From positions 1 to 46,119 of the forward strand of contig NZ_JAUSUP010000014.1 in assembly GCF_030814115.1 (NCBI RefSeq): a stretch of 46,119 nucleotides of DNA, given 5' to 3'. This document shows, piece by piece, positions 1 to 46,119 of this stretch. A model generated the notes under the pieces. It was given only the letters and a program-made list of their open reading frames with translations. It was not told the DNA's origin and made no database searches. The translations under genes were made by a program, and so were the position numbers. Source of the stretch: Alkalibacillus filiformis. GTDB lineage: Bacteria; Bacillota; Bacilli; Bacillales; Alkalibacillaceae. Each line of letters starts with the position of its first letter. Within the stretch, counting starts at the first letter, position 1.

Positions 1-235
1 TTTTTCTGGCATAATTACCCCTACCTTTTCTAGACTTAATTTCATGGAAACATTTTGCCTTAGAGTGTGTCCAATTTTGATACTAACCTTAATAGATATA
101 TTCAAATAGCTCATAGCCGACAAAATTCGCCAAGAAAAATCTATCGTCTTAAATTTTTTATAAAATAGTCCTAAATTCTACTATCCATATGGTTTGATTT
201 TCCGTTATGATGGTAGATATAGGAGCGTGTTCGAA
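1..235. other. Left-edge non-coding stretch
   Basis: AT-rich sequence with no supportable gene on either strand. A weak promoter-like pair, TTGCCT (55-60) and TGATAC (78-83) with 17 bp between, could drive the ftsW-like gene on the plus strand. No terminator or repeat was recognised. Confidence 0.4.
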
Positions 236-1363
236 TTGAAGCAACATTTACGAAATATAGATTATCCCTTATTTATCATGATTGTGATTCTATCTTGTAT
301 TGGCCTTGTTATGGTTTATAGTGCCAGCTTTGTTTATGCAGGGATGAATCCAGATATAGATAATCCATCATTTTATTTTAATAGACAACGACTTTGGGTT
401 ATTTTAGGCTTGGCGGTCTTTTTAGTCGTCAGTCTATTTTCGTATAGAAAATTAGGTAATTTTATTAAGCTATTAATCATTGCAACTCTAGTTATGCTCG
501 TCTTAGTGTTAATTCCCGGTGTTGGGGTGGAGCGTAACTTCTCAACGAGGTGGTTAAGTTTAGGACCTGTATTATTCCAACCGTCTGAATTAGCCAAAGT
601 AGCCATGATTTTGTATTTTGCTAAAGTTTATACGAATAAGCGAAATAAGTTGCACCATTTTGGACAAGGTGTATTGCCACCTTTATTAGTGCTAGCTTTT
701 GTAGGTGGTTTAATCGTATTACAACCAGATTTAGGTACTGCAGCTTCAATCATTTTAGCTTGTGGGATGATTTTATTATTTGCTGGTATTAGAATTCACC
801 ACTTACTTTTTTTAGGTACTACAGCAGTTGTTGGTGTGGTTCTGTTAATTTTGGGGGCAGATTATCGAATGGGAAGGTTTACATCTTTTTTAGATCCATT
901 TGCTGACCCTGCTGGGGATGGTTATCAGTTAATTCACTCATTAATAGCGATCGCAAACGGACAAGTTACAGGTGTCGGTTTAGCAAATAGTGTTCAAAAG
1001 TCAGGCTTCCTCCCTGAAGCACATACTGACTTTATTATGTCGATCATTGCAGAAGAACTAGGTCTTATTGGTGCAGTAGCTGTTATTAGCATATACTTTG
1101 TCTTTATGTTCAAAGGTATTTTAATTGCAAAAAGAGCACCTGATGGTTTCGGTCGATTGTTAGCATTCGGTATTACATTCCAAATCGTAACTCAAGCGAT
1201 GATTAACTTTGCTGCCGTATCAGGGCTTATGCCGATTACAGGTATTACATTACCGTTAATTAGTTACGGTGGTTCATCGATGTTAATTACCTTTTTCCTT
1301 TTAGGAGTCTTAATGAATATTGCTATTAAAGGAAACATTTCAAGAAGAGAGGGAACAAATTAA
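236..1363 (+). CDS. ftsW: FtsW/RodA/SpoVE (SEDS) family peptidoglycan polymerase, FtsW-like
   Basis: SEDS proteins polymerise lipid II into glycan strands together with a class B PBP, at the septum (FtsW), side wall (RodA) or spore cortex (SpoVE). The 375-residue product is almost entirely membrane segments and has the family blocks ERNFSTRWL, QPSELAK, LQPDLGTA and LPEAHTDFIMSIIAEELG, followed by PLISYGGSS. The SVQKSGFLPEAHTDF form resembles FtsW/SpoVE more than RodA. I chose TTG at 236 because AGGAG (221-225) lies 10 nt upstream; an extension to 194 has no ribosome site. It is a single gene converging on the zinc operon, so it could be a second ftsW paralogue rather than the divisome copy. 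Confidence 0.85.
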   Translation: MKQHLRNIDYPLFIMIVILSCIGLVMVYSASFVYAGMNPDIDNPSFYFNRQRLWVILGLAVFLVVSLFSYRKLGNFIKLLIIATLVMLVLVLIPGVGVERNFSTRWLSLGPVLFQPSELAKVAMILYFAKVYTNKRNKLHHFGQGVLPPLLVLAFVGGLIVLQPDLGTAASIILACGMILLFAGIRIHHLLFLGTTAVVGVVLLILGADYRMGRFTSFLDPFADPAGDGYQLIHSLIAIANGQVTGVGLANSVQKSGFLPEAHTDFIMSIIAEELGLIGAVAVISIYFVFMFKGILIAKRAPDGFGRLLAFGITFQIVTQAMINFAAVSGLMPITGITLPLISYGGSSMLITFFLLGVLMNIAIKGNISRREGTN

Positions 1364-1374
1364 ATCCATTAAAA

Positions 1375-1407
1375 AAAGGTCTTTTCTCAATTAGAGAAAG
1401 GACCTTT
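1375..1407. terminator. Bidirectional rho-independent terminator (ftsW-like / zur)
   Basis: Inverted repeat AAAGGTCTTTTCTC / GAGAAAGGACCTTT with a 5-nt loop, A-rich on the left side and T-containing on the right. It separates the convergent ftsW-like and zur genes and can serve both. Confidence 0.8.
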
Positions 1408-1410
1408 ACT

Positions 1411-1821
1411 TTATTGACAACTTGGGCAGCGTCCGTAAATTTCGAATTTATGATTTTCAATCGTATAACCAGGAAAGTCTTGTTGAATAAAATTCATAGG
1501 GCAAGCATCAATTGTTTTCGTTTTACCACAAGATTGGCATATAAAATGATGGTGGTGCTCATGATGATCACAAGCTAAACGGAAATGTTTCTCACCATTT
1601 AAATCCGTCGATTCTAAAATGTTAAGCTCACGAAATAGATGTAAGTTACGATAAATCGTGTCATAACTTAACCCACCATATCTTTCACCCATGAAGTTAA
1701 GGAGGTCACTTGCTGTACGGTAACCATCTTCTTCAGTGAAATATTCTAATATATCTTCTCTTTTCTTCGTATATTTATAGCCCTCTTGCTTCAAAAGACC
1801 TAAAGCTTTCTCAAGATTCAT
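1411..1821 (-). CDS. zur: Zur, zinc-responsive Fur-family repressor
   Basis: Fur-family DNA-binding repressor of zinc uptake. The N-terminal winged helix carries YKYTKKREDIL and the recognition segment LSYDTIYRNL. The C-terminal half has the metal-binding HHEHHHH run and two structural Cys pairs, CQSC and CPSC at the very C-terminus. The pattern is closer to Bacillus Zur than to Fur or PerR. It is the last gene of the zinc operon. GTG at 1830 overlaps the znuB stop, but ATG at 1821 is better placed (AAAGGG 8 nt upstream) and gives 136 residues, so translational coupling with znuB is likely. Two Zur boxes upstream of znuA imply that it represses its own operon. Confidence 0.92.
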   Translation of the reverse strand: MNLEKALGLLKQEGYKYTKKREDILEYFTEEDGYRTASDLLNFMGERYGGLSYDTIYRNLHLFRELNILESTDLNGEKHFRLACDHHEHHHHFICQSCGKTKTIDACPMNFIQQDFPGYTIENHKFEIYGRCPSCQ

Positions 1822-1826
1822 AACGC

Positions 1827-2672
1827 TCACCCTTTATAAATATAAGCCAAATACCATTTCTTAATTAATAATGTTAAGCCTAGTAATATAGCAGATGTAA
1901 TAACAATCGTCCCACCTGGTGGGATCTCTAAATAATAACCTGCAATTAAACCTATTATAACAGCAAATTCACCAAAAATGATACTATAGACAATCGTTTG
2001 TTTAAAGCTTTTTGCTATACGCATTGCTGTAGCAACAGGTAAAGTCATTAAGGCAGAAACTAGTAAAACACCAACAATTCGAATTGATGCAGCAATGACT
2101 AAAGCTGTCATAATGATAAATAAATAATGAATGATTTTAGCACGTATACCTGATACTGTAGCGAATTCTTCATCAAATGATAAAGCAAATAGTTCTTTAT
2201 ATAAAAAAATGATAACAACGATGACGAAAACAGCAGTAAATAAAACTAAATATAAATCAGAACGGCTAACAGCAGCTACTGAGCCGAATAAATACGCATA
2301 TATATCCGTATTGATTCCATCAGCCATCGCAATAAATACGACACTTAAGCCAACACCAATAGACAACGTGATTGGAATGGCAATCTCTTGGAAAGCTTTA
2401 TATACGCCTCGTAAATTTTCAATGACAATCGCACCGATAATCGAAAATATAATCCCTGTGTGAAACGGTGTCAGCGCGAGTAGTGTATATTTCTTTTGCA
2501 TAAATAAACCAAAAGAAATTCCTGCTAACGTCACGTGAGACAGTCCATCTGCAATGAGTGACAAGCGACGTACAACAATAAATGTCCCTAATAAAGGGGC
2601 AAGTAAACCAACAATTAATCCGGTGTAAAACGTATTTCGTAAAATTTCAAAGTTTAATATAGCATCTAACAC
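1827..2672 (-). CDS. znuB: Zinc ABC transporter permease ZnuB
   Basis: Membrane permease of the manganese/zinc/iron ABC-3 family, 281 residues with about eight hydrophobic helices. Family segments include VRRLSLIADGLSHVTLAGI near residues 34-52 and the SALMTLPVATAMRIAKSF stretch that contacts the ATPase. It starts at GTG 2672 behind a GGAGGGG site. Neighbours are znuC upstream (20-bp gap) and zur downstream (stop next to the zur start), so the three are probably co-transcribed. Zinc rather than manganese is inferred from the Zur boxes and the His-rich ZnuA. Confidence 0.92.
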   Translation of the reverse strand: MLDAILNFEILRNTFYTGLIVGLLAPLLGTFIVVRRLSLIADGLSHVTLAGISFGLFMQKKYTLLALTPFHTGIIFSIIGAIVIENLRGVYKAFQEIAIPITLSIGVGLSVVFIAMADGINTDIYAYLFGSVAAVSRSDLYLVLFTAVFVIVVIIFLYKELFALSFDEEFATVSGIRAKIIHYLFIIMTALVIAASIRIVGVLLVSALMTLPVATAMRIAKSFKQTIVYSIIFGEFAVIIGLIAGYYLEIPPGGTIVITSAILLGLTLLIKKWYLAYIYKG

Positions 2673-2692
2673 AATTGCCCCTCCAATCGACG

Positions 2693-3445
2693 TTAATGAT
2701 CATGCGTAATTGTGTGCATGTCGTGTCCGTAAATTTTTGACCTTTGTTCATCTGTCATATGTTCAAAGTCGCCCGGATTACCGTGATAATGAACAGATTT
2801 GTTTAAACATAATAAGTCAGTAACATGTGTCGTAATTGTTCCAATATCGTGTGAAACGAGAATTAGCGTAATCCCTAATTCTTCATTTAATTGAGATAAT
2901 AGTTGGTAGAATTGCTGGACGTTTTCTGTATCAACGCCAACTGTCGGTTCATCTAAGATTAATAGACTTGGGTTGTTAACGATCGCGCGTGCGATGAAAA
3001 TTCGTTGTTGTTGTCCGCCTGATAAGTCACCGATATTATGGTTAGCATACTCCATCATATTGACGCGATCTAATGCTTCAAAAATTAAATACTCATATTT
3101 TTTAGTAGTTGGACGAAGTAAGCTCACTTTAGACGTTAACCCCATACTAACGACCTCTTTAGCCGTTGCAGGAAACCCTCGACTGAACGAGTTGGCTTTT
3201 TGTGAGACGAAGCTAACATGTCCTTTATTGTGAAACTTTTCGATTGGCTTTCCAAATGCTTCAATCGAACCTTTCTGTAGCTTTTCAAGTCCAAGAATTA
3301 GTTTAATAATCGTCGTTTTACCAGAGCCGTTTGGGCCGACCAAACCGACGAATGAACCAGTTTCAATTGTAAAACTGACATCTTCAAGTACTTTGTGCTT
3401 ATCATATCGGTGCGTCACACCGTTAACAGTAATTAAATTCGTCAC
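2693..3445 (-). CDS. znuC: Zinc ABC transporter ATP-binding protein ZnuC
   Basis: Cytoplasmic ATPase of the ZnuABC importer, 250 residues. Walker A GPNGSGKTT, Q-loop FVSQKA, signature LSGGQQQR, Walker B LLILDEP and switch histidine LVSHD are all intact. The C-terminus is His-rich (YGHDMHTITHDH), common in ZnuC proteins. The start is GTG 3445, with GGAGGAG 5 nt upstream; the frame is open further upstream but runs through the hairpin between znuA and znuC and has no ribosome site. The gene follows znuA after an intervening terminator-like hairpin, so its expression may be lower than znuA. Confidence 0.93.
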   Translation of the reverse strand: MTNLITVNGVTHRYDKHKVLEDVSFTIETGSFVGLVGPNGSGKTTIIKLILGLEKLQKGSIEAFGKPIEKFHNKGHVSFVSQKANSFSRGFPATAKEVVSMGLTSKVSLLRPTTKKYEYLIFEALDRVNMMEYANHNIGDLSGGQQQRIFIARAIVNNPSLLILDEPTVGVDTENVQQFYQLLSQLNEELGITLILVSHDIGTITTHVTDLLCLNKSVHYHGNPGDFEHMTDEQRSKIYGHDMHTITHDH

Positions 3446-3497
3446 GGTAACTCCTCCTTCCAAAGAGGTAATTAAAATTAACAATAAACAAGAAAAG

Positions 3498-3539
3498 AAA
3501 GGCGATGGGCGAACTATAATTAGTCCGCTTTTCGCCTTT
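3498..3539 (-). terminator. Terminator-like hairpin between znuA and znuC
   Basis: On the minus strand AAAGGCGA and TCGCCTTT enclose an inner GCGGACTA/TAGTTCGC stem, followed by CTTTTCTTG. It would end or attenuate znuA transcripts before znuCB-zur, a common way to make more binding protein than permease. Confidence 0.65.
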
Positions 3540-3553
3540 ATTATCATAACATA

Positions 3554-4702
3554 TTATTCTTCGATTGTTTCTAGTAAAACGTCTAGGTTTTCTAGCATAA
3601 TATCAATATAGTCATTGCCATTTTCAATATCTTCTTCTGTTAATGTTTCTAAGTTGTGTAATTCATATACTGCTAGATCAAATTCATCCGCAATAGTTTG
3701 CGCTAAACGGTCTTCACGATTTTTTTCCAAGATGACATGATGGATATTTAAGTCGTCTAATGACTCAAATAGCTCTTGAAGCTCTCGCTGTGATGGCTCT
3801 TGAGACGATGATAAGCCGCGGATGCCATATTGGTTAATACCGTAAGCTTGTTCCCAATAACCGAAAGCCTCGTGAGCAACTAAAATATTAACATCTTCAT
3901 CAACTGTTAAAGCTTCTTGGAAAGTTGTGTCTAACTCTAGCATGTTGTTAGCAAATTGTTCATAGTTTTCTTCTAGTAAATCAGCGTGGTCTGGATAAAT
4001 GTCCTTTAGTTCATCTAAAATCACTTGACCAACCGCAATCATACGAGATGGATCTAACCAAAAGTGTGGATCAAAGTCACCATGGTCATGATCATGATCG
4101 TGTCCGTGGTCATGGTCGTGATCTTCATCTTCATGGTTGTGATCATCCTCATGGTTGTGATCATCCTCATGGTTGTGATCATCTTCATGGTTGTGATCGT
4201 CTTCATGATTGTGATCATCTTCATGGTTGTGCTCATCTTCATGACCGTGGTCGTGATCATCGCTGTGCTCATCATCATATTCCATAAATAATTCCTCTTC
4301 ATACTTTGAAAGGGCAAATGTATAAACACCTTCATCTTCAATAGTGTTTGCCATCGTCTCAGCGAATACTTCCATACCTTCACCGATATAGAAGAAAGCA
4401 TCGCTATCTGCTAATTCGATCATTTCTCTAGTAGATGGCTCATATACGTGAGCATCTGCGCCTGGAGGAATTACTGTTTCTACACCAACTAGGTCTCCAG
4501 CAATTTCAGATATGATATATTCAATCGGGTAAATTGAAGTGACAATCGTTCCAAGTTCTTCTTCAATTATTTCTTCATCTACAGTTTCTTCTGATGGAGT
4601 GTCCCCATTGTCATCAGCTTTAGTTTCTTCTTCAGATTCTCCACCGCAAGCGGCTAAAATAAATAAAAGAGTAATAAAAATAAAACCTTTAAATAATTTC
4701 AA
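3554..4702 (-). CDS. znuA: Zinc-binding lipoprotein ZnuA with long His/Asp-rich loop
   Basis: Cluster A-I solute-binding lipoprotein of the ZnuABC zinc importer, tethered outside the membrane through Cys19 (lipobox LAAC). Fold markers include VTSIYPI (54-60), the metal-ligand region GADAHVYEPS (81-90), DPHFWLDP (217-224) and AHEAFGYW. Residues about 146-214 form a His/Asp/Glu loop containing six-residue HNHEDD repeats; such loops are typical of zinc-specific members. The 382-residue length exceeds the usual 300-320 because of this loop and an acidic N-terminal linker. The start is TTG 4702 with an AAGGGAGAG site. The promoter carries two Zur boxes. Confidence 0.93.
   Translation of the reverse strand: MKLFKGFIFITLLFILAACGGESEEETKADDNGDTPSEETVDEEIIEEELGTIVTSIYPIEYIISEIAGDLVGVETVIPPGADAHVYEPSTREMIELADSDAFFYIGEGMEVFAETMANTIEDEGVYTFALSKYEEELFMEYDDEHSDDHDHGHEDEHNHEDDHNHEDDHNHEDDHNHEDDHNHEDDHNHEDEDHDHDHGHDHDHDHGDFDPHFWLDPSRMIAVGQVILDELKDIYPDHADLLEENYEQFANNMLELDTTFQEALTVDEDVNILVAHEAFGYWEQAYGINQYGIRGLSSSQEPSQRELQELFESLDDLNIHHVILEKNREDRLAQTIADEFDLAVYELHNLETLTEEDIENGNDYIDIMLENLDVLLETIEE
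4106..4231. repeat. 18-bp tandem repeat inside znuA (HNHEDD units)
   Basis: Near-identical 18-bp units (TCATGGTTGTGATCATCC on the plus strand, with a few base changes) repeat about six to seven times in frame within znuA. Each encodes one His-Asn-His-Glu-Asp-Asp unit. Low divergence between units suggests recent slippage expansion and likely copy-number variation. Confidence 0.85.
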
Positions 4703-4753
4703 CTTGTTTCTCTCCCTTTACTGTTATTTTCCGTTTTTTAAGTAACCAAAAGA

Positions 4754-4797
4754 ATTATATCGTAACCATTACGATTTGTAAATAGTAATTATTACGA
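4754..4797 (-). promoter_or_regulatory. znuA promoter with two Zur boxes
   Basis: On the minus strand TTTACA (4782-4777) and TATAAT (4759-4754) are 17 bp apart. The spacer holds a Zur box, TCGTAACCATTACGA on plus (4760-4774). A second, TAGTAATTATTACGA (4783-4797), lies just upstream of the -35. Each differs at one position from the Bacillus consensus TCGTAATNATTACGA; centres are 23 bp apart. Confidence 0.85.
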
Positions 4798-4815
4798 TTT
4801 ATAAAAAGTTTTCAA

Positions 4816-4833
4816 TACCTACTATATTGGGTA
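4816..4833 (+). promoter_or_regulatory. Dyad TACCT-N8-GGGTA upstream of the DUF302 gene
   Basis: TACCTACTATATTGGGTA is an imperfect palindrome whose AT-rich centre could also be a -10 element. The TACC...GGTA edges recall CsoR/CstR-family operators, which would fit a metal or sulfur stress cluster. It lies 36 bp before the DUF302 start codon. Assignment is tentative. Confidence 0.35.
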
Positions 4834-4869
4834 GACTGAAAATAAATGATTATTAATGGAGGGTTTAGC

Positions 4870-5259
4870 ATGTTTGATTATACGGTAACGACGAGTAAGT
4901 CAGTTGATGAAGCAGTTGAAGCGTTAACTAAGTCACTGCAAGAGGTGAAGTTCGGTGTGTTGTGGGATTTTGATGTGAAAGAGACATTACACCAAAAAGG
5001 GTTTGACGATTTTGATCAAACCTATCGCATTTTAGAAGTTTGTAATCCGAAAGCAGCAAAGGAAGTATTAGGGATGGAGGAAAAAGTAAGTTACTTCTTA
5101 CCATGTAAAGTCGTTGTTTATGAAAGTGAAGGAACGACGAAAATTGGTATGCCGAAACCAACTGTATTATTGAGTTACATTGAGAAGGAAGAGGTAACAC
5201 AATTTGCACAAGATATAGAAGAAACAATGGTTAAAGCAATTGATCAAGCTAAATCGTAA
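4870..5259 (+). CDS. DUF302 domain protein
   Basis: Cytosolic protein of 129 residues composed of a single DUF302 domain: MFDYTVTTSKSVDEAV at the start, the GFGVLWDFDVK-like block (here KFGVLWDFDVKETL), ILEVCNPKAAKEVL and a C-terminal PTVLLSYI. DUF302 has no firmly established biochemical role; such genes often sit beside CsoR-family regulators, copper genes or sulfur-transfer genes. The start at ATG 4870 is set by GGAGGG 7 nt upstream; an upstream in-frame codon at 4846 lacks a site. It is divergent from znuA and followed by a lipoprotein gene and copZ, suggesting a small metal or thiol stress cluster. Confidence 0.8.
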   Translation: MFDYTVTTSKSVDEAVEALTKSLQEVKFGVLWDFDVKETLHQKGFDDFDQTYRILEVCNPKAAKEVLGMEEKVSYFLPCKVVVYESEGTTKIGMPKPTVLLSYIEKEEVTQFAQDIEETMVKAIDQAKS

Positions 5260-5264
5260 TGAAA

Positions 5265-5294
5265 TTGATAAAAAATAGTACTAATTTTTATGAT
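5265..5294 (+). promoter_or_regulatory. Predicted promoter of the PCYCGC lipoprotein gene
   Basis: TTGATA (5265-5270) and TATGAT (5289-5294) are 18 bp apart, about 40 bp before the start codon. It would allow the lipoprotein gene to be transcribed independently of the DUF302 gene. Confidence 0.45.
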
Positions 5295-5333
5295 ATATTG
5301 AGTTTGTACAATATATTAGAAAGGAATAGGGCT

Positions 5334-5819
5334 ATGAAGAAATACTTCCTAGTAATAGTGCTTCTACTTACGATCTTGGCTGCATGTTCGGATCCTATTA
5401 GCGAAAATGAGGCGGGAATTAAGTATGATTCCTCATTAGAAGGGTTAACTTATAATGTAGAAGAACAAGCTTGGTCACCGCAACTAGCTGATGTTTTTAA
5501 AGACGAAGCATTGGAGCCAATGAAAGAAGCTTATGAAATTGCGATCCATCACGGCGATTTATTGTCGTACATGCCTTGTTATTGCGGTTGTTATGAAATG
5601 GGGCATGAAAGCAATCGTGATTGTTTTGTAGAAGGTGTTAATGATGGTATAGCTGAAATTGATCAAATGGGCTTTGGTTGAACGATCTGTGTTGATATAG
5701 CCCGTGAGGCTAAACAAATGCATGATGAAGGCTATGATATAGTTGAGATTCGCGAAGCAATTGACGCTCAGTATGAAGACACAGACTTAGAACCTACACC
5801 AACTCCAATGCCTGAATAG
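5334..5819 (+). CDS. PCYCGC-motif lipoprotein with in-frame TGA (candidate selenoprotein)
   Basis: Exported lipoprotein: signal peptide with lipobox LAAC (Cys18), then PCYCGC at residues 81-86, GHESNRDCF, and a second thiol site. The function of the PCYCGC family is not established; the many cysteines suggest metal or redox work outside the cell. The frame meets TGA at 5679-5681 (residue 116), right where homologues as I recall them have the first Cys of a C-x-x-C before (V/L)DIA. It then continues TICVDIAREAKQMHDEGYD and ends in PTPTPMPE at TAG 5817. The 45 post-TGA codons have no further stop and normal codon use. Read through, it is 161 residues; stopped, 115. The start at ATG 5334 has AAGGAATAGGG upstream. 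Selenocysteine, a nonsense mutation or a sequencing error remain possible. Confidence 0.75.
5690..5716 (+). promoter_or_regulatory. Candidate bacterial SECIS hairpin after the in-frame TGA
   Basis: TAGCC (5698-5702) pairs with GGCTA (5708-5712) around loop CGTGA. A lower stem TGTT/AACA (5690-5693, 5713-5716) is joined through a one-sided GATA bulge. The loop begins 21 nt after the TGA and carries G at its second position followed by T, within the published geometry for bacterial SECIS elements. A short hairpin can arise by chance. Confidence 0.45.
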
Positions 5820-5889
5820 AAGTTTATGATTGAAAAATATCAGAAAATACGCAATAATAAAGAAAAGGTTGAAAGGTAGGGGACATTAG

Positions 5890-6096
5890 ATGGAATTAAC
5901 GTTAAATGTACAAGGTATGTCTTGTGGTAATTGTAAACAAGCTGTTCAAAATGCATTGAAAAACTTAGATGGCATTGCCTCAGTAGAGGTTCATTTAGAC
6001 AGTGGCAAAGTTGATGTTAGCTTTGATGAAGATACGGTTAGCACTGAAGAAGTTAAAGAAGCAATTGAAGAACAAGGTTATGATGTAACAAATTAA
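5890..6096 (+). CDS. copZ: CopZ-like copper chaperone (HMA domain)
   Basis: A 68-residue heavy-metal-associated domain with the metal site GMSCGNC (residues 9-15) and the usual beta-alpha-beta-beta-alpha-beta pattern ending in EEQGYDVTN. CopZ proteins carry Cu(I) in the cytosol to CopA ATPase or the CsoR repressor. No copA or csoR lies in this window, so the partner must be elsewhere or the protein handles another soft metal. The ribosome site AGGTAGGGG precedes ATG 5890. It follows the PCYCGC lipoprotein by 70 bp without an obvious terminator, so co-transcription is possible. Confidence 0.85.
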   Translation: MELTLNVQGMSCGNCKQAVQNALKNLDGIASVEVHLDSGKVDVSFDEDTVSTEEVKEAIEEQGYDVTN

Positions 6097-6196
6097 TAAA
6101 GCATACAAGTGGATGGCACAAAAGGAAAGAAATGTTGTGAAACACTTACTTTTGGTATTTTATGTTAGTTGAGCAATTACTGAGCGGAATCAAAAT

Positions 6197-6438
6197 GCGT
6201 AGACTCCTGTGGGAGCAAAGGCCAGGGTGAGACCCCGGGGATGCACCTGTGTCTTCTAGCTATGCTTCGAAGTAGGCTTCCTCGGTGCAAAGCACAAGGA
6301 GGTTACTCGAAGTAGTAGCTTGGCTCACCAGCCGCCCCGGCAAAGAAAACACTGCGACAAACGACCTTAGGGAGTTTGAGCAGATGTTGCACTTGTGCCC
6401 TGCGGGTGAAAGCGAAGCATTTTGATGGAGCGGTGATT
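6197..6438. repeat. GC-rich structured intergenic repeat (ACTCCTGTGGGAG type)
   Basis: The block contains GACTCCTGTGGGAGCA, GGTGAGACCCCGGGG, GGCTCACCAGCCGCCCC and GAAAGCGAAGC, a set of paired GC-rich segments (GGTGAG with CTCACC, CCCCGG with CCGCCCC). It is much richer in G+C than its surroundings. The same sequence style recurs in intergenic regions of many Bacillaceae, to my recollection, and looks like a non-autonomous or RNA-structured repeat. Confidence 0.7.
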
Positions 6439-6445
6439 AAAAGAT

Positions 6446-6490
6446 AAACCCGAATGAAATCTATTTCTGATTTCGTTCGGGTTTTGTGTA
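6446..6490. terminator. Hairpin AAACCCGAA...TTCGGGTTT (terminator-like)
   Basis: AAACCCGAATGAAATC pairs with GATTTCGTTCGGGTTT (one or two mismatches) and is followed by TTGTG. It can act as a bidirectional terminator after copZ. The same hairpin recurs at 43028-43068 as part of the dispersed element. Confidence 0.65.
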
Positions 6491-6562
6491 TTAATCTGGA
6501 GTTTGTCCCAGTGCTTTTTTATTTTTTAATAGTTAAACTTAGTTATTTTACATAAAAAACAA

Positions 6563-6605
6563 TTAAAATTTTAGTCAGAAAATGATAAAATAGAAAACGG
6601 TTTCA
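6563..6605 (+). promoter_or_regulatory. Proline dehydrogenase promoter with candidate cre site
   Basis: TTAAAA (6563-6568) and TAAAAT (6586-6591) are 17 bp apart. Immediately downstream, AGAAAACGGTTTCA (6592-6605) matches the CcpA operator pattern TGAAANCGNTTTCA at all but the first base. It overlaps the expected transcription start, a repressing position. Confidence 0.6.
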
Positions 6606-6636
6606 TAGAAATGCACTTACGACTGGGGGAGTAGAC

Positions 6637-7554
6637 ATGGAGAAAGTATTACGCCAATTTTTCTTATTTTTATCTAACAATAAATTATTAACAGCGCTTG
6701 CGAAGCGTTATGGGTTTAGGTTCGGAGCTAGCCGTTTCGTAGCAGGGACGAACATTGGCCATGCCGCTGAAAAGATCCGTAAGCTAAATCAAAAAGGAAT
6801 GTCAGTCACATTAGACCACTTAGGTGAATATGTAACTGATAAGGAAGAAGCCATTGAACGTACAAAAGAAACGATTAAATCGATTAAAGTAATCGATAAA
6901 TTAAACTTAGATTCTCAAGTATCAGTCAAAATGACGTCTATGGGTCTTGATATTTCTGATGATCTAGTATTAAATAACATGCGCCGAATTTTAGACGCAG
7001 GGAAAGAGCATAATGTGCTAGTTACAATTGACATGGAAGACTACGAACGTTGTGAAAAGACGGTAACCATTTTCGAAACGTTAAAAGAAGAGTACGATTT
7101 ATTAAGCACTGTGTTACAGTCTTATTTGTATCGTACAGAAGAGGATCTACAACGTTTAAATAAGTACAGCCCCAATATACGATTGGTTAAAGGTGCATAT
7201 AAAGAATCAGCAGAAGTCGCTTATCCTGAAAAGAAAGACGTTGATGAGAACTTGAAAAAACTGATTGCATTGCATTTAGACAACGGGAACTTTACTGCTC
7301 TTGGATCACACGATGATGCAATGATCGAATTTACGAAGCAATATGTTAAAGAAAATAATATTCCAACTGACCAATTTGAATTTCAAATGTTATACGGTAT
7401 GAGAAACGAACTTAAAGAGGCGTTAGTTGAACAAGGTTATAACGTAAGAGTTTATGTACCTTATGGCCGTGATTGGTTCGGTTATAACATGCGTCGACTA
7501 GCTGAACGACCAGCCAATGTTTTATTTGTATTAAGAGGTGTGTTTAAGAAATAA
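6637..7554 (+). CDS. yusM: Proline dehydrogenase (FAD-dependent)
   Basis: Monofunctional proline dehydrogenase of 305 residues, oxidising L-proline to 1-pyrroline-5-carboxylate with electrons passed to the membrane quinone pool. Seen in order: SVTLDHLGE, VSVKMTSMGLD, VTIDMED, QSYLYRTEED, RLVKGAYKE, FQMLYGMR and the substrate-binding tail YVPYGRDWFGYNMRRLAERP. Position next to fadNAE matches yusM (fadM) of B. subtilis. The start follows GGGGGAG at good spacing. A candidate cre box implies catabolite repression. No pyrroline-carboxylate dehydrogenase gene is adjacent. Confidence 0.93.
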   Translation: MEKVLRQFFLFLSNNKLLTALAKRYGFRFGASRFVAGTNIGHAAEKIRKLNQKGMSVTLDHLGEYVTDKEEAIERTKETIKSIKVIDKLNLDSQVSVKMTSMGLDISDDLVLNNMRRILDAGKEHNVLVTIDMEDYERCEKTVTIFETLKEEYDLLSTVLQSYLYRTEEDLQRLNKYSPNIRLVKGAYKESAEVAYPEKKDVDENLKKLIALHLDNGNFTALGSHDDAMIEFTKQYVKENNIPTDQFEFQMLYGMRNELKEALVEQGYNVRVYVPYGRDWFGYNMRRLAERPANVLFVLRGVFKK

Positions 7555-7574
7555 ATTTTATTATAGATAAATGT

Positions 7575-7603
7575 TTGCGAAATGTCTGAAAATATTTTAT
7601 AGT
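7575..7603 (+). promoter_or_regulatory. Predicted promoter upstream of the fad operon
   Basis: TTGCGA (7575-7580) and TATAGT (7598-7603) are 17 bp apart. A hairpin with a T-run and then the FadR box follow, so a transcript from here would have a roughly 95-nt leader with a possible attenuator. Confidence 0.45.
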
Positions 7604-7618
7604 ATAAACAGATGAATT

Positions 7619-7648
7619 TTTTGGATAGCTTGCTATCCAAAATTTTTT
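7619..7648 (+). terminator. Hairpin with T-run between proline dehydrogenase and fadN
   Basis: TTTTGGATAG / CTATCCAAAA with a CTTG loop, followed by TTTTTT. It is either the terminator of the proline dehydrogenase gene or, if the promoter at 7575 is used, a leader terminator of the fad operon. Confidence 0.75.
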
Positions 7649-7657
7649 AAACAAAAA

Positions 7658-7675
7658 TGAATGAGTATTCATTCA
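7658..7675 (+). promoter_or_regulatory. FadR-type operator of the fad operon
   Basis: TGAATGAGTATTCATTCA is a perfect match to the Bacillus FadR palindrome TGAATGANTANTCATTCA. It lies 28 bp before the fadN start. FadR (TetR family) releases this site when long-chain acyl-CoA accumulates, so the operon should be fatty-acid inducible. Confidence 0.9.
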
Positions 7676-7703
7676 AACTAAATAACGGATAGGGGGAGCA
7701 TTC

Positions 7704-10088
7704 ATGAATGGAAGAATTAAGCGCGCAGCAGTCCTAGGTTCAGGGGTAATGGGAGCAGGAATTGCAGCGCATTTAGCAAATTTAGGCATTCCTACGTTAA
7801 TGCTTGATATTGTTCCTAAAGATTTATCAGAAGAAGAGAAACAAGATCCACGTGCGCGCAATAAAATTGCGGCAGAAAACAAGAAAAAATTATTAAAACA
7901 AAATCCATCTCCAATTACGACGAAGAAAAGTTTAGATCTAGTTTCAGTTGGTAACTTTGAAGACAACATGCAAGATCTAAAAGACGTTGATTGGATTATT
8001 GAAGTCGTTGTTGAAAACTTAGAGATTAAACAAAAAGTATACGCTCAAGTTGATGAACACCGCTCAGAAGGTAGTATCGTGAGTTCAAATACGTCAGGTA
8101 TTTCAATTGAAGCAATGGCTGAAGGGCGTTCAGAAGACTTTAAGAAACATTTCTTAGGTACGCACTTCTTTAACCCACCGCGTTACTTAAAGTTATTAGA
8201 AGTGATTCCGACGAAAGATACGGACCCAGAAGTGTTAGAGAATATGAAACGCTTTAGCGAAGACGTATTAGGAAAAGGTGTAGTTGAAGCAAAAGATACA
8301 CCAAACTTTATCGCAAACCGTATTGGTACATACGGCTTACTAGTCACTGTACAAGAAATGCTAAAAGGTGGCTATAGTGTCGGTGAGGTAGACTCTGTGA
8401 CAGGACCAATGATTGGCCGTCCGAAGAGTGCGACATTCCGTACACTAGATGTAGTCGGATTAGATACATTTATCCACGTTGCTAAAAACGTTTATGACAA
8501 AGTCGAAGGTGAAGAACAGAAAGTATTCGACGTACCTGATTTCATGAAACAAATGAATGAAAAAGGCATGCTAGGTGCTAAATCAGGCAAAGGATTCTAC
8601 CAAAAGCAAAAAGGTGAAAAAGGTAGTGTCATTTATGAACTAAACCCTGAAACACTTGAGTATGATCAAGAACAACAAAAGCTTAAAACACAAGCTTCTG
8701 GTGCTGCTAAGCAAGAAAAAGGACCGAAGCGTAAGTTGAAAGCGCTTGTATCTGCTAAAGGTGACCGTGCTGGTGACTTAGTGTGGAACATTTCGAAGCC
8801 GACATTAATTTATTCAGCAGAACTTTTAGGTGAGATTGCTGATGATATAACGCAAATCGATGACGCTATGAAGTGGGGCTTCGGTTGGGAAATCGGCCCA
8901 TTTGAAATGTGGGAAGCGATTGGCGTTGAGAAAGCTGTTAAACGTATGCAAGAAGAAGGTTCTGAAGTCCCAACTTGGGTTACAGATATGTTAGACAAAG
9001 GCTTTGAGACTTTCTACAAGCGTGAAAACGGCAAACTATATTTCTACCATAATGGTGAATATGTTGAGAAGAAAGTGAATGAAAAAGAAATTAACTTAAA
9101 ACTTCACAAAGATGCTAATGGTGTCATTAAGAAAAATAGTGGAGCTAGTTTAATAGACATTGGTGATGATGTTGCTTTACTTGAATTCACATCTCCAAAT
9201 AACTCAATTGGTTTAGATGTCATTCAAATGATCAACCAATCCCTTGAAGAAGTAAATAACAATTACCGTGGTTTAGTAATCGGTAACCAAGGTAACAACT
9301 TCTGCGTTGGTGCTAACTTAGCGATGATTTTAATGGAAGCTCAAGAGTTTAACTTCTTTGAAATTGATATCGTTATTAAACAGTTCCAACAAGCGATGCA
9401 AAACATTAAGTTTAACGAAAAGCCAGTTGTTGCAGCACCATATGGTATGACATTAGGTGGCGGTACAGAGATTGTACTTCCGACTGCAGCACAACAAGCT
9501 TCGCCTGAAACTTATATGGGCTTAGTTGAAGCTGGTGTTGGTCTAATTCCTGGTGGTGGTGGAAACAAAGAATTCTACATTAACCAGTTGAATGGTCTAC
9601 CTGAAGGTGTTGATTTAGATTTACAAAAAGTTGCAAATGACGTCTTTGAGAAAATCGCAACAGGTAAAGTATCAACTTCTGCAGCTGAGGCGGTTGAACA
9701 TGGCTTCCTAAATGGACCAGAATCAATTAGCTTCAACGGTGATCACCAAATTTATGATGCGAAAAATAAAGTGCTTGCTTTAGACAAAGCGGGTTATCAG
9801 CCACCGAAACAAGAGAAAGTACCAGTAGTTGGTGAGGCTGGTTACGCAACGATGGTGTTAGGTGCAAAGCAAATGCAGTTAAGCGGCTATGCTTCAGAGC
9901 ATGACATTAAGATCGCTAAGAAACTAGCAAACGTATTAGCTGGTGGCCAAATTAAATCTGGAACAAAAGTAGAAGAACAGTACTTACTAGATTTAGAGCG
10001 CGAAGCATTCTTAAGCCTAGTCGGTGAACAAAAGACACAAGAACGTATGATTCACATGTTACAAAAGGGTAAGCCTTTGCGTAACTAA
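7704..10088 (+). CDS. fadN: 3-hydroxyacyl-CoA dehydrogenase / enoyl-CoA hydratase FadN
   Basis: Bifunctional beta-oxidation enzyme of 794 residues: hydration of enoyl-CoA and NAD-dependent oxidation of 3-hydroxyacyl-CoA. The N-terminal Rossmann domain has GSGVMGAG (12-19). The dehydrogenase domain carries GTHFFNPPRY and DTPNFIANRIG; a second dehydrogenase-type helical segment follows near 350-430. The C-terminal crotonase domain (about 490-700) has NNFCVGANL and GMTLGGGTE with GLIPGGGGNKE. The domain order (dehydrogenase first) is the FadN arrangement, opposite to E. coli FadB. AGGGGGAG precedes ATG 7704. It is the first gene of fadN-fadA-fadE. Confidence 0.95.
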   Translation: MNGRIKRAAVLGSGVMGAGIAAHLANLGIPTLMLDIVPKDLSEEEKQDPRARNKIAAENKKKLLKQNPSPITTKKSLDLVSVGNFEDNMQDLKDVDWIIEVVVENLEIKQKVYAQVDEHRSEGSIVSSNTSGISIEAMAEGRSEDFKKHFLGTHFFNPPRYLKLLEVIPTKDTDPEVLENMKRFSEDVLGKGVVEAKDTPNFIANRIGTYGLLVTVQEMLKGGYSVGEVDSVTGPMIGRPKSATFRTLDVVGLDTFIHVAKNVYDKVEGEEQKVFDVPDFMKQMNEKGMLGAKSGKGFYQKQKGEKGSVIYELNPETLEYDQEQQKLKTQASGAAKQEKGPKRKLKALVSAKGDRAGDLVWNISKPTLIYSAELLGEIADDITQIDDAMKWGFGWEIGPFEMWEAIGVEKAVKRMQEEGSEVPTWVTDMLDKGFETFYKRENGKLYFYHNGEYVEKKVNEKEINLKLHKDANGVIKKNSGASLIDIGDDVALLEFTSPNNSIGLDVIQMINQSLEEVNNNYRGLVIGNQGNNFCVGANLAMILMEAQEFNFFEIDIVIKQFQQAMQNIKFNEKPVVAAPYGMTLGGGTEIVLPTAAQQASPETYMGLVEAGVGLIPGGGGNKEFYINQLNGLPEGVDLDLQKVANDVFEKIATGKVSTSAAEAVEHGFLNGPESISFNGDHQIYDAKNKVLALDKAGYQPPKQEKVPVVGEAGYATMVLGAKQMQLSGYASEHDIKIAKKLANVLAGGQIKSGTKVEEQYLLDLEREAFLSLVGEQKTQERMIHMLQKGKPLRN

Positions 10089-10118
10089 TAAAAATCCAAC
10101 GTAAGAGGAGGATCAATC

Positions 10119-11294
10119 GTGAGAGAAGCAGTTATTGTATCAGGTGCAAGAACACCTGTTGGTAAAGCAAATAAAGGAACACTTGCTCATACACGTCCAG
10201 ATGATTTAGCTGCTTTAACAGTAAAAGAAACGTTAAAGCGCGCTAACAATTATGATGGCAATGTCGATGATGTCATCATTGGATGTGCCATGCCAGAAGC
10301 TGAGCAAGGTATGAATATGGCTAGACAAATTGCAGGTTTAGCAGGTTTAGATAATGATGTACCAGGCATTACGATTAACCGTTATTGCTCTTCTGGACTA
10401 CAAAGTATTGCCTATGCAGCGGAGCGTATTATGCTAGGTTATTCTGACACGATTATTGCTGGTGGAGCAGAATCAATGTCAATGATTCCAATGGGCGGTA
10501 ACGTCATTAAGCCAAACCCAACTTTAGTTGATGAAGCACCAGAATATTATATGAGTATGGGGCATACAGCTGAAGAAGTGGCCAATCGTTACGGCGTTAG
10601 CCGCGAAGATCAAGATGCTTTTGCTGTTCGCAGTCACGAAAGAGCAGCAAAGGCACTGGCTGAAGGCAAATTCGATGACGAAATTGTCCCAGTAGAAGTA
10701 ACAGACCGAACAATTGGACCAGATAACAAAGTTCAAGAGCGCACGGTAACACTTTCACAAGATGAAGGTGTACGTGAAGGTACTAGTATGGAAGGTTTAG
10801 CAAAGTTGAAGCCAGCTTTCAATGTAAAAGGTTCAGTAACAGCAGGTAACTCATCTCAAATGAGTGATGGTGCAGCATCTGTGTTAGTGATGGACCGTGA
10901 AAAAGCTGAAAAAGAAGGACTTCAACCTATGGCTAAGTTCCGCTCATTTACTGTAGCTGGTGTAGAACCAGAAGTAATGGGTGTCGGTCCAGTTGAAGCT
11001 ATTCCTAAAGCTGTAGAGCTAGCTGGTCTTTCTTTAGACGACATCGGTTTATTTGAGTTAAATGAAGCATTCGCTTCACAAGCTTTACAAGTTTGCCGTG
11101 AATTAAATCTAGATGAAGAGATCGTAAACGTTAACGGTGGTGCAATTGCATTGGGCCACCCATTAGGTTGCACAGGTACGAAACTAACACTATCGCTAGT
11201 TCATGAAATGAAGCGCCGTGACGTCAAGTACGGTGTCGTGACGATGTGTATCGGTGGCGGTATGGGCGCTGCTGGTGTATTTGAATTACTATAA
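10119..11294 (+). CDS. fadA: Acetyl-CoA C-acyltransferase (3-ketoacyl-CoA thiolase) FadA
   Basis: Thiolase of 391 residues that cleaves 3-ketoacyl-CoA to acetyl-CoA and a shortened acyl-CoA in the last step of beta-oxidation. The catalytic set is intact: nucleophile Cys90 in INRYCSSG, NEAFA loop, His347 in GHPLGCTG and Cys377 in CIGGGMGAAG. The GTG start at 10119 follows AAGAGGAGG. The gene is 30 bp after fadN and 24 bp before fadE, with no terminators between, so the three form one operon under the FadR box. Confidence 0.96.
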   Translation: MREAVIVSGARTPVGKANKGTLAHTRPDDLAALTVKETLKRANNYDGNVDDVIIGCAMPEAEQGMNMARQIAGLAGLDNDVPGITINRYCSSGLQSIAYAAERIMLGYSDTIIAGGAESMSMIPMGGNVIKPNPTLVDEAPEYYMSMGHTAEEVANRYGVSREDQDAFAVRSHERAAKALAEGKFDDEIVPVEVTDRTIGPDNKVQERTVTLSQDEGVREGTSMEGLAKLKPAFNVKGSVTAGNSSQMSDGAASVLVMDREKAEKEGLQPMAKFRSFTVAGVEPEVMGVGPVEAIPKAVELAGLSLDDIGLFELNEAFASQALQVCRELNLDEEIVNVNGGAIALGHPLGCTGTKLTLSLVHEMKRRDVKYGVVTMCIGGGMGAAGVFELL

Positions 11295-11318
11295 TATAAA
11301 CTTATAGGGGGAATTAGA

Positions 11319-13097
11319 ATGATCGATGAAAAGTTATTAAAAGGTGGCTCATTCTTAGTTGAAGATGTAGATCCAGATGAGGTTTTAACACCTGAAGATT
11401 TTACAGATGAGCATAAAATGATTGCTAAAACGACTGAAGAATATATTAAAAACGATGTATGGCCAGTACTAGAAGACTTAGAGAATCACGAATTTGATAA
11501 GTCAGTCACGCTTTTACAAAAAGCAGGTGAACTAGGTTTACTAGGTATTGACGTACCAGAAGAATATGGTGGTCTAGAGCTTGATAAGATCACATCATCA
11601 TTAGTAACTGAGAAGATGGCACTTGCAGGTGGATTCTCAATTACACACGGTGCTCACGTTGGAATCGGTTCACTTCCAATCGTATTTTTCGGTAACGAAG
11701 AACAAAAGCAAAAATACCTTCCTTCACTAGCGACGGGTGAGAAGATTGCAGCATACGCACTTACTGAGCCAGGTTCAGGTTCAGACGCATTAGGTGCTAA
11801 AACAACAGCAGTACTGAACGAAGAAGGTACTCATTACGTGTTAAACGGTGAAAAGCAGTGGATCACAAACTCTGCATTTGCTGATGTTTTCGTTGTATAC
11901 GCTAAAATTGATGGAGAGAAATTCTCTGCATTTATCGTAGAGCGTGACTTCCCAGGCGTTTCAACTGGTCCAGAAGAGAAGAAGATGGGTATTAAGTCTT
12001 CTTCAACTCGTACGCTAGTACTTGAGGATGCACAAGTGCCAGTTGAAAACGTATTAGGTGAAATTGGCCGTGGTCACGTGATCGCATTCAACATCTTAAA
12101 CGTAGGGCGTTATAAGCTAGCAATCGGTGGTGTTGGTGGTGCTAAGCGTGCACTAGAATTAGCTGTTCAGTACGCAAATGAGCGTAAACAGTTCCAAACA
12201 CCAATTTCAAGCTTCTCATTAATTCAAGAGAAGTTAGCGAACATGGCGACACAAACGTACGCTAACGAAAGTGCAGTATACCGTACAGTAGGTCTATTTG
12301 AATCACGTCTAGGTCAGCTTTCTAAAGAAGAGCTTAACGACGGTTCTCAAGTAGCAAAAGGTATTGCAGAGTATGCGATTGAGTGTTCAATGAACAAGTA
12401 TACAGCAACTGAACTATTAGACTATGTAGCTGACGAAGCGGTGCAGATTCATGGTGGTTACGGCTTTATGGCAGAGTATGAAGTAGAGCGCATTTACCGT
12501 GACTCAAGAATTAACCGTATTTTCGAAGGTACGAACGAAATTAACCGTCTAATTGTACCAGGAACGTTCATGAAGAAAGCGATGAAAGGTGAACTTCCAT
12601 TGCTAGAAAAAGCAATGGGACTACAAAACGAACTAATGGCGATGATGCCAGAAACTCCAGGTGACGAAGCATTAGAACAAGAGAAATACCTTGTTGGTAA
12701 CGCGAAGAAAATCGGCTTACTAGCAGCTGGTATTGCTGCTCAAAAGTACCAAGAAAAATTAGAGCAAGAACAAGAGTTACTATCTAACATTGCAGACATT
12801 GCAGCGGACGTTTATAACATGGAATCAGCTGTTTTACGTACAGCAAAAGCTATTGCAAGAGACGGTGAAGAGAAGAGCAAACAGAAGCTTCTTTACACTC
12901 AAGTATTCGTAGAAGAAACGTTAAACAACATTGAAGCTCATGCGAAAGAAACGTTAATTGCTGTAGAAGAAGGCGATAACCTACGTATGATGCTATCAGC
13001 ACTTCGTAAGTTAACACGTCGCGAGCACATTAACGTTATTGAGAAGAAGCGTGAGATCGCAAGCACGTTAATCGAAGAAGAAAAGTACTTCGTATAA
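11319..13097 (+). CDS. fadE: Acyl-CoA dehydrogenase FadE
   Basis: FAD-dependent first enzyme of beta-oxidation, 592 residues. The core acyl-CoA dehydrogenase fold spans about 30-410: [13 protein letters not shown] and [14 protein letters not shown] bind flavin and substrate, RKQFQTPI and QIHGGYGFM follow, and FEGTNEI holds the usual catalytic Glu region. A roughly 180-residue C-terminal extension is helical and probably mediates dimerisation, as in long-chain members. AGGGGGA precedes ATG 11319. It is the last gene of the fad operon. Electrons would go to electron-transfer flavoprotein, not encoded here. Confidence 0.95.
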
Positions 13098-13110
13098 TCA
13101 TTAATCGATC

Positions 13111-13147
13111 AAAGCACTGACCGCTATAATGGCGGTTAGTGCTTTTG
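13111..13147 (+). terminator. Terminator of the fad operon
   Basis: AAAGCACTGACCGC pairs with GCGGTTAGTGCTTT (one mismatch) around TATAATG, followed by TTGATTT. The hairpin starts 13 bp after the fadE stop codon. Confidence 0.85.
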
Positions 13148-13164
13148 ATTTGGTAGAAACTGTT

Positions 13165-13304
13165 ATATCAGCGATTTTGAAGATATATCGGCGAAAAAGC
13201 CTATAATTCGGCGATAATTATAATATTCCGGCGAAAAACTAATTATATCGGCGAAAAAATAAATATATCAGCGAACGCTGATTTATATCGGCGTTCGCTG
13301 ATTT
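13165..13304. repeat. Seven-unit array of exact 20-bp period (ATATCGGCG units)
   Basis: The core (T/C)C(G/A)GCG recurs with GCG at 13171, 13191, 13211, 13231, 13251, 13271 and 13291, a strict 20-bp spacing. Typical unit: ATATCGGCGAAAAANNNAAT. The last two units form a perfect inverted repeat AGCGAACGC / GCGTTCGCT. No gene lies within. A related three-unit array is at 45970-46030. Confidence 0.85.
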
Positions 13305-13381
13305 ATGGATATTACGACCTATGCTTTTCAAGTGAGCGATTCGATTCTTTATGGTAAACTCACATTAAGGAGGTGTCATAT

Positions 13382-13738
13382 ATGGCTTTAACCGTTTATC
13401 AGTATCCGAAGTGTGGAACGTGTCGCAAAGCTCTTAAATGGCTAGATGAAAATGAAGTGTCATATGAATCTGTACATATTGTGGACAATCCACCTTCGAA
13501 AGAAACGTTAGAAGACCTTATTCAAAAGAGTGACTTACCTGTGAAGAAGTTTTTCAATACATCAGGTAAGAAATATCGTGAATTGGAGTTGAAAGATAAG
13601 CTGAAAGATATGCCTGAAACAGATCAAATTGACTTACTCGCATCTGATGGTATGTTAATTAAGCGCCCAATCACAACAGATGGTGAACAAGTAACGGTAG
13701 GTTTTAAAGAAGAGCAATTTGACCAAACTTGGAAATAA
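13382..13738 (+). CDS. yusI: ArsC/Spx-family thioredoxin-fold protein YusI
   Basis: Small cytosolic protein of 118 residues with the ArsC/Spx fold. The N-terminal YQYPKCGTCRKALKWL carries a C-x-x-C, and KKFFNTSGKKYRELELKDK plus LIKRPI are typical of the family. The exact substrate is unknown; it is neither a clear Spx (lacks the RNA-polymerase contact context) nor a proven arsenate reductase. ATG 13382 is preferred over GTG 13373 because AAGGAGGTG then sits 6 nt away. It lies between fadE and gcvH, the same place as yusI in B. subtilis. Confidence 0.88.
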   Translation: MALTVYQYPKCGTCRKALKWLDENEVSYESVHIVDNPPSKETLEDLIQKSDLPVKKFFNTSGKKYRELELKDKLKDMPETDQIDLLASDGMLIKRPITTDGEQVTVGFKEEQFDQTWK

Positions 13739-13816
13739 AAAGCTAGAGAGTAATGCATTAACTAGCTGTTTGTTGTATGATAAATATGTGATATCGATAT
13801 TAATGGAGGGTCAGAA

Positions 13817-14200
13817 ATGAGTTTACCAAAAGACTTACGTTATTCTGAAGAGCACGAATGGGTAAAAGAAGAAGGGGAAAAACTACGCATCGGAATTACA
13901 GACTTCGCACAATCAGAGCTGGGTGATATCGTTTTTGTTGAGTTGCCAGAAGTAGGTGACGAAATCGAATTAGACGAGCCATTTGGTAGCGTTGAATCTG
14001 TTAAGACAGTTTCAGAGCTTTATGCTCCTGTTACAGGTAAAGTAGTTGAAGTAAACGAAGAGCTCGAGGACAGCCCTGAATATGTAAATGAATCTCCTTA
14101 TGAGCAAGCATGGATGGTTGTGGTTGAGCCGAGTGACAGATCACAGCTAGATGACTTAATGGATGCTGATGCTTATAAAGAAATGACTGAAGACGAATAA
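13817..14200 (+). CDS. gcvH: Glycine cleavage system H protein
   Basis: Lipoyl carrier of 127 residues. It shuttles the aminomethyl group between the P, T and L proteins of glycine cleavage and, in Bacillus, also serves as the obligatory carrier for lipoate assembly. [28 protein letters not shown] and the lipoylation site GSVESVK (Lys63) are all present. ATG 13817 follows GGAGGG. The other gcv genes are absent here, as expected for Bacillus, where gcvH stands apart. Confidence 0.97.
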
Positions 14201-14211
14201 TATAATGTACG

Positions 14212-14246
14212 AAAGACTGATTCCTATTAATAGGATCAGTCTTTTT
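14212..14246 (+). terminator. Terminator of gcvH
   Basis: AAAGACTGATTCCTAT / ATAGGATCAGTCTTT with a short loop (one mismatch), followed by TTAG. It begins 12 bp after the gcvH stop. Confidence 0.85.
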
Positions 14247-14312
14247 AGTACTTCTGGGCAATATAATATTATTGAGTAATACCTTCACATGAATGACAAG
14301 TAGGTGTGAATT

Positions 14313-14693
14313 ATGGAAATGGAAACGTTGCAACAAGTATTAATCGTTGAAGGTAAGCAAGATCGAAAAAAGATCGAAAAAGTGTTGGCGAATAAAGAGG
14401 AAATCATTTGTACTTATGGCACGTTAAGTGCTTTTGCTTTAGATGAATTAATTGATGAGTATATGCTTTTTGACCGTGATGTATTTATCTTTACAGACAC
14501 AGATGATCCAGGGAAAAAGTTGCGTAAATTGTTGAACCAAGAACTTTCCCATGCGGAAAACTTGTTCATTGACCCAAAGTATCGTCAAGTTGAAGATACA
14601 CCTGAGCACGTGTTAGCATCAATATTGCAATCAGCTAACTTTAACGTGAAGACAAACTATTTGAAAGGGTCAGAACGTGATGCAAGAAATTAA
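14313..14693 (+). CDS. yusF: Toprim-domain protein YusF
   Basis: Cytosolic protein of 126 residues that is essentially a stand-alone Toprim domain: LIVEGKQDRKKIEKVL supplies the conserved Glu and FTDTDDPGKK the D-x-D metal motif. The same architecture is seen in RNase M5 and small primase-like proteins, so a nucleic-acid processing role is plausible but unproven. The start is ATG 14313, with AGGTG upstream. Its 3' end overlaps the next gene (yusE) by 14 bp, so the two are co-translated. The gcvH-yusF-yusE order is shared with B. subtilis; yusG is not seen between gcvH and yusF. Confidence 0.85.
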   Translation: MEMETLQQVLIVEGKQDRKKIEKVLANKEEIICTYGTLSAFALDELIDEYMLFDRDVFIFTDTDDPGKKLRKLLNQELSHAENLFIDPKYRQVEDTPEHVLASILQSANFNVKTNYLKGSERDARN

Positions 14694-14997
14694 TCGAGAG
14701 CAAGCACAGTTTATTATTCGGAAGAAAAGCTATCATATTTTATTTGTTAATAGTCCTTTTTGTGGTACGTGTAAAGTGGCGAAGAGGATGTTGACTTACA
14801 TTGAGGAAACATTAGAGAAGGAGTCATTCTTTGAATTAAATGCTACGTTGGCTCCTGATTTTATGCAGCATTTTAATATTAAAAGTGTTCCTTGTTTGAT
14901 TGTATTCAAGGAAGGCGAACCCGTGGACAGGCTTTATACATTTAACTCAGTTCCTTATTTATTAAAAGAAATGGGTCCTTACTTAATTGAAAAATAG
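14680..14997 (+). CDS. yusE: Thioredoxin-like protein YusE
   Basis: A 105-residue thioredoxin-fold protein with active site SPFCGTCKVAKRM (C-G-T-C) and cis-Pro region IKSVPCLIVFK. The extra Cys just after the cis-Pro loop is unusual for classical thioredoxin. It probably reduces a specific partner in the cytosol; the partner is unknown. ATG 14680 and GTG 14677 are both possible behind AAAGGG. The overlap with yusF implies joint expression and perhaps function. Confidence 0.88.
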   Translation: MQEINREQAQFIIRKKSYHILFVNSPFCGTCKVAKRMLTYIEETLEKESFFELNATLAPDFMQHFNIKSVPCLIVFKEGEPVDRLYTFNSVPYLLKEMGPYLIEK

Positions 14998-15034
14998 GCT
15001 CTGTTAAAGGTTTATTCGAACCTTCAACAGAGCC
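14997..15034. terminator. Bidirectional terminator (yusE / TlpA-like)
   Basis: GGCTCTGTTAAAGGTT pairs with AACCTTCAACAGAGCC (one mismatch). It overlaps the yusE stop and separates it from the convergent thioredoxin-like gene. Confidence 0.85.
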
Positions 15035-15041
15035 TTATTTC

Positions 15042-15467
15042 TTACCGAGCTGGGAAGTAGCTCCCAACGATTTTAATGACTTCTACAAAGTCGTCTTTAT
15101 CTCCGAATCTGCCTACTATATTACCTTCAAGGTCAATGACAATAGTAGTTGGAACAGAGTCGCATTCAAAGAGATCATAAACTTCTGTGCCGCGATCTTT
15201 TAAAGTCGGTTGCGTTAAAAATTGGTCATGGAATTTTTGCGCTTCACCTTCTTCACGCTCACGTCCTGGCACGTTGATTGTTAGCATTTCAATATTGTCG
15301 TTACGCATCGTCTTATAGAACTGTTCTTTTTTCGGCATATCTCTGGAACAATCAGGGCACCAAGATACCCAAAATGTTAAAATGACGACTTTTTCACCGA
15401 TGACGTCTTCTAATTTGAATGTTTCATCTCGATCTAAATATGGTAGCTCAAATAATGGTGCTTTCAT
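15042..15467 (-). CDS. TlpA/ResA-like thiol-disulfide protein
   Basis: A 141-residue redoxin-family protein of the TlpA/peroxiredoxin fold: FWVSWCPDCSRDMP is the C-x-x-C active site and SVPTTIVIDLEGNIVGR the cis-Pro region and following strand. No signal peptide or membrane anchor is visible, so it is probably cytosolic, unlike ResA. ATG 15467 is chosen because AAGGA sits 8 nt upstream; an ATG at 15476 overlaps that site. It is a lone gene convergent with yusE and divergent from the met leader. The substrate is unknown. Confidence 0.82.
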   Translation of the reverse strand: MKAPLFELPYLDRDETFKLEDVIGEKVVILTFWVSWCPDCSRDMPKKEQFYKTMRNDNIEMLTINVPGREREEGEAQKFHDQFLTQPTLKDRGTEVYDLFECDSVPTTIVIDLEGNIVGRFGDKDDFVEVIKIVGSYFPAR

Positions 15468-15552
15468 GATTCTCATCCTTTTTCATATTTTCTATAATTT
15501 TAATTCAAACAAAATTTAAAAGAAAAGGTTTATACTTTTATTAAAAATTTAA

Positions 15553-15581
15553 TTGACGAGTTCCATAACCTATGCTAACAT
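15553..15581 (+). promoter_or_regulatory. Promoter of the metNPQ leader
   Basis: TTGACG (15553-15558) and TAACAT (15576-15581) are 17 bp apart. Transcription from about 15588 would include both SAM riboswitches. Confidence 0.65.
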
Positions 15582-15611
15582 ACAATTTATCGAAAGTTGA
15601 ATAATTAAATT

Positions 15612-15760
15612 CTTATCAAGAGTGGTGGAGGGAAAAGGCCCTACGAAACCCGGCAACCGTTATGTTCTGCATAATAGGTGCTAATTCCTACAATGTTTAC
15701 ACATTGTAAGATAAGATTGAGATCCGTACTCTTTCTTGTTCTTACAAGGGAGTTTTTTTA
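15612..15760 (+). promoter_or_regulatory. SAM-I (S-box) riboswitch 1
   Basis: Classic S-box order: CTTATCAAGAG, GGTGGAGGGA, GGCCCT, GAAACCCGGCAACC, GGTGCTAATTCCT, and closing GATAAG (aptamer 15612-15715). A terminator hairpin follows (15728-15750, ACTCTTTCTTGT with ACAAGGGAGT) and a seven-T run. SAM binding should cause termination. It is the upstream member of a tandem pair. Confidence 0.95.
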
Positions 15761-15816
15761 TTTGTTAACACATTAGTCTAGTAACGTATAAAACTACTAA
15801 AATAATAAATATTAAT

Positions 15817-15988
15817 CTCTTATCAAGAGTGGTGGAGGGACTGGCCCGATGAAGCCCGGCAACCGTTATGCTTTGCATAATAGGTGCTAATTCCTTCAAA
15901 GCAATGCTTTGAAAGATAAGAGAACAAAAAGGTTAGCCATTTCTTAACCTCTCTGTTCTCTTATCGAGCAGAGGGGTTTTCTTATTTT
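15817..15988 (+). promoter_or_regulatory. SAM-I (S-box) riboswitch 2
   Basis: Second full S-box (CTCTTATC 15817 to GATAAGAG 15922) with GGTGGAGGGA, GATGAAGCCCGGCAACC and GGTGCTAATTCCT. The terminator is AACCTCTCTG (15946-15955) with CAGAGGGGTT (15969-15978), then a T-rich tract. GATAAGAGAAC can instead pair with GTTCTCTTATC in the terminator loop, giving a strong antiterminator. It directly precedes metN. Confidence 0.96.
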
Positions 15989-16038
15989 AGAAAAATACGA
16001 CTGAACCGGCGAACCGTTCGCTCTAGGAGGGGAATAAA

Positions 16039-17064
16039 TTGATTTCTATAAAAAACCTGTCAAAGGTGTTTAAAATGAAAGATCAAACCGTGCAAGCTGT
16101 TGATGATGTTTCAATCGATATTCCAAAAGGTGAAATATTCGGTGTCATCGGTTATAGCGGAGCGGGGAAGAGTACTTTCATCCGTTTAATCAATCGTCTC
16201 GAAGATCCATCTGAAGGAGAAATTATTTTAGATGATCAAGATATTGCAGCATTAAAGAAAGAGCCGTTACGAAAACAACGTCAAAAAATCGGGATGATCT
16301 TCCAACATTTCAATTTACTTTGGTCACGTACAGTGTTTGAAAATATTGCTTTTCCGTTAGAAATTGCGGGAGTTGCGAAAAACGAAAGAGAAGAAAAGGT
16401 TCAAGAGTTAATTGAACTTGTTGGTTTAAAAGGACGAGAAAATTCTTATCCGTCACAACTAAGTGGTGGTCAAAAGCAGCGTGTAGGAATTGCTCGCTCG
16501 TTAGCAAATGATCCGACAGTATTACTTTGTGACGAGGCAACTTCAGCATTAGATCCTGAGACTACAGATGACATTTTAGACTTATTAGTTTCAATTAATG
16601 AAAAGTTGAATTTAACGATTATTTTAATTACACACGAAATGCATGTGATTCAAAAGGTTTGCCATAGGGTGGCTGTTATGGAGCAAGGACAAGTTGTTGA
16701 GCAAGGTGAAGTGCTAAATGTTTTTGTTAAGCCACAATCGAAGACGACGAAACGTTTCGTACAGCAGTTAAGCCCGCTCGAACATCAAATTGACCGTTTA
16801 GATGAATTTATAACAGATGATCAACAATCAGAAGTTGTTAAATTACACTTTATCGGCAACAATGCAAAGCGTGCGCTCATTAGTGAAGTATCAAAGCAGC
16901 TCGATGTTGCAATCAATATACTGCAAGGTTCGATTTCACCGACACAAGAAGGCGCTTATGGAACTCTTTACGTTGAAATAAAAGGCGAACCGAAAGTGAT
17001 TCAAGAAGCGATTCAATATATCGAAGCTTCTGGTGTGGAAGTAGAGGTGTTAAAGCATGTTTAA
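16039..17064 (+). CDS. metN: Methionine ABC transporter ATP-binding protein MetN
   Basis: ATPase of the MetNPQ methionine importer, 341 residues. Walker A GYSGAGKS (38-45), Q-loop FQHFNLLWSRTV, signature LSGGQKQR, Walker B LLCDEATSALD and ITHEM are intact. A C-terminal NIL domain (about 265-340) binds methionine and allows feedback inhibition. The start is TTG 16039 with AGGAGG 8 nt upstream. It is the first gene after the tandem SAM riboswitches and overlaps metP by 8 bp. Confidence 0.96.
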   Translation: MISIKNLSKVFKMKDQTVQAVDDVSIDIPKGEIFGVIGYSGAGKSTFIRLINRLEDPSEGEIILDDQDIAALKKEPLRKQRQKIGMIFQHFNLLWSRTVFENIAFPLEIAGVAKNEREEKVQELIELVGLKGRENSYPSQLSGGQKQRVGIARSLANDPTVLLCDEATSALDPETTDDILDLLVSINEKLNLTIILITHEMHVIQKVCHRVAVMEQGQVVEQGEVLNVFVKPQSKTTKRFVQQLSPLEHQIDRLDEFITDDQQSEVVKLHFIGNNAKRALISEVSKQLDVAINILQGSISPTQEGAYGTLYVEIKGEPKVIQEAIQYIEASGVEVEVLKHV

Positions 17065-17725
17065 TGACATATTTCCAAATGTGCAAATGGATCAAATGTG
17101 GGTTGCGACTTATGAAACGTTCTACATGACGATCATTTCAGTCGTTGGCACATTTATTTTAGGAATATTGCTAGGGTTGTTATTGTATTTAACGAATCGC
17201 GGGAACTTATGGCAAAACTCAATTATTAATTCAATTACCGCATCAGTCGTTAACATTTTCCGAGCGATTCCGTTTATTATATTAATTTTATTATTATTCC
17301 CATTTACTGATTTTTTAGTAGGTACAATCCGTGGACCAAACGCCGCATTACCAGCACTTATCATTGGTGCAGCACCGTTCTACGCACGACTTGTTGAAAT
17401 TGCGTTAAAAGAAGTGGATAAAGGTGTTATTGAAGCGGCACAAGCAATGGGTGCTAAAGCTCATACGATCATTTTTAAAGTACTATTACCAGAATCGATG
17501 CCAGCGTTAATCTCTGGTATTACCGTTACAGCGATCGCGCTGATTAGTTATACAGCGATGGCTGGTGTAATTGGAGCAGGCGGTCTAGGTGACTTAGCTT
17601 ACATGCAAGGGTTCCAACGCCGTAACTTTGATGTTGTCTTTTTATGCACTGTCTTTATCGTTGTCATTGTATTTATCTTTCAATTTCTTGGAGATTGGTC
17701 TTCAAGAAAAGTCGACCATCGTTAA
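17057..17725 (+). CDS. metP: Methionine ABC transporter permease MetP
   Basis: Inner-membrane permease of 222 residues with about five helices and the coupling motif EAAQAMGAKAHTIIFKVLLPES. The sequence IGAGGLGDLAYMQGF near the C-terminus is typical of MetI/MetP. It overlaps the end of metN, and metQ follows after 67 bp, so translation is coupled to metN. Regulation is by the upstream SAM riboswitches. Confidence 0.95.
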   Translation: MFNDIFPNVQMDQMWVATYETFYMTIISVVGTFILGILLGLLLYLTNRGNLWQNSIINSITASVVNIFRAIPFIILILLLFPFTDFLVGTIRGPNAALPALIIGAAPFYARLVEIALKEVDKGVIEAAQAMGAKAHTIIFKVLLPESMPALISGITVTAIALISYTAMAGVIGAGGLGDLAYMQGFQRRNFDVVFLCTVFIVVIVFIFQFLGDWSSRKVDHR

Positions 17726-17792
17726 TAACAAGCTTGTTATAGCACAAACTTGTTTATAATAATATATTTAAAATTTGAGGGGAGTTTTACAG

Positions 17793-18620
17793 ATGAAAAA
17801 ATTATATTCAGCACTATTAGTAGCATTTTTAGCTGTTGTATTAGCAGCATGCGGAACAGGTGAAGCAGAAGGAGGAGACGAAGGCCCAGTTGAAATTACA
17901 GTTGGTTCAACAAACGTACCTCACTCTGAAGTACTAGAAGAAGCTAAGCCTTTACTAGAGGAAGAGGGTATTGAGTTAGAGGTTGAAGTTTATCAAGATT
18001 ATGTCCTACCTAATGAGGATTTAGAGAACGGCACATTAGATGCCAATTACTTTCAACATATTCCTTATTTAGAGGATCAAATTGCAGAGGTTGGTTATGA
18101 TTTCGTTCATCTTGGTGGCATTCATATTGAACCAATGGGGATTTATTCTAAAAACATTACAGACTTAGATGAAATTGAAGAAGGTACAGAAGTTATAATG
18201 AGTCGCTCAGTTGCTGATCACGGACGTATCTTATCTTTACTACAAGAAAATGGTCTAGTTGAAATTGACCCAGAAGTTGATCCAGTTGCAGCTGAGATTG
18301 ACGATGTAGTAGAGAACCCATACAATTTAGAATTTGATCCAAGCATTGAAGCAGGCTTACTACCTGAATTTTATGAGCGTGAAGAAGATGCACTTGTAGC
18401 GATTAACACGAACTATGCAATTGAAGCAGGACTTGTGCCAACTGAAGATGCAGTTATTCTAGAAGGTTCAGAATCACCATATGCAAACGTTATTGCAACG
18501 CGTGCAGAGAATGAAGATTTAGAAGCGTTACACACATTAGTGGAAGTACTACGCTCAGAGGAAATTCAAACATTTATGGAAGAAGAATATGAAGGTGCGA
18601 TTGTTCCCGTAAACGAATAA
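17793..18620 (+). CDS. metQ: Methionine-binding lipoprotein MetQ
   Basis: NlpA-family substrate-binding lipoprotein of 275 residues. The signal peptide ends in lipobox LAAC, followed by an acidic linker. VGSTNVPHSEVLEEAKPLL, DANYFQHIPYLE and ALVAINTNYAIEAGL match methionine-binding proteins. The start is ATG 17793 behind GAGGGGAG; an upstream TTG at 17775 overlaps the ribosome site. The strongly acidic mature protein fits a salt-adapted organism. It ends the metNPQ operon. Confidence 0.95.
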   Translation: MKKLYSALLVAFLAVVLAACGTGEAEGGDEGPVEITVGSTNVPHSEVLEEAKPLLEEEGIELEVEVYQDYVLPNEDLENGTLDANYFQHIPYLEDQIAEVGYDFVHLGGIHIEPMGIYSKNITDLDEIEEGTEVIMSRSVADHGRILSLLQENGLVEIDPEVDPVAAEIDDVVENPYNLEFDPSIEAGLLPEFYEREEDALVAINTNYAIEAGLVPTEDAVILEGSESPYANVIATRAENEDLEALHTLVEVLRSEEIQTFMEEEYEGAIVPVNE

Positions 18621-18678
18621 TTTTCCAAATTTAGAGTATTTGCTAATAAATTAGAGCATCTTATATGTATTATGCATA

Positions 18679-18718
18679 GAAAGGGTGTGAACATAATTGA
18701 ATATGTTCACACCCTTCT
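18679..18718 (+). terminator. Terminator of metNPQ
   Basis: AAGGGTGTGAACATA pairs with TATGTTCACACCCTT around ATTGAA, followed by CTTC rather than a long T-run. It lies 60 bp after metQ. Confidence 0.7.
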
Positions 18719-18812
18719 TCAGCTATAATAATCTCTTTAAATCACATTTTTAGAATAAACTTGTCACGTGTTATTCTTATAAATGTAAACAAAACGAAAG
18801 GATGATCTAGTC

Positions 18813-18998
18813 ATTTTACAGATTGACATGAATTACACAAGTGATATGGAGAAAGCGATGCAACAGTCTCATGGAATTGGGTACCAAGAGTATAGTCGAA
18901 AATTAGATTACAGACTGGCTGTTGAGAAACGCAGAGAGCAAGAATACCAAAAATCACAAGTGATGGTTTCAGAAGTTGATCGGATGATTCACCGTTAA
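18813..18998 (+). CDS. Small hypothetical protein, uncertain start
   Basis: A short open frame ending at TAA 18998 with normal codon use. From ATG 18828 it encodes 56 residues (begins MNYTSDMEKAMQQSHG, ends SEVDRMIHR), charged and probably helical with no membrane segment. ATG 18828 has no ribosome site. AAAGGATGA at 18798-18806 is well placed for a rare ATT start at 18813, which would add LQID (61 residues). It sits alone between the metQ and suf terminators. I do not recognise the family; a regulatory RNA cannot be excluded. Confidence 0.45.
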   Translation: MLQIDMNYTSDMEKAMQQSHGIGYQEYSRKLDYRLAVEKRREQEYQKSQVMVSEVDRMIHR

Positions 18999-19074
18999 TA
19001 CAATATATGATAATTATTTGAAAAAGTTAATTTAGTTGATACCACATTTTATTTATAGAAAAGACCTTTAGTGA

Positions 19075-19108
19075 GCGACCTCGATTTAATCGAGGTCGCG
19101 TTTTTTTT
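19075..19108 (+). terminator. Strong terminator before the suf operon
   Basis: GCGACCTCGA / TCGAGGTCGC around TTTAA, then eight T residues. It ends the transcript of the small ORF and isolates suf. Confidence 0.92.
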
Positions 19109-19428
19109 CAGGGATATGACTTCTTATAACAGGGTTAAGTAAGGGTTAGGAAAAGTCAAAGCGAAAAAATTGATGTAGTTCGTATAAAAATGAGTAATCA
19201 GTCCTTATCAATTTAAAAAAAGAAATTCTCATTTATATAAACTGTTTTGTTGCATTGAAGCGGTTTTCATTTAAATTCGTCGTATTTTTTACTATAATGG
19301 AGAAGGTAGGTAATGGTTGGTTATTCTTAGTGAATAAGTTGATAATACTTTGGAAATGTTTTAAACTAATAATGATAATAAATTGAGAATAACCAGACAT
19401 TGAATTAATAGAAATTGGAGGTATTCAA
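19109..19428 (+). promoter_or_regulatory. suf operon promoter and leader
   Basis: No gene in this 320-bp stretch. TATAAT (19293-19298) with TTTAAA (19270-19275) 17 bp upstream is the likely promoter. The leader holds a 9-bp inverted repeat, GGTTATTCT (19319-19327) and AGAATAACC (19386-19394), bracketing an AT-rich segment with two GATAATA motifs that resemble Fur half-sites. Confidence 0.5.
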
Positions 19429-20214
19429 ATGGCAGGATCAACTTTAGAGATTAAAGATCTTCATGTTGAAATCGAAGGAGAAGAGATATTAAAAGGTGTT
19501 AACCTTACAATTAATGGTGGAGAATTCCACGCAGTAATGGGACCGAATGGTACAGGTAAATCAACTTTAGCTAGTGCTATTATGGGTCACCCTAAGTATG
19601 AAGTAACTAAAGGTCAAGTACTTTTAGATGGTGAAGATGTACTTGAAATGGAAGTTGATGAGCGTGCTCAAGCTGGTCTATTCCTAGCAATGCAGTATCC
19701 AAGTGAGATCAGTGGTGTAACGAACTCTGATTTCTTACGTTCATCTATTAACGCACAACGCGAAGAAGGCGATGAGATTCCATTAATGAAGTTCATTAAA
19801 GAAATGGACGCAACAATGGATTCATTAGAAATCGATAAAAATATGGCACAGCGTTACCTAAACGAAGGTTTCTCTGGTGGTGAGAAAAAGCGTAACGAAA
19901 TTTTACAGCTTATGATGTTAAAGCCAGCAATCGGAATTTTAGACGAAATTGACTCTGGTCTAGACATTGACGCGTTAAAAGTAGTATCTAATGGTATTAA
20001 CCAAATGCGTGACGAGAAATTTGGTTGCTTAATCATTACACACTATCAGCGTCTACTTGACTATATTACACCAGATCACGTACACGTTATGATGCAAGGT
20101 CGCGTTGTTAAATCTGGTGGTCCAGAACTTGCACACCAACTAGAGGCTGAAGGTTATGACTGGATTAAAGAAGAACTAGGAATTGACGACGAAACAGTTG
20201 GCCAAAAAGCATAA
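19429..20214 (+). CDS. sufC: Fe-S assembly ATPase SufC
   Basis: ABC-type ATPase of the SUF Fe-S cluster scaffold, 261 residues, soluble and not a transporter. Walker A GPNGTGKST (38-46), signature FSGGEKKRNE, Walker B IGILDEIDSGLD and LIITHYQRLL are intact; the Ser-Gly-Leu-Asp-Ile-Asp D-loop is typical of SufC. It partners with SufB and SufD. It starts at ATG behind TTGGAGG and is the first gene of sufCDSUB, the usual Bacillus order. Confidence 0.97.
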   Translation: MAGSTLEIKDLHVEIEGEEILKGVNLTINGGEFHAVMGPNGTGKSTLASAIMGHPKYEVTKGQVLLDGEDVLEMEVDERAQAGLFLAMQYPSEISGVTNSDFLRSSINAQREEGDEIPLMKFIKEMDATMDSLEIDKNMAQRYLNEGFSGGEKKRNEILQLMMLKPAIGILDEIDSGLDIDALKVVSNGINQMRDEKFGCLIITHYQRLLDYITPDHVHVMMQGRVVKSGGPELAHQLEAEGYDWIKEELGIDDETVGQKA

Positions 20215-20233
20215 CACGATAGGAGGGTAACGA

Positions 20234-23212
<2,979 letters not shown>

Positions 23213-23246
23213 TGCTTGCTTACAATCTTTGAAGGAGGGTGAAAGT

Positions 23247-24644
23247 ATGGCTAAGAAAGCACCTGAAGTCGGTGATTACAAGTACGGTTTTAATGATCGT
23301 GACGTATCCATTTTCCGTACTGAAAGAGGCCTTACAGAAAATGTTGTGCGTGAAATTTCACGACAAAAGGACGAACCTGAATGGATGTTAGAATTCCGCT
23401 TAAAAGCGTTTGAACAATTCCACAGCATGCCTATGCCGCAATGGGGTGGAGACTTAAACGAATTAGATTTTGATGAAATCACTTATTACGTTAAGCCATC
23501 CGAACAAACTGAACGTTCTTGGGATGAAGTACCTGAGGAGATTAAACAGACGTTTGATCGTTTAGGAATCCCTGAAGCAGAACAAAAGTATTTAGCTGGT
23601 GTATCAGCACAGTATGAATCAGAAGTTGTATACCACAACATGGAACAAGAACTTGAGGATATGGGCGTTGTGTTTAAGGATACAGATACAGCACTTCAAG
23701 AAAACGAAGAACTATTCCGTGAGTATTTCGGTAAAGTTATTCCACCATCTGATAACAAGTTCTCAGCATTGAACTCTGCAGTATGGTCTGGTGGTTCATT
23801 CATCTATGTTCCGAGGAATACGAAGGTTGAGACGCCATTACAGGCTTACTTCCGTATTAACTCAGAAAACATGGGTCAGTTTGAGCGTACACTCATTATT
23901 GTAGATGAAGGTGCATCAGTACACTATGTTGAAGGTTGTACAGCACCTGTTTATACAACAAACTCACTGCACAGCGCAGTTGTTGAAATTTATGTACAAA
24001 AAGATGCTTATTGCCGTTATACAACAATCCAAAACTGGGCAAACAACGTTTATAACTTAGTTACGAAGCGTGCTTCAGCTGGAGAGAATGCAACAATGGA
24101 ATGGGTTGACGGTAACTTAGGTTCTAAACTTACGATGAAGTATCCAGCAGTGCTTCTAAAAGGTGAAGGTGCACGTGGTATGACACTTTCCATTGCATTA
24201 GCTGGTAAAGGACAGCACCAAGATGCTGGTGCGAAAATGCACCACTTAGCACCGAACACGTCATCAACGATCGTTTCTAAATCGATCTCTAAACAAGGTG
24301 GTAAAGTAACGTATCGTGGTATTGTACACTTCGGTAAGAAAGCAGAAGGTGCTCGTTCAAATATCGAATGTGATACGTTAATCTTAGATAACGAATCAAC
24401 GTCAGATACAATTCCTTACAACGAAGTGCTTAACGAAAACATTTCATTAGAGCACGAAGCGAAGGTTTCTAAAGTATCTGAAGAGCAACTATTCTATTTA
24501 ATGAGCCGTGGTATTTCAGAAGAAGAAGCAACTGAAATGATCGTAATGGGCTTCATCGAGCCATTTACGAAAGAGTTGCCGATGGAATACGCTGTAGAAA
24601 TGAACCGCCTAATCAAGTTCGAAATGGAAGGTTCAATCGGTTAA
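23247..24644 (+). CDS. sufB: Fe-S cluster assembly protein SufB
   Basis: Scaffold subunit of SufBCD, 465 residues, the usual length. [19 protein letters not shown] opens the protein; [20 protein letters not shown] and the C-terminal [20 protein letters not shown] are family landmarks, with the Cys of SNIECDTLI probably taking part in cluster assembly. The start is ATG 23247 with GAAGGAGGGTG upstream; an in-frame extension back to 23181 overlaps sufU and lacks a site. It is the last suf gene, followed by a terminator. Confidence 0.97.
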
Positions 24645-24659
24645 TAAACACTTTTCAGT

Positions 24660-24690
24660 AAAGGCGAGCTTATAAAAGCTCGCCTTTTTA
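24660..24690 (+). terminator. Terminator of sufCDSUB
   Basis: AAAGGCGAGCTT / AAGCTCGCCTTT around ATAA, followed by TT. It begins 15 bp after the sufB stop. Confidence 0.9.
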
Positions 24691-24722
24691 AATTGATAAA
24701 GCAATTGTGTCAGCAAAACAAA

Positions 24723-24760
24723 TTAACATAATATTTGCCTTTTATGATAATATAGAAGGC
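24723..24760 (+). promoter_or_regulatory. yunE promoter centred in a dyad
   Basis: TTAACA (24723-24728) and GATAAT (24746-24751) are 17 bp apart. The -10 is the exact centre of an inverted repeat, GCCTTTTAT (24737-24745) and ATAGAAGGC (24752-24760), 8 of 9 bases paired. This looks like a repressor site; the regulator is unknown. Confidence 0.5.
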
Positions 24761-24809
24761 GTGATGTATAACATCTAGTGAATACCTCAAAGAATGAAGG
24801 GATATTATA

Positions 24810-25640
24810 ATGGTCTTTATCATAATGTTTATAATCGGATTATTAAGTGCTTTCGTCGGCAGCATTGCTGGTTTAGGTGGAGGCGTTATTTTTGTTCCGG
24901 TTTTATTGTTTTTTGCTGAGTTTAATGATAGCTTCTCTTGGGTTACACCTCAAAATGTTGTTGCCATGTCGTTAATCGTCATGATCTTCACAGGACTATC
25001 TTCTACATTGACATTCTTAAAACGTAAACGAGTAGATGTTTATAGCGGGACGTTATTCTTAATTGGAAGTATCCCTGGAGCATTAACGGGTGTTTATATT
25101 AATCAATTTGTACATATTGATGCATTTCAGTTATATTTCGGTATGCTCATGCTTGTCGTCGTGAGTATGTTTTTTGTTAAGAAGAAGTTAGTGAAGGAAC
25201 CGACACTTCCTAATGTAAAACCTGGACGTTTTCGCGTGACAAGAACATTTGATTTATATGGAAAAAGTACGACATATTCTTATTCCGCTATTTTAGGTAT
25301 ATTTATTGCTTATTTTGTCGGTATGATGTCAGGGTTATTTGGAGTAGGTGGCGGTTCACTAATGGTACCAGCCATGATCTTGCTATTTGGTTTCCCAGCA
25401 CATATTGCAGCGCCAACCTCTATGTTTATGATCTTCTTCTCAAGTGTCGTTTCTTCAAGTGCGCACATTGCAGCAGGGCATGTCATATGGGCATTTACGT
25501 TAGCTGCTATACCAGGCGCATGGATTGGTGGACATTTAGGAGCGGTCGTCAATCAGCGCTTAAATAGTAATATTATTGAGTGGATTTTAAGAATTGTTAT
25601 GATTATAATCGGCATAAGATTAATAATACAGTCTTTCTAA
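24810..25640 (+). CDS. yunE: TauE/SafE-family membrane transporter YunE
   Basis: Membrane protein of 276 residues with about eight helices and two internal repeats, each with a glycine-rich turn: GSIAGLGGGVIFVP near the N-terminus and GLFGVGGGSLMVP in the second half. TauE/SafE proteins move sulfur-containing anions such as sulfite or sulfonates; the substrate here is not known. A sulfur link is suggested by the neighbouring suf operon, but the terminator between argues for separate control. ATG follows AAGGGA. yunD follows after 19 bp, probably co-transcribed. Confidence 0.88.
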   Translation: MVFIIMFIIGLLSAFVGSIAGLGGGVIFVPVLLFFAEFNDSFSWVTPQNVVAMSLIVMIFTGLSSTLTFLKRKRVDVYSGTLFLIGSIPGALTGVYINQFVHIDAFQLYFGMLMLVVVSMFFVKKKLVKEPTLPNVKPGRFRVTRTFDLYGKSTTYSYSAILGIFIAYFVGMMSGLFGVGGGSLMVPAMILLFGFPAHIAAPTSMFMIFFSSVVSSSAHIAAGHVIWAFTLAAIPGAWIGGHLGAVVNQRLNSNIIEWILRIVMIIIGIRLIIQSF

Positions 25641-25659
25641 ATGAAGGAGATTAATCTGA

Positions 25660-27030
25660 ATGAAAGAACAAATCCATCTATATTTTACAAGTGACTTACA
25701 TAGCCACTTTCAATATTGGCCTCACATAATGGACTCAATTAATAAAAAAATAGAGCAGCACAAAGTTGATGGTGAGCACTATTTATTATTTGATAATGGT
25801 GATCACGTTGATCGCGTCCATCCCATTAGTGAAGCGACTTTAGGACAAGCTAACGTAAAGCTTTTAAATAAAGCGAACTACCATGCGGTTACATTAGGCA
25901 ATAATGAAGGTATTACGTTGCCAAAGGATAATTTGTATCATTTATATGATGATGCACAATTTGATGTCGTTTGTGCTAATTTAAGACCTTCAGATGCACC
26001 GAGCCCATTTTGGTTAAAGCCTTATGAAATTTACACAACACCAAATCAAACAAAAGTAGGCGTCATCGGTTTAACGGCCCCATTTAAAAAGTTTTATGAG
26101 CAATTAGATTGGGACGTAACAGATCCTTATGCTAAGTTAGATCAGTATATCCCATTCTTACGAAATGAATGTGATTTAATCGTTGTGATGTCCCATTTAG
26201 GAATGTACGATGAAGAGGCGATTGCTGAAAAATATCCAGTTGATGTAATTTTTGGTGGGCATACTCATCACCTTTATGAAGAAGCGAAAAAAGTAAATGG
26301 TACACTAATAAACGCTGTCGGTAAGCAAGGTCGTTTTTTTGGTTATGTTAATTTAGTCATTGACCATAACGATGCTAAACTATCAGCTACTGGTGAAGCT
26401 CTTCCAATCCCAGCTACAGTTGATGCCGAAACAGTGACGTACTTAAATGAGTTGGAAACATATGCTAATGATCAACTTAATCAAGTGGTTACTAACCTTG
26501 AGCATCCATATGAGATTAGCTGGTTTGAAGAAAGCGAAATCATGAGTGAGTTTGTAAAAACGCTTAAAGATTGGACCGGCGCAGATGCTGCTGCACTAAA
26601 TTCAGGGGTCCTATTACAAGGTTTTAATGTTGGTGCAGTCACAAAAAAACACGTCCATGAAAGCTGTCCACATCCGATGAATCCTTGTAAAATGGTGTTA
26701 ACGGGTGAAGAGTTGGTTGAGACAATTAAACTTTTTGAGAGTGAACGCTTCACTAACTTTAAGTTAAAAGGATTAGGTTTTCGAGGGCAAGTGATTGGTA
26801 AAATGATTTATTCAAATATCACTTTTGATCACAATTATTATTCTAATAAAATACAAAAAGTGTATTTAAACGGTGAAATTGTTAATCCAAATAAAAGTTA
26901 CACGTTAGCAACAGCTGATACGTTTTCTTTCCCTTGGCTTATTCCACCAATTTCAAAAGTTAATGAAAAGAAATATTATATGCCAGAATTTTTACGTGAT
27001 GTATTAGAGGAGTGCTTGTCTAAAAGCTGA
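25660..27030 (+). CDS. yunD: Metallophosphoesterase / 5'-nucleotidase-family protein YunD
   Basis: Two-domain protein of 456 residues. The N-terminal calcineurin-type phosphoesterase has the metal motifs FTSDLHSH (9-16), DNGDHVDR, GNNEG (in place of the usual GNHE), MSHLG and GGHTHH. The C-terminal 5'-nucleotidase domain has ALNSGVL and the ADTFSFPW tail. No signal peptide is visible, so it is probably cytosolic, unlike UshA. Substrate unknown. The start is ATG with GAAGGAG. Its last codons form the left arm of its own terminator. Confidence 0.88.
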   Translation: MKEQIHLYFTSDLHSHFQYWPHIMDSINKKIEQHKVDGEHYLLFDNGDHVDRVHPISEATLGQANVKLLNKANYHAVTLGNNEGITLPKDNLYHLYDDAQFDVVCANLRPSDAPSPFWLKPYEIYTTPNQTKVGVIGLTAPFKKFYEQLDWDVTDPYAKLDQYIPFLRNECDLIVVMSHLGMYDEEAIAEKYPVDVIFGGHTHHLYEEAKKVNGTLINAVGKQGRFFGYVNLVIDHNDAKLSATGEALPIPATVDAETVTYLNELETYANDQLNQVVTNLEHPYEISWFEESEIMSEFVKTLKDWTGADAAALNSGVLLQGFNVGAVTKKHVHESCPHPMNPCKMVLTGEELVETIKLFESERFTNFKLKGLGFRGQVIGKMIYSNITFDHNYYSNKIQKVYLNGEIVNPNKSYTLATADTFSFPWLIPPISKVNEKKYYMPEFLRDVLEECLSKS

Positions 27031-27055
27031 AATTAGACAGGCACTACTTTTTTTC
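27011..27055 (+). terminator. Terminator overlapping the end of yunD
   Basis: AGTGCTTGTCTAA pairs with TTAGACAGGCACT (one G-T pair), followed by a T-rich run after ACTAC. The left arm is inside the yunD coding sequence. Confidence 0.85.
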
Positions 27056-27093
27056 TCCATTCATAACTTATAAGGAGAAGGAGGTTGGTGTCA

Positions 27094-27399
27094 TTGATTC
27101 ACGTAGAGCCAATTTGGATAGAGGATCACGCTTTTACTTTCACTCATGTGGAATTACCTAAAACAGACTTACTTATTATTTCGAATGACATCGGGTATAT
27201 TATGTGCGGTGCTTTAGATGTCGATTTGTTAAATGAAAAATTACACGACCGTCAAATTGTCGCAGCGCGTGCTGTAGGTGTTCGTAACCGAGATGAATTA
27301 TTATATGCCCCTTTACAAAAAGTTACGAAATACTCTGAGGAGAAGTACGGATGGTATGAAGGAATGATTGGTAAGCAAGCATTACTTTCTTTAAAATAA
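27094..27399 (+). CDS. yunC: DUF1805 protein YunC
   Basis: Small cytosolic protein of 101 residues matching YunC (DUF1805): HVELPKTDLLII, NDIGYIMCGALDVDLLNEKL and the RAVGVRNRDELLYAPL block. Biochemical role unknown. TTG 27094 is chosen because AAGGAGG is then 9 nt away and the start aligns with B. subtilis YunC as I recall it; GTG 27088 is too close to the ribosome site. It is separated from yunD by a terminator and from yunB by a hairpin. Confidence 0.85.
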   Translation: MIHVEPIWIEDHAFTFTHVELPKTDLLIISNDIGYIMCGALDVDLLNEKLHDRQIVAARAVGVRNRDELLYAPLQKVTKYSEEKYGWYEGMIGKQALLSLK

Positions 27400-27428
27400 T
27401 TCGTTAGGCCCTCCGACATTTATACATG

Positions 27429-27470
27429 CCCCCTTAACCTAGAGCATATAGTTTAGGTAGAGGGGGTTTT
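27429..27470 (+). terminator. yunC terminator sharing its 3' arm with the yunB ribosome site
   Basis: CCCCCT TA ACCTA (27429-27441) pairs with TAGGT AG AGGGGG (27454-27466), followed by TTTTT. The AGGGGG arm is also the Shine-Dalgarno of yunB (GTG 27474), so a read-through transcript would hide that site. Confidence 0.75.
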
Positions 27471-27473
27471 TAC

Positions 27474-28259
27474 GTGCGTCGATACAAACCGAGAACTTGG
27501 AACAGGAGAAAACCGAAGACGTTTAGCCAAATCCTCATGTTGACATTTATATCATTTATAGTGGCCATCATTTTATCTGTATGGATTATTAACCGTGGTA
27601 TTGAGCCAACATTAATTGAAATTGCTGAAACGAAAACGAATCAATTCGCACGAGAAGCGATTAATGAAGCAGTTAGTAAACGAATTGCTGATGACTTACA
27701 AGCTGAAGAGCTGCTTGATATTGAAACAGATACTAATGGCAACATCGTTTCATTAAATTGGAATAGTGTCGTCATTAATCGTGTGTTGCGTAATACGACC
27801 TTTCGCGTGCAAAACTTCTTAAAGCGAATTGAACGTGGTGAAATCACACCAGAAGATACGTTAAATTTTGATTTAGACGATGATATTATTATTCAAGAAG
27901 ATACGGTAGAAGAACATCGCGCTATTGTGAGGATCCCAATCGGTCAAGCGACTAATAATGCTTTACTTGCAAATTTAGGTCCACAAGTCCCGGTACATTT
28001 TAGAGTAATCGGTGATGTGCAGTCTGATGTAGAAAGAAGAGTGACAGAGTATGGGATTAATAATGCTTTAATTGAATTAGATATTCATATTCAAGCAAAC
28101 GTCCAAATTGTAATCCCATTTGCAACGCGTACGACAGAAGTGGAAACGAATGTACCTGTTTTTGTCGGCGTTGTTCAAGGACAAGTGCCTGATTTCTACA
28201 ACCAAGGGGCAACTGATTCTCCAAATGTTTCTATTCCATTTAGGGATTTACAAGAGTAG
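27474..28259 (+). CDS. yunB: Sporulation protein YunB
   Basis: A 261-residue protein with one N-terminal membrane anchor (about residues 20-42) and a long extracytoplasmic domain: TNQFAREAINEAVSKRIAD, FLKRIERGE, VRIPIGQATNN and NVQIVIPFATRTTEVETNVPVFVGVVQGQVP-type segments of the YunB family. In B. subtilis it is a mother-cell sporulation gene whose loss affects spore formation. GTG 27474 follows AGAGGGGG, which is also terminator sequence. Its presence supports a spore-forming host. Confidence 0.9.
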   Translation: MRRYKPRTWNRRKPKTFSQILMLTFISFIVAIILSVWIINRGIEPTLIEIAETKTNQFAREAINEAVSKRIADDLQAEELLDIETDTNGNIVSLNWNSVVINRVLRNTTFRVQNFLKRIERGEITPEDTLNFDLDDDIIIQEDTVEEHRAIVRIPIGQATNNALLANLGPQVPVHFRVIGDVQSDVERRVTEYGINNALIELDIHIQANVQIVIPFATRTTEVETNVPVFVGVVQGQVPDFYNQGATDSPNVSIPFRDLQE

Positions 28260-28281
28260 TTAGGCATGATATATTATCTCT

Positions 28282-28309
28282 TGTGTGAAAATCAAATAAA
28301 CTTATAACC
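28282..28309 (+). promoter_or_regulatory. Promoter upstream of the lysine riboswitch
   Basis: TTGTGT (28282-28287) and TATAAC (28304-28309) are 16 bp apart, placing the transcription start just before the aptamer. Confidence 0.5.
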
Positions 28310-28313
28310 TTAT

Positions 28314-28540
28314 CGATCGATGAGGTAGAGGTGCGCTTATCATGACTAACATATGTGAGGATGACAACGAAGATCATATGTGAAAGGGGTAAGTGCCGAA
28401 GTACTCAATTAGTCAATATTTGAGTATTGGTGTATTTCTGAACAAGGGGTACACTCTCGCGTGAGAAGCGGGGAGCTACTGATCGAGAAATAACCGACTT
28501 TCAAAAGTAATGGTAGATTTCTCTATCATTACTTTTTTTA
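28314..28540 (+). promoter_or_regulatory. Lysine riboswitch (L-box) with terminator
   Basis: Core L-box elements appear in order: GAGGTAGAGGTGCGC, TCATGACTAA, GATGACAACGAAGATC, GAAAGGGGTAAGTGCCGAAGT, ACAAGGGGTACACTCTCGCG and GGGGAGCTACTGATCGAG. P1 pairs TCGATC (28314-28319) with GATCGA (28482-28487). The terminator is AAAGTAATGGTAGA (28505-28518) with TCTATCATTACTTT (28522-28535) and a T-run. Lysine should shut off the downstream transporter. Confidence 0.95.
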
Positions 28541-28614
28541 TTGCTCAAAAATTAATATTTGAGCATAGTGAAGAGAAGCGGAATTCTCGGAAAACAAAAA
28601 GGGAGGAAATAAAC

Positions 28615-30156
28615 ATGGAAGGAACAATTTGGTCATTGATTCCCCCGTTAGTGATGATCGTACTTGTATTACTTACTCGTAAAGTACTATTGTCATTAGG
28701 GGCTGGAATTATTGTCGGAGCTTTAATGGTTGAAAGTTTCAATATTGTAGCTACGGTTGAAACAATCTGGTTTTCTTTTCAACATTTATTCTTTATGGAA
28801 GGTGAATGGGATATTTGGAGTCTTCAATTAGTCGCCTTCTTATTATTACTTGGGATCTTAATAGCGTTTCTAACAGCTACTGGAGGCGCACAAGCTTTCG
28901 GTAATTGGGCTGTGAATCGTATTAAAACACGTAAAGGCTCGCAATATACAACAGGGTTTTTAGGTCTTGGAATCTTTATCGATGATTATTTTAATAGTTT
29001 AACGATCGGCCAAGTTTCTCGACCAGTAACGGACCGTCAAAATGTTTCTCGCGCAAAACTTGCTTATTTGATTGATTCCACATCAGCACCAGTTACGGTA
29101 TTAACACCAATTTCAAGTTGGGGTGCTTATATTATTGGAATCATTGCAACGATCATTGCAACACATGAGTTAACGAATATTGGCGCTTTAGAAGCCTTTA
29201 TTCAAATGATACCTTATAACTTCTATGCGATTGCAGCGATTGTTTTAGTTTTCTTAGCCGTGTACTTTAAGTTGGACTTCGGACCGATGAAAAAGCATGA
29301 AGTCCGTGCTCAAGACACAGGCGAACTGATTGATCCAAACAATTCAGATGTACCTGGTGACCTTAAAGGTGGCGTCATTGAGAATATTAATGGTAAAGTA
29401 TACAACTTACTAATTCCAATTCTCGTCTTACTTGTAACGACTGTTACTTCAATGATTGTTACAGGTGTTCAAGCTTCAGAAGATGAAGTGTCATTAGTTT
29501 CGATCTTTGCCAATACAGATGTCAACTTGTCACTAGTCTTAGGTGGTACTTTCTCAGTCGTAGTGGCGATGCTATTTTACTTCGCTCAACAAGGTGAGAA
29601 AACAAACTTCTTCTTAGTTACTTGGGAGGGTATTAAAGCAATGCTTCCAGCTGTGTACATTTTAGTACTAGCATGGATGATTGTATCTGTTATAGAAGCG
29701 ATTGGAACTGATCAATATTTAGTGTCTCTAGTTGAGGAAGCAAACTTAGATGCTGCCTATTTACCATTGATTATTTTCTTAGTTGCCGGTGTTATGGCGT
29801 TTGCGACGGGAACATCTTGGGGAACATTTGGTTTAATGTTACCAATAGCAGGTTCAATGGCTGTTGCGCTTGAGCCAGGCTTACTCATTCCTGCATTAGC
29901 AGCTGTGTTAGCTGGTTCAGTATTTGGAGATCACTGCTCACCAATTTCAGATACGTCCGTACTGTCATCAACAGGTGCAGGATCTAATCACATAGACCAC
30001 GTGATTACTCAAATTCCTTATGCATTAACTGCAGCCGTTTCAGCAACAATTGGTTATCTAGCATTAGCATTAACGAGTTCTGTTATTGTCGGCTTAGTGA
30101 CGACTTTAATTATATTAGTAGGATTTGTTTTACTAATAAAACAATTTATTAAGTAA
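28615..30156 (+). CDS. NhaC-family antiporter-like transporter, predicted lysine transporter
   Basis: Membrane protein of 513 residues, NhaC superfamily, with about 11-12 helices. GLGIFIDDYFNSLTIGQVSRPVTDR, DSTSAPVTVLTPISSW and GDHCSPISDTSVLSSTG are the conserved ion-binding re-entrant segments. Sequence alone suggests Na+/H+ antiport, but the lysine riboswitch directly upstream argues for lysine transport, as proposed before for L-box-controlled NhaC proteins. The start is ATG 28615 behind AAAGGGAGG; an open frame back to 28510 begins inside the riboswitch terminator and is not used. It is monocistronic, followed by a terminator. Confidence 0.9.
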   Translation: MEGTIWSLIPPLVMIVLVLLTRKVLLSLGAGIIVGALMVESFNIVATVETIWFSFQHLFFMEGEWDIWSLQLVAFLLLLGILIAFLTATGGAQAFGNWAVNRIKTRKGSQYTTGFLGLGIFIDDYFNSLTIGQVSRPVTDRQNVSRAKLAYLIDSTSAPVTVLTPISSWGAYIIGIIATIIATHELTNIGALEAFIQMIPYNFYAIAAIVLVFLAVYFKLDFGPMKKHEVRAQDTGELIDPNNSDVPGDLKGGVIENINGKVYNLLIPILVLLVTTVTSMIVTGVQASEDEVSLVSIFANTDVNLSLVLGGTFSVVVAMLFYFAQQGEKTNFFLVTWEGIKAMLPAVYILVLAWMIVSVIEAIGTDQYLVSLVEEANLDAAYLPLIIFLVAGVMAFATGTSWGTFGLMLPIAGSMAVALEPGLLIPALAAVLAGSVFGDHCSPISDTSVLSSTGAGSNHIDHVITQIPYALTAAVSATIGYLALALTSSVIVGLVTTLIILVGFVLLIKQFIK

Positions 30157-30160
30157 TAGA

Positions 30161-30195
30161 AAAGCACAAGAGGGTGATCCCTTTTGTGCTTTTTT
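30161..30195 (+). terminator. Terminator of the NhaC-family gene
   Basis: AAAGCACAAGAGGG / CCCTTTTGTGCTTT (one mismatch) around TGAT, then TTT. Confidence 0.9.
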
Positions 30196-30353
30196 ATACT
30201 CTTAATTCTACACAAACTAAATTATTTAAAAATTTTAAATCAACTGTTGCCATATTGTGTCGTTTGTTGTTAATATAAATACCGTTGCTCTCTCAAAGGA
30301 TTATTAAAATTATGACTTTTTGACTAAGACAATATATTGTTTTCTTAAAAAGC

Positions 30354-30455
30354 TTGCAAAAAAATTGTCAAAAAATTATAATAAAACAAAATAGTTAATA
30401 TATTTATTTTGAGAGGGTTGGTACATAAAAGTAAACAAGCAAGATCATGTACCAA
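30354..30455 (+). promoter_or_regulatory. Promoter and leader dyad of the NSS transporter
   Basis: No gene lies between 30196 and 30487. TTGCAA (30354-30359) and TATAAT (30377-30382) are 17 bp apart. Downstream, a perfect 9-bp inverted repeat TTGGTACAT (30418-30426) / ATGTACCAA (30447-30455) lies in the leader and could be an operator or an RNA stem. No known riboswitch class was recognised. Confidence 0.6.
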
Positions 30456-30487
30456 TAAAATTTAGCAAACGAAAGGGGAATATGGTT

Positions 30488-31906
30488 ATGCAGGGACGTG
30501 AACAGTGGGCTACAAGGCTCGGTTTTATCCTAGCAGCTGTTGGTTCGGCAGTAGGTCTAGGTAACATTTGGCGCTTCTCTTATGTACTAGGAGAAGGTGG
30601 AGGATTTGCATTTTTAATTGCTTATATTATTTGTATCTTCTTAATCGGTTTACCCGTATTACTAGCTGAAATTACAGTTGGCCGAAAAGGTCAATCAGAT
30701 GCAATCGGATCCTTTGAGAAAATTGCACCAGGTAAATGGTGGAAACTCGGCGGTATTTTAGGTGTTTTATCCGGTTCACTAATTTTATCTTTCTATGGCG
30801 TAATTGCAGGTTGGGTATTCTACTATGTGTTTAGTTATCTATCTGGTTCTGCAGGTAGCGTTGAACAAGGTGGATATGCCGATTACTTTTTAGGGTTCAT
30901 TGGTGGAAGTGGTGAGCTCGGTGGAGTTCTTGGCCCAGTATTCTGGCAATTATTATTTATGGCGGTTGTAATTGGAGTTGTATACTTCGGTGTTAAGAAA
31001 GGTATTGAGCTTGCGAACCGTACATTTATGCCGTTATTAGCTTTACTAGTAGTTATTTTAGCGATTTATGGTTTAACGATGGACGGTGCTGGTGAGGCGA
31101 TGAATTTCATGTTCTCACCTGATTTCGGACAATTAGGTAATATGGAAGTATGGGGTATGGCGATTGGTCAGGCATTCTTTACTTTATCTCTAGGTATGGG
31201 GGCGATGATCACATATGCTTCTTATTTACCTAAAGAAACAAAGCTTCCAAGTGCAGCAGGTACCATTGTAACTTTAGATACTTTATTTGCAATTTTTGCA
31301 GGATTAATGATTTTCCCGATTGTATTTACGTTCGGTTTAGACCCATCAGCTGGGCCTGAGCTTATATTTATCACATTGCCTGAAGCATTCGGACAATGGG
31401 GAACTGGCGGTACAATCTTCGGTATTCTTTTCTTCTTCTTAGTAGGTATTGCAGCATTATCTTCTGCGATTTCACTATTAGAAGTTGGCGTATCTTGGGC
31501 TATGCGTAAGTTTGATTGGAGCCGTAGGAAAGCAGCTTTAACAGCTGGTATTATCATTGCAGCTTTCGGTGTTCCATCAGCGTTATCGCAAGGAGGACCA
31601 TTAAGTCAAGAAATCCTTGGATTATCTTTCTTAGACCTTATTGATACAATTACTGACCAATATACATTAGCACTAGGTGGTATGATCACAGCGCTATTTG
31701 TAGGTTGGGGCTGGAATAAGATCGAAGTATTACGCGAAACAGGTTTACAAGAGACAACGATCGGTGCCATTTGGATTTGGTTCTTAAGAATTGTAGCACC
31801 AGTCGGTATTCTGTATATTGTTTTGAATAACTTCTATAACATGTTTATTGCTACAGAGGAGTCTATGAGCTACTTAATCATCCAAATGATTAATTACTTT
31901 CTATAA
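30488..31906 (+). CDS. Neurotransmitter:sodium symporter (NSS/SLC6) family transporter
   Basis: Na+-coupled transporter of 472 residues with the LeuT fold. The N-terminal helix AAVGSAVGLGNIWRFSYVLGEGGG holds the sodium/substrate break; GQAFFTLSLGMGAMITYASYL is helix 6 and SAISLLEVGVSW helix 8. It likely imports an amino acid or related amine; the substrate cannot be read from sequence. The start at ATG 30488 has AAAGGGG 9 nt away; ATG 30482 is too close. It is a single gene with its own promoter, similar in type to YocR/YhdH of Bacillus. Confidence 0.92.
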   Translation: MQGREQWATRLGFILAAVGSAVGLGNIWRFSYVLGEGGGFAFLIAYIICIFLIGLPVLLAEITVGRKGQSDAIGSFEKIAPGKWWKLGGILGVLSGSLILSFYGVIAGWVFYYVFSYLSGSAGSVEQGGYADYFLGFIGGSGELGGVLGPVFWQLLFMAVVIGVVYFGVKKGIELANRTFMPLLALLVVILAIYGLTMDGAGEAMNFMFSPDFGQLGNMEVWGMAIGQAFFTLSLGMGAMITYASYLPKETKLPSAAGTIVTLDTLFAIFAGLMIFPIVFTFGLDPSAGPELIFITLPEAFGQWGTGGTIFGILFFFLVGIAALSSAISLLEVGVSWAMRKFDWSRRKAALTAGIIIAAFGVPSALSQGGPLSQEILGLSFLDLIDTITDQYTLALGGMITALFVGWGWNKIEVLRETGLQETTIGAIWIWFLRIVAPVGILYIVLNNFYNMFIATEESMSYLIIQMINYFL

Positions 31907-31918
31907 GTTTTAATATTA

Positions 31919-31952
31919 AAACATGAGCCTGAACTTCAGGCTCATGTTTTTT
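31919..31952. terminator. Bidirectional terminator (NSS gene / lytH)
   Basis: AACATGAGCCTGAA / TTCAGGCTCATGTT, followed by TTTTT on plus and AAAA-rich sequence on the left side, between convergent genes. Confidence 0.92.
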
Positions 31953-32932
31953 TAATTTCTTTCCCATCTTTTTAATGACTGATATGGATCAAATGCCCAC
32001 TCATACTTTCCGTTATCACGGTACATGCCATAATGTAAATGTGGCGGGAATTTTCCTGATGTTCCGACAGGTCCATAACCAGATGCACCGACATAACCGA
32101 TGACATCTCCAGGTTCTACCATTGTCCCTTCTTCAATGCCGTCTTCAAAACCGTTTAGGTGAGCATAGTAGTGGTAGATGTTTTGTGTATCACGAATTCC
32201 TACACGCCATCCGCCATAGCGGTTCCATCCTTTAACTTCAACAATCCCATATGAAACAGATCTTACGGGTGTTCCATAAGATGCGAATATATCTGTTCCT
32301 TCATGAATGCGTCTTCCACCATAACCTCTTCCAGCGCCCCAAGTAGAGCGGTACGAGTAGTTATGGTATTTAGGTATAGGAAAAACGCGTTCATGTAAGT
32401 CAGTTGTATTAAAGTGTTTAAAGATCTGTGCATATTGATTTATTAACGAAGCTGCTTTTTCTCGACCGAAAAACATTTCAAAAATTTCATCATAAGTTTT
32501 TCCATTGCCCAGCTCTTCGTAAATGTACAATCCTACTGTAAATAAAGCATCTTCATCATTGTTAGATTCAGCATAGCCGTTTCCATTCCCATCCTTCCCG
32601 ATTCCTTCAAACATTTGAACGGTAGATTCTAAATGCTTTCTCTCAGAGTCAAATTCTAAGAAGCCATACCATTTATCCTCGGGAACTTGTATTCCAGTTA
32701 TTCGTTCCTCATCATCTACATTATTTACATTTCGTTCATACTGGTCGACAGCCGCTAAAATATACCACGGTACATTTGTTAAAGCCTCAGTTTTCTTATA
32801 TAGTTGAACACGCTCTTCATGAATAGATACTTCATTTTCTTCTGCTTTTAGATTTTCAAAATTATAAGTCGTTATGATGATCGAAATAAGTATGGTTGTA
32901 ATCAAAAGCTTGAATATACTGCTATGGATCAT
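31952..32932 (-). CDS. lytH: LytH-like sporulation L-Ala-D-Glu endopeptidase (M23)
   Basis: Exported peptidoglycan hydrolase of 326 residues. One N-terminal signal/anchor segment, a central domain unique to LytH (VPWYILAAVDQYERN, EDKWYGF), then a C-terminal LytM/M23 zinc peptidase with HEGTDIFA, YYAHL and HLHYG metal and catalytic histidines. In B. subtilis LytH trims cortex side chains to L-alanine late in sporulation. The start is ATG 32932, with AAAAGGGG 7 nt upstream. B. subtilis has yutC and lipA between lytH and yutD; neither is seen here. Confidence 0.9.
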   Translation of the reverse strand: MIHSSIFKLLITTILISIIITTYNFENLKAEENEVSIHEERVQLYKKTEALTNVPWYILAAVDQYERNVNNVDDEERITGIQVPEDKWYGFLEFDSERKHLESTVQMFEGIGKDGNGNGYAESNNDEDALFTVGLYIYEELGNGKTYDEIFEMFFGREKAASLINQYAQIFKHFNTTDLHERVFPIPKYHNYSYRSTWGAGRGYGGRRIHEGTDIFASYGTPVRSVSYGIVEVKGWNRYGGWRVGIRDTQNIYHYYAHLNGFEDGIEEGTMVEPGDVIGYVGASGYGPVGTSGKFPPHLHYGMYRDNGKYEWAFDPYQSLKRWERN

Positions 32933-33047
32933 ATATATAAACCCCTTTTGAATCAAGTCTATTGTTTAGTGTGTTCATCTTTTTTAAAAACATGAGAGCG
33001 TTTAACAATGAATTTATGGTACACTAGGTTATGCAGAGGTGATACGA

Positions 33048-33320
33048 ATGGAATTACAAGGACAAACTTATGAATTAATATATAATTACCGTGATGGCTT
33101 TCAACAAGAAGTGTTAGAGGAGCGATTCACAGATATTTTAACGAAATATGATTATATTGTTGGTGATTGGGGATTCGGACAACTTAGGCTAAAAGGATTT
33201 TATGATGATCATAATCAGAAAGCTACATATGATACAAAAATCTCGACATTAGAGGATTACTTATATGAGTACTGTAATTTTGGCTGTGCTTATTTCGTCT
33301 TAAAGAGAATCGAACAATAA
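33048..33320 (+). CDS. yutD: YutD-family protein (DUF1027)
   Basis: Cytosolic protein of 90 residues with the YutD signature YELIYNYRDGFQ, FTDILTKYDYIVGDWGFGQLRLKGF and the Cys-containing end YLYEYCNFGCAYFVLKR. Role unknown; the family is conserved in Firmicutes. ATG 33048 is set by AGAGGTG 6 nt away; GTG 33039 lies within that site. It is divergent from lytH and has its own terminator. Confidence 0.88.
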   Translation: MELQGQTYELIYNYRDGFQQEVLEERFTDILTKYDYIVGDWGFGQLRLKGFYDDHNQKATYDTKISTLEDYLYEYCNFGCAYFVLKRIEQ

Positions 33321-33357
33321 ATGACCGGAAAACTCATAACGAGTTCCGGTCATTTTT
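33321..33357. terminator. Bidirectional terminator after yutD
   Basis: ATGACCGGAAAACTC / GAGTTCCGGTCAT (bulged A), followed by TTTTTT. It serves yutD and the convergent hypothetical gene, whose stop lies in its right flank. Confidence 0.9.
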
Positions 33358-33619
33358 TACGTTCGTCATCTAAACCTTCATCGTGCGGGAAATTTTCTGG
33401 TTTATGAGCAAAAGGATATTTTCTTGGTAAATCTTCGTGTAATTGTTTATTTTCGTAGTTAAAGGCTGAAAAATGTCTTCGCTTTGGATCGTGCTCTCTT
33501 TCTTGTAAAGGTTGATCATCAGGTTGCCCATAGTTACCATCGGGAAACTCTTCAGGTACTTGATAATTTTGTTGTACTTCGACTGTTGCGAAGTCATCAT
33601 GTTTTTTTCGTTTTCCCAC
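33350..33619 (-). CDS. Conserved hypothetical cytosolic protein
   Basis: An 89-residue highly charged protein without membrane segments or signal. VPEEFPDGNYG and the block FNYENKQLHEDLPRKYPFAH resemble a short Bacillaceae family of unknown function. GTG 33619 follows AAGGAGG at 7 nt. The gene lies 16 bp after the DUF3055 gene on the same strand, so the two are probably one transcript. Another frame open over the same DNA (33370-33600) is lower quality. Confidence 0.72.
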   Translation of the reverse strand: MGKRKKHDDFATVEVQQNYQVPEEFPDGNYGQPDDQPLQEREHDPKRRHFSAFNYENKQLHEDLPRKYPFAHKPENFPHDEGLDDERKK

Positions 33620-33635
33620 TGTATAACCTCCTTAT

Positions 33636-33923
33636 TTAGTTAACAGCAGTGGACCCTTCATTAAATACATTAGACAAATATCCATGTAATTCTTCTGCTT
33701 CGTAGTTATTTAAGTGTAAGAAGTGGCAAAAGTAATCAATGTCTTCAATTTGAGAGTCGCATACTTCTGTGTAACGCGATTTCTGTAAGTCAATAATTAA
33801 ACTTTTATCATGATCACGGTCGCTTTTAACTATTGCAATGTCATAACGCCTTGCATCTCCCATAAAACTAACGTAGCGAATTTGAGCTTCGTTCGTTTCA
33901 TCTGTAAGAGTTCTGTTAAGCAT
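33636..33923 (-). CDS. DUF3055 family protein
   Basis: A 95-residue protein with the DUF3055 core IRYVSFMGDARRYDIAIV and a C-terminal EAEELHGYLSNVF helix. Function unknown. ATG 33923 follows AGGAG at 9 nt. It is divergent from yutE and upstream of the charged hypothetical gene. Confidence 0.78.
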   Translation of the reverse strand: MLNRTLTDETNEAQIRYVSFMGDARRYDIAIVKSDRDHDKSLIIDLQKSRYTEVCDSQIEDIDYFCHFLHLNNYEAEELHGYLSNVFNEGSTAVN

Positions 33924-34040
33924 AAGTCTCAGCTCCTGTAATATTCTTCGGTTATAGCATGCCTCGATTTTGAAAAATTATGAGGATACAATTTATAAAG
34001 TTAAATGTGGTAAACTAATGATTGAAAGGACGTGTTTACG

Positions 34041-34490
34041 ATGTATTTTGTAGATCAAGAAAAAATTGATGAAACATTATCATATATGGATCGACTTTTA
34101 AAAACTTATGAACAAAACACTTTCGAAAGCGATCAAGATTATTTAGCTTTAGAAAGAATGGTGCACATGACGATTGAATCAATCATTGATGTTGGCAACA
34201 TGATGATTGATGGTTTTATTATGCGAGACCCAGGTAGTTATGAAGACATTATTGACATTTTAGTTGATGAAAAAGTAATCTCACAACAAGAAGAAAAAGC
34301 TTATAAAAATGTCATTTCCTTAAGAACCATGTTAGTTAAAGAATATACACACATTAATCATACTCAAATTGTGGAAGAGATGAACGAACATATAAAAACG
34401 CTTAAAACATTTTCTAATCACGTTTTCACATACTTAGAAAAGGAAATGGGGCCAATAACTGCCTTTAAAAAGAGAGAAGGTGAAGTTTAG
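34041..34490 (+). CDS. yutE: YutE, HepT-like (DUF86) protein
   Basis: Helical 149-residue protein of the DUF86/HepT-like family: LERMVHMTIESIIDVGNMMIDGF and MRDPGSYEDIIDIL. HepT toxins use an R-x4-6-H ribonuclease motif; here the corresponding RTMLVKEY lacks the usual His, so toxin activity is doubtful. No MntA-type antitoxin gene is adjacent. ATG 34041 has AAAGGA 10 nt upstream. The stop lies one base before the yutF start, and the order yutE-yutF-yutG follows B. subtilis. Confidence 0.87.
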   Translation: MYFVDQEKIDETLSYMDRLLKTYEQNTFESDQDYLALERMVHMTIESIIDVGNMMIDGFIMRDPGSYEDIIDILVDEKVISQQEEKAYKNVISLRTMLVKEYTHINHTQIVEEMNEHIKTLKTFSNHVFTYLEKEMGPITAFKKREGEV

Positions 34491-34491
34491 C

Positions 34492-35256
34492 TTGAAACAG
34501 TATAAAGCGTATTTTATCGATTTAGATGGAACAGTGTATAGAGGAAAGGATCACATTCCTGAAGCAAAAGCTTTTATAGAATCTTTAAAGGCAAAAGGGA
34601 TTCCACATTTGTTTGTTACAAATAATTCTTCACGCACTCAAAAAAAGACAGTGGAGAAGTTAAAAGAGCATGGAATTGAAGCTAAAGAAGAGCAAGTGCT
34701 TACACCTTCTATAGCGGCAGCTAACTATATTAACCAGCAGCAGAAGAATGCGGATGTTTTTATGATTGGGGAAGAGGGTGTAAAAGATGCACTCGAAAAT
34801 AAAGGAATCACAATAACTGATTATGAGCCGGATTATGTTGTCGTTGGAATTGACCGTCACAACAGTTATCAAAAGATTAAGGAAGCATGTCTTATGATTC
34901 AAAATGGCGCACAATTTGTAGCTACAAACCCTGATATACGTGTACCAACTGAAGAGGGCTTTGTCCCAGGAAATGGAGCGTACGTCAATTTGATCAAACA
35001 AGTAACACAAAAAGAACCCATTATTTTAGGAAAGCCAGAGCGCTTAATGATTGACGTTGCACTCAATGAAATAGGGGTAAAACCAGAAGAGGCTGTTATG
35101 GTAGGAGATAATTACAATACAGATATTAGGGCAGGTATTAACGCTGGTTTGGATACGCTACACGTTCAAACCGGTGTGACGTCTAAAGAGGACTTAAAAG
35201 AAGTAGACATTCAACCAACGTACACTGTAGAAACGCTGGCTGAATGGGAAGTGTAG
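34492..35256 (+). CDS. yutF: HAD-family phosphatase YutF (NagD-like)
   Basis: HAD IIA hydrolase of 254 residues. Motif I IDLDGTVYRG, motif II FVTNNSS, the conserved lysine in ILGKPE and the acidic motif MVGDNYNTD are intact, with a C2 cap between. Members dephosphorylate small metabolites; B. subtilis YutF is thought to be a nucleotide or sugar-phosphate phosphatase, not firmly assigned. TTG 34492 aligns with the family start and has AAGGTG 9 nt away; GTG 34480 is the alternative. It is coupled to yutE. Confidence 0.88.
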   Translation: MKQYKAYFIDLDGTVYRGKDHIPEAKAFIESLKAKGIPHLFVTNNSSRTQKKTVEKLKEHGIEAKEEQVLTPSIAAANYINQQQKNADVFMIGEEGVKDALENKGITITDYEPDYVVVGIDRHNSYQKIKEACLMIQNGAQFVATNPDIRVPTEEGFVPGNGAYVNLIKQVTQKEPIILGKPERLMIDVALNEIGVKPEEAVMVGDNYNTDIRAGINAGLDTLHVQTGVTSKEDLKEVDIQPTYTVETLAEWEV

Positions 35257-35260
35257 AGGT

Positions 35261-35749
35261 TTAGTCATCTTCAACGCGATATTCTTGACTATGAGCTAAA
35301 CGGCTTGAAGCGGCAGCTGCAATAGCGCCTACTATGTCATCTAAAAACGTATGACAGCCGTTCGCTTTATCATTTAAGTCTTCAAGAATACCGGGTTTTA
35401 CTTTGTCGATATATCCATAGTTAGTAAACCCAATTGAGCCGTAAACATTGATAATGGAGAAAGCGATAATTTCATCGATTCCATATAATCCTTCATCATT
35501 TTCAATCATAGTTTGTAGCGGTTCTTTCAATTTGTTTTCTTCTGCTAACTGATCAATTTGAATCCCAGTTATAATAGCATTTTGCACTTCACGTTTTTGC
35601 AATACTTTATTAACATTCAAAAGACATTCTTCTTCAGTTAACTGTTCGTGGTACTTAGATTGAAGGAAATAGACAAGGTCGGCAATGTCCTTCTTTTTTA
35701 CACCACGTTCTTCTAAAAGTTGTAACGCTTTAGATTCAAGAGTTTCCAT
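35261..35749 (-). CDS. yutG: PgpA-family protein YutG (phosphatidylglycerophosphatase A-like)
   Basis: A 162-residue protein of the YutG/PgpA family: YGIDEIIAFSIINVYGSIG and the C-terminal CHTFLDDIVGAIAAAASSRLAH with a conserved D-D pair. The hydrophobicity is modest, and the phosphatase role is inferred from the family only. ATG 35749 has AAAGG upstream; ATG 35767 is an alternative. It converges on yutF with a 4-bp gap and no clear terminator. Confidence 0.83.
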   Translation of the reverse strand: METLESKALQLLEERGVKKKDIADLVYFLQSKYHEQLTEEECLLNVNKVLQKREVQNAIITGIQIDQLAEENKLKEPLQTMIENDEGLYGIDEIIAFSIINVYGSIGFTNYGYIDKVKPGILEDLNDKANGCHTFLDDIVGAIAAAASSRLAHSQEYRVEDD

Positions 35750-35887
35750 TTGTCTAACCCTTTCCATATCATTTTAATTATATTTATGCTTTTGTTAAGT
35801 TAAAAATAATATCAATTATTTGTTATATTGTACGTTCGTAGTAAAATCATTCAATTAACATATATAAAGATTATTTGAGGTGATCTT

Positions 35888-36850
35888 GTGACAAAGCCAT
35901 TTGTATATATTACGCGGAAAATTTCAGATGATGTCGTAAAAGATTTAGAAGAACATTTTGAAGTAGAGATGTGGGAGCAAGAGGAAGAAGTCGTTCCTAG
36001 AGATCTTTTGTTACGAAAAGCAAACCAGGCAGATGCCATTCTCTCGATGTTAACTGACCAGATTGATGAAGAGTTGTTATCTCAATCACCTAACCTTAAA
36101 GTTGTCGCAAATATGGCTGTTGGCTACGATAATATTGATGTGAATGCCGCTAAGCGTCATCAAGTGGTTGTGACTAATACCCCAGACGTTTTAACTGACA
36201 CGACTGCTGATTTGACTTTTGCATTATTAATGGCAACAGCTAGAAGACTGCCTGAAGCGATTGATTATATAAAGGATGATTTGTGGAAGACATGGTCACC
36301 ATACATGCTAGCTGGTTCTGATCTTCATCATAAGACGTTAGGAATTGTTGGATTAGGTAGTATCGGTCAAGCGGTAGCTAAAAGGGCAACAGGGTTTGAT
36401 ATGAACGTTATTTATCACAATCGATCAAGAAAAGAAGACGTTGAGAGACAGCTTGGGGTTCAATATGCATCTTTTGATGAGTTGTTGCAGCAATCAGATT
36501 ATGTCGTTTGTATGACTCCATTGACAGAGGAGACAGAAGGAATGTTTGATCAGGAGACGTTTCGCCGAATGAAAGATACGGCTATTTTTATTAATACTTC
36601 AAGAGGTGGCGTTGTGAACGAAGATGACCTTTATCAAGCTTTAAAGCAAGGGGATATTAAAGCAGCAGGGTTGGATGTTTTCCAAGATGAACCGATTGGA
36701 GCAGATCACCCATTAATTAGCCTAAACGAAGTTGTTGCATTGCCTCATATTGGATCATCAAGTATTGAAACAAGAACTGAGATGATGGAATTAGCAGCTC
36801 GTAATATTAAAAAGGTATTGAATGGAGAATCCCCAGTCACACCGGTATAA
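35888..36850 (+). CDS. D-2-hydroxyacid dehydrogenase (glyoxylate/hydroxypyruvate reductase-like)
   Basis: NAD(P)-dependent enzyme of 320 residues. MAVGYDNIDV opens the substrate domain, GLGSIGQAVAKRA is the nucleotide site, and the catalytic Arg (NTSRGGVVNE), Glu (FQDEPI) and His (PHIGSSSIETR) are all present. Closest in style to glyoxylate reductase GyaR. GTG 35888 follows GAGGTGA. It is an isolated gene between yutG and yutI, where B. subtilis has other genes, so it may be a local insertion. Confidence 0.9.
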   Translation: MTKPFVYITRKISDDVVKDLEEHFEVEMWEQEEEVVPRDLLLRKANQADAILSMLTDQIDEELLSQSPNLKVVANMAVGYDNIDVNAAKRHQVVVTNTPDVLTDTTADLTFALLMATARRLPEAIDYIKDDLWKTWSPYMLAGSDLHHKTLGIVGLGSIGQAVAKRATGFDMNVIYHNRSRKEDVERQLGVQYASFDELLQQSDYVVCMTPLTEETEGMFDQETFRRMKDTAIFINTSRGGVVNEDDLYQALKQGDIKAAGLDVFQDEPIGADHPLISLNEVVALPHIGSSSIETRTEMMELAARNIKKVLNGESPVTPV

Positions 36851-36852
36851 AA

Positions 36853-36881
36853 AAAGAGCTGGTTAAAGAACCAGCTCTTTT
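36853..36881. terminator. Bidirectional terminator (dehydrogenase / yutI)
   Basis: AAAGAGCTGGTT / AACCAGCTCTTT around AAAG, with A-run on the left and T on the right, between convergent genes. Confidence 0.9.
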
Positions 36882-36893
36882 ACGTATAATTGA

Positions 36894-37115
36894 TTAGAAA
36901 ATTTGTTCTACTTCTTTTACGCCAGGTACTTCTGCGACTAATGCACGTTCAATACCAGCTTTAAGAGTAATAGCTGAGCTTGGGCAATTTCCACATGCAC
37001 CTTTCAAACGAAGAAGCACGATGCCTTCATCAACATCTACTAATTCAACGTCGCCGCCGTCTCTTAGTAAAAATGGGCGTAATTTACCAATAACCTCTTG
37101 CACTTGTTCGAACAT
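36894..37115 (-). CDS. yutI: NifU C-terminal domain Fe-S carrier YutI
   Basis: A 73-residue Nfu-type scaffold. [16 protein letters not shown] and the cluster-binding GACGNCPSS (C-x-x-C) are intact. It probably carries 4Fe-4S clusters made by SUF to client proteins. ATG follows AGGGGAAG. It is divergent from yuzD. Confidence 0.94.
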
Positions 37116-37289
37116 CGCTCATCTTCCCCTTTCTTACTTATATTATAATGAATTCAGTTTAAAAAATCTATTCATGAATACTAAAACAATAAAATTATTG
37201 AGAACCATTTTCATTGTAACTCGAGACAAAAGTTTTGTAAAATGTAATTAAGGCAATAGAATGTTTTTTCTGCCAAGGGGAGGATTATT

Positions 37290-37613
37290 ATGGGGAAACA
37301 AGTTGAATTAGTTGTTTATGGGGCAGAAGTATTATGTCCAAGTTGTGTTAATTTACCGAGTTCTAAGGAACAATATGATTGGTTGCAAGCTGCTATTTCT
37401 AGAAAGTTCGGTGGAAATGGTGTGACATATAAGTATGTTGATATTTTCAATCCACCTGAAGAAGAGCCGTATAAAGAATTCGCAACACGAGTTGTTGATG
37501 AAGATATGTTTTATCCAGTTGTTTTAGTAGAGGGAGAGGTAGTCGGTGAAGGCAACCCTCGTTTGAAGACTGTCTATAAAGCATTAGAAAAACATGGACT
37601 ACAACCCGAATAA
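37290..37613 (+). CDS. yuzD: YuzD-family thioredoxin-like protein (DUF1462)
   Basis: A 107-residue cytosolic protein with LCPSCVNLPSS (C-x-x-C) and a following FYPVVLVEGEVVGEG strand that gives a thioredoxin-like fold. The function is unknown; the link to YutI and YuzB suggests Fe-S or redox work. ATG follows AGGGGAGG. yuzB follows after 58 bp. Confidence 0.87.
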   Translation: MGKQVELVVYGAEVLCPSCVNLPSSKEQYDWLQAAISRKFGGNGVTYKYVDIFNPPEEEPYKEFATRVVDEDMFYPVVLVEGEVVGEGNPRLKTVYKALEKHGLQPE

Positions 37614-37671
37614 TTAATTAATGAAGGGTTCAAATCAATATATAGAAACAGACTGAGGAGTGTACGAGACT

Positions 37672-37911
37672 ATGAACCCGTTAGTCGAGTTTTGTGTGAA
37701 TAATTTAGTTAGTGGTTCACAAGAAGCATATGAAAAGTTAAGACAAGATCCAGATTTAGATGTTGTGGAATATGGTTGTACGAGTAACTGTGGTATTTGT
37801 GCTATGAGTTTATTTGCTATTGTTGAAGGCAGAAGAATATTAGCTGATACACCAGATGAATTAGTGGACCGTATATATGAGTATTTAGACGAGGAAGAGC
37901 TAAGTATTTAA
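37672..37911 (+). CDS. yuzB: YuzB-family protein (DUF1450)
   Basis: A 79-residue protein with NPLVEFCVNNL, EYGCTSNCGICAMSLFAIVEG and a PDELVDRIYEYL tail, matching YuzB. The Cys-rich C-x-x-x-C-x-x-C segment suggests metal or Fe-S binding. ATG 37672 aligns with family starts; GTG 37660 sits too close to GAGGAG. dapF follows 23 bp later. Confidence 0.87.
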   Translation: MNPLVEFCVNNLVSGSQEAYEKLRQDPDLDVVEYGCTSNCGICAMSLFAIVEGRRILADTPDELVDRIYEYLDEEELSI

Positions 37912-37934
37912 GAAAGATCGTGAGGTTATGATGG

Positions 37935-38810
37935 ATGAAAGTACCTTTTACTAAAATGCATGGATTAGGCAATAGTTATATTTATATAGATGGCTTTCAG
38001 TTTGAATTAGAAGAACAAACTATACCTAAACTTGCACAAGAAGTTTCAAACGTTAATACAGGTATTGGCTCGGATGGCTTGATTATCGTCATGCCATCAT
38101 CTCAAGCGGATGTAAGAATGCGAATTTTTAATAAAGACGGTTCAGAAGCGATGAACTGCGGTAATGGTTTACGTTGTGTTGCTAAATTTGCTTTCGAACA
38201 TGGATATGTAAACACTGAAGACTTTAAAATTGAAGCTAAGTCGGGTGTTGTTGACGCCACCGTTCATACAGATGAACAAGGTCAAACGGTAAATAGTGTT
38301 TCCGTTGATATGGGACCACCGATTTTAGAACGCGAACAAATTCCGATGACAACAGAGCATGGTGGTCCTAATGACCAAGTGATCGCAGAACCTTTTGAAG
38401 TTGATGAAGAAAAATTAGTTGCGACTGCTGTATCAATGGGGAACCCTCACGTTATTTTTTATGAAGACAATATAAAAGATGCCCCAGTTAGCACATTAGG
38501 TCCTAAAGTGACGAGTGACCAACGCTTCCCAGAAGGTGTAAATGTTGAGTTTGTGGAAGTCGTTAACTCGCGTGAGATCATTTTTAGAGTGTGGGAGCGT
38601 GGCTCAGGAATAACGCAAGCTTGTGGAACAGGAGCATGTGCTGCTGTCGTTTCATCCGTTCTAAATGGTTTTGTGAAAAAAGGAGAAGAAGTGACTGTAC
38701 ACTTAGATGGTGGCGATTTATGGATTTCATGGCTACACAATCACCACGTCTTAATGAGAGGACCTGCTAAGACAGTAGTAGAGGGAGTTTTCTTTTCTGA
38801 AGTCACTTAA
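37935..38810 (+). CDS. dapF: Diaminopimelate epimerase
   Basis: Cofactor-free racemase of 291 residues converting LL- to meso-diaminopimelate for lysine and peptidoglycan synthesis. Catalytic Cys75 (MNCGNGLRC) and Cys230 (TQACGTGAC) are present, with MHGLGNSY and MGNPHVIF also typical. ATG 37935 has GAGG 8 nt away. No other lysine gene is adjacent. Confidence 0.96.
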
Positions 38811-38862
38811 TTGAATGACGTCCGTTTACCTAGTATACTAAACAAGTAGGGGAGGTATTGTG

Positions 38863-39219
38863 ATGACAATTAATTTAACAGAACCAGCAACGTTACAAGT
38901 TAAAGAAATGTTAAAAGATGAAACTGCTGAGGAAGTTTTCTTGCGCTTCGGTGTTAAAGGTGGCGGTTGCAGTGGTTTATCTTATAAATTAGGATTCGAT
39001 TATGAAAAGAAGGATACTGACCGTGAATTGGAAATTAGTGGTATTCCAGTCTTAATTGCTGAAATGGATGCACCAATTATTGAAGGAACAACGATTGACT
39101 TTAAGCAGAATATGATGGGCGGCGGATTTACGATCGATAATCCAAATGCGATTGTTTCATGTGGTTGTGGCTCTTCATTTAAAGCACCGGGTGTTGAAGG
39201 TCAGCCTGGAAATTGTTAA
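38863..39219 (+). CDS. yutM: HesB/IscA-family Fe-S protein YutM
   Basis: A-type Fe-S carrier of 118 residues. The cluster cysteines are in GGGCSGLSY and near the C-terminus SCGCGSSF. Works with YutI and SUF to deliver clusters. ATG 38863 (or GTG 38860) follows AGGGGAGG. The gene lies 50 bp after dapF, as in B. subtilis. Confidence 0.94.
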   Translation: MTINLTEPATLQVKEMLKDETAEEVFLRFGVKGGGCSGLSYKLGFDYEKKDTDRELEISGIPVLIAEMDAPIIEGTTIDFKQNMMGGGFTIDNPNAIVSCGCGSSFKAPGVEGQPGNC

Positions 39220-39233
39220 TAAGCCTATAAATA

Positions 39234-39266
39234 AAAGGAGCTATGCTATTTCAGCGTAGCTCCTTC
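39234..39266. terminator. Bidirectional terminator (yutM / yumC)
   Basis: AAAGGAGCTATGCT / AGCGTAGCTCCTT around ATTTC (one mismatch), between convergent genes. Confidence 0.88.
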
Positions 39267-39271
39267 TTAAT

Positions 39272-40261
39272 TTAATCATTAAACATGTGTGTAGAGTGTT
39301 TCGGTTGAAGGCGTGCATTAGGGTCCATTCTTTGCATTGCATTGTTTACCGCAGTTGGTCCTTCACCAAAACCAGCAGCAATTAATTTAACTTTACCTGG
39401 ATAAGTAATAATATCTCCAGCCCCATATATTCCTTCAATATTAGTTTCCATTCTCGTATTAACGACAATATCATTTTTCTCTAATTCTATGCCCCAGTTT
39501 TTAATAGGTCCTAATTGTGAAATGAAGCCGTAATTAACGATTAAATCATCAACTTCAACTTCGATTGTTTCATCTGACTTTGTTTTTTGTAATTTCACCT
39601 TTTCAATTGCCTCTTCGCCTTCTAATTCATAAGGCATATAAGGTGTTAAAAGCTCAACAGAAGATTGTTTCAATTGTGCAACACTATGTTCATGGGCACG
39701 GAATTGATCTCTTCTATGCACTAAACTCACTTTGTTTGCAATTGGTTCAAGCATTAATGCCCAGTCAACAGCAGAGTCGCCGCCACCACAAATCATGACA
39801 TTACGATCGCGGAAAGCTTCAATATTTGTAATGTAGTAGTGTAAGTTATGGTTTTCATATTGATCCACATGATCGATTTTTAACTTTCGTGGTTCAAAAG
39901 CACCGTTTCCTGCGGTTATTATAACGGATTTTGCATAAAATACTTCTTGATCAGTTGTTAATTTAAATAAGTTTTCTTCTAATTTCTCAATCGATTGTAC
40001 GGCTTGATCAAGCGTTATAGTAGGGTTGAATGGTTTTGCTTGTTCATATAACTGGTCAACTAATTCTTGTGCTGTTACTTTTGGAAAGCCAGCGACATCG
40101 TAAATATATTTTTCAGGATATAATGCAGAAAGCTGTCCACCGATATGAGGCAAGCTTTCAATAACTTGTACATCAGCTTGACGTAACCCACCGTAGAAGG
40201 CTGTGAATAAACCAACGGGGCCAGCGCCAATAATAGCTATATCTCTAACGTGTTCGTTCAT
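39272..40261 (-). CDS. yumC: Ferredoxin-NADP+ reductase YumC
   Basis: Thioredoxin-reductase-like flavoprotein of 329 residues without a redox Cys pair. FAD motif [39 protein letters not shown] motif [12 protein letters not shown] and [11 protein letters not shown]. It passes NADPH electrons to ferredoxin or flavodoxin. ATG 40261 follows GGAGG; upstream codons have no site. The ndh gene is divergent, the arrangement of yumB/yumC in Bacillus. Confidence 0.94.
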
Positions 40262-40480
40262 ATATATTCCTCCAACTTCATAAAAAATCGTATAAGCACC
40301 ATGAAACATTATAACATCAGATGTATTGATTGATAAATGTTTTGCAAACTAATCAATAACTATATAATAGGTGAATTATCAGAAACATTAGAAATCTAAG
40401 AAAGGGTTGAAAAACAGGTAAAAAAGTTCTATGATTATTTTTAGGTGAGTATTACGTTTTTAGACAAAATGTTACGTACT

Positions 40481-40498
40481 ACGTGAAGTAATTCACAA
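40481..40498 (+). promoter_or_regulatory. Rex-like operator upstream of NADH dehydrogenase
   Basis: ACGTGAAGTAATTCACAA matches Rex consensus TTGTGAANNNNTTCACAA at 12 of 14 fixed bases, with the right half perfect. It lies 54 bp before the ndh start. Rex senses NADH/NAD+ and represses ndh in Bacillus. The nearest clear -10 (TATAAT, 40363-40368) is far upstream, so the exact mode is open. Confidence 0.6.
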
Positions 40499-40551
40499 AG
40501 AACTTATTTTTATTTTAAACTCTTAAAAATTTTTGGATGGATGTGATGTAA

Positions 40552-41772
40552 ATGAACAAACCGAGCATTGTTGTATTAGGTGCTGGATATGGCGGAATCA
40601 TGACAACAATCAAGCTACAGAAGATGATTGGTGACAATGAAGCCGACATTACATTAGTGAACAAGCATGATTACCACTACCAGACGACTTGGTTACACGA
40701 GAACGCTGCAGGAACGTTACACCATGACCGTACACGTATCCCAATTAAAGACGTTGTTGATTTTAACCGCGTAAACTTCTTACAAGATACTGTTGAGTCA
40801 ATTGACCCAGAAAACAAAAAAGTAGTCTTAGAAGATGGCGAGCTTACATATGATTACCTTGTCATCGGATTAGGATTCGAATCAGCTACATTTGGAATTG
40901 AAGGATTAAAAGAACATGCCTTCTCAATTAACAACATTAATAGCGCTCGTTTAATTCGTGATCATATTGAGTATAACTTTGCTCAGTATAACAACGAAGA
41001 AGGAGACCGCCAAGATTTAGTGACGATCGTAGTTGGTGGCGCAGGGTTTACAGGAATTGAATTTGTTGGTGAAATTATTAACCGAGTTCCTGAACTTTGC
41101 CAAGAATACGACGTTGACCCTAGCAAAGTTCGCGTAATTAACGTTGAGGCAGGACCGACTGCTTTAGCTGGTTTCGATGAAGAACTTGTTGAGTATGCAA
41201 TGAATCGTCTAGAAGAAAAAGGTGTTGAATTCCGTCTAGGGACAATGCTTAAGAAGTGTACAGAAGATGGTATTATCGTTGAAAAGGACGATGAACAAGA
41301 AGAAATTAAGACGAAAAACATCGTGTGGGCAGCAGGTGTACGTGGTAACTCAATCGTTGAAGAATCTGGCTTTGAAGTTAGTCGTGGTCGCGTACCAGTA
41401 CGTGATGACCTACGCACTCCTGACTATGATGATGTATTTGTTGCAGGTGACTGTGCTGTCATCTTTAATAAAGAAACAGAAAAACCATATCCACCAACAG
41501 CACAAATTGCGATGCAAATGGCTGATACAATCGGTCATAACTTAAAGCAATTATTAAACGGTGGAGAAGAATTTGAATCATTTACACCTGACATTAAAGG
41601 TACAGTCGCTTCATTAGGTCATACAGATGCGATCGGTGTTGTATTTGAGGATAAGAAGTTGTATGGTCGTTCAGCTTCCATTATGAAGAAAGTAATCGAT
41701 AATCGTTACCTTGTGAAGTTAGGTGGCGTTGGATTACTACTGAAAAAAGGTAAACTAGATATGTATCGCTAA
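40552..41772 (+). CDS. yumB: Type II NADH dehydrogenase
   Basis: Peripheral membrane flavoenzyme of 406 residues that passes NADH electrons to menaquinone without proton pumping. FAD motif VVLGAGYGG (8-15), NADH motif [22 protein letters not shown] and the quinone-site [12 protein letters not shown]-terminal helices [12 protein letters not shown] attach to the membrane. It resembles the well-studied Caldalkalibacillus NDH-2 closely by eye. The symbol is from synteny with yumC and yuiB; ndh is a valid alternative. A Rex-like box precedes it. Confidence 0.93.
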
Positions 41773-41785
41773 TATGAATGATGAG

Positions 41786-41819
41786 CAAAGGTAGTGACGA
41801 TCACTGCCTTTGTTTTTTG
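41786..41819 (+). terminator. Terminator of the NADH dehydrogenase gene
   Basis: CAAAGGTAGTGA / TCACTGCCTTTG around CGA (one mismatch), followed by TTTTTTG. Confidence 0.9.
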
Positions 41820-41926
41820 TTTTAAATATGAAAAAAATGTGTCCCCTAAGCGTTCGCATTTTTTATGTTCATTAATTGTGATAGAATTAGTTTAGTTTTG
41901 TAATTGTCTAGGAGGATCTTTAGCAA

Positions 41927-42244
41927 ATGGGGATTATACAAGTATTTGTTTTATCTGTATTGTTTTTTATATTGTTTTTCGGTATTGGATTTATTTTAAA
42001 TATGTTACTACGTTCAACATGGGTTATGGCAGTTGTATTTCCAATCGTTGTTGTGTTCATAGTGGATGATGTATCATTTACATCTTATTTCTCACAGCCA
42101 GGCGAAGCATTTCCTGCTCTGTGGGATGATTTGAACAGTTTACAAGCCGTTGATATGTTTATCTTATTAACTGGATTTGCAGGTACGATTGTATCAGGTA
42201 TTGTTATTAATATCTTACGTAAAAAAGGTTATCAAATGTTTTAA
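41927..42244 (+). CDS. yuiB: YuiB-family membrane protein
   Basis: A 105-residue protein with three hydrophobic helices and a short extracytoplasmic loop (DDVSFTSYFSQPGEAFPALWDDL). Matches YuiB by length, topology and position; function unknown. ATG follows AGGAGGATC. yuiC follows after 77 bp. Confidence 0.82.
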   Translation: MGIIQVFVLSVLFFILFFGIGFILNMLLRSTWVMAVVFPIVVVFIVDDVSFTSYFSQPGEAFPALWDDLNSLQAVDMFILLTGFAGTIVSGIVINILRKKGYQMF

Positions 42245-42321
42245 ATATTCAAAAAAATATACCGTTCATGTATAAAAGTTTCTAATATTGGTTACGCTTT
42301 GTGGCAAAGAGGTGTTCACAA

Positions 42322-42984
42322 ATGAGTAATCGAATTAGAAACTTTTCTATTTTAATAGTAGGTGTCATTATTACATTTTTCATGGCTTCCTACTTCGTAA
42401 CGAGCTCAGTACACAGTGAAGAAAATCGTGAAACTAAAGAATTTAAAGTTAAAAGTTCAACAGAGTTAAGTCATAAATCGTTTGCTAGTTCAGAAGAGGA
42501 AGAAGCAAACCAACTTGAAGAAGTGGAGCTAGCATCTTTAGATGAAGAGGTTGCCACTGAGGTTGCATTTAGACATTTTCCTACTCGAACTGTTGTAGCA
42601 ACTGGTTATACAGCTGGATATGAATCGACAGGAAAAACAGAAGGTCATCCTTTGTATGGTATAACTTACTCTGGTCTAACTGTACAACGAGACACTATTT
42701 CAACAATCGCTGCTGATATAAATGTTTTTCCGTTAGGGACAGTGCTTTATGTCCCAGACTATGGATATGGAATTGTGACAGATATCGGCGGGGCTATTAA
42801 AGGGAATAAAATTGATTTATATTACGATACCGTAGATGAAGTGTTTAATAAATGGGGTAAACGTGAAGTAGAAGTTTACGTCATTGAAGAAGGGGATGGA
42901 CAAGTTACGGAATCTGATTTGCACTATTGGGAAGAAGCGATTCAGTCTGAGACAGTTCCTGTTATTGGTGGACAATATTATTAA
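42322..42984 (+). CDS. yuiC: 3D-domain cell-wall protein YuiC
   Basis: A 220-residue protein with one N-terminal membrane segment, an acidic linker and a C-terminal 3D domain (named for three aspartates): ATGYTAGYESTG, IAADINVFPLGT and VTDIGGAIKGNKIDLYYD. B. subtilis YuiC is a stationary-phase-survival-type lytic transglycosylase acting on peptidoglycan. ATG 42322 follows AAAGAGGTG; an in-frame start at 42301 lies within that region. Confidence 0.88.
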   Translation: MSNRIRNFSILIVGVIITFFMASYFVTSSVHSEENRETKEFKVKSSTELSHKSFASSEEEEANQLEEVELASLDEEVATEVAFRHFPTRTVVATGYTAGYESTGKTEGHPLYGITYSGLTVQRDTISTIAADINVFPLGTVLYVPDYGYGIVTDIGGAIKGNKIDLYYDTVDEVFNKWGKREVEVYVIEEGDGQVTESDLHYWEEAIQSETVPVIGGQYY

Positions 42985-42995
42985 GGTATTAGTAT

Positions 42996-43097
42996 AGAGG
43001 CTGGGACAAAAGGGATAGAGTGTGGTGAAAACCCGAACGAAGTCAACATATGATTTCGTTCGGGTTTTGTGCATTGTTTAGTTTTGTCCCAACCTCT
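42996..43097. repeat. 102-bp dispersed palindromic element (TGGGACAAAA type)
   Basis: Outer arms AGAGGCTGGGACAAAA and TTTTGTCCCAACCTCT are inverted (one mismatch), and an inner hairpin AAAACCCGAACGAA / TTCGTTCGGGTTTT lies between. The same design, interrupted by a GC-rich block, is at 6110-6515. Here it separates yuiC and yuiD and can act as a terminator. Confidence 0.85.
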
Positions 43098-43112
43098 TTT
43101 AATGTTTTGTTA

Positions 43113-43586
43113 TTAAAAAATACTATAAGTTATAAGAGCTAATAATATACCGGTTACTGCACCGAAGAATACTTCAATTGGTTGGTGACCTAATAATTCC
43201 TTGAGTTCTTTCTGTTTTTCGGCTTCTTCTTTTTGGTCCCAATGTTTAGCGTCTTCTACGATTCGCTGAAAGTCTTTGACGAGCTGATTTAAGATCGTTG
43301 CATGCTGACCAGCATGACGTCTAATTCCAGTTGCGTCATACATAACGATAATACTTAATACGCAAGCTATAGCAAAGTATGGTGATTCAAATCCGTGTTC
43401 AATTGCGACTGCTGTTGTTAAAGCCGATACTGCAGCTGAATGACTGCTCGGCATGCCGCCAGTGCTAAAAGCCAGTCCTAAATTAATTTCTTTTGTTGCA
43501 ATAAACTGTATCGGTATTTTAACAACTTGAGCAAAGATTACTGCAAATAAAGCGATCAATAAAGGTGTGTTGTACAAAATTTCCAT
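43113..43586 (-). CDS. yuiD: Divergent PAP2-family membrane protein YuiD (DUF212)
   Basis: A 157-residue membrane protein with four or five helices. GGMPSSHSAAV and YDATGIRRHAGQHA are the phosphatase-like motifs of the DUF212 group; the charged stretch near 115-135 is cytoplasmic. Acid-phosphatase activity on a lipid phosphate is plausible but unproven. ATG 43586 has AAAGGA somewhat far (12 nt). It is divergent from pepA. Confidence 0.85.
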   Translation of the reverse strand: MEILYNTPLLIALFAVIFAQVVKIPIQFIATKEINLGLAFSTGGMPSSHSAAVSALTTAVAIEHGFESPYFAIACVLSIIVMYDATGIRRHAGQHATILNQLVKDFQRIVEDAKHWDQKEEAEKQKELKELLGHQPIEVFFGAVTGILLALITYSIF

Positions 43587-43727
43587 CTATAAAGCCGTCC
43601 TTTCTCTCTATATGTTTCATCATACCCTAAATTGATGTCGTAAAAAACGGTTTTATGAAAATATTTATTTCGAATTTTGAATTATTTTGTTATGATAAAT
43701 AATAATCATAAATCGGAGGGCTGATAC

Positions 43728-45215
43728 ATGTTTAAAGTCGTTAATGAAAATTTAGAAAGTCATCAAACAGATGCTTTAATTATTGGTTTGTTTGAGGAAA
43801 ACAAGGAAAGTCAAAGCTATTATCAACTTTTAAATGACAAGTTCAATGGTCATTTAGATGAGCTAGTTCAGTCAGGGGATATATCAAATAAGGAAGGATC
43901 AGTCTCTAAAGTACATACATTAGGTTTAATTGAAGCTAAAAGACTATATTTTGTAGGATTAGGCAAAAGAGATGCCAAGACCGTTAATACTGTTCGAAAC
44001 ACTTTCGGGAAAGTTTTTAAACAATTAGCTGAAAATGGAGTTGCTCAAGCATCGATTCAATTAAATAGTATTGTATCAGAAGAAGACCAAACTGATTACG
44101 TTGAGGCGATAGCTGAAGCGATGGCTATGGCTCCGCACCAGCTACAAACCTATCATACGGATCGTGAAGAAGAATCTGTTGATTTAGCAAATGTTCAATT
44201 TTTAACAGATCAAAGTCAAGGTGTTGTTGAAGCTGCTAATACAGGCTATGCTTTAGGTAATGGAGCAAATATTGCGCGTCATTTAGTTAATTTACCAGGA
44301 AATTTATTAACAGCATCAGACTTAGCTGCTTTCGCTGAAAACATTGCGAGTAAGCACGATATTGAAATTGAAGTGTTTGATCATGAAAAGATTAAAGCAT
44401 ACGGGATGGGTGCACTATTGGCCGTCAACCAAGGGTCAGAGGAACCTCCTCGTTTTATCGTTATGAAGTATCAAGGTAAAGATACTTGGGAAGATCCTGT
44501 TGCGTTTGTCGGTAAAGGTATTACGTTTGATACTGGTGGTTATTCTTTAAAACCAAAAGACGGTATTATTGGCATGAAGATGGACATGGGTGGGGCTGCT
44601 TCAGTTATTGGTGCAATGGACGCGATCGGTCATATTAAGCCGAAAGAAAACATCATGGCATTGATTCCAGCAACGGATAATATGATTAGTCATACAGCCT
44701 ATAAACCTGATGATGTCATTGTAACAATGAGTGGCAAAACGGTAGAAATACGTAATACAGATGCAGAAGGACGTTTAGCAATGGCAGACGCTGTAACTTA
44801 TGCTAGACAAAACGGTGCTGCTAAAATTGTTGATGTTGCAACCTTAACAGGTGGTGTCGTCGTTGCATTAGGTGATCAAGTAACAGGTGCGATGACGAAT
44901 GATGAAAAATGGTTCAGTGAAATTCAAGAAGCATCCGAACAAGTAGATGAGCCAATTTGGCAGTTACCATATTTAGATGTTTATAAGAAACAAGTACGAA
45001 AGAGTCACATAGCTGATTTAAACAATTCACCAGGTCGTAAAGCACATGCGGTCATGGCGGGTGCATTTGTTGGGGCATTTGCAGAAGATACACCGTGGGT
45101 TCACTTAGACATTGCGGGTACAGCAATGGCAGAAGGTGAGCATGATTTAGGGCCTAAAGGACCAACTGGTGTTATGGCGAGAACGTTAGCTAAAACGATG
45201 ATGAATGTAAAATAA
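43728..45215 (+). CDS. pepA: Leucyl aminopeptidase (M17)
   Basis: Cytosolic di-metal exopeptidase of 495 residues, hexameric in the family. Metal ligands Lys263, Asp268, Asp286, Asp345 and Glu347 fall in GKGITFDTGG, KMDMGGAA and the signature NTDAEGRL; Lys275 and Arg349 are catalytic. ATG follows CGGAGGG. It corresponds to yuiE of B. subtilis. Confidence 0.96.
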   Translation: MFKVVNENLESHQTDALIIGLFEENKESQSYYQLLNDKFNGHLDELVQSGDISNKEGSVSKVHTLGLIEAKRLYFVGLGKRDAKTVNTVRNTFGKVFKQLAENGVAQASIQLNSIVSEEDQTDYVEAIAEAMAMAPHQLQTYHTDREEESVDLANVQFLTDQSQGVVEAANTGYALGNGANIARHLVNLPGNLLTASDLAAFAENIASKHDIEIEVFDHEKIKAYGMGALLAVNQGSEEPPRFIVMKYQGKDTWEDPVAFVGKGITFDTGGYSLKPKDGIIGMKMDMGGAASVIGAMDAIGHIKPKENIMALIPATDNMISHTAYKPDDVIVTMSGKTVEIRNTDAEGRLAMADAVTYARQNGAAKIVDVATLTGGVVVALGDQVTGAMTNDEKWFSEIQEASEQVDEPIWQLPYLDVYKKQVRKSHIADLNNSPGRKAHAVMAGAFVGAFAEDTPWVHLDIAGTAMAEGEHDLGPKGPTGVMARTLAKTMMNVK

Positions 45216-45218
45216 GTA

Positions 45219-45252
45219 AAAAGCGCTAAGGGTTGATCCTTAGCGCTTTTTG
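45219..45252. terminator. Bidirectional terminator (pepA / bioY)
   Basis: AAAAGCGCTAAGG / CCTTAGCGCTTTT around GTTGAT, between convergent genes. Confidence 0.92.
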
Positions 45253-45257
45253 TATAT

Positions 45258-45869
45258 TTATTGAGACGTATTATGATTTGGAATTGAAGAGTTAACAACG
45301 GATAGCCGCCCTAAAATTTTCGGAAGCAGTACAGCAGCTCCCATCGTAATCACGAAATCCTTTATAAAGAATGGCAGCATAGCAATAGCACCTTGTGTCA
45401 ACGTTAATGGCACTTCTAATACAAGGTTAGTTGAAGCTACCATAAATGGTGTGCCAATTAAATAGTTTGCCATTAAACCAGCAAAGGTAGCTGCGATATA
45501 GACTGTGACATTAGGTTTTTGACTTTTTTCAACGATATACCCAGTTACCCATGCTACAGCAATAAAGGATAATAAAAAGCCTCCTGTCGGGTAAATAAAC
45601 GGTTGTAAACCAGAACTCATTTCAGCAAACACAGGCACTCCTGCAGCGCCAATTAATAAATAGACAATGACAGAAAAACTTCCTAACTTTCTTCCTAAAA
45701 TAATACCAGCTAAGATTGCAAAAAATGTTTGTAATGAAAGTGGGACTGATCCAGCACCATATGTAATTTTTAAAAATGGAAACCAAATCGCAATGTTGGC
45801 GCCGATCATCAGTAATACAACAAATACAGAACCTAATGTTAACTCACTCGGACTGAACCTTCTCTTCAT
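45258..45869 (-). CDS. bioY: Biotin transporter BioY (ECF S-component)
   Basis: Membrane substrate-binding subunit of 203 residues with six helices for biotin uptake by an ECF complex. VPLSLQTFFAILAGIILGRKLG, PVFAEMSSGLQPFIYPTGGFLLSF and YLIGTPFM are BioY landmarks. ATG 45869 follows AAGGGAGGG; upstream residues lack a site. A BirA-like box upstream suggests biotin repression. The ECF energising module is not in the window. Confidence 0.93.
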   Translation of the reverse strand: MKRRFSPSELTLGSVFVVLLMIGANIAIWFPFLKITYGAGSVPLSLQTFFAILAGIILGRKLGSFSVIVYLLIGAAGVPVFAEMSSGLQPFIYPTGGFLLSFIAVAWVTGYIVEKSQKPNVTVYIAATFAGLMANYLIGTPFMVASTNLVLEVPLTLTQGAIAMLPFFIKDFVITMGAAVLLPKILGRLSVVNSSIPNHNTSQ

Positions 45870-45916
45870 TTTCTTCCCTCCCTTTGATGATAATAATATA
45901 TCGAAAGGAAAAGGGA

Positions 45917-45947
45917 TTGTCAACTTGTTTTTGTTTTAGGTAAACAA
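45917..45947 (-). promoter_or_regulatory. BirA-like operator upstream of bioY
   Basis: TTGTCAACT-N13-GGTAAACAA on plus strand (TTGTTTACC-N13-AGTTGACAA for bioY) resembles the Bacillus biotin operator TTGTTAACC-N14-GGTTAACAA with few mismatches and one base less spacing. Position 48 bp before bioY fits repressor binding. Confidence 0.55.
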
Positions 45948-45969
45948 TAAAGGTGATACTTATGGGAAA

Positions 45970-46030
45970 ATATCGGCGCACACGGGTTATTTATCAGCGC
46001 TCGCAGAAATTTATCGGCGCACACCGGCTA
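45970..46030. repeat. Three-unit array with 20-21 bp period, related to 13165-13304
   Basis: Units begin ATATCGGCG (45970), TTATCAGCG (45991) and TTATCGGCG (46011), in the same orientation as the first array. The tails (CACACGGG, CTCGCAG, CACACCGG) differ from the A-rich tails of the other array. Confidence 0.75.
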
Positions 46031-46119
46031 GGCCCCCTTAAACTGGACACAAAACAATTCACCTAGCTGTGACTCAAAATTGCTCAATTTTTTATCATTT
46101 CCCTCCATATTATAGTGGT
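46031..46119. other. Right-edge non-coding sequence
   Basis: GGCCCCCTTAAACTGGACAC near 46031 has the look of the end of an IS3-type element (reverse: GTGTCCAGTTTAAGGGGG), but no transposase is inside the window. No gene is seen in this stretch. Confidence 0.25.

What the first reader, a model, noticed from the sequence alone, without database searches (positions are those of the whole stretch)
5334..5819. Candidate selenoprotein: PCYCGC lipoprotein with in-frame TGA at a C-x-x-C position and a SECIS-like hairpin
Seen: one TGA (5679-5681) interrupts an otherwise continuous frame. The downstream 45 codons keep family-like sequence (ICVDIA, then PTPTPMP at the end). The TGA is exactly where a Cys-x-x-C would begin (TGA-T-I-C). 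A hairpin (TAGCC / GGCTA, loop CGTGA, loop 21 nt after TGA, G at loop position 2) follows. Known: selenocysteine usually replaces Cys of homologues, and bacterial SECIS hairpins lie just after UGA with a G in the apical loop. Inference: a U-x-x-C redox or metal site in an extracytoplasmic lipoprotein of unknown function. Alternative: TGT/TGC to TGA nonsense mutation.
Basis: partly seen in the sequence, partly recalled or inferred. Interest (0 to 1): 0.9.

Follow-up and report, generated by a model that had tools for sequence, protein, structure and literature searches.

The report
Selenocysteine lipoprotein near copper genes
An Alkalibacillus gene that looks broken by a stop codon is very probably read through to make a selenium-containing surface lipoprotein, a new member of an already listed selenoprotein family whose likely job is handling copper or other metals outside the cell.

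Summary
Window 5334-5819 encodes a 161-aa PCYCGC (PF13798) lipoprotein whose in-frame TGA (5679-5681) replaces the first Cys of a conserved C-x-x-C. The host genome has tRNA-Sec, selA, selB and a Sec-type selD. Of 80 homologues kept, 32 have TGA and 48 TGT/TGC at this codon. selA is over cut-off in 31 of 32 TGA genomes and 1 of 47 searched Cys genomes. A Thermomicrobium relative, annotated only up to its TGA, adds a covarying pair.

It is not a new selenoprotein family: reviews list "CYCXC/OS_HP4", PF13798, UxxC, credited to a 2007 study of a worm symbiont. What appears new is a lipoprotein branch in Bacillaceae and relatives that scores below NCBI's cut-off (all five members tested) and often lies beside copper or heavy-metal efflux genes (21 of 32 TGA loci; here next to copZ). 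The likely role, extracytoplasmic metal handling through a selenol-thiol site, is inferred. Selenium incorporation is untested.

The parts
5334..5819 (+). PCYCGC-family selenolipoprotein gene, 161 aa when TGA is read as Sec
   Evidence: PF13798 E 5.9e-31 over residues 8-160, profile 2-153 of 153; translation
5334..5387 (+). signal peptide and lipobox (LAAC, Cys18 the predicted lipidated residue)
   Evidence: Sequence; C18 invariant in 42 of 42 aligned homologues; LPAM_1 only 16.1 bits against cut-off 20
5574..5591 (+). PCYCGC motif (residues 81-86)
   Evidence: Invariant in A5, 42 sequences; the search that fetched the homologues used this motif as one of two patterns, so part of this is by selection
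5679..5681 (+). in-frame TGA, proposed selenocysteine codon (Sec116)
   Evidence: TGA in 32, TGT in 24, TGC in 24 of 80 homologues
5679..5690 (+). U-x-x-C motif (Sec116, Cys119)
   Evidence: Both columns invariant (Cys or Sec) in 42 of 42
5698..5712 (+). bacterial SECIS hairpin: 5-bp stem, CGUGA loop
   Evidence: not conserved in 48 Cys homologues
4870..5259 (+). DUF302 gene upstream, same strand
   Evidence: PF03625 E 1.3e-21; near the gene in 4 of 32 TGA loci and 0 of 48 Cys loci
5890..6096 (+). copZ-like copper chaperone gene, starts 70 bp after the selenoprotein gene
   Evidence: NF033795 CopZ 106.4 bits, cut-off 91; PF00403 E 3.4e-18
6446..6484 (+). terminator-like hairpin downstream of copZ, possible end of the transcription unit
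   Evidence: Pattern scan; 2 terminator-like sites found in the region against 1.3 expected, so weak
1411..4702 (-). Fur-family regulator and zinc ABC transporter on the other strand (fur, znuB, znuC, znuA)
   Evidence: PF01475 for 1414-1830 and PF01297 for 3557-4702; ORFs; the znuB and znuC names are by eye from sequence and context

Best explanation
UGA at 5679-5681 is decoded as selenocysteine by the host's SelA/SelB/SelD/tRNA-Sec system, directed by the hairpin at 5698-5712. The product is exported, lipidated at Cys18 and held on the outer face of the membrane. There Sec116-x-x-Cys119, the PCYCGC cysteines (82, 84, 86), Cys97 and His91 form one soft-metal/redox site. Shown by comparison: the codon, the hairpin, the decoding genes, and interchange of Sec and Cys at this column. 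Inferred: export, lipidation, and that these residues come together. Inferred from neighbourhoods, about 50%: the site binds or hands over Cu(I) or a related soft metal, or keeps thiols that handle such a metal reduced, with the cytosolic chaperone CopZ and export ATPases as partners.
For: Decoding genes in the same genome: tRNA-Sec 62.3 bits against cut-off 47, also called by ARAGORN; selB 331.8 bits; selA 547.5 bits; selD 392.8 bits, itself with an in-frame TGA, reading KAGUGC. All lie within 7 kb on one contig. TGA recurs: 9 of 9 PF13798 genes found in 22 family genomes; 32 of 80 homologues. selA over cut-off in 31 of 32 TGA genomes and 1 of 47 Cys genomes searched. SECIS stem: 160 of 160 cells paired, 11 cells with both sides changed, 0 of 500 shuffles reach the covariation score; Cys genes 55.0% paired, shuffles 55.5%. 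Synonymous identity at codons +6 to +11: 0.834 observed, 0.437 expected in TGA genes (n=34); 0.365 and 0.332 in Cys genes (n=44 of 48). Loop and distance fit the published bSECIS model (passage). Metal links: copZ 70 bp downstream; metal-efflux clusters near 21 of 32 TGA loci (names); multicopper oxidase, copper-binding protein or heavy-metal ATPase beside Cys-type genes on 3 of 4 Bacillota plasmids inspected (Cys checked).
Against: No selenium was measured. One TGA genome (L048, Bacillus sp. B1-b2) has neither selA nor tRNA-Sec over cut-off, although its locus is 98% identical to that of a selA-bearing strain, L060. The sel genes do not exist for this gene alone: 20 of 22 family genomes have selA over cut-off but only 9 have PF13798. 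With 15 upstream bases the consensus fold is another pairing, though it lacks covariation. Metal role: 11 of 32 TGA loci show no metal-efflux cluster; the TGA loci share ancestry; Cys loci show it in only 5 of 48, and counting zinc-uptake genes as well gives 21 of 32 against 15 of 48; one of four Bacillota plasmids has no metal neighbour in the stretch seen. No solved structure is clearly related.
Confidence: 0.88

Rival explanations
1. Same selenoprotein, but its job is thiol-disulfide reduction outside the cell (a CcmH- or ResA-like partner), not metal binding.
For: U-x-x-C is a common redox motif (recalled); a resA-like gene is near 5 of 32 and a CcdA/DsbD-like gene near 3 of 32 TGA loci, each 0 of 48 Cys loci (names); the best Foldseek hit is CcmH, 2hl7.
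Against: The CcmH hit has E 1.9, probability 0.21; hhalign to E. coli CcmH gives 21.9% (pairwise E 0.00097, not a database E-value) and aligns only residues 120-159 with CcmH 60-100, so the C-x-x-C motifs are not in register. Metal-efflux neighbours are commoner than resA (21 against 5 of 32).
Confidence: 0.35
2. The TGA is an ordinary stop and a 115-residue protein is the product; the downstream frame is a relic.
For: Public annotation of a Thermomicrobium relative stops at its TGA.
Against: The downstream frame keeps family sequence in the TGA genes; the hairpin covaries; TGA presence tracks selA.
Confidence: 0.02
3. A nonsense mutation or sequencing error in this strain.
For: A single TGA in one gene, taken alone.
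Against: The same TGA occurs in 33 other genomes examined, at the same codon.
Confidence: 0.01
4. The UGA is read through with another amino acid (Trp or Cys by near-cognate decoding), not Sec.
For: No direct evidence found.
Against: tRNA-Sec and SelB are present, the hairpin fits the bSECIS model, and in all 80 loci the site reads TGA, TGT or TGC (the script looked for C/U-x-x-C, and found it in each).
Confidence: 0.02

Closest known systems
CYCXC family / hypothetical protein OS_HP4 selenoprotein (NF041379; PF13798; UxxC)
   Same: Same Pfam family and same U-x-x-C motif; the NCBIfam profile aligns over positions 13-89 of 90 with residues 62-147, which include the Sec column. Listed as a selenoprotein in PMC13188914 (with PF13798) and PMC9312934 (passages).
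   Different: This protein scores 66.4 bits against a cut-off of 90, carries an N-terminal segment of about 60 residues with a lipobox before that match, and is from Bacillota; the reviews credit OS_HP4 to a deltaproteobacterial worm symbiont (Zhang and Gladyshev 2007, not held).
PCYCGC lipoprotein of Parageobacillus thermoglucosidasius (AOT13_14730, PF13798)
   Same: Same Pfam family, lipoprotein, conserved cysteines; no function assigned in PMC13068155 (passage).
   Different: The passage seen does not call it a selenoprotein; its site codon was not examined here.
Cys orthologues in Oceanobacillus halotolerans (L038) and Lentibacillus populi (L039)
   Same: Nested in the Sec group and flanked by the same fur-znuBCA and fadB-like/thiolase gene clusters as the window.
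   Different: TGT at the site and no SECIS-like sequence by eye; only Lentibacillus has selA and tRNA-Sec over cut-off (tRNA-Sec was not sought in L038).
CcmH periplasmic domain (2hl7, 2kw0)
   Same: Extracytoplasmic protein with C-x-x-C and a helix-loop-helix that aligns weakly.
   Different: Not significant; motifs out of register.

Membership tests
Bacterial selenoprotein | In-frame UGA aligned with Cys of homologues | tested here: met
   48 of 80 homologues have TGT/TGC, 32 have TGA
Bacterial selenoprotein | Complete decoding machinery in the genome (selA, selB, selC, selD) | tested here: met
Bacterial selenoprotein | Conserved SECIS hairpin: small loop, G in its first two positions, often followed by G or U, loop 16-37 nt from UGA | tested here: met
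   Loop CGUGA 21 nt after UGA; model quoted from PMC13188914 (passage); conservation
Bacterial selenoprotein | UGA conserved at the site in other species | tested here: met
   9 of 9 found in its family, 32 of 80 more widely, plus Thermomicrobium
Bacterial selenoprotein | Selenium in the protein | not testable with these tools
   Needs 75Se labelling or mass spectrometry
PF13798 PCYCGC | Score above the Pfam gathering cut-off (25 bits) | tested here: met
   107.9 bits
NF041379 CYCXC (OS_HP4) equivalog | Score above the curated cut-off (90 bits) | tested here: not met
   66.4 bits; four further members 54.0-73.8 bits, one of them Cys-type
NF041379 CYCXC (OS_HP4) equivalog | U-x-x-C motif | tested here: met
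   Sec116-T-I-C119; motif as listed in PMC13188914
Lipoprotein | Signal peptide with lipobox Cys | tested here: inconclusive
   LAAC seen and Cys18 invariant in 42 of 42; LPAM_1 16.1 bits, below its cut-off of 20
CcmH thioreductase | C-x-x-C aligned with that of CcmH, significant profile match | tested here: not met
Copper-handling protein | Copper binding or a copper phenotype | not testable with these tools
   Only neighbourhood evidence

The most novel reading that the evidence does not exclude
This is a membrane-anchored selenoprotein devoted to soft metals outside the cell. The selenolate of Sec116, with up to five thiolates and one histidine, binds Cu(I) or a similar metal and passes it on, acting as the extracytoplasmic counterpart of CopZ/CopA in Bacillaceae. 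Lineages gain or lose it, or swap Sec for Cys, depending on metal exposure and selenium supply.
Probability: 0.33. Interest if true: 0.68.

Novelty: new member of a known kind. Interest (0 to 1): 0.47.

Why it matters
Genes of this branch look like stop-truncated fragments and can be annotated that way, as shown for Thermomicrobium roseum. At least 34 Bacillota genomes (the window, 32 loci, and G020) and one other carry them. They offer a natural set in which Sec and Cys forms of one lipoprotein sit in related genomes, at one syntenic position in the case of Oceanobacillus and Lentibacillus. That makes it possible to test what Sec adds to an extracytoplasmic metal or thiol site. They also show a selenoprotein family that reviews credit to a deltaproteobacterial symbiont in Bacillaceae such as Bacillus methanolicus, Cytobacillus and Neobacillus.

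Tried and rejected
Nonsense mutation or sequencing error: rejected by recurrence of the TGA in 33 other genomes. Other recoded genes in the window: a scan for frames with exactly one TGA, at least 40 codons before and 15 after it, listed 14; by eye none of the other 13 looks recoded, and one (33290-33631, minus) covers a plausible gene that simply ends at TGA with 19 open codons after it; no homology test was made on these. Fold of the hairpin alone: not significant, so not used as evidence. A second pairing, AUGGGC upstream of the UGA with GCCCGU, is the consensus RNAalifold structure, in place of the SECIS hairpin, when 15 upstream bases are given. Counted over 35 sequences it is complete in 28, pairs in 201 of 210 cells and shows no compensatory change, against 35 of 35 and 175 of 175 for the SECIS stem; I treat it as a by-product of coding, but it is not excluded as a competing structure. 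CcmH homology: tested and not supported. Sequence search of the PDB: only insignificant hits, best E 0.22 and 0.17. Phages: no DNA match. Class-wide search: 162 of 398 genomes match PF13798, but the match list was cut off, so Sec and Cys were not tallied there. The pdb_via library was unavailable. Thermomicrobium: selA was sought only on its plasmid record and not found; the chromosome was not searched.

Full report
WHAT IS THERE. The window very probably lies in an Alkalibacillus genome: the nearest named homologues are Alkalibacillus haloalkaliphilus, 95% and 93% identical, and the genome is held as G000, 2.7 Mb, 97.89% complete. The frame 5334-5819 has one TGA at 5679-5681, then 45 codons and a TAG. 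Read through, it is a 161-residue protein that matches PF13798 (PCYCGC) over its length, 107.9 bits; the part before the TGA alone scores 55.5 bits. Its N-terminus looks like a lipoprotein signal (LAAC, Cys18), though the lipobox profile stays below its cut-off.

THE CODON. A search with the nine family sequences found 314 confirmed homologues in GTDB contigs and kept the best 80. At the aligned codon, 32 have TGA, 24 TGT and 24 TGC; the script sought C/U-x-x-C downstream of PCYCGC and found it in all 80. In the window's own family, 9 of 22 genomes have a PF13798 gene and all 9 have exactly one TGA, at the same column. The comparative set of TGA genes is therefore 34: the window, 32 loci and L015. 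In an alignment of 42 of these 82 sequences, Cys18, Cys82, Cys84, Cys86, Cys97, residue 116 (Cys or Sec), Cys119, His91 and Asn94 are invariant; PCYCGC was one of the two search patterns, so its invariance is partly by selection.

THE MACHINERY. The genome has tRNA-Sec (62.3 bits, cut-off 47; also called by ARAGORN with anticodon tca), selB, selA and selD, all above their cut-offs and within 7 kb of one contig. SelD itself contains an in-frame TGA in KAGUGC. selA is over cut-off in 31 of 32 TGA genomes and in 1 of 47 Cys genomes searched; one Cys genome (L078) was not held. These counts are not corrected for shared ancestry. The exception among TGA genomes is Bacillus sp. B1-b2 (L048), with no selA and no tRNA-Sec over cut-off; its locus is 98.2% identical over 10.5 kb to that of Bacillus sp. 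V59.32b, so contamination, a recent transfer or recent loss of sel genes are all possible. The exception among Cys genomes, Lentibacillus populi, has selA and tRNA-Sec. Within the window's family, 20 of 22 genomes have selA over cut-off, so the Sec system is broader than this gene.

THE HAIRPIN. With Thermomicrobium added (35 sequences, 32 distinct), all 160 cells pair, three of five base pairs show changes on both sides (11 cells), and no shuffle of 500 reaches the covariation score; sliding the partner by 1-3 columns drops pairing to 19-50%. On the 34 without it: 155 of 155 cells (31 distinct), 8 cells with both sides changed. The same columns in 48 Cys genes pair in 55.0% of cells, equal to shuffles. 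Synonymous codon identity at codons +6 to +11 is 0.834 against 0.437 expected in TGA genes (n=34), but 0.365 against 0.332 in 44 Cys genes; L038, L039, L078 and L087 were left out of that Cys set. Upstream it is 0.539/0.447 and downstream 0.502/0.461 in TGA genes. The loop (CGUGA, G at position 2 followed by U, 21 nt from UGA) fits the bSECIS model described in PMC13188914 (passage). Against this: the window hairpin alone is not unusually stable; 27 of 34 single-sequence folds show it; and with 15 upstream bases the consensus fold becomes another pairing, AUGGGC with GCCCGU, which would exclude the SECIS stem. That pairing is complete in 28 of 35 sequences and has no compensatory change; the SECIS stem is complete in 35 of 35.

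HISTORY. A tree of 82 sequences, with the site masked, needs two changes between Sec and Cys (quick method, 123 columns, many weak forks, and the lone Sec row L099 sits on a very long branch). It shows a group of 33 Sec and 2 Cys rows, and a group of 46 Cys rows with L099. The two Cys rows in the Sec group (Oceanobacillus, Lentibacillus) have the same flanking fur-znu and fatty-acid gene clusters as the window and, by eye, no SECIS-like sequence, which suggests Sec-to-Cys reversion in place. A relative on the Thermomicrobium roseum megaplasmid has the TGA and a fully compensated stem; its public CDS ends exactly at the TGA. selA was not found on that plasmid record, and the chromosome was not searched.

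NEIGHBOURS AND LIKELY JOB. In the window the order is DUF302 (4870-5259), this gene, then copZ (5890-6096; CopZ 106.4 bits, cut-off 91), with a fur-znuBCA unit on the other strand. Clustering neighbours within about 5 kb (some flanks are shorter), a copper/heavy-metal ATPase or CopZ cluster is near 19 of 32 TGA loci, ArsR near 11, CopC near 7, CopD near 6, a RicR/CsoR-like repressor near 3; any of these near 21 of 32, against 5 of 48 Cys loci. Counting zinc-uptake genes too gives 21 of 32 against 15 of 48. A resA-like gene is near 5 and a CcdA/DsbD-like gene near 3 of 32 (names rest on representatives). Of four Bacillota plasmid copies whose surroundings were opened (of 17 plasmid records found), all Cys-type, three lie beside multicopper oxidase, copper-binding or heavy-metal ATPase/ArsR genes and one does not. 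These contexts differ from each other, which favours a shared function over mere inheritance, but lineage effects were not removed. No PDB fold matches significantly (14 hits at E up to 10, best CcmH at E 1.9). I therefore commit to a selenol/thiol soft-metal site outside the cell as most likely (about 50%), with thiol-disulfide reduction as the main rival (about 35%).

WHAT IS KNOWN. NCBIfam has NF041379, CYCXC family (seleno)protein, OS_HP4; this protein reaches 66.4 bits against a cut-off of 90, and four further members tested also fall below (54.0-73.8 bits). PMC13188914 lists it as PF13798, UxxC, one Sec, citing Zhang and Gladyshev 2007, and PMC9312934 lists OS_HP4 with UxxC (passages only). 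The 2007 paper is not held. A 2006 survey table gives three selenoprotein families in Bacillales (passage in PMC1794560). Searches for PCYCGC, PF13798, CYCXC and Alkalibacillus with selenoprotein listed no paper, in this open-licence library, that to my reading of titles, abstract starts and the passages opened describes the Bacillota lipoprotein branch as a selenoprotein; subscription papers are not covered.

VERDICT. A real selenoprotein gene by comparative evidence (about 0.95 for Sec decoding), a new branch of a known selenoprotein family, with a plausible but unproven role in copper or heavy-metal handling.

Noticed in passing
L116:3890-4207 (NC_011961.1 573004-573321): Thermomicrobium roseum PCYCGC gene TRD_RS14940 is annotated only up to its in-frame TGA; the frame continues with MTFGUGICIDI and a compensated SECIS stem.
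   Followed up: partly
window 5670-5678 and homologues: Codons -3 to -1 before the TGA (GGC TTT GGC) also show more synonymous conservation than expected in TGA genes; an alternative pairing AUGGGC/GCCCGU exists but shows no covariation.
   Followed up: partly
L048 (Bacillus sp. B1-b2): Carries the TGA gene and hairpin but no selA or tRNA-Sec over cut-off; its locus is 98% identical to L060.
   Followed up: partly
L039 (Lentibacillus populi): Has selA and tRNA-Sec yet TGT at the site and no SECIS-like sequence by eye, a possible Sec-to-Cys reversion in a Sec-using genome.
   Followed up: partly
G033 (genome of L044, Ammoniphilus sp. YIM 78166): Two full-length selA matches on different contigs.
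   Followed up: no
L098 (Arthrobacter beigongshangensis record): Its PCYCGC gene falls among Sporosarcina sequences, suggesting a mislabelled record or a transfer.
   Followed up: no
window 4125-4278: Tandem repeats of 18 bp inside znuA encoding a His/Asp/Glu-rich stretch.
   Followed up: no
window 15610-15717 and 15817-15922: Two SAM riboswitches in tandem ahead of an ABC transporter operon that looks like a methionine importer (operon reading by eye from ORFs).
   Followed up: no
window 28318-28486: Lysine riboswitch ahead of an antiporter-like gene (gene naming by eye).
   Followed up: no
window 13183-13306: Degenerate 20-bp repeats with CGGCGAAAAA-like units between genes.
   Followed up: no
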